A stretch of 64,000 nucleotides of DNA from Raphanus sativus. Lineage: Eukaryota > Streptophyta > Magnoliopsida > Brassicales > Brassicaceae. The notes under the pieces are model-generated. The model searched no databases. It saw nothing but the letters and a program-made list of their open reading frames with translations, and was not told the DNA's origin. The stretch lies in assembly GCF_000801105.2 (NCBI RefSeq), contig NC_079518.1, forward strand, positions 19,386,800 through 19,450,799, read 5' to 3'. Shown here in pieces: positions 1-64,000 of the stretch (positions are counted from its first letter, which is position 1; each line of letters begins with the position of its first letter). Made by a program: the position numbers and the translations under genes.

Positions 1-573
1 GACATACATGATCCACTTTGGAGATTCCATTTTCGAGTCTAATTGCTCGGATGCTAGCTCAATGATAAAATCGGCAAGGACCTGAGCCTTTGCTGCTGCT
101 CGAGGTCTGTATTCGATGTCATATTCACTGAGCTCTATGGCCCATTTAGCCAATCGCCCTGACTGGCTGGGGCTGTGCAATATCATTCGTAATGGTTGCG
201 AAGTCATTACGATGATCGAGTGCGATTGGAAGTAAGGTCGTAATTTCCTGGCGGCTGTTACGACTGCTAGTGCTAATTTTTCCATTGTAGGGTACCCAGT
301 TTCGGCGTCTATCAGACTCTTGCTAGTGTAATAGACATGCCTTTGTTCGTTTTGTTCCTCTCGTACCAGCACGCCGCTAACTGCAGCAGTTGATACGGCG
401 AGGTACATATACAGTGGCTCTCCTACTACAGGTTTGGACAGGATCGGAGGTTCGGAGAGGTAAGCTTTCAATTGCTTGAAGGCTTTCTCACATTTCTCGT
501 CCCATAGGAACTTCTTATTATTTTTTAGAAGTTTATAGAATGGTAGGCACTTATCGGTTGACATGGATATGAA
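1..573 (-). pseudogene. RNase H region of Tat element A (first RNase H plus start of archaeal-type RNase H)
   Basis: This is the in-frame continuation of the RT frame after a TGA at 574-576 that probably arose from CGA. It reads as a Ty3/Gypsy RNase H: a segment around YMYLAVSTAAVSGVL, then the YYTSKSL and GYPTMEKLALAVV motifs, then PYFQSHSIIVMT. At positions 1-60 a new domain starts with PKWIMYV. The same sequence occurs in element B at about 19150-19233, where it continues into the VDGAS motif of the second RNase H. The product would remove RNA from the RNA:DNA hybrid during reverse transcription. It is truncated by the window edge. Confidence 0.8.
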
Positions 574-1365
574 TCAATTTAATGCTGCGATTCGTCCAGT
601 CAATCTTTGTACCTCTCTGGTTGTCTTAGGTGACGGCATTTCCAGGAAGGTCGCTATTTGCTGCGGGTTGGCTTCAATACCTCTTTCAGTTACGAGGTAG
701 CCTAGGAACTCGCCTGAGGGTACCCCGAAGGTACATTTAGTGGGATTAAGCTTCATATCGTACTTGTTAAGGATATCGAAGCATTCCCTTAAGTGGGAGA
801 TATGGTCTTCTCCAGCTGAGGATTTGACTAGCATATCATCAATATAGACCTCAATGGTTTTTCCGAGTTGCCCAGCAAACATCTTATTTACTAGCCTCTG
901 ATAGGTAGCTCCTGCATTCTTTAACCCGAATGGCATAACCTTGTAACAATAGGTTCCTCGTTCGGTTATGAATGCAGTTTTTTCTTCATCCTCAGGATCC
1001 ATCATGATTTGATTGTATCCTAAGAAGGCATCCATGAAGGATAAGAGTCGATGGCCAGCTGTTGCTTCAACCAGGCGGTCGATGTGAGGTAACGGGAAGC
1101 TGTCTTTAGGACAAGCCTTGTTTAGGTCGGTGAAGTCTACACAGATTCTCCATTTCCCGTTTTTCTTTTTTACAACTACCGGGTTAGCTAACCAGTCAGG
1201 GTAGTGTACCTCTCGAATGGACCCAGCTTTCGTAAGTCGGTCAACTTCGTCGTTAACAGCTTGAGCCTTTTCGAGGCCCAGCTTGCGACGCTTTTGTTTG
1301 ATCGGTTTGAAAGTGGGGTCTACTTTCAGTTTATGGGTGGTGACGTTCGGATCTATACCTTTCAT
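574..1365 (-). pseudogene. Reverse transcriptase of Tat element A
   Basis: This RT domain of about 263 codons carries KKNGKWRICVDFTDLNKACP, the DSFPLPHIDRLV motif, MPFGLKNAGATYQR, the catalytic YIDDM box (VYIDDMLVKS) and GEFLGYLVTERGIE. The order and spacing are those of the Ty3/Gypsy RT palm and fingers. The frame opens upstream of the first annotated Met, because it is part of a polyprotein joined to the protease by the 1366-1566 linker. It ends at a TGA (574-576) that interrupts an otherwise open path into RNase H. It lacks only small parts of the family length. The reaction is synthesis of element cDNA in the virus-like particle. Confidence 0.9.
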
Positions 1366-1566
1366 ATCATTGGTGGATCATGCAAAGGTTTTGACGCTGC
1401 TTTAAAGGAAGTCAATGAGCTCCTTTTTTGTCTCAAGAGGTAGCTCAGATCTGATGCTCACCTGTCTTTCAGGATTTGAGTCGTCGATGCAAACTTTTTC
1501 GGTGAGGTTCTTAGGGGGACCTCGAATATTTTGTTGCATTTCGCGACCCTCCTGGATCTGTAATTT

Positions 1567-2400
1567 CTATTGGGGGGACTTTTTGAGGATTTCAAATCCT
1601 CCCAGGTAACAGATCCTGGAGATCTTCTGGCTACCATGTACGGTAGTTATCCCTTCAGGTGTTGGGAATTTCACGCATTGATGATAAGTCGAGGCTACTG
1701 CTTTCATCTTGTGAATCCATGGTCTTCCTAGGATCGCATGGAACGGGGAAGGTCTGTCGATGACTACTAAGTTGGTCATTTTCATTATTCCGCCAGCTAT
1801 GATTGGGAGCTTAATAGTTCCCAATGAGGTAGCTGTTTTTCCGGAGAAGCCTACGAGATTAGCTTTTTGGCCAATAATTTTGTAGTCGTCTATTTCCATC
1901 CCTTTCAGGGTGTTGTAGAAAATAAGGTCAACAGAGCTTCCTGTGTCTATCATGAGTTTAGGCACCTCGTATCCTGCGATGTGCAGGGTGACAATCAGAG
2001 CATCGTCGTGAGGTGTGTCAAGGTTTGAGGTCTCGCTTTCCCAGAAAAAAATCTTAGTATTGGACTCGTGGTTGGGAGGCTTTGGTCCAGTGTTAGACAC
2101 GGCCTTCCGTACGTGATTCTTAATGGAATTGACGGAGTCTTGACATATATCTGATCCTCCAAGGATACAGTCCACCCTCGAGTCGGGACTCGATTGAGGT
2201 GACGGTTTGCTCAAGAGAGCCTCGATTTGTAGGCTTTTTCCTTGGGGGAATTTTCCAAGAATCATATCGACTCTCTTCTTGGGAGCTGGAGGTGGCAAAT
2301 CCGTCTCCTTCTCCGGTGACCTTTCGCGTTTTGGAGAGGTATCTCTGGGACCTCTTTTCTGATAGGGCGGTGGATTTTTGAGGTCCGGCTGCGAATTTAG
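1567..2400 (-). pseudogene. Aspartic protease region of Tat element A
   Basis: The catalytic motif DTGSS is intact in the context LMIDTGSSVDLIFYNTL. It is followed by flap-like sequence and the C-terminal HAILGRPWIHKM motif and KFPTPEGITTVHG typical of Tat proteases. The open frame extends upstream to about 2724, but before roughly 2400 it overlaps gag in another frame, so the boundary is set by where gag homology ends. The gag and protease frames differ by one base. This may be an inactivating indel or a natural shift; the sequence cannot tell. The enzyme would cleave the polyprotein during particle maturation. Confidence 0.8.
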
Positions 2401-4239
2401 CTGCCAGCTGTCGTTGGAGGTCCCAACATTCTTCAGTTGAGTGCCCTTCTCGATCGTGATAGGAGCAATGTTTGTTCTTATCAAAGCCTTTTGACCAGGG
2501 AGTTTTGTTTGCTGCGGCGACAGGTTTTTCTTCCTTGTCCTCCTTGATTGCATAGGAATGTTCTCCCTGAGTCTGATTGTTTCGGGGGTTCCGCCTTTTA
2601 TGCGGTCCCTTTGCCTCTGAGGATTCACCTTTCGAGTGATTCTGAGGTTTCTTGTGGAGTTTATCCAGTGCAGCTGTCTCCTCCTCCAAAGTAATATATC
2701 TAGTGGCTTTATGAAGAGCATCATCGATAGTTGGAGGAGTATTGAGTGTTAGCTCCGACCAGAAATCCGATTTATACCACATACTTCTTCTAATGGCCTC
2801 GATGGCGACTTGGTCGTTGGGATTCGAGAGCTTAGTTCTTACTGCTCTGAATTTCTCGATGTAGACTTGTAGCGAGTCTCCCATTCCTTGTCTGACCTTC
2901 CAGAGGTCGGCCTAAGAGGCTTGCTTCAGGATATGGGTCGAATACTGCTTCATGAAGGCATTAGTTAACTGATAGAAACTGTCTATCGAGGCTGGTTCGA
3001 GACCAGAGAACCATTCAAGGGCTGTTCCAACCAGGTTTTCGGCGAATGTCCTGCAGTAACCTGCTTCACATTCTTCTTGCGTAAAATGGCTTTCACGATA
3101 GCTAATCGGAAGGCTCTCATATAGGCCTTTGGGTCAGAGGTCCCATCATACTCGGGAATTCTAATTTTTTGGGTATCTCTTATGTAAGAGCTGGCAATTC
3201 TGTCAGTGAATGGAGTCCCACGGGTTTCTTCAATCAAGCTATCGATTTCGGGAGCTGAGCTCTTTGCCTTGTGGACTTGAGCTCCCAAATTTTGGAGAGC
3301 TGCGTGAGTTCGTTCCATATATCTTCGAATGGCGCCAGGTCCCTCTAGAGGAAGGACATTTGGGTCGTTTTTAGGTATCTGACGAGCAGGTTCCTAGCGG
3401 AATCGTGTTGGCTCATCTTCCCATGCAGCTGGTGGGCTAAGTCGCTCACCGGCTCTTGGGTTATCGGTGTCTGCCCTTTGATACCCGTCCACATTCGGGG
3501 TTGAGCTTCTGGTTTGATAAACCAGAGCTGATGTTCTGCCCCCGGATGGGAAGGATACTCCTGCTCCGCACCTAAAAACAGGCGGTGGAGGAGGCAAGCG
3601 AGTGCTCCGGTCAGCAATCTGACTGGGTGTGGAGCTGGTTGTCGCTACGTTACTTCCCATAGCACTGGTGATGGGTGGGTTAAACGCGGGAGCTCTCCTA
3701 GTATGAGGTGTCTGGAAAGCAGATCCCCGTCCTTCCGGAACAGTGCTGTCTGGAGAAAAGTCTAAACGTCCTCGGGGGAACGAGGGATCGGTCAATCGAT
3801 CTCGGAAAGTGACCCCCGGAGTTTGACGTTGCGGTGGTTGGATTGTTGTGTTTAGAGATCTAGTTATCTCTTCGAATCGTTGCTGTCGAACAGCTAGCTG
3901 ATGCATCGTACGCTCATTTTCCTGAGTTTTGTCCACTAATTGCATCATCATCTGACGAATCTCAGAGAGCTGAGCCTCCGTTTGATTCGGAGTGGCTTGC
4001 TGCTGAGGATTCTCGGTGACTGGAGGCCCGGGGGCGGTTCCACCTGATGATCTCGGGTCAGTAACTCCAGTGGCAGTCTGGCTCGTTCGAGCGCTAGCCG
4101 GAAGCTGTTGCCTAGATCGGTGATCGCCACGTCGAGGCTCCGGAGTTACGAGACTGGAGCCTCCATCGTTCGGTGAGCCATCGCTCTGAATCGGGAGGTT
4201 AGGGTCAGACGGATTCGTTGTCTGATCGGTAGGATTCAT
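2120..4239 (-). pseudogene. gag of Tat element A, broken
   Basis: The likely start is the ATG read from 4239 (protein begins MNPTDQTTNPSD), 34 bp past the primer binding site. A frame that seems to start earlier at 4311 only reads through the LTR end and primer site. The N-terminal 280 residues are low complexity and Gln/Pro-rich. The central gag domain (PEYDGTSDPKAYMRAF ... SLQVYIEKFRAVRTKL) lies at about 3230-2700. A Cys-His motif, CSYHDREGHSTEEC, lies near 2470-2430. Breaks are a TAG at 3394-3396, a frameshift near 3100 and a further stop near 2910. The product would be the nucleocapsid and coat of the particle. Confidence 0.85.
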
Positions 4240-4272
4240 CCTCAAGTTAGAGTAAGGGATTTGATTGTTTCT

Positions 4273-4290
4273 TCCCCACAGACGGCGCCA
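4273..4290 (-). other. Primer binding site of element A
   Basis: On the minus strand TGGCGCCGTCTGTGGGGA begins 2 nt after the LTR end. The form TGGCGCCGTCTGTGGG is common in Tat-lineage elements. I do not assign the tRNA with certainty. Confidence 0.8.
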
Positions 4291-6082
4291 ATTGTGAGGG
4301 GTAAAACTCACTTCCTAGATTTTAGATCATGTTTAGATTAGGGAAAGATAATCGTGGGCTGAATCCCGTAAGAACTTGTAGAATGAATGAATGATTTTAG
4401 GGCTTTTTTCAGAATAGACCTAAGAATTGAAGTCAAATGCAAAACCAACCCCTTTTTTTTTCTCATTACTATTCACCTATGAATTTTCCAAACCATCCTT
4501 ATGTTTTCAAAATATTTACAAAATTGCCATTATTATTTTTTTTTTTAAATCGAAAATGAGTAAAAACCAACTACACCCTAAGCATCTTTTCTTATTTACA
4601 ACAATGCCATCATCTTCAATTTTGCAACCACCATTGAACCACCATGTTTGAGCTCATAAAAGCTCAATAACTCAATTTTAACCACTATTTCTCTTCTCTA
4701 ACTCAACAAATCTTTCATTTCCTCTACATTTCTATCTAAAACACTCTCACAACTTTCATTTTCATCCCACAAATTTCACATTTTCGAGTTTCTTCATTAG
4801 TAAATCGTCAAAGATGCTTCCTTTTGCTCGGTTTATGAGTTTGGACGGTTGAAAGGGTCGGAATCGAGGTTCACACCGGAAAAAGGTAACTGTTTACATG
4901 GTTTTCACCACTTTTTCAGTCTGTGTCGCGATGGTAGACTGCTTTATATGTCTACACCAATGTGTAGACATACGATTCCGTCTATTTGTCAACGAACAAG
5001 TCAGTTTCGCAATTGACTTTTTTAACTTTTTTTGGAACGCAGACTTCCCCAGCAGTCTACATCCTTACATTTGACTACAAAAACAAAAATCTACGTAGAC
5101 CTACCAAGAAGTCTATGAAAAAGAGGTTGGTTTTACATTTGACCGAACTTTTGACTTTCTTAAGTAGACTTCAAAGGAAGTCTACGAAATGTAGTCTGCC
5201 AATGAAGTCTACTTAAGGTCAGTTTTGCATTTGACCAAAACATTGACTTCGTTGAATAGGTTAGTATTGTATTTGACTAAAATGTTTTTAAATAAAATAA
5301 ATATTTTTTAAATTGTAGACTTCCAATGCAGTCTACGCATTTTTCACAAAAAAATATAGACTGTTCTTGAAGTCTACATATTTATTTTGGTCAAATGCAA
5401 AACCAACTCATGGGTTTTAAAGTTAGAACTTATGCGAAGTCTACAAATCTGTAGACTACATATGAAATCTACATTCGAAAGTCAAACAATGGTCAATTGC
5501 AAAACCAACCTATGGGTTTTGAAGTTAGACCTTATTCTAAGTCTACGAAACATGTAGACTACATATGAAATCTACCTTCGAAAGTCAAAACTTGGGTGAA
5601 TTCTGGTCAAACTAACCTTTTCAATGTGGTAGACTAAAACGGAAGTCTAAATGTATAAAGTCAAAACTTGGATGAGTTTGTGGTCAAATAAAAAAAGTAA
5701 CCCGTAAAATTTTCAATTGCAAAAACTAACCCAAAAAGTAGACTGACAGGGACGTCTACATTGTTGTAGACTGACAGAGACGTCTACATTGTTGTAGACT
5801 GACACGAACGTCTACACTGTCGTAGACTGATTGAAAAGTCTACGTAGGAAAAAAAATTAAAACTGAATTTATGTATTATTCATAAAGTTTATTCTAGATT
5901 TTTTTGTTTGAAAGTGTGTGTTAGTTAATCCTAATAGGTTGGAGTGATTTTGAAAAGAAAAACTGTTGTAGTTATGAAATTATAATACTTTTGATTTCAC
6001 AATGTTGTTAGGTGTTAACTGTAGACATTAAGTCTACATTAATATTTATTCGCTAATTGCGTAAATTTATATTCTTTTGCAG

Positions 6083-6280
6083 GAAATGACTCAATTACCG
6101 GCCGTATACGGAGAATGAGTGGAGAAAGGCTCTTTGTTGGAGTTGGGAGAATGTTCTGTATATATGATGGTTATACACATGGTGAACTTATGCATGTCAC
6201 GAATGATCGAAAAGTGCAGAATTTGATTGATTTATCTAATACACACTTTGTACGCCTTTGTGTATCAAGTCAAAACTAAG
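6083..6280 (+). pseudogene. Possible transposase N-terminal exon remnant in the MULE
   Basis: A good splice acceptor (TTTTGCAG ending at 6082) precedes a short frame with ATG at 6086 reading MTQLPAVYGE. A TGA follows at 6116. After a one-base frame change it continues SGERLFVGVGRMFCIYDG and runs to a TAA near 6277. The 'LPxxYGxW' start and a glycine-rich GRMF segment resemble the N-terminal exon of plant MULE transposases from memory of the family. I cannot confirm this without a search. No downstream transposase core with the DDE residues is visible, so the copy would be non-autonomous. Confidence 0.35.
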
Positions 6281-6850
6281 TACACTACAAATTTTTGGTT
6301 TGGATATATGTTAAATAACAAGTGTAGACGTCTTTCTAAATTTAAGAATGTAGACTACATTTGAAGTCTACGTCATAAATTCTATTAGAAGTGCATTTGT
6401 GTATTAATCATCATATATTTTTACTATATAGTTATGTTACAGTGTGTGTTAGTAAATTTTAATGGTTTTGGATGAATTTCAAAAGTTAATGTGTTATAAT
6501 TATACACTTGAATTTTTTTGCAAAAATTTGTGATTAGTTTTACTCTAAAAATTTCTTGAAATTTTTGTTTAGATTTTCTTCTACTCACATGTGTGTTAGT
6601 TATTGTTTTACCTCATGGTGGTTTCACTTGTTTGGTTGATTAGTTCTTGTAAAAAACCAATATCTAACAACAAATTAATACTATCATACAAGTGAAACAA
6701 AACTAAAAGTGAATACAATTTTTATTGATTATGCATCCAAAATTATTAAAAAATGAATATTTTATTATGAGAAAATATTACAAAGAAATTTATTTGACTG
6801 TGTTTGATTTTTCATAATCTTGATGCCTCAAATAAAATCTTGGAAAAAGT

Positions 6851-8070
6851 ACCTGCAAAGTAAGATAAAGTTATGAGAAAAAAATAAGATACAAAAATAA
6901 ATCATATTTTAGTAGACTTTTTATTAAGTCTACTTAAAGTTTATTGTTCATTAGACTTTAGTTGAAGTCTACACTAACGGAAAACTTTCAGATCCAAAAT
7001 TGTACATTTAGAAATTTGATTTTTTTTTTTCTAAAGATATTTCAAAAACTATTTTTTTGTCAACCTTGTATCAAAGAAAAAATATAAAATATGAATCTAT
7101 AAATTTAGTTCAATATAAACACAAAATATATCTATAATGAATAAATGTAAATCTTACATTTTTAGGAAGATGATTTGAAAATTTTGGAAGAGAATATTTG
7201 CAAAATAAAATAATTTTATGAGAAATAAAATAAAATTAAAATAATATTTGAGTGAGTTTTTAATGAAATCTACTTAAAAATCAAGGCTATTAGACTTCAA
7301 GTGAAGTCTACCAGCCCTGACTTTTAGATAGACTTCATTTGAAGTCTACCATATAGAAAAAAATCTAAATCTGAAAAATCTATATATTAAAAAATATCAA
7401 ATAAGTTTAAATCTAAAAGCTTTAGAAAATATAATTTATATGAAAATAGTAATAAACTAAAGACATAGAGTTTTAATATGTAACTTTATTTAAATATAAT
7501 TACAGAAATAAATATTTAAAATCTATAAATATAATTCTTACATCTTTTGGAGGAGGAGATAACAACCATGGAAGAAAATACCTGCAAAATAAGATAAATA
7601 TTAAAAAAGCATAAGAAAAAAGACTAAAGTCATATTTTGGTAGACTTCCCGTGAAGTCTACTTAAAATGTGTGGTTTAGTTAACTTTATAAGCAGACTTC
7701 ATTTAAAGTCTACACTGTCAGATAATTTTCAGATCTGAAAAAATCTATACATTTTGAAATATGAAAAACAGTTTTAAATCTGAAAATAATTTAAAATAAA
7801 ATTTATCAGATAAAATAGTATAAAAGTAAATGCACAGAGTTTGATCTATAACTTTATTTGATTATAAACTTATAAATACACATTTAAAATCTATAGATCT
7901 AAACTTACATTTTAGAGGAGGAGATGAAAACCATCAATGGTAATACCTGCAAAAAGATATGTGAGAAATAAATAACATAAAAAATACACATTTAAAGTCT
8001 ATAGATCTAAAACTTACATTTTTAAAGGAGAATATGAAAACCATGAATCATAATACCTAAAATGACAACA
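6851..8070. repeat. Tandem array of ~345-385 bp units in the MULE
   Basis: Units start at about 6851, 7195, 7581 and 7945, with a short last unit at about 8055. Each starts with a form of ACCTGCAAAATAAG, followed by one or two GTAGACTT pairs, a CAGATC(T)GAAAA block, and ends in TTACATTTTTGGAGGAG-type sequence. Copies are diverged. Confidence 0.75.
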
Positions 8071-10880
8071 TAACTTTGTGAGAAAAACATGAGAGGATTT
8101 TAGAGAGAAATGAGAGAGTTTAGAGAGAAGGGAGAGAGTTTTAGAGAGAAGTGAGAGAGTTTTGCAGCCATTTTAGAGAGAGATTGTGTAAATTTCATTT
8201 ATATATGGAGACATAAATGTAACTAGGTTAAAAGATTGCCGACATTGTAGACTTCTTTTGAAGTCTACTAAAATTAAAAATTAAGAGTAGGTTTTATTGT
8301 AATGTAGTAGACCTTATTGAATGTCTACAATGATAATTTTATTATTGTTGTTAATTCATTATTGTTTTAATAATTTTAACATAAAATTTACTGAACTTTA
8401 TTTTTATTTTTTTATTTAATAGTTATAGTATGTGATTTCACGTTTTATTCTTAAAACTCAATTTAATTTAAAATAATAAAATTTTGTTAACAAAATTTAA
8501 AAATGTAGACTAAAAACGACGTCTCTAGCATTATAGACTTTATTGTAGATCTACGAAACCCTAAACCACAAATCTCAAACCCTAAATAGTTTGTTTGATA
8601 ATCAAAAAGTTTCCTTTACTGTATCAAATATCAAAATTACACAAAATATAAACTACAAAACATTAATAAGCACATTCAAGTCAATAAAACAAAAAAAAAA
8701 TCAAAATCTAAAGTCTAACCTTAAAAATCTACCACTAAGAGACATAACATGTTACAACCTTTTGTTTCTAAACTATGAACATTGTTTAACATATGGTTAC
8801 CAATTTAGTATATATTCTTTAAAATTGTTCAGTTATATAAAATTTTAATATATTTACTTCATACTATCCATTATATTAATGATTAGTTAAAATCTATCAC
8901 AATAATTATTTTTAAACAATTTTAAAACAAAATATTAGATAAAATTTTGGTGTAGACTACACATCAAGTCTACAAATTAGACTTCGCTGGAGGTCTAAAA
9001 ATATGTAGACTTCCTTCTGTAGACTTCCAAAAGGATAGAAACGTAAATACCCCTCCGTTTTTTTGTTTGTTCATAAGGACTAAATGGTATTTTCATCTTT
9101 CATTTAAGTTGGTTCTGCATTTGACTGAAATTGGGGTACACTAATGCATTTGACTTCAATATTTAGGTTGTTTTTAGCAATTCTCCCATGATTTTATTGA
9201 TGATTTTGGTAAAGAATGGTTACAAGGAATGTTCTCTGATGATTACAAAGATAATGAGAATGTTACAAAGATAATGAAAGTATTGTGTTGAATAAGGGTT
9301 GAATGAATGTCCTTTTCTTGATTGATTCCCTCTTTAAATAGCCTCAGGCTCCATTTGATCGTCACCAACTGGTTCCCGAGATCTCCTCCGTGATTTGAGA
9401 GACTTGCAATAGCTTCCCTTTGACCGGGTCCTGCGCCTATTCACACGTCCACGAGCTGCCTCCTTTCCATGACCTCTCTGGTGAACATCCCTACCTCACA
9501 GCCTCCGGCTCTAACTTAGCTGCTTTTGAAGATTTATTTTGTGATGGGCCTGTCGCAGCCTGTTATCTTTTTCTCTTATTCATCGCTAGCTATCGGGCCA
9601 TATTTGGGCCCAACATAAGCTCTAAATTTTTAATCTCATTATAAAACCTAAAGATAACACAAAAAATAATATGATAAAAAGAAAATACAACACTAATAAT
9701 AAATTAGAAAAACAAAAAGAATTTTTTTTACATGAAGGTCCAAACCCTAAATATGCCCTAAACCCTAACTACATATCTCAAACCCTATATCTTAAATTCC
9801 ATTTTATACATAAATCTTCAACTTTAAACATTTCAATCCAAACACTCAAATATCATACAAAAATATTCAACTTTAAAAATTTTAATACAAACCCTACATA
9901 TACCCCTAGCCCTACTTATAAATCCAAACCCTATATTCTAATACCCTATACCCCATACTTAAACTCTACATACAAAATTATAAATCCAATATTTACAAAC
10001 TTATATTATAAACTTTAAATTTAGGCTCCAAGTATTTTAAAACTCATCATATACTTAATCCTAAATCTTAACCCTAACCCCTAAACCACATATCTCATTT
10101 TAACATATATCATAAAACATTAAATATTGATTTTTAAATAAATAGTAATTCCATAAATAAATTATAATTTCAAATACAGAATTTAGATTTTAAATTTAAA
10201 TTATGATATCAAATAATTTCAATCTTAAATAATTTTTATAGTAGTTATAAATAAATTAGAAGACAATTTGTATTGTTTTTTCTAAACCATTGATCGATTT
10301 GAATCAAAGGCCTACAATCACTCTTGCATCTATCTTCTTCTTTTTTTCTATTGGTTTGACATGGATCACCTCTTATAACCTTGGATGATATTAAATCAAC
10401 GGTCGAGATTAACTATTATTTTAATATTTTTTCTTAACTTTTGTTTTCAGCGATTGAACAGATCTCGTCAGTTTCGTCGACAAGAAAAAGAACAGACCTC
10501 GTCTTCCTTAGAGAGAAGCAGAGAGAGAATATTGAAGAAATGGAGTTCGAGAATACGCGACGGCCGCTACCATGCATCGCTTGTCACCACCACCACCATC
10601 GCTTCTTAGATCCGTCTTCACCGGAGTCGCCACCACCACTGTCATTTGCTTATCTCAGATCGTAAAGACTTTATGGTATTTGTTTTTTGTTTGTGATGAA
10701 AGTCATAATCTTTAGGCAGTAACATGATGAATCAGTTAAGAACCGTTAATTTCGTTTCCTTCTGGTAACTAATTCGAGTTGCTATCAAGTTCTCTTTCTT
10801 TTCATAGCTGACTTTTGTTTTGTTTACAGATCTATGGAGCAGGGAAGGAGAAGAAGTGGTGTTACAGAGCATTATCCGGG

Positions 10881-10882
10881 TC

Positions 10883-10976
<94 letters not shown>
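10881..10976. repeat. (TC)n microsatellite
   Basis: About 95 bp of nearly pure CT dinucleotide repeat, interrupted once by G near 10890. It makes spurious Ser-Leu and Arg-Glu frames on both strands. Confidence 0.98.
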
Positions 10977-10978
<2 letters not shown>

Positions 10979-11040
10979 CTGATTCCGGTTTTGATTTTCT
11001 TTTCTCAGTTTTAAAAAGGCGGAGTAGCTAAAGAAGGTTG

Positions 11041-11131
11041 ATGGTGGTGGTTTCGGCGTCAACAATGGTGGTCTCGACACCAACAGTGGTGGTCTCGACA
11101 CCAACAGTGGTGGTCTCGACGTCGTCAATGG
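11041..11131. repeat. 21-bp minisatellite
   Basis: Roughly four copies of a unit GTGGTGGTCTCGACACCAAC with small changes. Confidence 0.85.
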
Positions 11132-11562
11132 TAGCTTAGTGCGGTGGAAGAAGCTGAATAACCTTTACTGTGGTGTTCTTGGCTGGTGGTCTCGGCCTCA
11201 AAGATGAAGAAACTGAAGTTGACGGCAAAAAGTTTAGACATAGGGTTAATTTTTTTTAGGTTAGGCTTTAGGTTTACATTTCTAAACTCGGGTTTTTGTA
11301 AACCGGAGTTTATTTGTAAACCAGAACTAAATTACTAAACAAATTTTGATTTTTAATTATAAATTAATTGGTCTATTTAATTTATTCATTATTCATAAAA
11401 ATTATTGCTATTGTTGTTTACTTAACTATAGCATAAACGAAAACCGCTATTATAAGGGTCAGATCTATTATAACGGACGCTGTCAGAGCGGACAAGAAAA
11501 CTCTATTATACATGACACATAGCGTTTTCCGTCTGCTATTACTACCCATATTTCCTGTAGTG

Positions 11563-12582
11563 GAAAAAGCCTACTTTTCAAACAGATTGTGGATGTTTTT
11601 CAGGGATACTAAGGAGACAGAAGAAGACATCAAGAGGATGTTTCACCAAATCAGAGATAGTTTGAAGGAGAGGATCACACTGGAGAAGAAGAGCGATCCA
11701 GGGAAGTTCACAATACCATGCTCAGTAAGAGGTATTGAGTTCCCTCGTGCTCTCTGCGACACAAGATCAGGAGTTATCATCTTACCCAAGATCATGGCAG
11801 ACCATCTAGGTCTGAAGATAGAGCCTACTGAAGAATCATTCATCTTCGTGGACTGTTCTCAGCAGAACTCTGGAGGCATAGTTCAAAATCTTGAGGTACA
11901 GATTGGTGATGCAATCATTCCTACTGACTTTCACGTCCTGGATGTCAAGCTCAACTTCAAGACATCTCTACTACTTGGAAGAACCTTCTTAGCCACAGTT
12001 GTAGCTGTTTGCGACCTAAAATCGAACAAGCTCTACCTAACCCTAATTGACCCTACCATCCACTACGATCCCGTTCAGGTCATCAAGCTTCCAAGGAAGG
12101 AGAGCCCATCACTCGTAGCAGCATGCTTTTGTTCACAAGAATATGATTCAATGGCCGAGTACGAGACAGAGCAAGATGTATCGACCGACAGAGGCCATAT
12201 CCCATCGACCGATACAGTTCAACGCACTCGTCCGATGCACAAATCCTGGCATCGATCGATAAGCTATTCAAGGAGGCCGAAGAGGAGTTCCCAGACGGTG
12301 ATTTCAAGATAGACAATTGGGATAACGATCATTACATCCCAACACTGGCTATTGACACTACTCAGGAGGAGCATGACGAAGATTATGAGGAAGAACGAGC
12401 TATAGAGTACAGATTTTTTCGTGAAGAAGAAGAAGAAGACATATTTCCTTACCACATCTTCAAATTCAAGGCATCGATCGATAAAGGCCAACCTTCATCG
12501 ACCGATACACACCAACCAAGATCGCTCAAACGGCCTTATCAACCATCGAGCGATACTACAGACTATGTATCACTCTACACAC
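11563..12582 (+). pseudogene. Athila-related protease and SID-region fragment
   Basis: The frame enters from the CACTA end and reads EKAYFSNRLWMFFRDTKE, then DPGKFTIPCSVRG, a protease site CDTRSG, LPKIMADHLGLKIEP and LLLGRTFLATV. These match the protease region of element F (41068-41500). The active-site DTG has become DTR, so the enzyme would be inactive. From about 12190 the frame shifts and SID-type motifs appear (ASIDKGQPSSTDTHQ). The fragment is cut on the left by the CACTA end and on the right by the LTR of element B at 12583. It keeps about 35 residues before DPGKF that F has lost. Confidence 0.8.
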
Positions 12583-13113
12583 TGTGAGGGATTAAACTCA
12601 CCTCCTGATTTTTAGGTCAGGTTAAAGTTTAGGAAAAGGTTAGGGAAAGATAACGCGGGCTGAATCCCGTAATAACTTGTTGAATGAACTTCGATTTGTA
12701 TTGATGATTTGGATAAAGAGTGATTACAAAAGATGATCTTTGATGATTACAAAGATAATGAGAATGTTAAAAATGAGAATGTTTTCAGAGTATCGTCTCC
12801 AATCCTGGTTGAATGAATGTCCTTTTCTTGATTGACTTCCTCTTTAAATAGCCTCAGGCTCCATTTGATCGTCACCAACTGGTTCCCGAGATCTCCTCCG
12901 TGATTTGAGGGATTTGCAACAGCTCCCCTTTGACCGGGTCCTGCGCCTACGTCTACGAGCTGCCTCTTTTCCGTGACCCCTTTAATGAACATCTTTAGCT
13001 CACAGCCTCCGGCTCCTGCTTAGCTGCCTTTAAAGATTGAATTCGCGATGGGCCTGTCGCGGCCCGTTATCATTTATTCGCTGTTAGCTATCAGGTCATA
13101 TTCGGGCCCAACA
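12583..13113 (-). repeat. 3' LTR of element B (531 bp)
   Basis: Ends are TGTTGGGCCC (minus strand, at 13113) and CCTCACA (at 12583). A TATA-like box lies on the minus strand at 12841-12850. The left flank is the Athila-related protease fragment (flanking bases CACAC). This intact LTR serves as the pre-insertion reference for the MULE in element A. Confidence 0.92.
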
Positions 13114-13130
13114 GTTGCCCCCAATTTTCG
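13114..13130 (-). other. Polypurine tract of element B
   Basis: On the minus strand AAAATTGGGGGCAAC lies directly upstream of the LTR start TGTTGGGCCC, the position of the plus-strand primer. Confidence 0.8.
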
Positions 13131-13555
13131 AGATTAGACTTCGTTATTCTCGGGAGCTAGACCTAGCCGCCCAGCCTAGATCTTCTTGTTGAGATAATGA
13201 TTACTGGCTATCTCAACCATATATATTCCTGCCTAATCGGACGGCTGTAGTTTTTCTTTGATTAGATCGACGGTTTAGATTAAGGAGAGTTTGAAATATA
13301 GTTTCCGATTTTCGAGATGTGATGGGATATAAAGCTGCGAGTATTAATTGCTTGCCTCTCCACGCCTCCCGACGGTTTCCAAGGTAACTTCTCTCCTCTC
13401 CTTTATTTTACTGTGTTTTCTTTCGTTGTTTTTTTTATCTGCTTCTTGATCGAACTAGTTCTTCACACTCAACCTCTTTTAGATATTTCATTCTTGCTCG
13501 ACTTAGTGCGATTCCCATCTTTTTGCTTCCTTTTTCTCCTTTTTCCTTTACTACC

Positions 13556-16049
13556 ATGAGTCAAAAGGAAGGTTCCGGCGAGGTTCAAATCTCTGCTTCC
13601 GGTGTTCATATTATGAAGGTTAGGCAGGAAGCCGGCAAAAAGATGAAGGACGCCAAGAAGAAGAAAGCTAAGGACTCAATCGGAGCGAGAGTCAAGAGGA
13701 TGAAGAAGAAAGGTGGCAAGAGCGCCTCCTCTGGACCTCACTTTCCCTCGCTCTTGAAGAGTCAAGACGTCGTCAAGCTCACGGCAAGAGTGACCTAGCT
13801 AGAGCTTGTACCGAAGATGAAACCCCCGAAACTGTTCTGGAGGGTTGGTTCTGTGTTCACGAGAAGTATATCTCTAAGTGTCATCTTAGGTTCCCTCTCC
13901 CCACCCTCTTGCTAGATCTCCTAGATCATTATCAACTGGCCCTTTCCCAACTTTGTCCCTCGGTCATCCGAGTGATAAATGGATTCATCACTAGGGCTAA
14001 GGAAGAAGGAGTCATCGTGGGGCTGACCGAGCTAATGAGTCTCTTCCTGATAAAGGAGAGCACTAACAAGGATGGCGGAAGCGGTACCTACTACCTCCCT
14101 TGTCGTCCAGGGCTTGGCATCTTCAAGTTTACGGCCAGTGACGATGACTGGCGAAAGAAATATTTTTTATGTCAAGATCGACCCTTCGACGGTTCCTGTA
14201 GGCCGAGACCTCAGGGCCTCTTGGTCTGACATTTCTGGTTAGGATCTTAGGGATATGTTTGTGTATTATTTTTGCTTATTGCGACTTGCTGACTTCTTTG
14301 ATTCTTCTTGCAGAGATTGAGGACCCTGTCAAGTTATCCGGTAAACTTACCAGAGCTCTCTACAGGAAGCTGCAGCACAGCCCTAATACTTGGGGAGATT
14401 ATACTACTTCGAGAGTTGGATCAGCTAGGTTCCCTGAACGATACCAGGCTTCCTTTCCTGATTCACTCACAGTTGCTGGTCTAGACGGTAACCTTCCTTT
14501 ATTGATTTCTAGTTTTGAATATTCGAATTTATATTTTGGGACTGAAGGTTCTCCTTATGGTTCAGTTCCTGAAGGTGAATCGATATTCTCAGTCTCGTCA
14601 GGAGCTAGTACCTCAGAAAGGACTCAGTCGCACAAGATGCCTATCCAGCCCTCGTTCCGTTCCAGGGGTAGATCGACTAAACCTGCCAGATCCTCTCGAG
14701 GAAGCGACAAGAATCAAGGAGGGTCCTTCCTCAGCACGGTGAAAGATGTCCTTGATGATGGAGGCTCTGCTCCTGCCAAAGATACCAGTCGCTCCGAGCC
14801 CAAGGTTCAAGAAGTTGTCCCTCACCCTGAGGTCCCGGAGGTGGAAGCTGATCCTCAAATAGTGAAGGATACTCACGAGTTCGAGCCTCCGAGGAGGAAG
14901 AGGTCCAGGACCGACCAGGTTGACAGACCTTCCAGGTCCTCTTCCTCTTCCTCTAGAGGAGGGACCGTCGGCTGGAACTTTACTCACTCGAATCCAGGAT
15001 CAGTATTGGATGACTCATGGGGTTTGGCTACACTGATGAGGCACATGAAGAGAACCGGGTGTGCTCTCCCCTCGATCACCAACCTCTCAAACAAAGAGGA
15101 GTACGTTGATATTGCCCATTGCATGGGTCAGGTATGGTTTTCATTTTGGACTTTTAGCTTAATCTTCTTTGGAAGATGTTTATTAAGTCTTTGTTTTCAT
15201 TTGTTGCAGCTGGCTGGAGCTATCAACAGGGCTCAGTTCAAGTTTGAGGAAACTGTGCACAATGCCCCCAACGCTGGTGAGCTAGCTCAGGTTACTGAGC
15301 TAGTCAGAGCTACTAAGATGGAACTTGATCAAGCTCGGGTTCAGGTCTCTGAACTTCAAGCCGAGGTCAGGAGACTTGGCTCCAAGGCTGACATCCAGCA
15401 AGGGACGATCGAGAGTCAAGCGATTGACATCCAGGTGAAGAGCAGGAAGATTGGGGAGTTGGATGCTGCTCGGAAGATAGCCGAGTACCAGGTCAAAGAG
15501 CTGATTGCTTCATCTCAAGACAACCAGAAGAACAAGGAAGCTGAGGTCAGGCTAGCCGTCCGGAGAGGAAAGAGGGAGGTAGCTGACGCTTACAACAAGG
15601 TCCTGGTTTCTGTTAAGAAGAAGTTCTCCAAGAAGAAGGATGAGGTCGATCTTCTGGTTTATGCTCAAGAGCTTCAAGCTAATACTGAGCTCCTGAAGGA
15701 CATGCTGGATAACGAGATCAAGAGTGCTGAAGACGAGTACACTCGCTTGGTGGCTATGATGCCGGAGGCAGTTGCTGCGTACGAAAAGGCTCAAGTCTCG
15801 GACTTCTCGATCAGCAAGCTCCCTCGTCCTCAACTCTCTGAGAGTTCAGGTACTTTTGAGGTTAATATGTTTAATCTCTCCTTTTCTGGAGAGTTCGGTT
15901 CTAACTTGGGATTGGTGGGTTCTTACTCAGCCCCAGTCGAAGCCACCCCGGGAGGCGATGATAAGGAAATGGAGGAAGAAGTTCCTGACAAGGAAGATGA
16001 TCCAGTTGACAAGAGAGCTGAGAAGAGCTCAGGTGATAAGGAGGTTTAA
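13556..16049 (+). CDS. Antisense extra ORF of Tat element B (Transposase_28-like plus coiled coil)
   Basis: The start is ATG 13556 in a good context (ACCATGAG). A Lys-rich N-terminus (13600-13740) is followed by a one-base frameshift near 13745. The domain at 13800-14190 (FPLPTLLLDLLDHYQLALSQL, then a GSGTYYLPCR segment) resembles the 'putative gypsy type transposon' family Pfam Transposase_28. Introns are likely at about 14192-14313 and at 15132-15209 (GT...TTGTTGCAG, 78 bp, in frame). A Ser-rich linker with basic patch (14640-14990) precedes a coiled coil (15210-15790) and an acidic tail. Extra ORFs in sense or antisense are known in many Tat elements; function is unknown. The stop is TAA 16047-16049. 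Confidence 0.65.
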
Positions 16050-16059
16050 GAGCTGAGGC

Positions 16060-16830
16060 TCTTTCGTTTGCTTTCAGGATTTCTGCCCAATGGGCTTTTA
16101 TTTTATTTATGTATCAGATCTACAGCCTGAGGAGGCTTTTAAACCTTGACTTATTTTAGGGTCTTCGGAACCCTTGGTAGCCTGGAGAGGCTTTTAAACC
16201 CTTTTTATCTGAATTTGGTTTTTATTTTCATTCCAAGTCTTTTGATTTAACTTAGTCATTTTTTGGACGAATTCGGTTTAGTGAATTCTCAGAATTAGAT
16301 CTCGGGTTTTAACATAAGTCTGGAAGACTTGAATTGTCTTTGGTTCCTTAAGAGGAATTCTTGAAATATCGAGGTTAGCTCAAGGTTTTTAGGAACCTGA
16401 GTTCAGTTTGGGCTCTTTTTTTAGACTGGTTCATGGGAACCTGAACTTGTTTGTGGGATTTTAAGACCCTTTGAAACTTTCTTAGGATTTTAAGACCTTT
16501 TGAGATTGGATAAGGATTTTAAGACCATTGTATTTTGTTAAGGATTTCAAGACCTTAGGTTCAGATCCGTGGAGACCTGATTCTGTTTGAAGGATTTTAA
16601 GACCTTGGTGGTTTCTAAGGATTTTAAGACCTTAGGTTTAAGTTTATCAATTCTGATTTCGTTTGAAGGATTTTAAGACCTTCGAGAGTATTAAGGGTTT
16701 TAAGACCTTAGGTCCAGGTGCTTGGAGACCTGAGTTGATCTGATGGGTTTTAAGACCTTAGGTCCCGGTTTGTAGGGACCTGAATTTTTAAAGAGTCGAG
16801 GTATCGAAGATAATTGTTTTATTGACAATG
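16060..16830. repeat. Hairpin-rich spacer of element B
   Basis: Just after the antisense ORF stop is a run of short inverted repeats: GCCC-AAT-GGGC (16087), AGCCT-GAGG-AGGCT (16124), AGCCT-GGAG-AGGCT (16179), GGTTC-ATGG-GAACC (16428), several AAGG...CCTT units around TTTTAAGA (16450-16700), and a 7-bp stem AGGTCCC/GGGACCT (16760-16766 with 16775-16781). No coding potential is seen. Confidence 0.7.
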
Positions 16831-17014
16831 GGATACACGGTATCATAATAATCGTACAATTGCTGTTTGGGCTATGTGATTTCAATCAGACATATGCCCC
16901 CTTTGATCGTGGTGAACAGAGTGTTGAAATGAGGTTGGGGCTGCACTCATGACGGAGTTGCCTACGTACCCAATCAAGGGATCAAGCCTAACGTAGTTAA
17001 AGAAATTTAGGTAC

Positions 17015-18370
17015 CTAATGATAGTATCTCTTAAGATTCGTGGCGTTCCACGATCTGATTTCAGGTACCCTATTTCGCACCTTTTGGAGCTTGTAAACGC
17101 CAGGTCTTACCACATGGATGATCCGATAGGGACTCTCCCAGTTGGTTCCTAACTTCCCAGCATCTGGTTCTTTCGTTCCTTCGAAAACTTTCCTAAGTAC
17201 TAGGTCACTTACAGCGAACTGTCGGGACCTGACTTTGGAGTTGTACTGTCGTGCCATTGCTTGCTGATAGTTTTGAATGCGAATCAGAGCTCGGTCCCGT
17301 CTTTCCTCGATTAGATCGAGGCTGTCCGTCAGGAGCTGGTCATTAGCTACAGGATCGGACGTACAGAGGTCCCGGCGGAGGCTACCAGCAATGGTTTCGG
17401 CTGGTACGACAGCTTCCATCACGTTGGCTAAGGAGAAAGGGGTTTCCTCTGTAGCCTTTCGTGGGGTGGTTCGACATGCCCAAAGTACTTCAGGTAACTT
17501 TTCTGACCAGAGTTCCTTCTGGGTTCCGAGGCGTTTCTTGAGGTTGGCTAATACTGATTTATTAGCAGCCTCCGCCTGGCCGTTTCCTTGAGGGCGTCGA
17601 GGTGTTGAGAAGGTCAGGCGGATATTCCATTTGTCACAAAATATTTTGAAGTCGTGGGATATGAATTGTCCTCCATTGTCAGTCACGATTTCGTATGGGA
17701 CGCCGTGTCTACACACAATATCTTTCCACACAAATCGTTCGACCTCAAATCTGGTTACCTGTTGGAAAGCTTCAGCCTCTATCCATTTCGTAAAGTAGTC
17801 TGTTAGGACTAAGAGGAAGCGTAGCTTCTTCTTTCCACTTCCTGACGCTACTAGTGGTCCTACGATGTCCATGGACCACCTCATAAATGGGTAAGGGGCG
17901 GATATGTTGGATAGCTTCTCCGTAGGTTGGTGTATAATCGGTGCATGCCTCTGGCATTTATCACATGAGGAAGAGTAGACCTCACAATCTGCAATAATGG
18001 TAGGCCAGAAATAGCCTTGTCTTTTGATTCGGATAGCTAGAGCTCTGCCACCAGAGTGGTTTCCACAGGAACCGTTGTGCATTTCTTTCATGAGTTTCAT
18101 AGCAACGAGGCCATGAACACATTTTAGGTGAGGTTCGGAAATGCTTCGTTTATGGAGGGCAGAATTGATTATGCAGTATCTTGCGCTCAATGCTTTGAGT
18201 TTTCGAGCCTCCCATTTATTGGGTGGAGTCTTTCCCTCCAGGATATATTGCATGATTGGTGCTCTCCAGTCCTCTCTTCCTACAACTTTGTTATGAAGAG
18301 ATGAGGGAGGTTCCTGTTCGGGACCTGGTGTCATGGTGCCCCCGGAGATATTCGTAGGATTAGGCTCCAA
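17015..18370 (-). CDS. Integrase of Tat element B
   Basis: About 450 codons are open. The zinc-binding HHCC domain is visible (HNGSCGNHSGG ... CDKC). The catalytic core has the first Asp in WSMDIVGPLV, the second in EIVTDNGGQF and the Glu in NGQAEAANK, so all three DDE residues are present. The C-terminus ends SWNATNLKRYYH with no chromodomain, as in Tat. The polyprotein frame enters from the left linker, so the first Met shown is not a true start. The protein would join cDNA ends to host DNA. It is the best-preserved catalytic domain in the window. Confidence 0.9.
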   Translation of the reverse strand: MEPNPTNISGGTMTPGPEQEPPSSLHNKVVGREDWRAPIMQYILEGKTPPNKWEARKLKALSARYCIINSALHKRSISEPHLKCVHGLVAMKLMKEMHNGSCGNHSGGRALAIRIKRQGYFWPTIIADCEVYSSSCDKCQRHAPIIHQPTEKLSNISAPYPFMRWSMDIVGPLVASGSGKKKLRFLLVLTDYFTKWIEAEAFQQVTRFEVERFVWKDIVCRHGVPYEIVTDNGGQFISHDFKIFCDKWNIRLTFSTPRRPQGNGQAEAANKSVLANLKKRLGTQKELWSEKLPEVLWACRTTPRKATEETPFSLANVMEAVVPAETIAGSLRRDLCTSDPVANDQLLTDSLDLIEERRDRALIRIQNYQQAMARQYNSKVRSRQFAVSDLVLRKVFEGTKEPDAGKLGTNWESPYRIIHVVRPGVYKLQKVRNRVPEIRSWNATNLKRYYH

Positions 18371-18560
18371 GGAGTCTGAATTCTGAGGAATATCACCATT
18401 TTCCCGTTATTCTCCGGGGTCCGGATGGTGCCTCCAGATGAATTTTTAAGAGCTGAACGACTTCTAGTTTTGACTCTGCAGACGATTGGGTCCGAGGTCT
18501 GGATGGTGCCCCCGGCGGTATTCATAGGATTTAGCTCCTGTGAGTCTGAATTCCGGGGAA
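18330..18560. repeat. Direct duplication (~169 bp period) in the RNase H-integrase linker
   Basis: The block ATGGTGCCCCCGG...TTC.TAGGATT...GAGTCTGAATTC appears at about 18333 and again at about 18502, with a partial third copy between them (about 18427). It expands the linker between aRNH and integrase. Confidence 0.6.
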
Positions 18561-18819
18561 TACCTTCATTTTTGTCGTTGTTCACCGTGTTTTGGATCGT
18601 GTTCCCGGAGGTATGGTTTTTAAGGCTACGTGTTTTGGCTTTTGGGAACCAGAATGTTGTGAGAACTTGGGTAGCTAGGTACCTTCGGTTTGCTGTCTAT
18701 CTCAGCTTTAATAGCTATGTCGATGCTCGTTTTTTTGATTCCTTCTACGGGTATGATCCGTTTTACGAGGGGGTTTGATGTGGAGGCTAAAGCAGCCAAC
18801 GCATCTGCTGAGGAGTTCT

Positions 18820-19233
18820 CTCCTCGTGGGATCCTTTGTTAGCTCGAACTTGTCGAACTGCCTAGTGAGGTTCTGGAGAATTCGAGATATGCCCCCATTC
18901 TTCCGTCCCTTGTTTCGTATTCTCCGTGAAATTGGCTAGCTACTAGCTATGAATCACTATAAGCGTTTAGCTCTCGGATTCCGAGGCTTAGGGTGAGTTT
19001 TAGCCCTGCGATTAGTGCTTCATATTCGGCCTCGTTGTTTGAGGCGCTGAATCCGAGCCTGTAGGACTGCTCGATGGTTTCTCCAGCTGAAGAAATCAGC
19101 CTTAGCCAGACACCGGAGCCTTGTTTTGATGAGGCTCCGTCTACGTACAGGCTCCACTTTTTGGAGATTCCATTTCCGAGTCTAATTGCTCGGATGCTAG
19201 CTCAATGATAAAATCGGCAAGGACCTGAGCCTT
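18820..19233 (-). pseudogene. Archaeal-type RNase H (aRNH) of Tat element B
   Basis: Minus-strand translation gives KWSLYVDGASSKQGSGVW, then SNNEAEYEALIAGLKL, then AYSDS, a TAG in place of a Gln codon, and LVASQFHGEYE. The Asp, Glu and Asp of the RNase H catalytic set are visible (VDGAS, NEAEYEAL, YSDS). A second, archaeal-like RNase H placed before integrase is a Tat-lineage trait. It is cut off on its N-terminal side at 19233 by the junction with element C. Confidence 0.8.
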
Positions 19234-20176
19234 TAACAAGCAGACGGAGTGATCCGGAGATTGTTCCTGACGAATATGGAAACTCTTTATTTCGGGAATT
19301 AAACCCCTGTTGTCCTAATCTCTTTTCTTCTGATTGGTGCCTCCATATAAAACGCCATCTATCTTTTTACTATTTTTCTTACGCTAGTTTTACAAGAGAA
19401 GACTGAGTATTTGCGATCTGCAACTTGTAAGGGAGAAGAATCCATCCTCTCATAGAGAAGATCATCTTAACCCTATTGTTTCATACTCTGTTCTTATGCA
19501 ATTTTATTCAGGATTTATGTCTCCATTTATCTACATCATGATCGAGTAGTAGCCTTGCTCGCCTAGGGTTTTTAGGGTTATCAGACATGAGATAAGCATA
19601 GATAAGCGATTTATAACTGTTCTTCATTCATACTGTTCTTACTGCTTTCATTAACCTGATCACTTGATGTTAGATCACTAGTTCATCGCCTAGTTAACCG
19701 CTTAGGAGATAACTTGACATGTATTGAATGAGCTTAGTATACCAAATCAGCGAAAGTAGATATTAGGGTGGTAAGTGAACTGATCGGACCTGTTCTCTAA
19801 AGCTTGCAATCGATCCTCATCCCAACGACAGTTAGGAGGTGAGATCGATCTGCAAAGCGATCACTACCACGATAGTGGAGTGTTCCAGCTGAGTGATCCG
19901 AGTTCTAGAAAGCACTTCATCGCGCTTGAATAATTGTTTGGCTCCAATTCAACACCCAATGAAATACCCTAGGCTAGCTCTTGTTTAATTGAATCAATCT
20001 CGTGTTTATTTTGCTTGTTAACTATCGTCTCTTTCAAACAAAACCTTATCTTCATCTTAGCTTGATTTCGAAAATCATAGAAATAGAGTGTAGACTGGTC
20101 CTCTTGATTTGAATCTCATGTACTACAATTGCAACTGTTAACTTGGCAGTAGCAAGGATTCATTTTTAGTGTATCA
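19234..20176 (+). repeat. 5' LTR of element C (outer end truncated)
   Basis: It aligns over 943 bp with the 3' copy and ends GTGTATCA just before the primer site. The outer TG end is missing. CCATATAAAACGCC (about 19345) is a good TATA box for plus-strand transcription. Confidence 0.9.
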
Positions 20177-20181
20177 AGTTT

Positions 20182-20199
20182 TGGCGCCGTTGCGACGGG
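20182..20199 (+). other. Primer binding site of element C
   Basis: TGGCGCCGTTGC starts 5 nt after the LTR and is complementary to the 3' end of plant tRNA-Asp. The following bases (GACGGGGA) have diverged from the consensus. Confidence 0.8.
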
Positions 20200-20293
20200 G
20201 ACCAGATTTTTTACCTCTAATTTTTGGTTTCATATCTAGTCTAAGATACCTAACTCGTGTTTATTTCTTTGTTTCAGCTGATGATCCAGGTGC

Positions 20294-23200
20294 ATGACCA
20301 GTAGACATATTCGGAGCACCACACAAGGACCATTGCATCAGCTTACCAACGAAGAACTAGCGAGATTGGATGACAGAACCGTCAACAGCCGAGATCTACG
20401 AACACCAACATGGGTGATCACCAGGATGGTCTCACTGCTGCGTTTGCACTCATGCAACAGCAGATGCAGCAGATGCAGCAAACGATCCAAGCGCAGCAAG
20501 CCGCTGCCGAGCAAGCTGCTCTGAATGCTGCAAACCAGCAGAACCAACAGGAGGAAGTTGTCCAGATCGGCCAGAGAAACTTATTGTGCAATCTGCCTGC
20601 TACGCGATCTGCCATCAACCCTCCACCGTGCACTAGGCATGACTTTGAGATCAAGCCAGCCTTGATAAGTCTAGTGCAAAGGAAGATCTTCAATGGACTT
20701 CCTGCTGAGATACTGATGGACCACATCGAGCACTTTGAAAAGATGTGTGGTTTCACTAAAGCGAATGGAGTACCACCCGATTACATCAAATGTACTCTGT
20801 TCCCTTTCTCTCTTGATGGGAAAGCTGCTCGCTGGCTAGATTCCCTACCCACGGGATCACTCACCACTTGGGAACAAGTCCGAGAGGCCTTCTTAAGCCA
20901 CTGCAACACGAAATCGAAGACGGCAGCTCTGAGACAGAAGATCGTGACCTGCAAACAGTTGGTGGACGAGCCATTCTGCGATGCATGGGAGCGATTCAAC
21001 GTCTACCGCAGAGAGTGCCCGCATCACGGTTTTGAGGAAGACTATCTGCTGGGAGTGTTCTACGATGGAGTAGGCTGGGAGTACAAGAACGCTTTGAACT
21101 CAGCCAGTAAGGGAGATTTCATGACCCAGTCCACTTAAGGTGCCTTCGAGTTGATTGAGAACATGGCCTCAAGTTCAGCTGATAATAACCGCGAGACTGA
21201 TCGCACTCAGAAGGTGAAAAGCATCGATAACATCAAGATCGATGAGCTCTCTGCCAAGGTCAATCAGCTGATTAAGAGCAATCAGAACCAGGTATTCATC
21301 ATGGAAGAATCCTCTCAGGATAAAGCTACCGCGAAAGGCACATCAGAGGCAGATCAGTCGGCTGAGGATCAGCATGAAGTGAGCTATGTGAATGGGCAAG
21401 GATGTCAGTTCAAGAACTATCACCCGAACCCTAACGTGAGGAACAAACTCCACCTGTTCAATGCCCCTAAACCAGACGATAAAGCTCAAGGAATTCAGGG
21501 TCAGAACAGTGGATACCAAAGGCCTTATGGCAATCAGGGAAGAACCTTTGTCCTCAACCCAGCTCAGAATGCCCAATTCCACAGCCAGAAACAGCCGGTT
21601 AATCAGCAGGATGCACAACCGGCTCAGACTGCTCTGCATGATGACATGAAGAGCCTCGCCAATATGATGAGCCAACTGCTCCAAGGACAGCAGATCCAAG
21701 GGAAAGCACTGAACCAGGTCACAAACAACATCAACACCAGGATGAATCATATGTTCAATGACCTGAGTGTGAAGTATGACAATGTCTCAAACCATATGAG
21801 ACAGATGGATATTCAGATTGCTCAGACCGCTGAGAGTGTGAAGAGACAGCAAGGAACTCTCCCTGGAAAAACAGACAAGAACCCCAAGGAGTGCAATGCA
21901 GTAGATCTAAGGAGTGGAAAGCAACTGCCTGATCTAGACCCCAGGAGATTCACATCGGCTGAGAAAGGAAAGCAGAAGGAGTCGGATCAGCCACCTAAAG
22001 CTGTACCCACATATGAGGAAGGGGCAAAACAACCTACTGAGACTGTTCCGACTGAAGCAGAGCGACCCGCTGGGGTTGCTCCACCGACTGCAGCACCTTC
22101 TCCTGCTCGTCAGTATGTACCAAAAGTACCTTACCCTGTTCCAGCTAAGGCTACACGCAAGGATAAGGAAGAGATGAAGTGCAGGAAGATGCTGGAAGAC
22201 CTAACTGTCAAGCTCCCTCTAATGAGTGTGATCCAGATGATACCATCCATGCGTAGCTTCGTTAAGGGACTGATCTCTGGGAATTTATCTGATGACAGCG
22301 AGTTCATGATTGTCTCTAAGGAGTGCAGTGCGGTGCTCCAGAACAGAAGGATCAAGAAGTTGGGTGATCCGGGAAAATTTGTCCTCTCAGTTCAGATTGG
22401 GAGAACAGTTTTCTCATGCTCATTGGTCGATCTAGGGTCAAGCATAAACCTCATGCCATATACAGTGGCTAAGCGCCTTGGATACACAGACTTCAAGCCT
22501 ACCAGGATGTCACTAGTGTTTGCTGATCGATCTGTGAAGTCTCCAGTTGGAATCCTCGAAGATCTTCAAGTTCTGGTTGGGAACACACTTGTTCCTGCCG
22601 ATTTCGTTGTTCTGGAAGTCGAGGAAGATTCCAATGATCCCCTGATCCTAGGCAGACCATTCATCTGCACTGTTGGAGCTATCATTGATGTCCGACAGGG
22701 GAAGATTGATCTCCACCTTGGAGATATTGTGATGAAGTTTGAGATGGATCAGATGCTCAAGAAACCGATGCTCGATGGACAAACCTTCACTCTCCAAAAA
22801 GATGGTGATCCACTAGAGCCGCATGAGGGAATGATCGAGGAGATTCTCACTGAGGATCCACTTGAACTCGCCTTAGTCAGAGCTGAAGCCGAGCAGAGCT
22901 TAGAGAGTGTTGATGCTGATGCCTATGCCAAATTCCTGGATTCAGCCAGGAGTATTGAAAGGATGGTGGCGAATCTAAGTCTGGGGGAGAACAGTGAGTC
23001 CAGCATATCGGCTGGAACAACCGCGCCTCAGAAGCCGTCTGTTTCGGCAGCTCAGACCGATGACTCATGGAGCAAGCTGAAAGCTCCAAAGGTAGAGCTC
23101 AAATCCATTCCCAAGGGACTCAGGTATGCATTTCTTGGACCCAACTCCACATATCCTGTCATTTTGAATGCTGACCGGAACAATGCAGAGACTGCTCTGC

Positions 23201-23307
23201 TTTTGTGTGAACTTAGGAAATATCGTAAGGCATTGGGTTATTCTCTAGTTGACATACCTGGCATTTCACCTGATCTGTGCATGCATAGAATACACCTAGA
23301 AGATTAA
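20294..23307 (+). pseudogene. gag-protease of Athila element C
   Basis: Translation probably began at ATG 20294 (MTSRHIRSTTQGPLHQLTNE). One frameshift near 20400 joins it to the main frame at 20410 (MGDHQDGLTAAF). A Gln-rich coiled segment is followed by the retrotransposon gag domain (ILMDHIEHFEKMC ... SLDGKAARWLDSLPTGSLTTW ... FNVYRRECPHHGF). A TAA at 21136-21138 interrupts the same frame, which then runs to 23307. The protease lies at about 22360-22790: DPGKFVLSVQIG, active site VDLGSSINLMPY (Athila enzymes use DLG rather than DTG) and DPLILGRPFICTVGAIID. The frame stops at TAA 23305-23307 and resumes in RT. Confidence 0.88.
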
Positions 23308-24058
23308 TCGCTTACTTCTGTAGAAAATCAGAGGAGGTTAAACCCGAATCTAAAAGATGTTGTAAAGAAAGAGATAATGAAACTTCTAGAAGCAGGTGTG
23401 ATCTATGCGATCTCTGATAGTAAGTGGGTTAGTCATGTGCATGTAGTACCTAAGAAAGGTGGGATCACTGTGATAACCAATGAAAAGAATGAATTGATCC
23501 CCACTAGAACAGTTACTGGTCATCGCATGTGCATTGATTTTCGTAAGTTGAATGCTGCGACTCGTAAGGATCACTTCCCTCTCCCTTTTATTGATCAAAT
23601 GCTTGAGAGATTGGCTAACCACCCTTACTATTGCTTTTTAGATGGTTATTCAGATTTCTTTCAGATTCCCATCCACCCAGACGATCAGGATAAGACGACG
23701 TTCACATGTCCTTATGGAACATATGCATACAGGAGGATGCCCTTCGGCTTGTGCAATGCTCCAGCGACCTTCCAACGCTGCATGATGTCGATTTTTACTG
23801 ATCTGATTGAAGACATAATGGAGGTTTTCATGGACGATTTCAGCGTCTATGGAAGCTCCTTTCATGTCTGTTTGTCAAACTTGTGCAGGGTGCTGAAGCG
23901 ATGCGAGGAGAAGCATCTGGTGCTGAACTTGGAGAAATGCCACTTCATGGTCAGAGATGGGATTGTTCTGGGACACAAGATATAAGAGAAAGGCATTGAG
24001 GTGGACAAGGCAAAGATCGAGGTCATGATGAGTCTGCAACCACCAACTTCAGTGAAGG
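23308..24058 (+). pseudogene. Partial reverse transcriptase of element C
   Basis: It continues in the same frame as gag-protease after a TAA. Motifs are VHVVPKKGGITVI, TGHRMCIDFRKLNAATRKDHFPLP, YAYRRMPFGLCNAPATFQR and the catalytic box EVFMDDFSVYGSS. A second TAA lies at 23983-23985, after which GIEVDKAKIEVM still reads. Homology ends at about 24058, well short of the thumb and RNase H, so the enzyme is truncated by deletion as well as stopped. Confidence 0.88.
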
Positions 24059-24074
24059 GAATAAGTCCCGAGAC

Positions 24075-25033
24075 TGTTCTCTCTCAAGCGGAACAAGCAG
24101 ACGGAGTGATCCGGAGATTGTTCCCGACGAATATGGAAACTCTTTATTTCGGGAATTAAAGCGCTGTTGCCCTAATCTCTTTTCTTCTGATTGGCGTCTC
24201 CATATAAAACGCCATCTATCTTTTTACTATTTTTCTTACGCTAGTTTTACAAGAGAACACTGAGTATTTGCGATCTGCAACTTGTAAGGGAGAAGAATCC
24301 ATCCTCTCATAGAGAAGATCATCTGAACCCTATTGTTTCATACTCTGTTCTTATGCAATTTTATTCAGGATTTATGTCTCTGTTTATCTGCATCATGATC
24401 AAGTAGTAGCCTTGCTCGCCTAGGGTTTTTAGGGTGTTGAGACATGAGCTAAGCATAGATAAGCGATTCATAACTGTTCTTCATTCATACTGTTCTTACT
24501 GCTCTCATTAACCTGATCACTTGATGTTAGATCACTAGTTCATCGCCTAGTTAACCGCTTAGGAGATAACTTGACATGTATTGAATGAGCTTAGTATCCC
24601 TAATCAGCGAAAGTAGATATTAGGGTGGTAAGTGAACTGATCGGACATGTTCTGTAAAGCTTGCAATCGATCCTCATCCCAACGACAGTTAGGAGGTGAG
24701 ATCGATCTGCAAAGCGATCACTGCCACGATAGTGGAGTGTTCCAGCTGAGTGATCCGAGTTCTAGAAAGCACTTCATCGCGCTTGAATAATTGTTTGGCT
24801 CCAATTCAACACCCAATGAAATACCCTAGGCTAGCTCTTGTTTAATTGAATCAGTCTCGTGTTTATTTTGCTTGTTAACTATCGTCTCTTTCAAACAAAA
24901 CCTTATCTTCATCTTAGCTTGATTTCGAAACTCATAGAAATAGAGTGTAGACTGGTCCTCTGGATTTGAATCTCAAGTACTACAATTGCAACTGTTAACT
25001 TGGCAGTAGCAAGGATTCATTTTTAGTGTATCA
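24075..25033 (+). repeat. 3' LTR of element C
   Basis: The shared part with the 5' LTR starts at 24092; the TG end may be TGTTCTCTC at 24075. The right end GTGTATCA at 25033 is followed by non-homologous DNA. It carries the same TATA region as the 5' copy. Confidence 0.88.
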
Positions 25034-25349
25034 GTAAGTTACTATTAACCATTTTCCATATTTTTAGAAGTTAGGAATGGAAGTGATTATTGGTAGTTAG
25101 CATTGTAACCAGAGTTCGATTGATTTGGTGTTGTTATTTGAAATAGGCAAATATATGTGATTACCGTATTTTAGAACTTCTCGAAAAGGTTGGCGGGAGA
25201 GAGAGACGCTAATAATAGGTGCCACATGGGAGTCCCAATCTCTTGTAACAGTAAGACGGCAAGCTGATGCAATTTTCGTTGGTATATAAACAAACAAATA
25301 TGGGAGATTCTTCTTATTTGGGTAAATGTAGAATGTACATCAGATTTCT
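25034..25349. other. Unassigned DNA between elements C and D
   Basis: About 316 bp without clear homology to the elements here. It contains GGTATATAAACAAAC (about 25283), a TATA-like word, but no convincing ORF. It could be residual host DNA or part of an unrecognised element. Confidence 0.5.
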
Positions 25350-26703
25350 TGATCGACCATAGATTTTACCCATTTTTAACCATGGTATATATGTGTTTTT
25401 ATATATATTTACTACAATATAGAGTCTATTTAGAATATTTACAGGTTCATGTATGAATTGGAGTAAAGTGGTGATTTTGGTATCTTTTGGAGCCTTTTAA
25501 GTGGAGAGCTGCGCATACGCGTAAAATGTTTAGATATGGATGAAACCCTTCCCAAAGTGCGATTGAGCTGATCTGTTGACCCAAGATAGATTTTTGAGTT
25601 ATCTTTCCAATGCCACCGGTCGGAGGTCAATCCAACGGTTAGATCGGAAGTTATGTCCGTTTAACTAAACAGTGGTCAGTCTGCCTCGTGAGAGAAAGCT
25701 GCCGAGCAGATAAGTGTATGTCGATCGAGGAGGGACACTTCACATCGATCAATATGAATGCCAGAACGTGGGCAGACCGTATTTCATGACTAACTGATTA
25801 TGTTCTTTCTAAGCCATTGTTGACGGCAACAAGCTATCTACGCTTTCATTATATTGTTCTAAGTTATGAGAGAAGGGAGGAACTCCTATCAGAGTCCTCC
25901 TCGAACTCCATTGGTTTGGTTTTTATATCTATTGCAATTTCGTATCTATTCATCTATGATTTCTGTGACAAACTTCATTTCTTAATAGATTCACATGTTA
26001 GGTTTAGGGTTCAGATAGGTTATGTGGGATTAGCCCCAACTATAGATTGCTGAGTTGTGATATTCATTGTTAGGATGTTCTTAATGCTTGTTTCTAGAGT
26101 CATGAACTAGAACCATGAACTGGAATTGCTTAATTCATTAATCACCATCATGATATCATCATGTACAAGCTAACATTCTCTGGGAACACGCGAGAGCCGG
26201 TCTAAGATCTTAGTGAGCATTCATATCAAATAGATTAGAGCCACATCGATCGATACTCCTATAGAGTAATCGATCGACGTAGCTAAAGATATATCGGTCG
26301 ATATTCTTATCTAATCATCGATTGATACTGTCGGCTTCTAATCAAGTGATGAATCTAAACATTGCGAGAGCTAATAGATTTATTTAAGTGTTGAGCTATT
26401 TAATATCATGCATACAACTTGTTAGGAACCTGTAGCATTATTATCCTGATTACCTGAATATAAACCCTAGATCTAGCAACCATCCTTCCATCAAACAATT
26501 CATTGCTAAGTTGAACAATTATCTTGTTCAATTTGTTTACTGCTTTATTTACTACAATATAAACTATTAGCCTAGCTTAATCATATAACTATTAGATCTA
26601 TTAGGTTCCCAAGCTCCCCGTGAATTTGATCCCAAAGTAATACAACTAGAACTCTTATTTGAGAGAGTATAAATCACTTCTTAGGGGCATTTGAGTGATA
26701 TCA
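25350..26703 (+). repeat. 5' LTR of relic D
   Basis: About 1.35 kb, ending GAGTGATATCA. It contains ATCGATCGATA and ATCGATCGACG words (26247-26282) in non-coding sequence. Confidence 0.75.
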
Positions 26704-26707
26704 AATT

Positions 26708-26725
26708 TGGTGCCGTTGCCGAGGA
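26708..26725 (+). other. Primer binding site of relic D
   Basis: TGGTGCCGTTGCCGAGGA is the tRNA-Asp complement TGGCGCCGTTGCCGGGGA with two transitions, 4 nt after the LTR. Confidence 0.8.
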
Positions 26726-26843
26726 GCTTTGATCGCCATTAGATCTTGTTTAGTTAGATTTAGTCTAGGTTTTGTTACTGTTCGAAAAAAACTCATACAT
26801 TTTTTTCTTCTTTTTCAGGTAGTACATCTCAGTACCAGGAAAC

Positions 26844-27848
26844 AATGGAGAGATGATTTCTAGGTCCTTCAAGGAAGGAGCCTGCTGGTTTATGCACGAT
26901 CCGTAAGTCTACGAGGGATGTATCGATCAACACCATCCAAGCAGCAACGATTGACAGCATACATCATACAACGATCGATAGGCACACCATCAATCGAACG
27001 ATAAGCAACAAGCAGCAGTGATCGATAGAGCCAACCAACCGACAAGCAACACTTTTCACTCGAACACTGTCCATCCGGCTACTGTTCATTGCGCTACTAT
27101 TCACTCCAGTACTGTTCATCGCGTTACTGGTCATCTGAGTACTGTTTATCGAGGTATTGTTCACCCTATGTCAAATCGACACTGTTCATCTCCTGTCAAT
27201 CGACACTGTTCATCCCCTGTCGATTGACACAGTTCATCACATTTCGACTGATACTGTTCACCGAAACACTGTTCACTGCGCCAATGTGTATAGAAACACT
27301 GTTCATCGCAGCGCTGTTCATCCGACGACCGAAAAAACTTGTGTGAAGGCAGAGAAGATCGACGAGATTATACTTAAGATCGATAAGAAGAGTATCTGGC
27401 GAAACAAAGAAGGTCTCCCTCACAACATCAAAAGACAATTGATTAATGCTGAAGGAGTAATAATTCCTGATGTGATTGCTTTTCCTGAGATGGATACCTT
27501 TGATCAAAGTAGCCAATGGTATGATTGGGGAAGCGAGGTACCTCTGAAGTCATCCTTATGAGGATCCCAGAGATCTTATCAAGAGACTTGAGGAGGTAGC
27601 CTCATCAACCAAACATAAGGTAATATCTGCAGACCACATTATCTGTAAAATCTTCCCATATTCACTATCCGGAGATGCGTTTAGCTGGTTCAGTCAGCTG
27701 CAGACAAGTTTTCTTACCTGCAGGGAGGACATCAAAGGTGCCTTTCCTAGGTAATTTTTTCAGCGAAACTGTAGCAGCTCGACATAAAAGGTTTGACTAC
27801 ATAATAGACAAGATGATTGATGATCGGGAGAAAGGAAACTGTAGCAGC
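26844..27848 (+). pseudogene. gag remnant of relic D
   Basis: Starts near ATGGAGAGA (26844) with FLGPSRKEPAG and a SID-like stretch (VSINTIQAATIDS). A VH-repeat follows (27058-27330), then EKIDEIILKIDKKSIWRNKEG, and the gag domain (HIICKIFPYSLSGDAFSWF at about 27630; FFSETVAARHKRFDYIIDKM). Stops and frameshifts occur throughout. It ends at the 3' LTR fragment, so the rest of gag and all of pol are missing. Confidence 0.75.
27058..27330 (+). repeat. Minisatellite of ACTGTTCATC-type units in gag of D
   Basis: About fifteen copies of 15-bp units reading TVHxx in one frame (TVHPA, TVHCA, TIHSS, TVHRV), passing into 24-bp units reading SIDTVHxx. The second form contains the SID codons seen in elements E and F. 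Confidence 0.85.
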
Positions 27849-28032
27849 TTGTTTACTGCTTTCTAGTTTATTATATTTATTTACTACTTTATAAATTATT
27901 AGCCTAGTTTAATCATATAACTATTAGATCTATTAGGTTCCCTAGCTCCTTGTGGATTCGATCCCTAAGTACTACGATTGGACCTCTTTTGATGAGAGTA
28001 ATTCACTCCTTAGGGTAATTTGAGTGATATCA

Positions 28033-29240
28033 ACTATGGAGGAGGTTACGCCCAGCCTGGGGCTCAGGTAAAATGGGAAGAAGATGTTGCCAGTCGCTCC
28101 AAGGCGGATAAGAAGACCTCGAAACCCGGAAAGACCGACCGAGACAAAGGAACCTCTCAGAGATCAACTAAAGATTCTGGAAGCCGGAGCCAAAGCAGAT
28201 ATCAGAATAGACCATCCGACATAACAAACCTTGGATCCACGATATAGGAGCAATCCCCTCAACTCTTACCCAGATGGTCAAGTTCCCCACTCCCTGGGGC
28301 ATAAGGTTAATCAAAGGAGACCAGGAGAACGCCCGCTCTTGCTACCAGACTACCTTAAAGGGAAGGACCGAAGCCTTCTAGGAATTACAGAAGGATCCCC
28401 TAGCCCGAAGTACTGGAGGATCAGGAAACAGGAAGGTGTCCGGCGCCTCACCAGCAAACAGCTACCGGGCTATATGCCTCGAGGTCAATAAGCAGGGGAG
28501 GAACTCTCCCATAAGATCTCGACGACCAAGGACGCTCAGAGCAACACAAAGCAAGACAAATTCACAAGCAGAGTGCGTAAAATTTTCGGTCATGACCTGA
28601 AGAGGAGAGCCAGTCCAAGATATCCCTCTCTAAGAGATCCCAGAGGCACGATGCGACAACAAGTCGCAAGGGCCCTCAGGAGAAACCAAATCATGGGAGC
28701 ACAAGAAGACCCCATATCACACCAGGGCTGGAATCATGTTCCCTTGTTGAGGATCATCATTTTCTAAGAAAAGTCAAAGCCGAGATACCCAATAAAGCCA
28801 ACACTCCCAAGAGGACTTATGGGGCAAGGACAACTATCCGTTGTAGAGCTCAACTAGAGACCGACTTCAGGATACGCCAACCCACCGGAACGGACTCCAA
28901 CAAAGTACACGGAGGCTGGGGCACCGAATCTGCTGTCGCCACGCCCAAAGTCCACTAGCCAAAGACGACAGGAGGACCTCCCCAGGCCTCCAATGACCAG
29001 GTTACAACAGCAGCAGACTCATACCCAAAGGCAACCGACACCGAAACAACCGAGGTAAAAACAATACTAAACCGCTGGAACCCATTGTAGCTCAAAGCAC
29101 ATCACATCTAATACGGTCTCCGGACTGTGATTAATACTACTTATATTTAAGCATAATTGTTTTTTTACCCCTATGTATGCTAAATGTCCACAGACAAAGC
29201 TAATTTAATAAAATAGTTCCGACTATAATAGATAGCAATA
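28033..29240 (+). pseudogene. Tat-lineage relic J1: gag C-terminus and protease end
   Basis: After the LTR end, a Lys/Ser-rich stretch (DVASRSKADKKTSKPGK) resembles a gag C-terminus. At about 28247-28370 a frame reads [17 protein letters not shown] then [11 protein letters not shown], the block just after the protease in many Ty3/Gypsy polyproteins and equivalent to KFPTPEGITTVHG in element A. The protease core itself is deleted. 28500-29100 is Gln/Pro/Thr-rich with many stops and no domain I can name. 29100-29240 is AT-rich and non-coding. The copy is heavily internally deleted. Confidence 0.5.
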
Positions 29241-30231
29241 AACCATCATACTGAAAAGGGCATATAGGGCTGGATCAGATCCCTCGGACCGCTGATCCCG
29301 GCTCAGCCTCACTAATACATGGCACGCCCACACGAAAACAATAACATATATGAGACTTTAAGGCATGAATGGGTCTGATCAACACTGAGGTATGCTTGTC
29401 AAAATTATCTATAACCCCGGTATAGGCCTAAAGCCATAGAAATATCGGGGGCCCATAAGAAAGAGTACTGTGACACCTCCGGGTTAATTCAGGGAATTTG
29501 CATATTGCCAAAGTACTGCTTCGCGCAGGGAGCAATACATAAACCCCTGCTTCTCTAGACGTGGAAAGCGGTAGAACAAGTCTGGAACACTGGGTCCACG
29601 GATCCATAACCAGCACCCCCAAGTCTAATAAAGGCTTCTGGCAGAACCAGAATGCAGCATGGAACTCGATAGTGACAAGCTTCCCAGCAGTAGAATGCGA
29701 GGTCCCAACAGGTACCGGTAGTAGTCATGCCTAGATGGACGGAATACGGTCCCTGCCAAACAAAACACTCCAGATTCCTATGAACTACAAGTTCTTAGGA
29801 ATTCTGGGCTCCAAAGTGAGAACCCCAGGGTTGTCACAAATAAAAGACTTCCGAGTCCTGATAACTTCCGAGTTCCTAAACAAACTTTCAAATTCTTAAA
29901 ACTTACTTCTAAAGTCCCAATAAACTCTTGAGTGCTCAAGTCCCAAATTATAAAATATATCTCTCAAGGATTCTATATGAGCTCTTAAGTTCTAGATCAG
30001 ATTTCCAAGTACCCAACAGACTTCCGAGTCCTCAACAAATCCACGGATTCTTCAAGCCTTCGGGCCCTTAAAAATTGAACCGCCAGGTTCCCAGGCATTT
30101 GACCTTCAAACTCCTATAAATTTTCCGAATCCCAGACAGTATCCTAACATACAGACGAACTCCGAGCTCCCTAAAGACATGCCCTAGGATTGCACAATCC
30201 TTGAACTATCTTATAATCTACGAGGTCCCCT
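29240..30231 (+). repeat. Mini-hairpin array, 3' spacer of Tat relic J1
   Basis: A non-coding stretch of short inverted repeats with small loops: GACT-TCCG-AGTC (about 29846 and 30019), AACT-TCCG-AGTT (29863), AATC-CACG-GATT, GAACC-GCCA-GGTTC (30078), CTTGAG-TG-CTCAAG (29927-29940), AGGATTG-CA-CAATCCT (30186-30201), and a longer one with arms at 29774-29785 and 29791-29802. Its first part (29440-29740) resembles J2 at 58740-59030 (shared AGACGTGGAAAG and GAATGCAGCAT). Confidence 0.75.
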
Positions 30232-31267
30232 GATATACCATGGATTTTACCCACTTTTACCCATGGTATAAAGATGTTTTTACTATATAAATATATGTTT
30301 TAGAGTCTATTGGGTATGTTTTCAGGCTCAGGAGCATTTTGGAGTAAAGTGATGTTTTAGGTGCCCTTTTGGAGCCTAAAGGAGAGTTCACCCGAGATGA
30401 CTATCAAGATCAGACAAGAAGTCGATATTCAGAGATCGAAATCGATCGATGCACACTCTGTGCTATCGATCGACGATGTATCCAAAGAAGATAACGTATC
30501 GAGACAACCAATCGATCGATGTACGCCTTGTACCGACTAGTTGGACTCAACCGACTTTAAGCCCAAGACATCCCCAAATTACAAGATTACCCCTGACAAG
30601 TTTTTAACCTAATGAACTCATATTTATAGTTATGCCTATGTGTTTTGGCAAAGTACTAGTCTTTCACCTTACAACAAGCTTTTAACAATCTTTTCACCAC
30701 TTCAAAGTTATTATTGCATTGTTCTTAATTCAAAGTTATTTTCTACTATTATTTTGCAAAAGGTTATAGAATTCTAGATCTAGAAGAAATATACAAAGAG
30801 ATTTGTTATCCCGAGGAACTTAAGTGTTCGGTCTTCTAATCTATATGAATCTCTATTATTACCTTGTTGCCATGAACTGCTTAGCCATGTCTGAGTAGAT
30901 TATATTGTTAGATTTAGGGTTCAAATATTTATGAAGGATTAGCCCAAATTACGGATTGTAGAGTTGTGATATTCATTATCATGATGAACCCTAATGCGTA
31001 TTCTAGAGTAGCTAACTAGAATATGAACTTGGAATGCATTAACTCGTTAATCATTATCCTGACATCATCTTGCATAATCTAAGATCCTCTTGGGATGCGG
31101 GAGAGCCGGTCTATGATCTTGGTGAGAATCCACATCAACTATATCTGAGCTATATCGATCGATACCACTTTCAAAACATTGATCAACTAAGAGTTGAAGC
31201 TCTTTAATATTATGCATGCAACTTTTTAGTCATCTATAGCATTATAGTCCTGATTATCTGAATAGTC
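30232..31267 (+). repeat. Athila-related LTR, 3'-truncated
   Basis: Starts TGATATACCATGGATTTTACCC like the LTRs of E and F, with no polypurine tract before it. It follows the same course as LTR D down to CCTGATTATCTGAAT and then stops at a junction with inverted copy G. It contains several TCGATCGA words (30441-30513, 31157) in non-coding DNA. Confidence 0.8.
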
Positions 31268-33285
31268 ATCTAGCTTGACTGTGGTATGTGAGTGACTCAT
31301 GGGGTGCAGTGGGGGTTGTTGTTTTCTGTTGGGCAAACATTTCCCTCATCTTTGGACTTAGCACCAGTGAAGCTTCTTGTGACATTATCTGAGCCTGTCC
31401 TTGTAGGATATATCTTTGCTAAATCTGCTTTGATGACTTGCTACCTTCTGACCAAATCTTCCGTGTCTACCTGATGCTGATAGAAATCAAATCTTGAATG
31501 CTCAGGTAGTTCTTCATGTTGTTTGTTTTCGTGCTGGTCTTGAATCTGTTGATCCTGATCTGCCAAGGATTCTGTATCGATCGATGCTACAACTTGTGCA
31601 TCGGTCGTTTCGCTGGGATCTCTGTCGGTCGACTCAGTATCATCTGTGTCGATCGATTCTGAGCGGTGGCCTTGGTACGCAAGAATTCTCTGCATATTGC
31701 TTGTAAGACCCGAACCCGGCCGGCTAGGCCGCGGTCGATGCCTCACGTCGTTCGGTCCATACCCTGACCGAACCACTCAATTTTTTGATCTTTATCTATA
31801 CTTTCGCCTAAGGGCGAAGTCTATCTTAGACCTTAGCTTAAGACTACCTTAGTCATTCCCTAGCTTAGATCCTTTCAACTTATGCACAGCGGAATATCTC
31901 TACTTATCCATTGGTCTAAAACCAATCTAACACTGGTGAGATCGAATCACCTTAGCCATGGTCAGTATACACAACTACTACCAGCTCCAAGGTTGATCCT
32001 GAACCTAATCCAGGTCATACAATAACCGAGGTTCCATTTCCTTAACCATTCTATCTAGATCTATGCAATATTGCTAGATCATACCTTTGCCACATCCACG
32101 GAGCTTGATAGCTCTTTGTCTCAGCTGCCTTAGCTGTCTAGCTAGCTCATCCAGCTAGCTGAACTGAACCACTTCACTTGAGGTTCCCAACTCTCTTCCA
32201 GCTGATCGAGCTGCGAGGTAGCTTTGCCTAGCTCCCCGTCCACTCGTCCAACTCCCCATTATACATGTATAAACTCTCCCCTTAGGTACTTAGTCATTCA
32301 ACCAACCATCCCCACAGACCAAGTACCTTTGGGAAGTCTTCAGCTGCAAAACCAACCACAAGCAAACATGCTCCAAAAACTAATTAAAATTCATGATAAT
32401 TCATGATAAATCATAACTAAGAGAATGGTCAAGTCAGATTTCTCAGAACTGGCCTCGATCATACTGATCTCGCCCATGAACAGCCCATATAGCCATAACT
32501 GACCACCTCTAAATCAATGAGATAAAACTAATCTTTCACCATGATAATTCATGATAAATACCCATTAAGAGATATTTGAAGTCGGATCCCAACAATTCCT
32601 TCAGGAACTATCAGATCTCATCTTACCTGCCCAACCAAGGCTATGGAGAGATTTCTCTGAACCGGCCACTCCATGGTTCAGTACCTCCATGTCTGAACAT
32701 CGTAAAATAAGATTAACAAAGCCCACCAGTTCCTGAGTCAATCAACCAACCACCCCACATGGCTCAGGACTGATGAGTCTTCACACATACCTAACCGGCC
32801 ATGAAACCATGTCCCAATGAACCTGGTCAGTCTTGCTCTTCTTCATGGCTCTCAGCCAATCCTGTACCAACCCAAGGTTGATACCTATCATACCATATGA
32901 TTCCATTACCTCATTGCCACGGCCTGAAGCCATTGGTAATGCAAAACCATAGATCAGGTTCACTCATGAACCACCATGAATCACTAGTTGATGTATAGCA
33001 TCTAATTATCATTCCATATGGATGAATTAGTTCAACTATGATCCGCCATATTCTCCAGGGTCCTGTATCCCTATAATACATCACAATATATGGTCTCCAA
33101 GGGCGTGCCATACTTGGCCTCATATGCACCTCAAGAGACACCAAAAATAAACCACAAAGTAATCATATGTACATGTTACCTTAGACTTGATCTTACTAGA
33201 TCTTGTGCTTCATGTATCATGTCTGGCCATGCTCCTCCATTGCACGCCTCTATCATGCCTTATCATATACTTCCAGTATTGATAA

Positions 33286-33830
33286 GATCCAACCATGGGT
33301 CGCACCAATCATCCCTTTCATGGAACTTCCATGAAACCAGTTTCTGCACTGCATCCACCTTCAAGGCTGTAAAAGCCTTTGGGAGTGGAGTCCGGCCTTC
33401 TCCATTCTCTTCTGGTCATTTGCATGTGTCCCTAAGACACAGAGGAAGCCTAGGGTGTGTTCATCCATGATCAAACACCACCCAAGGGTCGTCCATCACT
33501 TCTCACTTCAGTACCCATGAAACTGCCTTTCTACACACCACTGCCCTTAAGGCTGCTCTTGGACTTTGAGAGTGAATCCGGTCATCTACCTTCTTCCCTG
33601 GCTATTTGGATGTGTAGTAAGGATGTTGAGGAAGCCTATGGCGTGGCAAACCATAATCAAAACACACCAGAGGGTCGTTCTCAACTCCCCTCTTGATTGC
33701 CATCAAAACTGCCTCTTTGCTGCCTTCAAGCCTCTCTTGGTCTTGGATTGTGTAATCCGACCATCTCTCTGTTTTTCTCTGTTTTTTCTTTGTGTTTCAG
33801 GAAGAAGAATGAAGCCCTGACGTGCCTGCA
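33286..33830 (+). repeat. ~185-bp tandem repeat inside the solo LTR
   Basis: Three diverged units start at about 33286, 33469 and 33655 (GATC/AATCAAACCA...GGGTCG, then ATGAAAC...CTGC...CTTCAAGGC...TTGG...TCCGG.C.TCT). The last unit runs to just before the TATA region. Confidence 0.75.
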
Positions 33831-33850
33831 AAGGCACGGACTTGCCTTCC

Positions 33851-33860
33851 TTATATAGAA
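33851..33860 (+). promoter_or_regulatory. TATA-like box of the solo LTR
   Basis: CTTATATAGAAG lies about 620 bp before the LTR 3' end, after a GC-richer stretch, as expected for a plus-strand promoter at the U3/R boundary. Confidence 0.5.
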
Positions 33861-36698
33861 GAAGTGGTGGTTACTTTCCAACCATTGCATCCCTTCGGTT
33901 TCATTTCTGGCTATTGATTTAATCAATGGTCCAGATCACACCTGTTCGCCTATGGCAGTTACCAGACGTCCCTGACAGCCCTAACTGTCTCTAGACATGT
34001 CACAAACAAGTCCTAGCTAGTTGCCCAAGCCCCTGGTCTGATCCCAAGTGCCCACCGGCTCACCGGCACACCCGGCTGGTCCACATGGTCCGACCACTGT
34101 CCGGACCTGGCCCAACTGCCCAAGACTTGAACACTCAGTCTAGCTGAGTTGAGCTGATCCCCAGCTGACCCAGCTGAGTGAGCTAGTTCATCCAGCTCAG
34201 GGAGCTGACACACTCTTCAGTGAGCTACACTATGCTGCACTACAATTCATCTAGCTGGTCGAGCTTGCCCACTGCATCACCCAGCTGCCATACACTTTGT
34301 ACAGCTCCTGTATACTTTTCTCCTTCTTGGTTTAGCTATGTCTTAGCTTCCTGATGCCCTTAACCTTACTTCCAGGCCATGATACCCTTGTTTTTAGGTC
34401 ACATGACCTGACTGGTGCGTCTCCTTGCACCATGGTCGATTCTAACAATCATTTCCAGGAACGGGGACATGACATTGCTTATCTCATTCTTTAATAGACC
34501 AGTAGCTCTACAGAGGTTGGTCACTCTTTCGTTGAGGGTGTTGTCAATGTCATCACTTCGTTCTATGAGTCTCTCCTCCATAGAATTCAGGGCTTCGTAC
34601 AGCTTATGTTTGATCTCATCAACTTCTGCTGTGGTGCATGCTCTCTTTGCTGGTGGTGGCTCGATGTCGATCGATATTGGTCTAGGCCTGTCGATCGATG
34701 TCGCGGTTCTGTCATGACGACCAAGATGATCGTGAACTATGCTCATGTCTCTTTGTAGCTCGTTCAGCTGTCGTGACAGTGTATCCAGGTATCACATGAT
34801 AGGTGAACTTAAAAGATCATGCTTCTCTTCGTATGCTTTCATCCTATCTTCCAGTTCTGCGATCCTTGTGTCGATCGACGGTGAATTCAGTGTGTCGATC
34901 GATGAAAAAGTAGCATTCTTAGCTTGTTCTTTCTTGCGAATTGATGCTAGCTCTTTCTGTAGAAGATCGATCCTCTTGCTTAACCATTCAACATTGTTGT
35001 TGAGAGGGCTGTAGACGTCTCCAATCCGTGTATTGATGTAAGCAACCTCTCATTCATCTCTCTTAGGTGATGAACATTCTGGTCGGTCCATGGATGTAGC
35101 CTTGCCGATGTCGATCGATGGTACTCGTACTTTGTCGGTCGATACTGGTGGCGTAACCTCTTTCTCATGCATGGTTAATATGTTTCCAAGCTCCACTCTT
35201 ACCTCAGCAATATCACTCTGGAAGTCCTTGTAACTGACATCCAAAGGCTGGAAAGTGTCTTCCACCAATGTGTGCATGTTTGCCTCAAGGTGTGCCTGAG
35301 CTCTCCATACATAAGTCACCATATCATCTATCTCCTCTCTACTGGAGGGTACTGGTGGTGGTATGTATGCATGGTAAGGGCGTGTGTGTACTGGAAGGCG
35401 TAAGCAACCTCTGTGAAAAAGGGATGCTCTATCCAGAATTCTCTTTACTTGATCCTTGGTAACATGGATGATCTCACCATCAACTCCTCTAGCATAGTCA
35501 AACTCATATCTGTAGACACCATATTCATCCTTAGCTTCCCATTTTAATCTCCTGGATCCATCAGTATTGAAGGCACGTCGTCCAAACTCCAATCGTCTGT
35601 CGGACGATCTGACTCTTGGTCTGTCGATCGATCCGGGATATCCGCCGTCGATCGATGGTCTTGAAACGATGTCGATCGATGGTGAATTCCTAGGTTGACC
35701 GAAGTGTTGAGGAACTGTATCCTCCCTTGTGTTGGTGTTGTGGTTGTTTTGGACGTGAGCTAGGATGTCTGGATGGTTACGTTGCTGTGTGAACAGGTTT
35801 TCTGGTCCATTAGCAACTTGGCGGATGTCTGCTATGTCTTCTCTGGTTATGTGCAGAACTCTTCCATCCATTGCTCTTGCATAGCCGTCTGTGTCCCTGA
35901 AAATTCCAAATTCATCAGGTGTTAGTGAAACGTTCCTGATATCGTAAGGTTCATGAGATCAAGGTTGAGCTCTGTTGAAGTCGTCGATCGATGGTGATGT
36001 GGTGGTGGCGATCGATGGTGCACGTCTAGCTGCACGGTTGGATCGATTGTACATGTTGTTGCAGACCTCCATTGATAGGTTTCTGAATGCTGGAAGCTGC
36101 TGGATAGAAGGTGAAAAGTTTTGAATTTTTGTGGCTTGGGTTGTCAACCTTTTATACCCATGTGTGCCCTAATCGGTGAAATTCCGATTTTGTCCTTCAA
36201 GTCATCCGGGTTAATATCGATCGATGTGATACTGGCGATGTCGATCGATGGACGATGTCATTTTGCTGGATGAAGTAGATAATCGATCGATGGTGGGCGT
36301 TTGATGTCGATCGATTGTGGAAATCGAATTGCAAATCTGTCATTCTCCAAGTAATTTTCCCAAGCTCTCTCTTCCCAATAGTCTGCATCATGTTCTTCAC
36401 TGTGGTCTCCACTGTGGGAAGAGGTGGCTATGTCTACTGCAAAACTCTCATGAAATCTGCTATCTGCCCAACTCCTTACTGAGTAATCATCTTCCTTTCG
36501 GCTGGGTGGGATGGCGAAATTCGGGTAGCAATGATCTGGTAAATCGAGTTCATCATCTGGTGGGTCTCTGTCAATCGATGATCTATATTTGTTGTCGATC
36601 TCCTCTGACTTGCAAGTGTCGATCGATGATGTTAAAGTGCTGTCGATCGATCCCGAGTACTCTATCTCATACTCGACTTCACAATGACAAACTGCTAT

Positions 36699-37482
36699 AG
36701 AGAAGCCGCCAGAATATTAGAGGAACTTCACGAGGGAGAGTATGGTTCTCATTCCAGTGGTCGAAGCTTAGTGCTCAGAGCCAGAAGAGCTGGGTACTAC
36801 TGGCCAACCATGGCAAGGGACTCCCTCAAACAAGCTAAACTCTGTAGCCAATGCCAGAAGCACGCGCCAGTCTCCAATCTTCCACCGGAGAACCTCAAAT
36901 GGGGGCATAGATATCGTGGGGAAATTTCCCATGGCACAGGGGCAAAAGGTCTTCCTCCTAGTGGTGACCGACTACTTCACAAAGTGGATGGAAGCTGAAG
37001 CACTAGCCAAGATAACGGATCTCCGGATCAGGAAGTTCCTATGGACCAACGTGATCAGACGCTTCGGAACCCCTCATGAAATCGTCACAGACAACAAACC
37101 CCAGTTCACGAGCTACAACTTCTGAAGGTTTTGCAAAGACTGGAACATCAAACTCTCCTATTCAGCACCACGACATCCCCAATCAAACGGTCAAGCCAAG
37201 TCCACTAACAAGACGGTGGTGAATATTCTCAAGAAGCGCCTAAAAGACGCTCATGGGCGATGGGCAGAAGAGCTACACGGAGTACTCTGGGCCTACCAGA
37301 CCACTCCAAAGACGGCCACCCAGGAGACTCATTTCTCACTTGTCTATGGTGCTGAAGCGGTAATACCCACGGAGGTGCACGTAAAGACCATGGTCTCTGA
37401 ATTCCTCTCCCAGGAAGAGAACAACGAGCTAATGTCCCTGAGTCTAGACCTACTCGATGAAAAGAGAGAGGCGGCCCGCTAA
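36699..37482 (+). pseudogene. Tat-lineage integrase fragment with a catalytic Glu-to-Lys change
   Basis: Starts REAARILEELHEGEYGSH, with the HHCC region (GYYWPTMARDS ... CSQCQKHA). A small deletion and frameshift near 36900 precede GIDIVGKFPMAQGQKVFLLVV. The second Asp is in EIVTDNKPQF. A TGA lies at 37123-37125. The motif NGQAKSTNK has Lys where the DDE Glu should be (NGQAEAANK in element B), so the core could not be catalytic even if read through. It ends LDEKREAAR at a junction with F-type 3' sequence sharing GCTAAGC. Confidence 0.85.
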
Positions 37483-37485
37483 GCT

Positions 37486-37654
37486 AGGATAATGCATAAT
37501 GAACGTTTGTGATTAGGATGTTTAGACATGAATTGCAACCCCATAGAGTGATGACTTCAATATTTTGAATCTTTGAGTTCCTGTTGTTTTCAAACCTTTT
37601 CCAAAGACTACTGTTTTTGCTTGAAGACAAGCAAAGGAGTAAGTCTGGGGGAGT
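37486..37654 (+). other. 3' non-coding tail and polypurine tract upstream of LTR 37655
   Basis: Matches the end of F's 3' region (57248-57412). It keeps the form GCTTGAAGACAAGCAAAGGAG before AAGTCTGGGGGAGT (37641-37654). This shows that the LTR that follows was originally a 3' LTR. Confidence 0.8.
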
Positions 37655-39013
37655 TGATATACCATGGATTTTACTCGTTTTTAACCATGGTATACTAGTA
37701 TTTTATTATATATTTAATCTGTTTTCTAGCCTGTTAGGTATGTTTTCAGGTTCAGGAGCATTTTGAAAGAAAGTGATGTTTTTGGAGCATTTTGGAGTAC
37801 ATGAGATGATATACCCGAGTTGACCATTCAAGACTAAGTCGGAAGTCAACATTGCTATTATAATCGATCGATACTCATCCTGAGTTGTCGATCGATGTAG
37901 CTGAGAAGATCCGCGTAATAGAAGATTATAATCGATCGATACACATCCAGTGTTGTCGATCAATATCCAAGACGAAATGGTTTAGCCGACTACTTCACCA
38001 AGACTTCACCAAATTACGAGATTGCCCCTGACGAGTTTTTAACCTAATGGAAATGCTTAAATATTCCTGCTAAGTGTTTTTTGACGGCAACCTTCGAAAG
38101 AAGCAAGCTTTTAACAACCCTCAAGAGAGAAGCAGAGAGTGTGAGAGAGAGACTAGAGTTTTATTTGTTTTGAGAGATTGGAGAGATTTCTCATCTCCTT
38201 TTGTATTTCTACTTTATTCTATCTATGAAATTCTTTCATCTATCTATTGTTATGAATTGCTTAACTATGTCTGAGTAGTCTACTTGTTAGATCTAGGGTT
38301 TAAATAGGTTTGTGGGATTAGCCCCAAACTATAATTGCTAAGTTGTGATACTCATCAAATGGATTGTATCCTATGCTTGTTTTAGATTAGCTAACTAGAA
38401 CATAGATCACTAGGATCTTATATTATCTTGAATTATCCATTTGAGCGATGCCTGTTTCCCGTTGAGAAGAACGACAATTCCTCCTTGAGACCTTGTGGTC
38501 ATATATGGTTCGCGCCTAGGCAGATCTAGAAGCCGTCTATCGATATGCCGACAGGTGAATCGATCGGCGCCGCGAAAGGTGTATCGCTCGATATCTCAAA
38601 AGGATATCGACCGACTATTTTTCTGTGTCATCATGCGAAAGGTGTGGCTAGAGATCTAGATATTTTAACCAGTGATTCATCACATATGTTAAGCGGCTGA
38701 GATCTATAGTATCATGCAAGCAACTTGTTAAAGCATTTATAGAGATTATAATCTCCATTCCTGAATAGAAATCCTATGTCTAGCACTCTTTATCACATTT
38801 AAACAACCCATCATATTGTTAGTTAGAGCAACTACCTTGCTCATTTTAGGAATTGTTATTTTCATTTCTATCATATAAACCAACCTTGCCTAGGATTGAT
38901 TAGTAGATTTTATTTAATTGGTTCCCCAGCTCCTCGTGATTCGATCCCTAAGTACTACAGCTGTACCTCTTATTTGAGAGAGTAAGCTCTACTGGGTAAT
39001 TTGAGCACTATCA
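37655..39013 (+). repeat. Left LTR of element F (1,359 bp)
   Basis: TGATATACCATGG...GAGCACTATCA. It differs from the right LTR by roughly 4% by eye plus a ~45-bp block (about 38858-38905) missing from the right copy. TCGATCGA words occur at 37862-37970. No primer site follows it: sequence goes straight to SID-type codons at 39014. Confidence 0.88.
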
Positions 39014-39097
39014 ACAATACCGTCGACCGATACCGTTCGCCGATCCACATCGTTCGATACTTCTAACCGTATATCGGTCGCCACTACTCCGCGAAGC

Positions 39098-40717
39098 ATG
39101 GTCGCGATTTTTATTCTCAAGCAGGGCGAGAATGGAAACCTGTATGACCAAGATGGTCATCTGCGTAATGCAACAGGTCAGAAGCTAGATGCACAGGGAA
39201 ACATAATCCCTGAGCCTGAAGCTGAGGCTAGAGGAGAAGCTCAAACACGATCGTTGGCAGACTATAACCGTCCAGACGAGTACTACACCAACAGATCAGC
39301 TATTCGACTTCCAGAGATTCAGAAGCCGAACTTCGAGCTCAAGCCTCAGTACTACTCCCTCGTGTCTCAGATACCTTATTCCTGGCTATCACACGAGCAT
39401 CCTATGGACCATCTGGAGAGGTTTGAGGATCTTATCGCTGCTATTCGTATGGATGGAGTCCCTGAGGACTACCTACTCTACAAGCTCTTCAAATACTCAC
39501 TGATTGGAGAAGCTTCGCACTGGCTCAAGCAGTTACCTACAGGATCACTGACATCCTAGGCCGACATCAAAAACGCCTTCCTGCGTAATTTCTTTGATGA
39601 GGCATGCGCTGAAGACTTAAGAAGCAAATCAGCCACTTTCGCGCAAAAGCCTAGTGAGACTTTTAAAGACGCGTGGATCAGATTTAAGTTCTTCCAGCGA
39701 GACTGTCCACACCATGGATTCAATGAAGTGCAGCTGCTAAGCACTTTCTACAGAGGTATCACCTTGAGGTATCAGATGGCTCTTGATACTGCTAGTGAGG
39801 GGAACTTCAACACTAGGAATCCGATAGACGCTGTGAGACTTATTGAGAACCTAGCCAACAGCAGCACCAAGAACACTGACTCTGACAAGAAGAAATCGGT
39901 TGCAGCCATCGGGGAAGACCAGATGAATGAAGTCAGAGCCAAGATAGATGCTTTACATGCATTTCTGGGGCAGCCAGTCTGCTCAGCTGAAGAAGGAGAG
40001 GCTAGAGAAGATGATACAGAGGAAGATGTGAACTACATTGGAGGTACTGGATTTCAGAGATATGGAAACCAGAGTGGAAACATAAACTTTTTTGGCAGTG
40101 GTCAGAAGAGTAACTACAACCAGAGTTCACAGTATCAGAAACCCTTCACCAACACAAGGAACTACGGCAACTCAGCTTACCAAAACCCACCGCCACCCAC
40201 CCAGGAGAGTAAGTTTGATGCCATGATTGATAGAGTTCTGGAAGGTCAACAGAAGCTTACGGTAGACTTCAATGGGAAGATTGATTCTGTCTTCAACAAT
40301 CTGACCACAAGGATAGACACCATTTGCACTCAAGTTAAGAAACTTGAGACACAGATTGTCCTGACTGAAGACTCTATCAGGAGGATTAGAACTTCTAAGG
40401 AAGTAGGGGAAGAAAATAGGAAACACCACGTGAATGCTATCATAGATGATGATTTTTGGCAAGTGGTGAAAAATGAGAATCTACAAGAAGGAGACTTTAA
40501 AGTGGAAAGTTCACTAAGTCTCGGTGGATCACAATGGTGTCGATCGACACCAACTAGTCCACATCGATCGACATCAAGTATGTCATTTCCGGATACGACT
40601 GTAGATTGCAACGCGGTTAGGATATTGACACATGCTGAATTCACGGCTTCTCATCCATACCCACCCACCCACACCTACGAAGATATCGACCGACGAGACG
40701 AGCCACTCATCGATTGA
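39098..40717 (+). pseudogene. gag of element F
   Basis: One frame with a single TAG at 39557-39559 replacing the Trp of the GSLTSW motif. Early residues read LYDQDGHLRNATGQKLDAQG. The gag domain follows (PMDHLERFEDLIAAIRMDGVPEDYLLYKLF ... EASHWLKQLPTGSLTS ... FKFFQRDCPHHGF). A predicted coiled segment (ESKFDAMIDRVLEGQQKL) and the first SID motifs (RSTPTSPHRST) come next. It stops at a TGA in CTCATCGATTGACAC, which is a CpG-decayed SIDR codon block (CGA to TGA). The same frame then continues to about 41097. The first Met shown may not be the true start because the leader is deleted. Confidence 0.85.
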
Positions 40718-41067
40718 CACAAAGACGAGAAACGTATCGATCGACCCTTTTCTCCACCTATCGATGGACACGCACCTCTCACATACCGAGTGCAACTACC
40801 ATGGATAGACAGCAACCGAATCAATGCACTCAGACCCACACCGAAACCACAAGCTAACCCTACAGAGATCACTGGTAAACCTTCAGACACTACACCTACA
40901 TCAGAGGGAACTGAAGGAAGAAGGTTAAGGAGTAGGAAGGAAAAGATTCCTAAGAACCTTAAGAGGGAAGCTAATGGAAAGGAGATTGATGGTTTCACTA
41001 AGAGAGTCATCAGAATCCCACCAGAGAAACCTTTTGAGGAGGTTTACTTCACAAGCAGAAGAAGAAT

Positions 41068-41520
41068 GATCCTGGGAAGTTTGCAATACCCTGTGTAGTA
41101 CAAGGGAGTGAATTTCCTCATGCACTATGTGACACTGGTTCATCAGTCAGCATCTTACCAAAGGTCATGGCAGACCATCTGGGCCTACAAGTAGAGCCTT
41201 CACCAGAGATCTTTACCTTCGTGGATTACTCTCAGAAAAACTCTGGAGGATTCATCAGAGACCTGGAGGTACATATTGGTAATGATATCGTTCCTGTGGA
41301 TTTTCATGTCCTAGACATCAACCTAAATTGGAACTCTTCCCTCTTACTTGGATAAGCATTTGTCGCTACAGTTGGAGCCATATGTGACATGAACACTAAC
41401 AGGATGTGCTTGACTATGATAGATCCAGAGATCCACTACGACCCTGTCAAGCTTGGCAAACCACCAGCCAAATCAGTGGTAAAGGAAGATGATACTGGTA
41501 TCATAGCAGTTTGTCATTGT
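41068..41520 (+). pseudogene. Aspartic protease of element F
   Basis: In a frame shifted from gag: DPGKFAIPCVVQG, active site CDTGSSVSILPKVMADHLGL (DTG intact) and DFHVLDINLNWNSSLLLG. A TAA at 41353-41355 follows, then AFVATVGAICD and a TAG near 41540. About 35 residues that precede DPGKF in the fragment at 11563 are missing here. This is the best-conserved protease of the F type in the window and would mature the gag-SID polyprotein. Confidence 0.82.
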
Positions 41521-42447
41521 GAAGTCGAGTATGAGACATAGTACTCGGGATCGATCGACAGCACTTTAACATCATCGATCGACACTTGCAAGTCAGAGGA
41601 GATCGACAACAAATATAGATCATCGATCGACAGAGACCCACCAGATGATGAACTCGATCTACCAGATCATTGCTACCCGAATTTCGCCATCCCACCCAGC
41701 CGAAAGGAAGATGATTACTCAGTAAGGAGTTGGGCAGATAGCGGATTTCATGAGAGTTTTGCAGTAGACATAGTTACCTCTTCCCACAGTGGAGACCACA
41801 GTGAAGAACATGATGCAGACTATTGGGAAGAGAGAGCTTGGGAAAATTACTTGGAGAATGACAGATTTGCAATTCGATTCCCACAATAGATCGACATCAA
41901 ACGCCCACCATCGATCGATTATCTACTTCATCCAGCAAAACGACATCGTCCATCGATCGACATCGCCAGTATCACATCGATCGATATTAACCCGGACGAC
42001 TTGAAGGACAAAATCGGAATTTCAACGATTAGGACAACACATGGGTATAAAAGGTTGACAACCCAAGCCACCAAAATTGAAAACTTTTCACCTTCTACCC
42101 AGCAGCTTCCAGCATTCAGAAACCTATCAATGGAGGTCTGCAACAACATGTACAATCGATCCAACCGTGCAGCTAGACGTGCACCATTGATCGCCACCAC
42201 CACATCACCATCGATCAACGACTTCAACAGAACTCAACCTCGATCTCATGAACCTTACGATATCAGGAACGTTTCACTAACACCTGATGAATTTGGAATT
42301 TTCAGGGACACAGATGGCTATGCAAGAGCAATGGATGGAAGAGTTTTGCACATAACCAGAGAAGACATAGCAGACATCCTCCAAGTTGCTAATGGACCAG
42401 AAAACCTGTTCACACAGCAACGTAGCCATCCAGACATCCTAGCTCAC
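41521..42447 (+). pseudogene. SID-rich region of F, N-terminal part (to the E insertion)
   Basis: Reads SIDSTLTSSIDTCKSEEID, SSIDRDPPDDELDLPDHCYPN and further SID motifs, with a TAG at 41887-41889. A copy of an internal repeat follows at 42286-42381 (DEFGIFRDTDGYARAMDG). The frame is broken at 42447 by element E inside the codons for LAHVQ and resumes at 54469. Removing E plus one duplication keeps the frame. I know of no function. Similar SID-rich segments are frequent in Brassicaceae retroelement-derived hypothetical proteins. Confidence 0.75.
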
Positions 42448-43977
42448 TGATATCACTCAAATTACCCTAAAAAGTGAATTATTCTCTCAAATAAGAGGTT
42501 CAGATGTAGTACTTAGGAATCGAATCCACAAGGACTCTATAATTACTTGAAGGCTTAATTAAATAGAAATAAAGATAGACTTAAGGTTTTAGAGCATGAT
42601 TATCCCAAGATGCTTAGGGATTGCTTAGCCATTTTTTATTAATAAAAAAGAGGAAAGAGAAGAGGAAGAAGAAGCATAAGTGCTTAATTAAGCACTAAAA
42701 GTGATGTTGCTTGCACTGTACAAGAGGAAAAAAAAACATCACATTGTGTTTTTTTCTAAGCACCCCAACCTAAGCAATTTAGGGATAATGATGCTCTTAT
42801 ATGTTTAAAGCAGTAAATATTAATGTGAACAAGGGAGTTATTCAGTAACTGAAGTGAAGGTTGTTTCTAAATGAGGAGAATAGCTAGATTCAGGTATTTC
42901 TCAGATATGAATTTATGCAGTTTGAAAGCGATATTAGGGCTTTAGTCCTTTGAACTCAATCAATTGGTATGACCAGTAGGGTCTCCTTTACTAGATCCCG
43001 GATCTCAACTGTCGTTTGTTAATCTCGGATAAGAGTCGATCGATATGACTTTTGTCTAATCGATCGATACACCTTTCATATAATCGATTGCTACAACGAT
43101 GGTTGTGTCGATCGATGGTAATTCTAGCAAGCATTATTGATTTGGTTGAACACGTTCTCTAATGATCTAGACCACCTTTCGCATGAGTCTAGTCAGTTAG
43201 ATCACTATAGTTTGTTTCAGGGTATTGAGAGTATACAGTCGGTTATCTCATCAATCCTAAGATCTAGATTTAAAGGTGATCAATCCTAAATCTAGTATTA
43301 AGAATAACTAAGTGAAAGAACTAATTTAACAACCCTAACAGATATCACAATCTCATCACATGATTCACCCTTATGAGAGCCTAAATCTAACAATTAGGTT
43401 TACTCAGACATATTCATGAGAGACAAGATCATGATGATTTGAATAAAACTTAATATGAAATAAGGAACACAAAGAGTAATGAGTAAGATAAAAAGGGAGT
43501 TCAAGATCTTCTCTGTTTTGCAGTCTCAGATCTATCTCTCCAACTCTAACTCTTCTCCTAAGGTAGCCAAATTGCTTCTCTTCTCCAATAGGTCTCTAGG
43601 CAAGTCTGCTTCTAAAATGATACAAAACCCTAGTATATAAAGCCTAACAGGCGGCCAGGGACTAATTGTGTAAAAATAGCACACTTATGATACTTGAAAA
43701 TCTTCTTAATCGTGATCCATCGAATGGCTTAATGTCGATCGACACTCTTCGATTTCTGTCGATCGATTGTAATTGACTCTAATCGTCCAATCTTGCATGT
43801 TTCCTATCGGTCGATTCTTCATTCGTGAGAATACTCTAAAAATGCCTCAAAAGTATTGCTTTCTTCAATTAGGTACCTGTGCCTGAAAATACTCTAAAAT
43901 AATTTAAAAACAAAGTAAATATGATTGAAAACTCTTATATATCATGGCTAAAAACGGGTGAAATTCATGGTATATCA
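42448..43977 (-). repeat. 3' LTR of element E (carries a MITE)
   Basis: 1,530 bp with ends TGATATACCATG (minus strand) and GTGATATCA. It is longer than the 5' LTR because it holds a 205-bp MITE plus 3-bp duplication and keeps 252 bp deleted from the 5' LTR. TCGATCGA words lie at 43036-43115 and 43735-43765. Confidence 0.93.
42592..42796. mobile_element. PIF/Harbinger-type MITE (205 bp)
   Basis: Terminal inverted repeats GAGCATGATTATCCC and its near-complement GGGATAATGATGCTC, flanked by TTA on both sides (42589-42591 and 42797-42799). The 5' LTR of the same element reads through the empty site (GGTTTTATATG). TTA duplications are typical of PIF/Harbinger (Tourist-like) MITEs. It has no coding capacity and must have moved after E inserted. 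Confidence 0.92.
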
Positions 43978-43992
43978 ACTCCCCCAGACTTA
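43978..43992 (-). other. Polypurine tract of element E
   Basis: TAAGTCTGGGGGAGT on the minus strand, directly next to the 3' LTR start. A second copy lies 971 bp away at 44949-44963. Confidence 0.88.
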
Positions 43993-45369
43993 CTCTTTTG
44001 CTTGTCCTCAAGCAAAACAAATGGTAGTCTCTCCGAAGGAGGTTTGAAAATGACTTGACTCTATTTTTGAAAACTTAAAAATCCTCACGTCTTCGTCATA
44101 AGAATCTAAACGGTCTCAACCACAAATGCACGTTTATACCTTATCCTAGTTTAGCAACCAAATTCATCTATCCAACAACTTTGCAGATCTCGTCTAAAAT
44201 TCTCCTTTACAAACCTCATTTCTTAACATAAAATAAAAGTGTGTGCTTTACCTTGGGAGTATCGATCAAAAGACACATTGATTCAACTCAAACAAGTTTC
44301 CTGAGCAGGTAGTCTTTTTCTGATTTTTATCTCCTCTTATATCTCTTCTCTGAATCTCTTATTAGTTTCAATTTCGACAGGTTTCGATGCCACATAGTCA
44401 TCTAGTCCATCTTATTGACATTTGCATTGTAACTCATACATTTTTGACAAAGTGTAGCGAATAATGGGGTCTTAGGAATCACTCCTACCCCTCGTTACCA
44501 CAATGTGTGATCATTCTTGAGATTTAAAATACTGGGGTCGCAGGAGACACTCTTACCCCTCTGCCTCTCAAGAAATCATATCAATCTTTTCTTTATAAAC
44601 TTAGATCTTGAGATGCCGAAGAGAGAAGAAAGGAAACCAGAATTGCATTGACTTGTACCTTTTCAGTCTTGTAGGTGGATTCCGATCCAATGTATACCAA
44701 GCCCCAAGACAAGCTAAGATAGTCAGTATTAGGTTGGAGGTTAGCTTCGGTTCCTTTAAACAATCTGGGCAAGTGTGGCTGACTGACAGGTTGATCCACT
44801 TTGGTATCTCTAGTGCAATCTGTGGTTAATAAGTCTAGAGTAGTGCCAAAGAGTGGTTTTAGAAAATAAAAATTTATATTTCCTTTTTGACTCGAAAAAC
44901 AATTTTAATTTTGAAAAATAGGTGATAAAAGATAAATGTTAGTAACACTCTCCCCCAGACTTAAATTACACCGTCTCGTTGTAATAATAAGTAGGAGAAG
45001 TATAAATAGAAAAAAATTAGAAGTGTAGATATTGAAGCAAAGTGTCGTACCTTTCTGCTTTCCTGTCGATCGATGTACCGGAGATGGTATCGATCGACAG
45101 GTGAAGACAGAATGTGTGATAATGTGTTAGCACGGAACTCACTAACTCGTCTAGCTTGGCGCTCAAGTTAGCTCTGTTGTCAGTCCAAACACAAAGAAAA
45201 TTAAACATACGAAATAGTGCAGAAACATAAAACATAGATAAGTTTAAAGACATAAATCCTGCAAATCCGAAACATAAACATAAAAATAAAGTCTGAAAGA
45301 TAAAGAGATAAGGTAAGAAGGCTAGTCGGTGTCCTCCTCGTCCTCCTCGCGCTGGTACTGGTGAGATAG
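43993..45369 (-). other. 3' non-coding region of element E
   Basis: No ORF I would defend. It is homologous to the 3' region of F (56190-57412) in the opposite window orientation. It contains a second polypurine tract (44949-44963) and SID-type DNA words at 45064-45100 (TCGATCGATG, ATCGATCGACAGG). Confidence 0.75.
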
Positions 45370-46733
45370 TCATGGGTCTGCTGCTCTGACACTCCTCCTG
45401 CTCGCACATGGTGGTCGCGTGACTCTAGCCCAGATGGCTCGAAGAGCACTCACGACCGTCCTCTGAAAGTCTGCCTCAGGCATCGGGACGTGAGGTATGT
45501 CCGGGAAGTCAGGAAGGGGAGCTGCGGGTGCTGCCTGCGATCCTCCAACGCCACGCTCCATCGGTTCCTGGCGAGACTCGGTGGTGAGATCCAATAGGAA
45601 CTCGTCGTCGGGCCTGAACCGGATCCTGTCGACCTGATGGTCGAAGTCAGTGAGTGATGCATGCGGGAGCTGAAACATACGGAAGCGACGGTCAATCCTG
45701 AAGAACCAGAGAAGGCTCTCCTTGAGCCAACCGCAGTTCATCAGATGCTGCTCGTCCATGAAGAGATGGTGGCGGTCTGCGGTACTCCTCTCCAGACGGA
45801 CACCACAGAACTCAAAGATCGGTGTGAAAAGACTACCCACACTCTCCTTCTTCCTACCCGAGCCTGAGAAGGGTTTCTTCTTCAGTGAGATAAGATGCTC
45901 GGCGAAGAGAGCTCCAAGGTTGGGGACAACCAGTCCGGCAGTGTCGAGGTGAGAGAGATCAACCAGTCTGTTCACCGCTGGGAAGAGCAGTGAGAGATCA
46001 TGTAGGCGCACCTTGTTGGGCTCCATCTTGCACAACAGAGTGTTGGCAATGGCCCGTAGGAAGTAGTGGAGAGTCGGGTGACGAACGTCAGACTGAGTCG
46101 CTGAGCCGCTCTGACTGTGCCTATGATCTTCCAGAAGTCGCTCGCACCAGGGAGAGGCGAGAACCTGCAAGATGTCGCATCCTCCTCAAAACCGAAGATG
46201 CTGCAGATCTGGGGGATGGTGATCGAGTATCTCTTCCCTCGAGCAAAGAAAGATAGAACGCCGTCGCCCACGACTTTAGGACCGTCATGGCGGTAGGTGA
46301 GACGGACAGAGGCCATGAACTGGCGCACCAACGGAACGTGTAGGTCGTAGGCGTGCGTGGCTATGGTGCCCAACCCGAGCTGAGCAATCATCGCGTACAG
46401 ATCATCCTGGATCCGCATCTTGTGTGTGACCTCCGGGTCAATGAAGCGTGTAGGCTCGATGTCGACATCGATCCAGGCGTTGTAGTGCAGGCTGTAGTAG
46501 TCGTCCCACTACTCTGTGAGCTCTCTATCGAGACACTCTCTGCTGGAGATGACTGCCCTCGGATCCGAGAAGTCGCGACCCTCCCTGTAAGCGATGGGGG
46601 TCTTATCCTCATGTGGCCATGGAGGCCTCTCGTCATCCCTCGGGACTCGAGGTTGCCGGCGGTTTGAAGGGCCAGCGGGATCACTCCTCCTCTTCGTCCT
46701 CCTCTCTCTCTCAGTGTCCAATTATGTGCTCAT
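45370..46733 (-). pseudogene. Athila ORF1-type (env-position) protein of element E
   Basis: Lies downstream of integrase, where Athila elements carry the 'Arabidopsis retrotransposon ORF-1' protein (Pfam ATHILA family). Early residues are basic (RERRTKRRSDPAGPSNRRQ); a TAG lies at 46509-46511, then MRIQDDLYAMIAQLGLGTIA, SVRLTYRHDGPKVVGDGVL and SITIPQICSIFGFEED. A frameshift falls near 46100, followed by HYFLRAIANTLLCKMEPNKV and LVDLSHLDTAGLVVPNLGAL. The ATG at 46731-46733 runs into a TAA after three codons, so the original start is damaged. The family has been discussed as envelope-like, but function is unproven. I see no clear signal peptide. Confidence 0.8.
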
Positions 46734-47562
46734 CTGAAAAGAAAAGTAAAATGAGTAAGTTAGCATTGGTTCGCGAAAAAGAGTAATATCGACTGATGCA
46801 CACTCGTGTGTGTCGATCGACAGATCAAATCAGTGTTCATCAGAAAATCGGAAATCGATCGACAGGACAAAGTCTGTGTCGATCGATAGCGACTCGCGAA
46901 ACCTGCAATTCAACAGTTCATACGAAAACAAATCGAAAGAGAGGATTGGAGCATAACAAACTATCCTAGCACCTAGATAACCAGTTTAAACATCTAAAAC
47001 ACCCTAGAATTGCACAAAATCGACCCGATTTTCTCAATTCAAAACCCAAACCTTAGTGTTTCAATCCAAAGAGAATTTCGGACCAATACCTTGGATAATG
47101 AGAGAAATGCAAATGAAAACAGATGGAGGGCTTGAAATCGAGTGGTTTTGGGCAAAGATTCAACGGAAATCGTCAAGAATCGAGAGAGAAAGGGAGTTTT
47201 AGGATTCGGCTAGGGTTTGTGAAATAAGGAAAGAAGAGGCGGATGTCGAGTTAAATGAGAAGTTGCCTCGACATCCCCGTGTCGATCGATACGAACTTGT
47301 TGATATCGATCGATTTTTATGCATATGTGGAAGTGAATGCTTTGAAAATAATGAAAATGGCACTAACTAGTGATTAAAATTTCTAACTAAATGAATTAAG
47401 TAAAAATAAATATGAATATAAATAAAAATTAAAATGAGAAAAAAATTAAACCTAAGGATGAAAAAATTAAATGAAAAATGAATTAAAAATAAAAATAAAA
47501 ATAGGTTGCCTCCCATTCAGCGCTTAGTTTAAAGTCTTTAGCTTGACTTAGGATAACTGTTT
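46734..47562 (-). other. Spacer between ORF1 and integrase of E
   Basis: AT-rich, non-coding. Five TCGATCGA-type words (46814-46885, 47281-47310) lie in sequence with no reading frame. Confidence 0.7.
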
Positions 47563-49085
47563 TTAGTTATCATCGGGTGGTAGCAGCGAAAGGGGCTTTA
47601 TATCTGGTGGTTTGGCCCAATAATGTTTTACTCGCTGCCCGTTTACTGTGAACTCGTCGCCTTCTTCACTAACGATCGTTAGTGCTCCGGAAGGTTTTAC
47701 TTCCTTGATGGTAAAAGGTCCTAACCAACTAGATTTTAGTTTTCCAGGGAAAAGGTTTAATCTGGAGTTATATAGGAGAACTTGGTCATTCGGTTCAAAG
47801 TGTCTAGATATGATTTTCTTATCGTGATATGCTTTTGTTCGTTCCTTATATAACTTCGAATTTTCATATGCCAAATGTCGTATTTCATCGAGCTCGTTGA
47901 GCTGAATTAGTCATCTCTCGGCAGCTGGCTTAATATTAAAATTTAATAATTTGGTTGCCCAGGCTGCCTTGTGCTCCAGTTCAACTGGTAAATGGCATGA
48001 TTTTCCGTACAGCAAGTGAAAGGGTGTCGTTCCCAGTGGTGTTTTATAGGCGGTCCGATATGCCCATAAGGCATTGTCTAGTTTGCGAGACCAATCTTTC
48101 CTGTCTATTCGGACAGTCTTCTCCAAGATTTCCTTGATTTGTCGGTTCGAAACTTCCACTTGTCCATTGGTTTGTGGGTGATAGGGTGTAGCTACTCGAT
48201 GGTGGACACCATTCTTCTCAAGCAATCGGTCGAAAACCTTGTTGATGAAGTGTGACCACCGTCACTAATGACTATTCTGGGAACTCCAAATCTTGGGAAG
48301 ATAATGCTCTTGAAAAGTTTGATAACTACAGATGCATCATTAGTTGGCAAAGCAACTGCCTCAACCCATTTTGAGACGTAGTCTACAGCGACCAGGATAT
48401 ATTTGTTGCCATAAGAAGATGGGAAAGGACTCATAAAATCTATTCCCCAACAGTCGAAGACTTCTACTTCCAAGATAAATTTTTGTTCCATCTCATGTCT
48501 CTTGCTTATTTTTCCTCTCCGCTGACATCTGTCGCATTGTGCTATATGAGCATGAACATCGCGAAATGTTGTTGGCCACCAAAATCCTGCTTGGAGAATT
48601 TTGGAAACTGTTTTAAAAGTGGCGAAATGTCCTGCGTAATCAGAGTTGTGACATTGGTAAATAATGTTCGGAATTTCAGCTTCAGAGACGCATCTTCTAT
48701 ATATGCCATCAGAACAGTGCTTGTAGAGATAGGGCTCATCCCAATGGTATCTCTGAACTTCACGAAAGAATTTCTTTCTTTCATAACCTTTTAAATTTTC
48801 TGGTTCAAAATCAGCGGCTAAATAGTTGACTATATCGGCATACCAAGGGCGATCTTTGATGTTCCGTCCAATCGCGTTTGCTTCTTGTAGAGAGACATCA
48901 GATATGTTACGATTCAAAGCATTACAAGCTACCTTAACTGGTATGTCAATAAGTTCTGTTGATGTTCTGTCGCTGATGGATATGATTGATCTTACATCAG
49001 TAGTGTCGGTTGTCAATTTGCCATTTGATTCGTCCAGCAATCCGTCAGATATGAGCGATATGTGACCTATGAATGGCGTCTCCAA
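47563..49085 (-). pseudogene. Integrase of Athila element E
   Basis: HHCC zinc domain ([15 protein letters not shown] ... CDRC), catalytic core with Asp in [12 protein letters not shown], Asp in [12 protein letters not shown] and Glu in [15 protein letters not shown]. The C-terminal domain ends FTVNGQRVKHYWAKPPD. Breaks are a frameshift near 48235 and a TGA near 47908-47910 (from CGA). It is otherwise full length. The frame joins upstream to the RNase H through a linker ending [17 protein letters not shown]. Confidence 0.9.
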
Positions 49086-49682
49086 AAGAGCTATATTCTC
49101 TGTAGGAAAGAAATCGTCTATAGGAACTTTATCCTCAATTCGAATCCTGGAAAGATGATCAGCGACACCGTTGTCTACTCCTCTTTTATCTTTGATCTCG
49201 ATATCGAACTCTTGGAGTAGTAAAATCCATCTTATTAGTCTTGGTTTAGCATCTTTCTTCTACATTAAATATTTGATGGCAGCATGATCAGTGTGGACTA
49301 TAACATGTGCTCCAACTAAGTATTGGCGGAATTTTTCGAAAGCATAAACAACTGCTAGTAACTCTTTTTCTGTGGTAGAGTAATTTCGTTGCGCTTCGTC
49401 GAGTGTGTGACTCGCATAGTATATAGCGTGCAGCTTCTTATCTTTTCGTTGTCCTAGAACCGCTCCAACTGCGAAATCACTCGCATCGCACACAATCTCG
49501 AAAGGGAGATTCCAATCCGGGGGTTGTACGACTGGGGCAGTTATAAGAGATTTCTTTAGTGCTTCGAAAGCTTCCTCGCTTTCTGGTATAAAATCGAATT
49601 TAACTTCTTTGCATAAAAGATAATTCAGAGGTCTAGCAATTTTACTGAAATCTTGTTTTAAATCGTCTGTAAAATCCGGCAT
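49086..49682 (-). pseudogene. RNase H of Athila element E
   Basis: In a frame shifted by one base relative to RT (break near 49660): PFEIVCDASDFAVGAVLGQR with the first catalytic Asp, YYASHTLDEAQRNYSTTEKELLAVV with the Glu, and VIVHTDHAAIKYLM with the next Asp. A TAG follows directly at 49260-49262, then [20 protein letters not shown] in the same frame. Confidence 0.88.
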
Positions 49683-50928
49683 GTCCGAGGAAACTCCTTA
49701 TGTCTCTAACATTTGTGGGTGCCGGTAGACCAGTCATTACTTCAATTTTAGCTCTGTCTACTTCTATTCCAGCTGCGGAGACTTTATGTCCAAGGACTAT
49801 ACCATCGTTTACCATGAAATGGCATTTTTCCCAGTTGAGGACAAGATTCTTTTCTTCGCATCTTTCCAATATCTTGCACAAGTTGTCCAGGCAATCCTTA
49901 AAACTTGATCCGTAAACCGAAAAATCGTCCATAAATACCTCCATGAAATCCTCGATCATATCTGTGAATATCGACATCATGCAACGTTGGAAAGTGGCTG
50001 GTGCGTTAAATAGTCCAAATGGCATTCTGCGATATGCAAATGTTCCGTAAGGACAAGTAAAAGTTGTCTTTTCTTGATCTTCAGGATGTATCGGTATCTG
50101 GAAAAATCCCGAATATCCGTTAAGAAAACAGTAATATTTATGGTTGGCCAGTCTTTCCAACATTTGATCGATGAAAGGTAAGGGAAAATGGTCTTTCCTA
50201 GTAGCAGCATTTAGTTTCATGTAATCAATACACATTCGATGTCCAGTGACAGTGCGTGTAGGAATAAGTTCATCTTTATTATTTTTAACCATTGTGATCC
50301 CACCTTTCTTTGGTACAACATGCACAGGGCTTACCCTTTTACTATCTGAGATAGGATGTATAACTCCAGCATCCAGAAGTTTAATTATTTCCTTTTTCAC
50401 TACCTCTTTTAGGTTTGGGTTGCGTCTCCTTTGCTGCTCTATAGATGTTTTTGCACCTTCTTCGAGGTGGATGCGGTGCATGCAAAGGTCAGGAGCTATT
50501 CTGGGAATATCATCGAGAGAATACCCGATCGCTTTCCGATACTTACGCAGCTTGTTTAAAAGAAGCGCAAGCTCTCCATTCGTGAGATTAGCGTTAACAA
50601 TGACAGGGTATGATTTATCGCAAAGGAATGTATATTTCAGGCCAGCTGGAAGTGGTTTCAGTTCCACCTTGGGTGCTTTTTCTTTAGTCCATTTGGTCGA
50701 TGAAGAGAATGAACGATTAAAAGTTTCCCTAAGGAATTGATCCGTAATGATTTCAGAATCATCATTTTCTTCATTTGCATCTCCGATACTTGCGTCCATA
50801 AGGTTTGCATAATCTTCTGTTCTACTATCTACGTTCAGAATTTCTTGTTCATCAGGAGTGAATGTGTCTTATGATGAATTGGTAGCACATATATCCGTAA
50901 GGTATTCTTTCTCCAGCTCAGAAACTTC
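49660..50928 (-). pseudogene. Reverse transcriptase of Athila element E
   Basis: Same frame as gag-protease, after stops at 50929-50931 and near 50870. Motifs: APKVELKPLPAGLKYTFL, SPVHVVPKKGGITMV, TGHRMCIDYMKLNAATRKDH, FAYRRMPFGLFNAPATFQR, EVFMDDFSVYGSS (catalytic), GIVLGHKVSAAGIEVD and RSFLGHAGFYRRF. It is nearly full length and close to the partial RT of element C. Confidence 0.92.
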
Positions 50929-53283
50929 TTATGTGTAAAAAGCGTGATCGTCTATCAGAGGACGTTTTACTAGTTTTTCCATGTCGAAGTTCATTGATAT
51001 ATCTCCGACATTTAAGTTAATCTTTCCTCCTTTACAATCTATTATTGCTCCTGCTGTAGCCAAAAAGAGCCGACCTAATATAAGGGGGTCTTGCGGCAAT
51101 TGTTTATACTTGAGTACGACAAAATCTGCTGGTATGAAGCAATCATCAATTTTGACTGGTACATCTACGAGGATTCCCTCAGGTACCCTAATAGAACGAT
51201 CAGCTAAGACTAGCGTAATAGGCGATGGAACGAATTTATTATATCTTAGTGAAACTGCCACAGAGTATGGCATGAGGTTTACACTAGAACCAAGATCACA
51301 TAGAGATCGAGGAAAACATGCGTTTTGTATCTTACAATCTAGGACAAAACTACCAGGGTCAGACCTTTTGATTGAAGTTTCTCCTTGTATCATCGCACTT
51401 ACTTCCTCTGACACCAGCATGACGCTTTGTTCTCCACTCGAGGATATCATATCTTTTACGTACTTTTTCACCGAGGGGGCTATCTTAAGAGCGTCACTGA
51501 GGGACATCTCGAGAGTGATTTTGTCGAAAGCCTTTTTGCAGATTGCATGTTCCAATGCTTTCTTAGTTTGTGGTTTGTTTGGAGGAAATGGGGGAGGAGT
51601 TCTATAGACTCTTTCAGTTTCGGTAGATTGTGTATTGCTATTGCTGGTGCCGCTAGACGGTCGATCGTTTTCTTTCCCAGAGGATCGATCGACATTTGGT
51701 TCGTCCAGATGGTCGATTTCGACTTCGGCATCGGGATTCTCTTTGTCTAAATCTATAGTTTTCCCTTGATTCTTTTTATTTGAAGATTTTTTCCTTTGTT
51801 CTGATGTTCCTGAGTCGGAGTCATTGTCGAGAAGTTCTATGGGGTTGGAATTGCTTTTTCCCGCGTTATCGATGAATTTTTTATTGCTGGCATCTTCTCT
51901 GGGATTCGTTTCAAGGTGTTTTCCGCTTCGTAACATCACGGCATATGCCTGGCATTTTGCTCCAGGGTTAGCATCGGTCCTTCCAGGAAGACGACCTGTC
52001 TCTCTTTTTAGAGTAGTTGCAAGGTTAGCAATTTTGTCTTCCATTCCCCGTAGGTGTTCAATTAGAGAATCCATCTTCTGATTTAGCTCATCGTAAACAC
52101 TATTTACTTTCCTGTTGAATTCGGATTTCATTTTACGGTTTTCTGTAAGAGCATGTTTTAGATTGTACTTTTCTCTTCCAGTATGAGACTGTATACAGAT
52201 TTCATAGTCTCGTGTAAAGCTGTCAACGTTAAACACAGAATGAGGACCAGTATTATCTAGTTCTTCTATAAAGTCGAGCTCATTGTCTGATATAGGAGGA
52301 GTTTTATTGTAGTACTGGCACAGGTTAGGTGGGTTTCGATCTGTTAGAAGGGAATGAAGCGAATTTATAGAATTTTTAATCTCGGCTAACTCAGTATTTT
52401 CTATTGAGATTATAACTTTTTCTTTTTCTTTTTCTTCATTCATCTCTTCATAAGATCTTCCTGTTGCCATGTTTTCGATTAAGCGTCTTGATTCCATAGG
52501 ATTTCTAGTAACGAAATTCCCTTCGCTTGTTGTATCAAGCGTTGTCTTATAGCTCAGAATAACACCTTTGTAAAAGATCTTAAGAAATTGTGGTTCTGGA
52601 TAACCATGGTGGGGGCATTCGAGTTCGTAACTCTTGAATCTTTCCCATGCATTTTTGAATGATTCCTGAGGATCTTGACGGAAGGTAGAGATTCACCTCC
52701 TCACATCCCAATAACGAGTATCATCGAAGAATTGCTTAAGGAAAGCATTTATGATCTCTTTCCAGCTAGTCAGGGATCCTCTTGGTAGACAGTTTAGCCA
52801 TCTCAAGGCTCCTCCTTCTAATGAAAATGGAAAAAGTCTGCAACGAATATACTCGTCCGGAATTAATTCCTCTAGACCCTCGATGTGGTCTTGTGGATGT
52901 TCTAGAGAAGATCCTTTAAAAGGGTTTCGATGCATCATATTATAATAATCAACATCAAACTTGGTTTTCGAGGTGACGTCGTCAGGTATTCTGATAGCGG
53001 ACCTATTGGAATAGGTCCTATCGGGGTTTAAGTAGTCTTGCAAGGGCAATTTAATTTCTTTACCTATGTTCAAGGTAGAGTTTGACTTAACAGGGATTTC
53101 AGTCCCCTGTTTTTCATTAGTTTGGCTAGAAATGTTGCTTGATTGACCTATTGGTTCAGTTTGGACTACTTTCTCATTATTAGCATCGGTAAGAAGGTAC
53201 TTACCTGCTTCCGGCTGAGTGGTATCGATCAATACCGTTCCGGATGAAACGATCGATGCTTGGCCGACATCTGTGTTCTCCAT
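50929..53283 (-). pseudogene. gag-protease of Athila element E
   Basis: Start at ATG 53283 (MENTDVGQASIVSSGTVLID), 95 bp after the primer site. Gag domain: SLEHPQDHIEGLEELIPDEYIR and EGGALRWLNCLPRGSLTSW. A TGA at 52693-52695 interrupts the frame, then WERFKSYELECPHHGY. A charged middle segment contains one SID-like stretch (EPNVDRSSGKENDRPSS). The protease at about 51400-50990 has DPGSFVLDCKIQ, CDLGSSVNLMPYSVA and DPLILGRLFLATAGAIID, again with DLG at the active site. It ends at TAA 50929-50931. Confidence 0.88.
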
Positions 53284-53377
53284 CCTTTGTGTTGTAAAAC
53301 AAAAGAATAGAAAAATTAGCAAAAGTAACAAAGTCTATGCTAAATTCTAAATTAAATCTAAAAGTAATAAGAAAGAG

Positions 53378-53395
53378 TCCCCGGCAACGGCGCCA
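53378..53395 (-). other. Primer binding site of element E
   Basis: TGGCGCCGTTGCCGGGGA on the minus strand, 4 nt after the LTR; an exact 18-nt complement to the 3' end of plant tRNA-Asp. Confidence 0.92.
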
Positions 53396-53399
53396 AATT

Positions 53400-54468
53400 T
53401 GATATCACTCAAATTACCCTAAAAAGTGAATTACTCTCTCAAATAAGAGGTTCAGATGTAGTACTTAGGGATCGAATCCACAAGGACTCTAGGATTACTT
53501 GAAGGCTTAATTAGATAGAAATAAAGATAGACTTAAGGTTTTATATGTTTAAAGCAGTAAATATTAATGTGACAAGGGAGTTGTTCAGTAACTGAAGTGA
53601 AGGTTGTTTCTAAATGAGGAGAATAGCTAGATTCAGGTATTTCTCAGGTATGAATTTATGCAGTTTGAAAGCGACATTAGGGCTTTAGTCCTTTGAACTC
53701 AATCAATTGGTACGACCAGTAGGGTCTCCTTTACTAGATCCCGGATCTCAACTGTCGTTTGTTGATCTCGGAAAAGAGTCGATCGATATGACTTTTGTCT
53801 AAGTGAAAGAACTAATTTAACAACCCTAAAAGATATCACAATCTCATCACATGATTCACCCTTATGAGAGCCTAAATCTAACAATTAGGTTTACTCAGAC
53901 ATATTCATGAGAGACAAGATCATGATGATTTGAATAAAACTTAATATGAAATAAGGAACACAAAGAGTAATGAGTAAGATAAAAAGGGAGTTCAAGCTCT
54001 TCTCTGTTTTGCAGTCTCAGATCTATCTCTCCAACTCTAAATCTTCTCCTAAGGTATCCAAATTGCTTCTCTTCTCCAATAGGTCTCTAGGCAAGTCTGC
54101 TTCTAAAATGATACAAAACCCTAGTATATAAAGCCTAACAGGCGGCCAGGGACTAATTGTGTAAAAATAGCACACTTATGATGCTTGAAAATCTTCTTAA
54201 TCGTAATCCATCGAATGGCTTAATGTCGATCGACACTCTTCGATTTCTGTCGATCGATTGTAATTGACTCTAATCGTCCGATCTCGCATGTTTCCTATCG
54301 GTCGATTCTTCATTCGTGAGAATACTCTAAAAATGCCTCAAAAATATTGCTTTCTTCAATTAGGTACATGTGCCTGAAAATACTCTAAAATACTTTGAAA
54401 ACGAAGTAAATATGATAGAAAACTCTTATATACCATGGCTTAAAACGGGTGAAATTCATGGTATATCA
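53400..54468 (-). repeat. 5' LTR of element E
   Basis: 1,069 bp with the same ends as the 3' LTR. It lacks the MITE and has a 252-bp internal deletion between CTAA words. A TTTATATA word near 54125-54135 on the minus strand may be the TATA box. Confidence 0.93.
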
Positions 54469-56190
54469 CTCACGTCCAGGACAACCACAACACCAACACA
54501 AGGGAGGATACAGTTCCTCAACACTTCGGTCAACCTAGGAATTCACCATCGATCGACATCGTTTCAACACCATCGATCGACGGCGGATATCCCGGATCGA
54601 TCGACAGACCAAGAGTCAGATCGCCCGACAGACGATTGGAGTTTGGACAACGTGCCTTCAATACTGATGGATCGAGGAGATTCAAATGGGAAGCTAAGGA
54701 TGAATATGGTGTCTACAGAGATGAGTTTGACTATGCTAGAGGAGTTGATGGTGAGATCATCCATGTTACCAAGGAGCAAGTAAAGAGAATTCTGGATAGA
54801 GCCTCCCTTTTTCACAGAGGTTGCTTACGCCTTCCAGTACACACACGCCCTTACCATGCATACATACCACCAGCAGTACCCTATAGTAGAGAGGAGATAG
54901 ATGATATGGTGACTGATGTATGGAGAGCGCAGGCACACCTTGAGGCAAACATGCACACATTGGTGGAAGACACTTTCCAGCCTTTGGATGTCAGTTACAA
55001 GGACTTCCAGAGTGATATTGCTGAGGTAAGAGTGGAGCTTGGAAACATATTAACCATGCTTGAGAAAGAGGTTACGCCACCAGTATCGACCGACAAAGTA
55101 CGTGTACCATCAATCGACATCGTCAAGACTACATCCATGGACCGACCAGAATGTTCATCACCTAAGAGAGATGAATGGGAGGTTGCTTACATCAATACAC
55201 GGATTGGAGACGTGTACAGCCCTCTCAACAACAATGTCGAATGGTTCAGCAAGAGGATCGATCTTCTACAGAAAGAGCTAGCATCAATTCGCAAGAAAGA
55301 ACAAGCTAAGAATGCTACTTTTTCATCGATCGACACACTGAATTCACCGTCGATCGACACAAGGATCACAGAACTGGAAGATAGGATGAAAGCATACAAA
55401 GAGAAGCATGATCTTTTAAGTTCACCTATCATGCGATACCTGGATACACTGTCACGACAGCTGAACGAGCTACAAAGAGACATGAGCATAGTTCACGATC
55501 ATCTTGGTCGTCATGACAGAACCGCGACATCGATCGACAGGCCTAGACTAATATCGATCGACATCGAGCCACCACCAGCAAAGAGAGCATGCTCCACAGC
55601 AGAAGTTTATGAGATCAAACATAAGCTGTACGAAGCCCTGAATTCTATGGAGGAGAGACTCATAGAACAAAGTGATGACATTGACAACACCCTCAACGAA
55701 AGAGTGACCAACCTCTGTAGAGCTACTGTTCTATTGAAGAATGAGATAAGCAATATGCAGAGAATTCTTGCGTACCAAGGCGACCGCTCAGAATCAATCG
55801 ACACAGATGATACTGAGTCGACCGACAGAGATCCCAGCGAAACGACCGACGCACAAGTTGTAGCATCGATCGATACAGAATCCTTGGCAGATCAGGATCA
55901 ACAGATTCAAGACCAGCACGAAAACGAACAACATGAAGAACTACCTGAGGATTCAAGATTTGATTTCTATCAGCATCAGGTAGACACTGAAGATTTGGTC
56001 AGAAGGTTGCTAGTCATCAAAGCAGATTTAGCAAAGATATATCCTACAAGGACAGGCTCAGATGATGTCACAAGAAGCTTCACTGGTGCTAAGTCCAAAG
56101 ATGAGGGAAATGTTTGCCCAACAGCAAACAACAACCCCCACTGCACCCCATGAGTCACTCACCTACCACAGTCAAGCTAGATGACTATAA
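54469..56190 (+). pseudogene. SID-rich region of F, C-terminal part
   Basis: Continues the frame broken by E: HVQDNHNTNTREDTVPQHFG, then three SID motifs (PSIDIVSTPSIDGG), the second internal repeat (54699-54794, DEYGVYRDEFDYARGVDG) and a conserved block LFHRGCLRLPVHTRPYHAYI. Several coiled-coil segments follow (KRIDLLQKELASIRKKEQA; ITELEDRMKAYKEKHDLL; KHKLYEALNSMEERLIEQSD) separated by SID motifs, then an acidic tail. It runs open for 505 codons to 56153, the longest undamaged stretch of F. A different frame at the end reads HESLTYHSQAR before a stop at about 56180. Confidence 0.82.
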
Positions 56191-57412
56191 CAAAGCGCTG
56201 AGTGGGAGGCAACCCACTATTTGATCCAAGTAGAATGATGATTCCATCGACCGACACTCACCATTCATATCGCTCGACACCACACGACCATTACTAACGA
56301 TCGACGTACACCAATCGATCGACACCTTGTCCATCAAGTTTATTCATTCTAACTTGTTATATTTATTAATTATGATTTATTTTATTTACCTCACCACCGG
56401 CTGTGTTACACTGGGACAGTGTAATTTAAGTCTGGGGGGAGTTTACTAATATGTGTTTTTATTATGGTTTTTATAAATTGTTTTTCAAAATTATTTTTCG
56501 CATAAGTATTAAATAGGAACATTGATATAGATTTATATTTGATTGTCTGGCCACTCTTTAGGACCATTCTAGATTACTGATTACAGATAGTACTAAAGAT
56601 GCTAAAGTGGATCAACCTGCCATCTATATTCACTAGCTAAGATTGTTTGAAGGAACCAAAGCTGACCTCCAACACTAATACTGACTTATTTGCTTGTCTT
56701 GGGGCTTGGAAATCACATGATCAGAATCCTCCTACAAGTCTGGAAGGTAAAAAGTCTGTGTGTTTCTGGTTCCCTTCCTTCTCTCTCTTCAGCGTCTCGA
56801 GATCTAACTTTATGTTATAAAAGATTGAAATGAGAGGCAGAGGGGTAGGAGTGTCTCCCGCGACCCCAGTATTCTAAATCTCAAGGATGATCACACATTG
56901 TGGAAACAAGGGATAGGTTAAGTACCGAACCCCATTATTCGCTACACTTTGCCAAAAATGTATGAGTTACAATGCAAATGTCAATGAAATGGACTAGATG
57001 ACCTATGTGGCATCGAAACCTGTTGAAATTGAAACTAATAAGAGATTCAGAGAAGAGAGAAGAGGGGAGAAAGGGACCAGAGAAGACTACATGTGTGTTC
57101 AGATACTTGTTTGAGTTGAACCCATGTGTCCTTTGATCGATACTCCCAAGGTAAAGTCTGCACTTTTATTTTATGTTAAGAAATGAGGTTAGTAGAGGGG
57201 AATGTCAGATGAGATTTGCTAAGTTGTTGACTAGATGAGTTTGGTTGCTAAGCTAGGATAAGGCATAATGAACTTTTGTGATTAGGATGTTTAGACATGA
57301 ATTGCAACCCCATAGAGTGATGACTTCAATATTTTGAATCTTTGAGTTCCTGTTGTTTTCAAACCTTTTCCAAAGACTACTGGATTTTACCCGTTTTTAA
57401 GTCTGGGGGAGT
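56191..57412 (+). other. 3' non-coding region of F with two polypurine tracts
   Basis: Homologous to E's 3' region. Polypurine tracts AAGTCTGGGGG occur at 56428 and at 57399 next to the LTR, 971 bp apart. Four SID-type DNA words (56245-56325) occur past the last stop. No ORF. Confidence 0.78.
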
Positions 57413-58722
57413 TGATATACCATGGATTTTACCCGTTTTTAACCATGGTATACTAGTATTTTATTATATATTTAATCTGTTTTCTAGCCTGTTAGGTATG
57501 TTTTCAGGTTCAGGAACATTTTGTGAGAAATTGATGTTTTTGGAGCATTTTGGAGTACAAGAGATGGTATATCCAGTTGACCATTCAAGACTAAGTCGGA
57601 AGTCAACATTGCTATTATAATCGATCGATACTCATCCTGAGTTGTCGATCGATGTAGCTGAGAAGATCCGCGTACTAGAAGATTATAATCGATCGATACA
57701 CATCCAGTGTTGTCGATCGATATCGAAGACGAAATGGTTTAGCCGACTACTTCACCAAGACTTCACCAAATTACGAGATTGCCCCTGACGAGTTTTTAAC
57801 CTAATGGAAATGCTCAAATATTCCTATTAAGTGTTTTTTTACGGCAACCTTCGAAAGAAGCAAGCTTTTGACAACCCTCAAGAGAAAAGCAGAGAGTGTG
57901 AGAGAGAGACTAGAGTTTTATTTGTTTTGAGAGATTGGAAAGATTTCTCATCTCCTTTTGTATTTCTACTTTATTCTATCTATGCAATTCTTTTATCTAT
58001 CTATTGTTATGAATTGCTTAGCTATGTCTGAGTAGTCTACTTGTTAGATCTAGGGTTCAAATAGGTTTGTGGGATTAGCCCCAAACTATAATTGCTAAGT
58101 TGTGATACTCATCAAATGGATTGCACCCTATGCTTGTTTTAGATTAGCTAACTAGAACATAGATCACTAGGATCTTTGATTATCTTGAATTATCCATTTG
58201 AGCTTGCCTGTCTCCCGTTGAGAAGAGCGACAGCTCCTCCTTGAGACCTTGTGTTCATACTCGGCTCGCGCCTAGGCAGATCTAGAAGCCGTCGATCGAT
58301 ATCCCGACAGGTGAATCGATCGGTGCTGCGAAAGGTGTATCGCTCGATATCTCAAAATGATATCGACCGACTCTTTTTCTGCGCCAACATTACGACAGTT
58401 GAGGCCAGAGATCTAGATTATTTAACCAGTGATACTTCACTTGAGTTAAGCGGCTGAGATCTATAGTATCATGCAAGCAACTTGTTAAAGCATTTATAGA
58501 GATTATAATCTCCATTCCTGAATTGAAACCCTATGTCTAGCACTCTTTATCACATTTAAACAACCCATCATATTGTTAGTTAGAGCAACTGCCTTGCTCA
58601 TTTTAGGAATTGTTACTTTTATTTAATTGGTTCCCTAGTTCCTCGTGATTCGATCCCTAAGTACTACAGATGTACCTCTTATTTGAGAGCGTAAGCTCTA
58701 CTGGGTAATTTGAGCACTATCA
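57413..58722 (+). repeat. Right LTR of element F (1,310 bp)
   Basis: TGATATACCATGG...GAGCACTATCA, preceded by the polypurine tract. Contains TCGATCGA words at 57621-57725 and 58295. About 45 bp shorter than the left LTR. Confidence 0.9.
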
Positions 58723-59695
58723 TTAGGTCAGGCCCTAAAGGACCATATATCTTAGCAAACCCCATATACTAGGGAGATTACTCTCATGGGTGTACGACAT
58801 ATAAGGAACAGGTCTTATTAACCCAGACGTGGAAAGTAGTGTGTTGGTGTGAAGTCGCTCCGCGGGGCAGGCCCACACTAGCACCGTAAGTCTGAGCGTG
58901 ACCTTTTCTACAGAAAGGTAGAGTGCAGCATTGAGATTCATGAGAGTGGCCTATACCTCCGGGTGGCAGAGTGCGGTTTCTCAATAACAAGATCGGTAGT
59001 GGTTCTCCCATGGGGAGCAGAATACGATCACAAACCTCCCATAATGCATACGGCCTCAGTGTCTATGAAGAACCTCCGGGTTCAGTACGGCCTCAGGGTC
59101 TATAAAAGAACCTCCGGATTCAACACGGCCTCAGGGTCTATAAAGAACCTTCGGGTTCAATACAGCCTCCAGGTCTGTAAAGAATCTCCGGATTCAAGAT
59201 CATCTAAGGGTTGATCAAGGACTTTCGGGTCTAAATGATCTTTGGATCTAATAAGAACCTCAGGGTTCAAGGATATTTGAATCCAAATACCAACCTTCGG
59301 GTTTGCCAAGGACCTCAGGGCTCAAAGGCATCAACCTCCGGTCCTAGGACCTAAAGATTAAACCCCACTACTCAGAAACCTCAGGGTTCAATGAGAAAAC
59401 CTTCGGGTTCAATAAAACGGCCTTCGGGCCTAGGTAAGGGACCTCAGGGTTCATGGCCTTAAGAACCTCCGGGTTCTATGGCTCAAGAACCCCAGGATTC
59501 AAACCGAGTTAGAACTCTAGGGTTCTAAGCAAGGATGTTTTATTCCAAAACTAAAACTCAGGTTTTTTAATATTGGATTACAAGATCTAATGCTTCTCTA
59601 ATTATTTCAGGGCTCAGTCAGTTTACTAACAGGATCCATGTCCTAGACTCTGATATCTTTCCAAGGGGGCCAACCCTTCCTACAAACCTACACGT
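58723..59695 (+). repeat. Tat relic J2: 3' spacer with mini-hairpin array
   Basis: Non-coding. 58735-59040 resembles J1 at 29440-29740. From 59070 to 59535 runs an array of more than twenty short inverted repeats, among them GAACC-TCCG-GGTTC (59070-59083 and 59463-59476), GAACC-TTCG-GGTTC (59145-59158), GAATC-TCCG-GATTC (59182-59195), GAACC-TCAG-GGTTC (59255-59268) and GGCC-TTCG-GGCC (59419-59430). It is bounded by the LTR of F on the left and of H on the right. Confidence 0.8.
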
Positions 59696-60222
59696 TGTGG
59701 GAACCGAAATTCGCACTGTCGATTTTAATGAATAAAAAACAGAGGAAAGCCAAGTTAACCCGACTTTCCCTAAAGGTCCGGATTCTCTGCGACAACCAAC
59801 GACAAGTGATCAAATAAATGCGGAAAGGTTTTATTAAGATTTGAGACTGGACCTTAAGGAAGGCTACCTACGTACCCCTTTCGAGGATCAAGTCGGACGT
59901 AGTTCAGTTGGAAGGGTTTGAACAAGAGATCGAACTGCCTGGCGGAGTTCGTCTAGTACGAGCGTTTGTCATAGAAACGGGCGTGTCGAGAATAACGCCT
60001 AGGGTTTCTATGTGCGGAACTCTGAGTAAAATGATTGTTAGATTCTTCCGAAGGAACAGAAGTCTGCGGACAAGATGAAGGTAGAACGAGACGCGGCCAG
60101 ACGCCTAGGTCATGCCTTGCTAGTCTAACCACCTAAGTTCTAAGTTCCATCGGTCTAAAATCTCGGATCTGATCTCTAAGACTCTCAATTTTCTTCTCGT
60201 CTTTGTTTCTCTCCTCAAGCTG

Positions 60223-60232
60223 ATTTATATAC
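60223..60232 (-). promoter_or_regulatory. TATA box in LTR of H
   Basis: GTATATAAATCAGC on the minus strand, in a sharp AT-rich dip between GC-richer parts of the LTR. Confidence 0.55.
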
Positions 60233-60750
60233 TCCTCCTTATGACGGTCTATTCTCCTTTGGGCCGCGAAGCGGGCTTTTTCCATTTTCGTCGGCCTTCA
60301 TGTTTATCGGGAACTTGACATTTATCTTCTGGAAACTTGACATTTATCCTTCTTGAAATTTAGCATTTATCTTGTTATGTAAAGATAAACGTAAATCGTC
60401 GTATCTATCTCAGATAATCGTAAGCGGACTGTCCGATCGCGTTTGGTCCCTTTCGGGCCGTCTCTAGGACTTCCGTTGTTTTCTACGATTTCTTCGGAAG
60501 ATCTTCAATCCTTCGTAGAGTTGAGATGAGTGGTGTCTTAAGATAAACATCACTGTTTTGCACGAAGAATTTAAGATCTTCCTTCCCGTTGATATCTTAC
60601 GAGTTTCCGAAGTGTTTCCGATGATCTTTGTTTGGAGTAAGAACATAAGTTTTGTACGCGGAATTCAATGATTCGTTTCGCGAAAACTTGGGAAAGACGC
60701 AAAGTACAGACTCCTGACGGCCGGGGCCTAGAACTTATGCACGGAAGCTT

Positions 60751-60935
60751 GTCGCCCGACGACCCGAGCCAGCAGGGGCTAGCCGCCCGGCGGCCATGGC
60801 CAGCACGGGCGCTAGCCGCCGGCGGCCACGGCCAGCACGGGCGCTAGCCGCCCGGCGGCCACGGCCAGCAAGGACGCTAGCCGCCGGAGGCCACGGCCAG
60901 CACGGGGGCTAGCCGCCCGGCGGCCAGGACCTCGG
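60751..60935. repeat. GC-rich ~34-bp minisatellite in LTR H
   Basis: About five units of the type CTAGCCGCCCGGCGGCC then ACGGCCAGCACGGGCG. Very CpG-rich and itself palindromic (GCCGCCCGGCGGC). Confidence 0.9.
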
Positions 60936-61329
60936 CGAGGGCTTCGATTTGATATCTTGCTCGTTTTCTGGGTCCTCACGGTTTGAGAGAACGGGCTCTT
61001 TGAAGTTTCAAGGCGGATTCCTTGTCGTTCGGCCTGTCCAAACTTAGATTACTTCTCGTTTCTTCCGTATACTTTCGTATGGTCGTGTCATATCAGCTAC
61101 GGACCTAATGTCTCTCGGTTCTTCTTGATTGTATCATCGAAGTTTTACGACTAAATCTGAGTTGGTGTTCTCGGAAAGTTTATCGTGTAAAACAAGAACG
61201 ATCGACTTTAACATAGGTTTTTTAAGCTATTCGACTTGTTTTGCTTTCGATGCTTGTTTTATGGAAAGTCCGCACACGATAAATATTTTTTAGCCGTTGA
61301 TTTCGAGATAACCGTTTTTGACCCCAACA

Positions 61330-61346
61330 GTTAGCCCCCCAGCATG
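61330..61346 (-). other. Polypurine tract of element H
   Basis: TGCTGGGGGGCTAAC on the minus strand immediately before the LTR start TGTTGGGGTC. Confidence 0.75.
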
Positions 61347-61508
61347 CATGATGCGGGAGCGATTTTGTGTGCAGAAGATTTGAAAATCGAAATTTTCGGC
61401 TAGGAATATTTTATTCCGAAAAACTCTACCACCTTTGATTTCTTATAAGTAGCACCCCATTCCCCTCTCATTTTTCACTCACTCTCCTCTTCTCAAATTT
61501 CAGAAAAT

Positions 61509-62654
61509 ATGGCTTTCTCTCTAAATGAAAAGAAAGATTCCGATGTCAAAATGAGTGAAACTAACCAAGGCTCGCCGGCGCAGGATGCTCCTGCCCTTAC
61601 GCAGACATTCGTCGAGGGGTTCAGTTCTTTTCAGGACAAGATGGAGCGACGCCGTGCTGAGATGGAGTCTAGCGTGGCAGGTCCTAGTGCTACTTCCGTT
61701 CCGACTTCTGTGGCTCCGACTCTCGGATCCGATGTCGCTTTAACTCCGGATCCCGCGGTTCTGGCTCTTGGACCCGACGTTACTCCAGTCCCGATCTCTA
61801 CAATTCCAGCCTTTGGATCCGATGTCCCTTTCTGCTGGAGAAATTGTCGTTCCGGAGCAAGCACCCGATGTCCAGGAACGCCCTGAGGGCTCCCCTTTCG
61901 CGCCGATAGCGGTTTCGGAGGATGCGGTGGAAGTCATGCCTCCTCCTCCAGAAAAGAAGAGGGAGATCGTCTTGGGACTTCCCGCGTCCAACGCTGTTCC
62001 ACCATCGAAGGGACGTTCAAGAGCTGGGGTTGCCGGATCAGCGAAGAGAAAAAGGTGTACTAAGAGTGAGGAGGGCGAGGATTTCGGCGAATCGCAACAT
62101 CGCTCCAAGGTATTTCGTGAAACCCCTTTCTTTTGTTGACTCCTTGATTCTCACCTTCTCTCGTGTGATCAGTTTGTATCGTTGATCCACGGGATGCTTG
62201 CGATTGCGGACTGGAGGTCACACGTTTGTCCAAGGAGCTGGATTCGTCGCGGGAAACTTTGAAGCGCACCGAGGCTGTGCTTCAATCGATTGAGAGCACT
62301 CATGCTGCCCAGACGTCAACGCTCGAAGCTAGGATCAGCGATCTCGAGCGTGATCTGGGAAAGACTGTGAGCTCGCTGCTCAAGGCGAAGGAGGAGAAGA
62401 AGAGCAAGTCCTCGGAAGTTCGACATCTTAAGAGGCGGATTCAGCGATTCGAGGAGATGGGAGTTTGCACTGCGACGGAGCTTGCCGGCCCGTCATCCTC
62501 GGGTACCCTGGTCCCGAGTTCGGAAATTCCAGAGGTTCAGGATGCTGGAATCGTTGCGGACAAAGGCGGTGAAGAGGTCGGCGAGGGCGATGGCGAGGCT
62601 GTTCCTGCTTCGGGTGAGTCGGAGAATGAAGGCGGTGTTCCGGAGGACGCCTAG
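61509..62654 (+). pseudogene. Antisense extra ORF of Tat element H
   Basis: Starts at ATG 61509 (MAFSLNEKKDSDVKMSETNQ). A Pro/Ser/Thr-rich region with GSDV repeats follows; a frameshift near 61830 leads to a basic segment (SAKRKRCTKSEEGEDFGES). A likely intron is 62110-62172 (GTATTT...TGATCAG). The second exon has a coiled coil (LSKELDSSRETLKRTEAVL; STLEARISDLERDLGKTVSSL) and a Gly/Glu-rich tail ending at TAG 62652-62654. Position, antisense orientation and coiled coil match the extra ORF of element B, but no Transposase_28-like part is seen. There is a TATA-poor leader with CACTCACTCTCC upstream. Function unknown. Confidence 0.6.
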
Positions 62655-64000
62655 GTTGATCGATCCCTGAGGGGATTTTTATTTTGATTGTATTTCGGCC
62701 GTTGGTTGGCCATTATGTATGATTTCGGGACTGGCCGTTGGTGGCTTTGAGTCCCTGCCCTTTTTAGGGCGTTGTATTGAACTCGCGGTATGCGTTTATA
62801 AAATATTTTGCGTTTAGAACTTCTGTTTGTCGAAGTTAGAGGGGCAGTGTGTGAGTTGTCGTCTCATTCCTGCCTCCCTGACGATCACCGTATCCGTAGT
62901 TTGTACAAAGCGAGATTTTCCTGCGGTTTACGATTTACGCGAAAATTCGTGAAAACGTACAGACTTGAGTGAAGAGACAAGTTTTGGGATCTCGCGTCGT
63001 TGACGCTTTGCCTATGAGATGTTAAGATACCAGCAAGGCTGGGTTTAGGGCAAGACCTAGGTTTACTCTCAGACTGAGGCTGTGCGATGACAAATCGGCT
63101 TTCGTTTTGCCTGTTTGTGATTTTAACCTGATTCGTACCGTTTTAAAATCCGCGAAGTGGTATCGGCTTATATGATTTGTCTGGGCACGAATCGAGCTAC
63201 TTCCTTTACGAAGTGCTGAACCAAATTTGGATTTTTTGTATAGCGCGCTATGGGATCCTTGTCGGATGTAAAAGAGCCTACCCTTAGGTGGCTTGTTTGT
63301 TTAGGACGTTAGAGTTCGTTTGTTGTGATCAACAACAACGATATGATGCCGTTTAGAAGGCGTATGAAGGTTTTAATCGAAAAACGAATGTTCAGGCACG
63401 AAGCGACGTCTCGCAGTGCTTTGAAGTTTGTTTTTCTTATGCCATAAAGGACTATGGGCTTTTAGAAATCGCGGAATGTTTCCGGGCGATAGTTTATGAT
63501 TTATTTGGTGGATACTGGATCCATTGTTGAGGCCGTTTAGCGATTGGCGAGTTTGTTTGCGAAGAGTTTTGAAAATTCGGTTTCTGTGTTTGTAAAGAGT
63601 TTCGAAAATCCGGTTTCTTCAAAAAACGTGGGATTATACAAGCGTACACATTTCAAATGTGTACGAGTTAATTTTCCCTTGTGCCGCATTTCAAATGTTC
63701 GTGGGCTTGGAGATGTTTTGCGAATGTCCGTAGTCAGAAACTGTTGTTTCAGTTTGGACGTGCAAGTTATAAAATTTGATCGAGGAATTAGGACCAGGGG
63801 TCGCGTATATTTGACCCAGGGAGAAGCGTCTACCTTCGCTTTGCTTCGCGAAGTGTTGGCCTTCCGGGATTTTAAGGACGACTCGTATAACTCTTGGAGC
63901 TTTGTCACGAGTGTTTCTTTTCATGCTTTGTTTACGGGGCGTATAGAACTTAATCAGTCGATGTTAAGTTCAAATTTTTCCGTTAACCGTATGGCTGTTA
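62655..64000. other. Spacer of element H, no gene
   Basis: No convincing ORF on either strand. Short inverted repeats again follow the ORF stop: GGCC-GTTGGTT-GGCC (about 62697), GCCCT-TTTT-AGGGC (about 62757) and 10-bp arms GTACACATTT / AAATGTGTAC (63644-63664). A 35-bp direct repeat around GAAAATTCGGTTTCT lies at 63565-63625. Integrase of H would lie right of the window. Confidence 0.6.

Follow-up and report, generated by a model that had tools for sequence, protein, structure and literature searches.

A Palindromic Minisatellite in the pol–3′LTR Spacer of a Putative Tat/Retand-Type Element of Radish

The Array and Its Hairpins

The window, the whole 64-kb stretch of radish (Raphanus sativus) DNA that was analysed, carries an array of short palindromic units at 59049..59527 on the plus strand. 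It comprises 24 units of about 19 nt, each made up of a 5-nt arm, a 4-nt loop, a second 5-nt arm and a short linker. The units, taken as 18 nt at a median spacing of 19 nt, were located by an iterated motif search in which pairing was not used, and 86 of their 120 arm pairs are Watson–Crick. At least four of the five stem positions pair in this way in 15 of the 24 units, and all five in 5. There are 13 hairpins that combine a Watson–Crick stem of at least 4 with a 4-nt loop, whereas 300 dinucleotide shuffles, a control that does not model the tandem repetition of the array, gave 2.15 ± 1.37 and at most 7. The excess is small when G–T pairs and loops of 3–6 nt are permitted (16 hairpins against 13.4 ± 1.9). 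The array is confirmed as real, with the mini-hairpins of the original prediction at the expected places: GAACC/GGTTC at 59070 and 59463, GAATC/GATTC at 59182 and GGCC/GGCC at 59419.

Both tiles of the array rank 1 and 2 among the 255 tiles of the window for 4-nt-loop hairpins. Compared with the whole spacer (58723–59694), none of 188 control tiles has more 4-nt-loop hairpins or more stems of at least 5, and two exceed it in total stem length. Hairpin density is not peculiar to these spacers, since control tiles at 31801–33000 match their stem-length score. The folding energy of the array was not equalled in any of 100 shuffles of either strand (z −3.60 on the plus and −3.36 on the minus strand), but it is less distinctive than the hairpin counts. 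When base pairs are allowed to span no more than 24, neither strand has the array tiles among its 14 best of 255. A search of Rfam 15 at the gathering score gave no match on the array. The sole match in the window is the plant snoRNA snoR71 at 52601–52707 (44.7 bits; gathering score 40), which lies between two minus-strand ORFs of an Athila-like element.

The Host Element and Its Surroundings

Protein similarity and layout suggest that the host is a Tat/Retand-type Ty3 element. The array lies behind the pol of a Ty3-type element and on the pol strand, and its repetition (24 units; a 37-bp repeat in 4.0 copies at 59048–59197 according to TRF) exceeds the three tandem copies taken as the minimum for the repeats of this lineage. 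In the window, the element is interrupted. A broken integrase fragment of the same family was detected by tblastn at 36698..37479 on the plus strand, and a nested Athila block separates it from the array. The spacer upstream of the array (58723..59048, plus strand) begins after the end of the nested Athila LTR at 58722, a boundary set by alignment with 37478–39013. The integrase fragment is 87% identical to the integrases of two other genomic loci, L096 and L097, where the integrase stands upstream of the array. On the array strand of L097, the pol matches reach to base 2350, and matches to 58724–58824 and 58823–59647 of the window follow at 2535 and 2861. The order of integrase, spacer and array on one strand is the same in L096. 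By the coordinates of these two loci, approximately 0.3 to 0.7 kb lie between the last integrase match and the start of the array. The assignment to a Tat retroelement spacer is supported.

A search of the 433-Mb genome (6413 contigs) with a 601-base query returned at least 42 matches, the window included, most of them full length at 85–88% identity, with 40 of 220 candidates scored. Downstream, the spacer appears to be truncated by an LTR-like stretch at 59695..61335 on the minus strand. This stretch was considered as the 3′ LTR of the array's own element. The evidence points instead to another inserted element, because a polypurine-like stretch on the minus strand adjoins it at about 61340 and because similarity to the window ends between 59666 and 59695 in 33 of 37 copies. 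Pieces similar to 59696–59760 and 60263–60926 are found in L096, approximately 0.5 kb behind its array. Within this stretch, 60739–60926 is a G+C-rich tandem repeat of 32–33 bp in 5.8 copies, and similar repeats lie behind the array in L096. The presumed spacer of the truncating element (62660–64000) has a hairpin stem length of z 4.15, and 3 of 188 control tiles have a higher value. Elsewhere in the window, an insertion of approximately 2.8 kb inside an Athila element (31703–34473) is hairpin-dense and has TG...CA ends and a 5-bp duplication, TTGCT. A relative of it is located directly behind the array in L097.

Related Arrays

A sister-family array occupies 29760..30232 on the plus strand. 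It has 19 units with other arms in the same layout, was likewise found without the use of pairing, and has 54 of its 95 arm pairs in Watson–Crick form. The sister spacer at 29300–29780 is homologous to the flank of the first array (alignment score 183 against 144.6 ± 7.7, maximum 179 in 200 shuffles). Six more loci of the sister family were analysed, with 15 to 25 units each; L138, L140, L142 and L143 were left out, the last two lying on the L137 contig. The array of L134 is nearly homogeneous, consisting mostly of GAACT-TCCG-AGTTC every 20 nt or so. An integrase is present upstream on the same strand in two of the six loci (L134 and L136), and none was found in the other four within the flanking DNA examined. 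At least two related families in the genome thus carry a palindromic minisatellite. Behind the sister array of L135 a further palindromic unit, AGCCTCCAGGCT, recurs and resembles the hairpins of the third element described below.

Directly behind the first array, the window retains a remnant of a second one (59661..59680, plus strand), with palindromic units of approximately 17 nt (AAGGG, a 5-nt loop, CCCTT) that is complete in genome copies. In 16 of 20 copies examined, TRF reports a period-17 row behind the first array, with 2.5 to about 6.7 copies.

A third element, also of Tat type, has a hairpin-rich spacer at 16050..16975 on the minus strand. Its hairpin excess amounts to z 3.5 to 3.9; on the three measures used, 4, 3 and 10 of 188 control tiles score higher. 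On one side of this spacer is the stop of an integrase ORF (17015..18370, minus strand; Pfam integrase core at E 2.7e-14), on the other the end of an antisense ORF (14259..16049, plus strand; Pfam DUF1633, 38.1 bits against a cut-off of 26.4). The integrase is 90% identical to P0001 and 81% to a Brassica carinata protein. TRP28 was not seen in the six proteins scanned.

Relatives were also sought in microbial and viral sequence collections. In IMG/VR, the integrase search gave no relatives, an alignment-based search gave one distant locus, and a pattern search gave six contigs that were taken as chance. From GTDB contigs, 80 of 229 loci were kept, among them a plant-like one (L008) with a strong hairpin behind its integrase and no array seen. 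This locus is a low-coverage 3.1-kb contig in the genome record of Robertmurraya kyonggiensis, its integrase is of plant-like Tat type, and it is probably contamination.

The Loop Sequences

UNCG loops are a class of RNA tetraloops, and their stability had been proposed as the property that is kept in the array. The loops of the 24 units are TCAG in 7, TCCG in 5, TTCG in 5 and others in 7. Ten are of the UNCG class and 14 are not, TCAG is the commonest loop, and 10 is close to the 9.2 that independent loop columns would give. The sister array has 7 UNCG loops among 19, against 4.3 expected, and its closing pair is U–A in 12 of the 19 units. UNCG closed by C–G is consequently not a rule of either array, and its stability as a kept property was rejected on the loop counts and the U–A closing pair.

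Pairing Is Retained While the Arms Change in Two Families

The retention of pairing was examined with an arm-shuffle test, in which the 3′ arms were redealt among the units of each array and the relatedness of the units was ignored. The Watson–Crick count of this array (86 of 120) compares with 71.8 ± 3.8 and was reached in 0.06% of 5000 shuffles. For the sister array (54 of 95), the expectation is 43.7 ± 3.5 and the count was reached in 0.3% of shuffles; for the 81 distinct units of the sister loci, 213 of 324 pairs compare with 187.8 ± 6.4, reached in 1 of 3000. G–T and A–C mismatches are both fewer than the shuffled expectation: G–T 12 against 20.3 and A–C 9 against 14.5 in this array, and 34 against 46.7 and 45 against 58.1 in the sister family.

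Relatedness was taken into account by simulating neutral change from a palindromic start along a neighbour-joining tree of the units, in 1500 runs with transition shares of 0.6, 0.75 and 0.85. For pairs 2–5, the observed Watson–Crick count was reached in 0.6, 0.7 and 1.4% of runs, respectively, in this array and in 0.1, 0.4 and 1.3% in the sister array. Double changes were reached in 0.8 to 3.1% and 0.7 to 2.3%, and with all five pairs the value for this array at a transition share of 0.6 is 3.6%. With 18 letters behind each tree, these values are indications. In a cruder simulation of decay, the figure was 0.2% for Watson–Crick pairs and 10% for double changes.

No covariation was seen in the third element (19 of 36 pairs, 17.1 expected, p 0.20) or in the second array (195 of 265, 192.6 expected, p 0.25). 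The paired stem changes of the original prediction exceed chance in this array and in the sister family, and not in the two other arrays. The arms of at least two related families stay Watson–Crick above the neutral expectation while their sequence changes. Within this array, the two arms differ from the unit majority at rates of 0.28 and 0.27, compared with 0.28 in the loops. The original prediction had named stems that decay like loops as evidence against a maintained fold; such equal divergence is what the units within the array display, but not the copies of the array across the genome.

Variation Among Genome Copies

The copies were compared in a set of 34, the window's included, from which L131 and L132 (lowest identity) and L102 and L106 (at least 99.5% like another copy) were left out. 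At 59330–59345, most of the copies shown have approximately 30 nucleotides more than the window copy. This length difference breaks the frame of unit 59330, which was left out of the variant and pair-state counts. Variants seen once are evenly distributed, at 0.45 per site in stems, 0.53 in loops and 0.43 in linkers, and are presumably mostly post-insertion changes. Variants in at least three copies amount to 0.14, 0.36 and 0.21 per site, respectively. The ratio of shared to private variants is 25/83 in stems, 33/49 in loops and 32/66 in linkers, so that sharing is less frequent in stems than in loops (p 0.017) and not significantly less frequent than in linkers (p 0.16). Of the shared changes, transversions make up 3 of 25 (stems), 7 of 33 (loops) and 13 of 32 (linkers). 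Stems are not alone in their low sharing, since the short flank at 59000–59046 has still less, with 2 shared and 25 private variants.

Sense RNA or Both Strands

If it is the sense RNA that is kept folded, G–U pairs should be tolerated and A–C pairs should not. The majority states of pairs 2–5 in the 34 copies are 79 Watson–Crick, 9 G–T, 2 A–C and 2 other. Four of the nine G–T states are pair 3 of the sister units 59049, 59086, 59124 and 59161, and the independent G–T events are therefore fewer than nine. Among changes away from a Watson–Crick majority, the ratio of G–T to A–C is 18:17 for those seen once, 3:8 for those seen twice and 9:6 for those seen at least three times; elsewhere it is 34:45 (sister loci) and 21:21 (second array). 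Full symmetry between G–T and A–C, the first view taken from the window copy alone, was dropped because several A–C pairs of that copy are private and the fixed states lean towards G–T.

For consensus folding with RNAalifold, L127, L128 and L130 were also dropped, leaving 31 copies. The sense strand folds at −208.0 (z −5.83) and the antisense strand at −195.2 (z −4.09). Of 100 column shuffles, which do not model the tandem repetition, one attains this margin. The margin is kept without special loop bonuses and is gone without G–U, so the sense strand folds better because of its G–U pairs. Single-sequence folds of both arrays have similar z values on the two strands. Overall, the evidence that the pairing is kept by the sense RNA, as opposed to DNA, to cDNA or to both strands, is mixed.

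Origin of the Pairing

The feature is a palindromic minisatellite in the pol–3′LTR spacer, where tandem repeats have already been described (PMC7004042, PMC11963269); this reading follows from the position behind the integrase of a Tat/Retand-type Ty3 element and from the homologous arrays in the sister family. The explanation tentatively favoured for the pairing, at a little short of an even chance, is that the hairpins sustain themselves during replication through template switching in reverse transcription. The reverse transcriptase would pause at a hairpin and could then jump to a neighbouring or co-packaged copy, whereby units would be gained or lost. A switch inside one hairpin would copy one arm from the other and so restore pairing. 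The element may put the hairpins to some further use, which this explanation does not require. The position of the array behind the integrase and on its strand, the second, unrelated palindromic unit directly behind it and the pairing above both shuffles and tree simulations favour template switching. Repeated expansion is suggested by the near-homogeneous sister array with its 20-nt unit and by the 15 to 25 units in six loci, and the depletion of G–T and A–C alike is as a process that restores Watson–Crick pairs would give. In E. coli, template switching moves imperfect inverted repeats towards perfection (PMC7202029), and for the repeats of this spacer a role of abnormal strand transfer between co-packaged copies has been put forward (PMC7004042). 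Arm-copying by the enzyme of a retrotransposon would be an extrapolation from bacterial replication. Against template switching stand the 9:2 excess of fixed G–T over A–C and the better folding of the sense strand, neither predicted by the process alone, as well as the third element and the second array with no covariation.

It is these fixed states, together with the RNAalifold margin and the rarity of shared variants in stems relative to loops, that would be explained if the hairpin chain were a selected structure of the sense (genomic) RNA, serving for instance in packaging, dimerisation or protection. Such selection is possible but rather unlikely, as four of the nine G–T states fall at one position of sister units, changes to G–T and A–C occur in comparable numbers in the copies, the sister family and the second array, stems do not differ significantly from linkers, and single sequences fold similarly on both strands. 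The approximate symmetry of G–T and A–C outside the fixed states would suit an action on both strands, with the spacer as the common 3′ region of pol and an antisense ORF whose transcripts both carry the palindromes, or with a protein that binds DNA palindromes. In the third element, the array is bounded by the stop of the integrase on one side and by the end of its antisense DUF1633 ORF on the other, and antisense ORFs of this region, many with a predicted DNA-binding domain, have been described (PMC11963269). The arm sequences vary more widely than a sequence-specific protein would tolerate, and action on both strands is held to be very unlikely.

The array may also be an ordinary tandem repeat whose unit is palindromic by chance, the pairing being a decaying remnant of recent duplication. 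Tandem repeats are usual in this spacer (PMC11963269), arms and loops of this array depart from the unit majority equally often, arm shuffling ignores relatedness, and two of the four arrays tested have no covariation. In simulations that include relatedness, the pairing of pairs 2–5 is reached in 0.6 to 1.4% (this array) and 0.1 to 1.3% (its sister) of runs, and different palindromes recur in neighbouring and related arrays; simple decay is accordingly regarded as improbable. Template switching remains the preferred reading of the retained pairing.

Relation to Described Systems and Implications

The radish array resembles the pol–3′LTR repeats of Tat/Retand elements in lineage, as far as tested, in place, in tandem arrangement, in family specificity and in variable copy number. 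It differs from them in that its units are inverted repeats with co-varying arms. The terms “hairpin” and “secondary structure” are absent from the main text of PMC11963269, and six such terms from PMC7004042. No paper was found in the open-licence literature searched on hairpins or stem-loops in the tandem repeats of Tat/Ogre elements or in LTR retrotransposons, nor on UUCG tetraloops in the latter, and no earlier description of the palindromic nature of the units was found there. The original statement that no described element feature is like it was too strong with regard to spacer tandem repeats. As a whole, the interpretation offered in the original prediction is partly supported.

Sireviruses also have repeated symmetric motifs in the non-coding DNA of a plant LTR retrotransposon (PMC2829016). 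Those elements are Ty1/copia, with LTR motifs that have a CGG-CCG core and an inverted repeat at the PPT/3′LTR junction, whereas the radish array has a Ty3-type integrase upstream, an internal position behind pol and another sequence, and does not belong with the Sireviruses. Quasipalindrome template-switch mutation (PMC7202029) offers a likeness in process, in that imperfect inverted repeats become more perfect without selection; it was demonstrated in the DNA replication of E. coli and not in retrotransposon reverse transcription.

Plant satellite DNA is seeded by the post-pol tandem repeats of Tat elements (PMC7004042), whose origin and function PMC11963269 describes as unknown. If hairpin units drive their own duplication and repair, this would provide a concrete and testable origin for the Tat tandem repeats. 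If pairing is selected instead, a region read as junk would be a structural part of the element. It is conceivable, albeit doubtful, that Tat-type elements carry behind pol a modular chain of mini-hairpins that is selected for its pairing and not for its sequence, in the sense RNA alone or in both the sense and the antisense RNA. The “hypervariable tandem-repeat region” would then be a conserved structural element with freely replaceable sequence.
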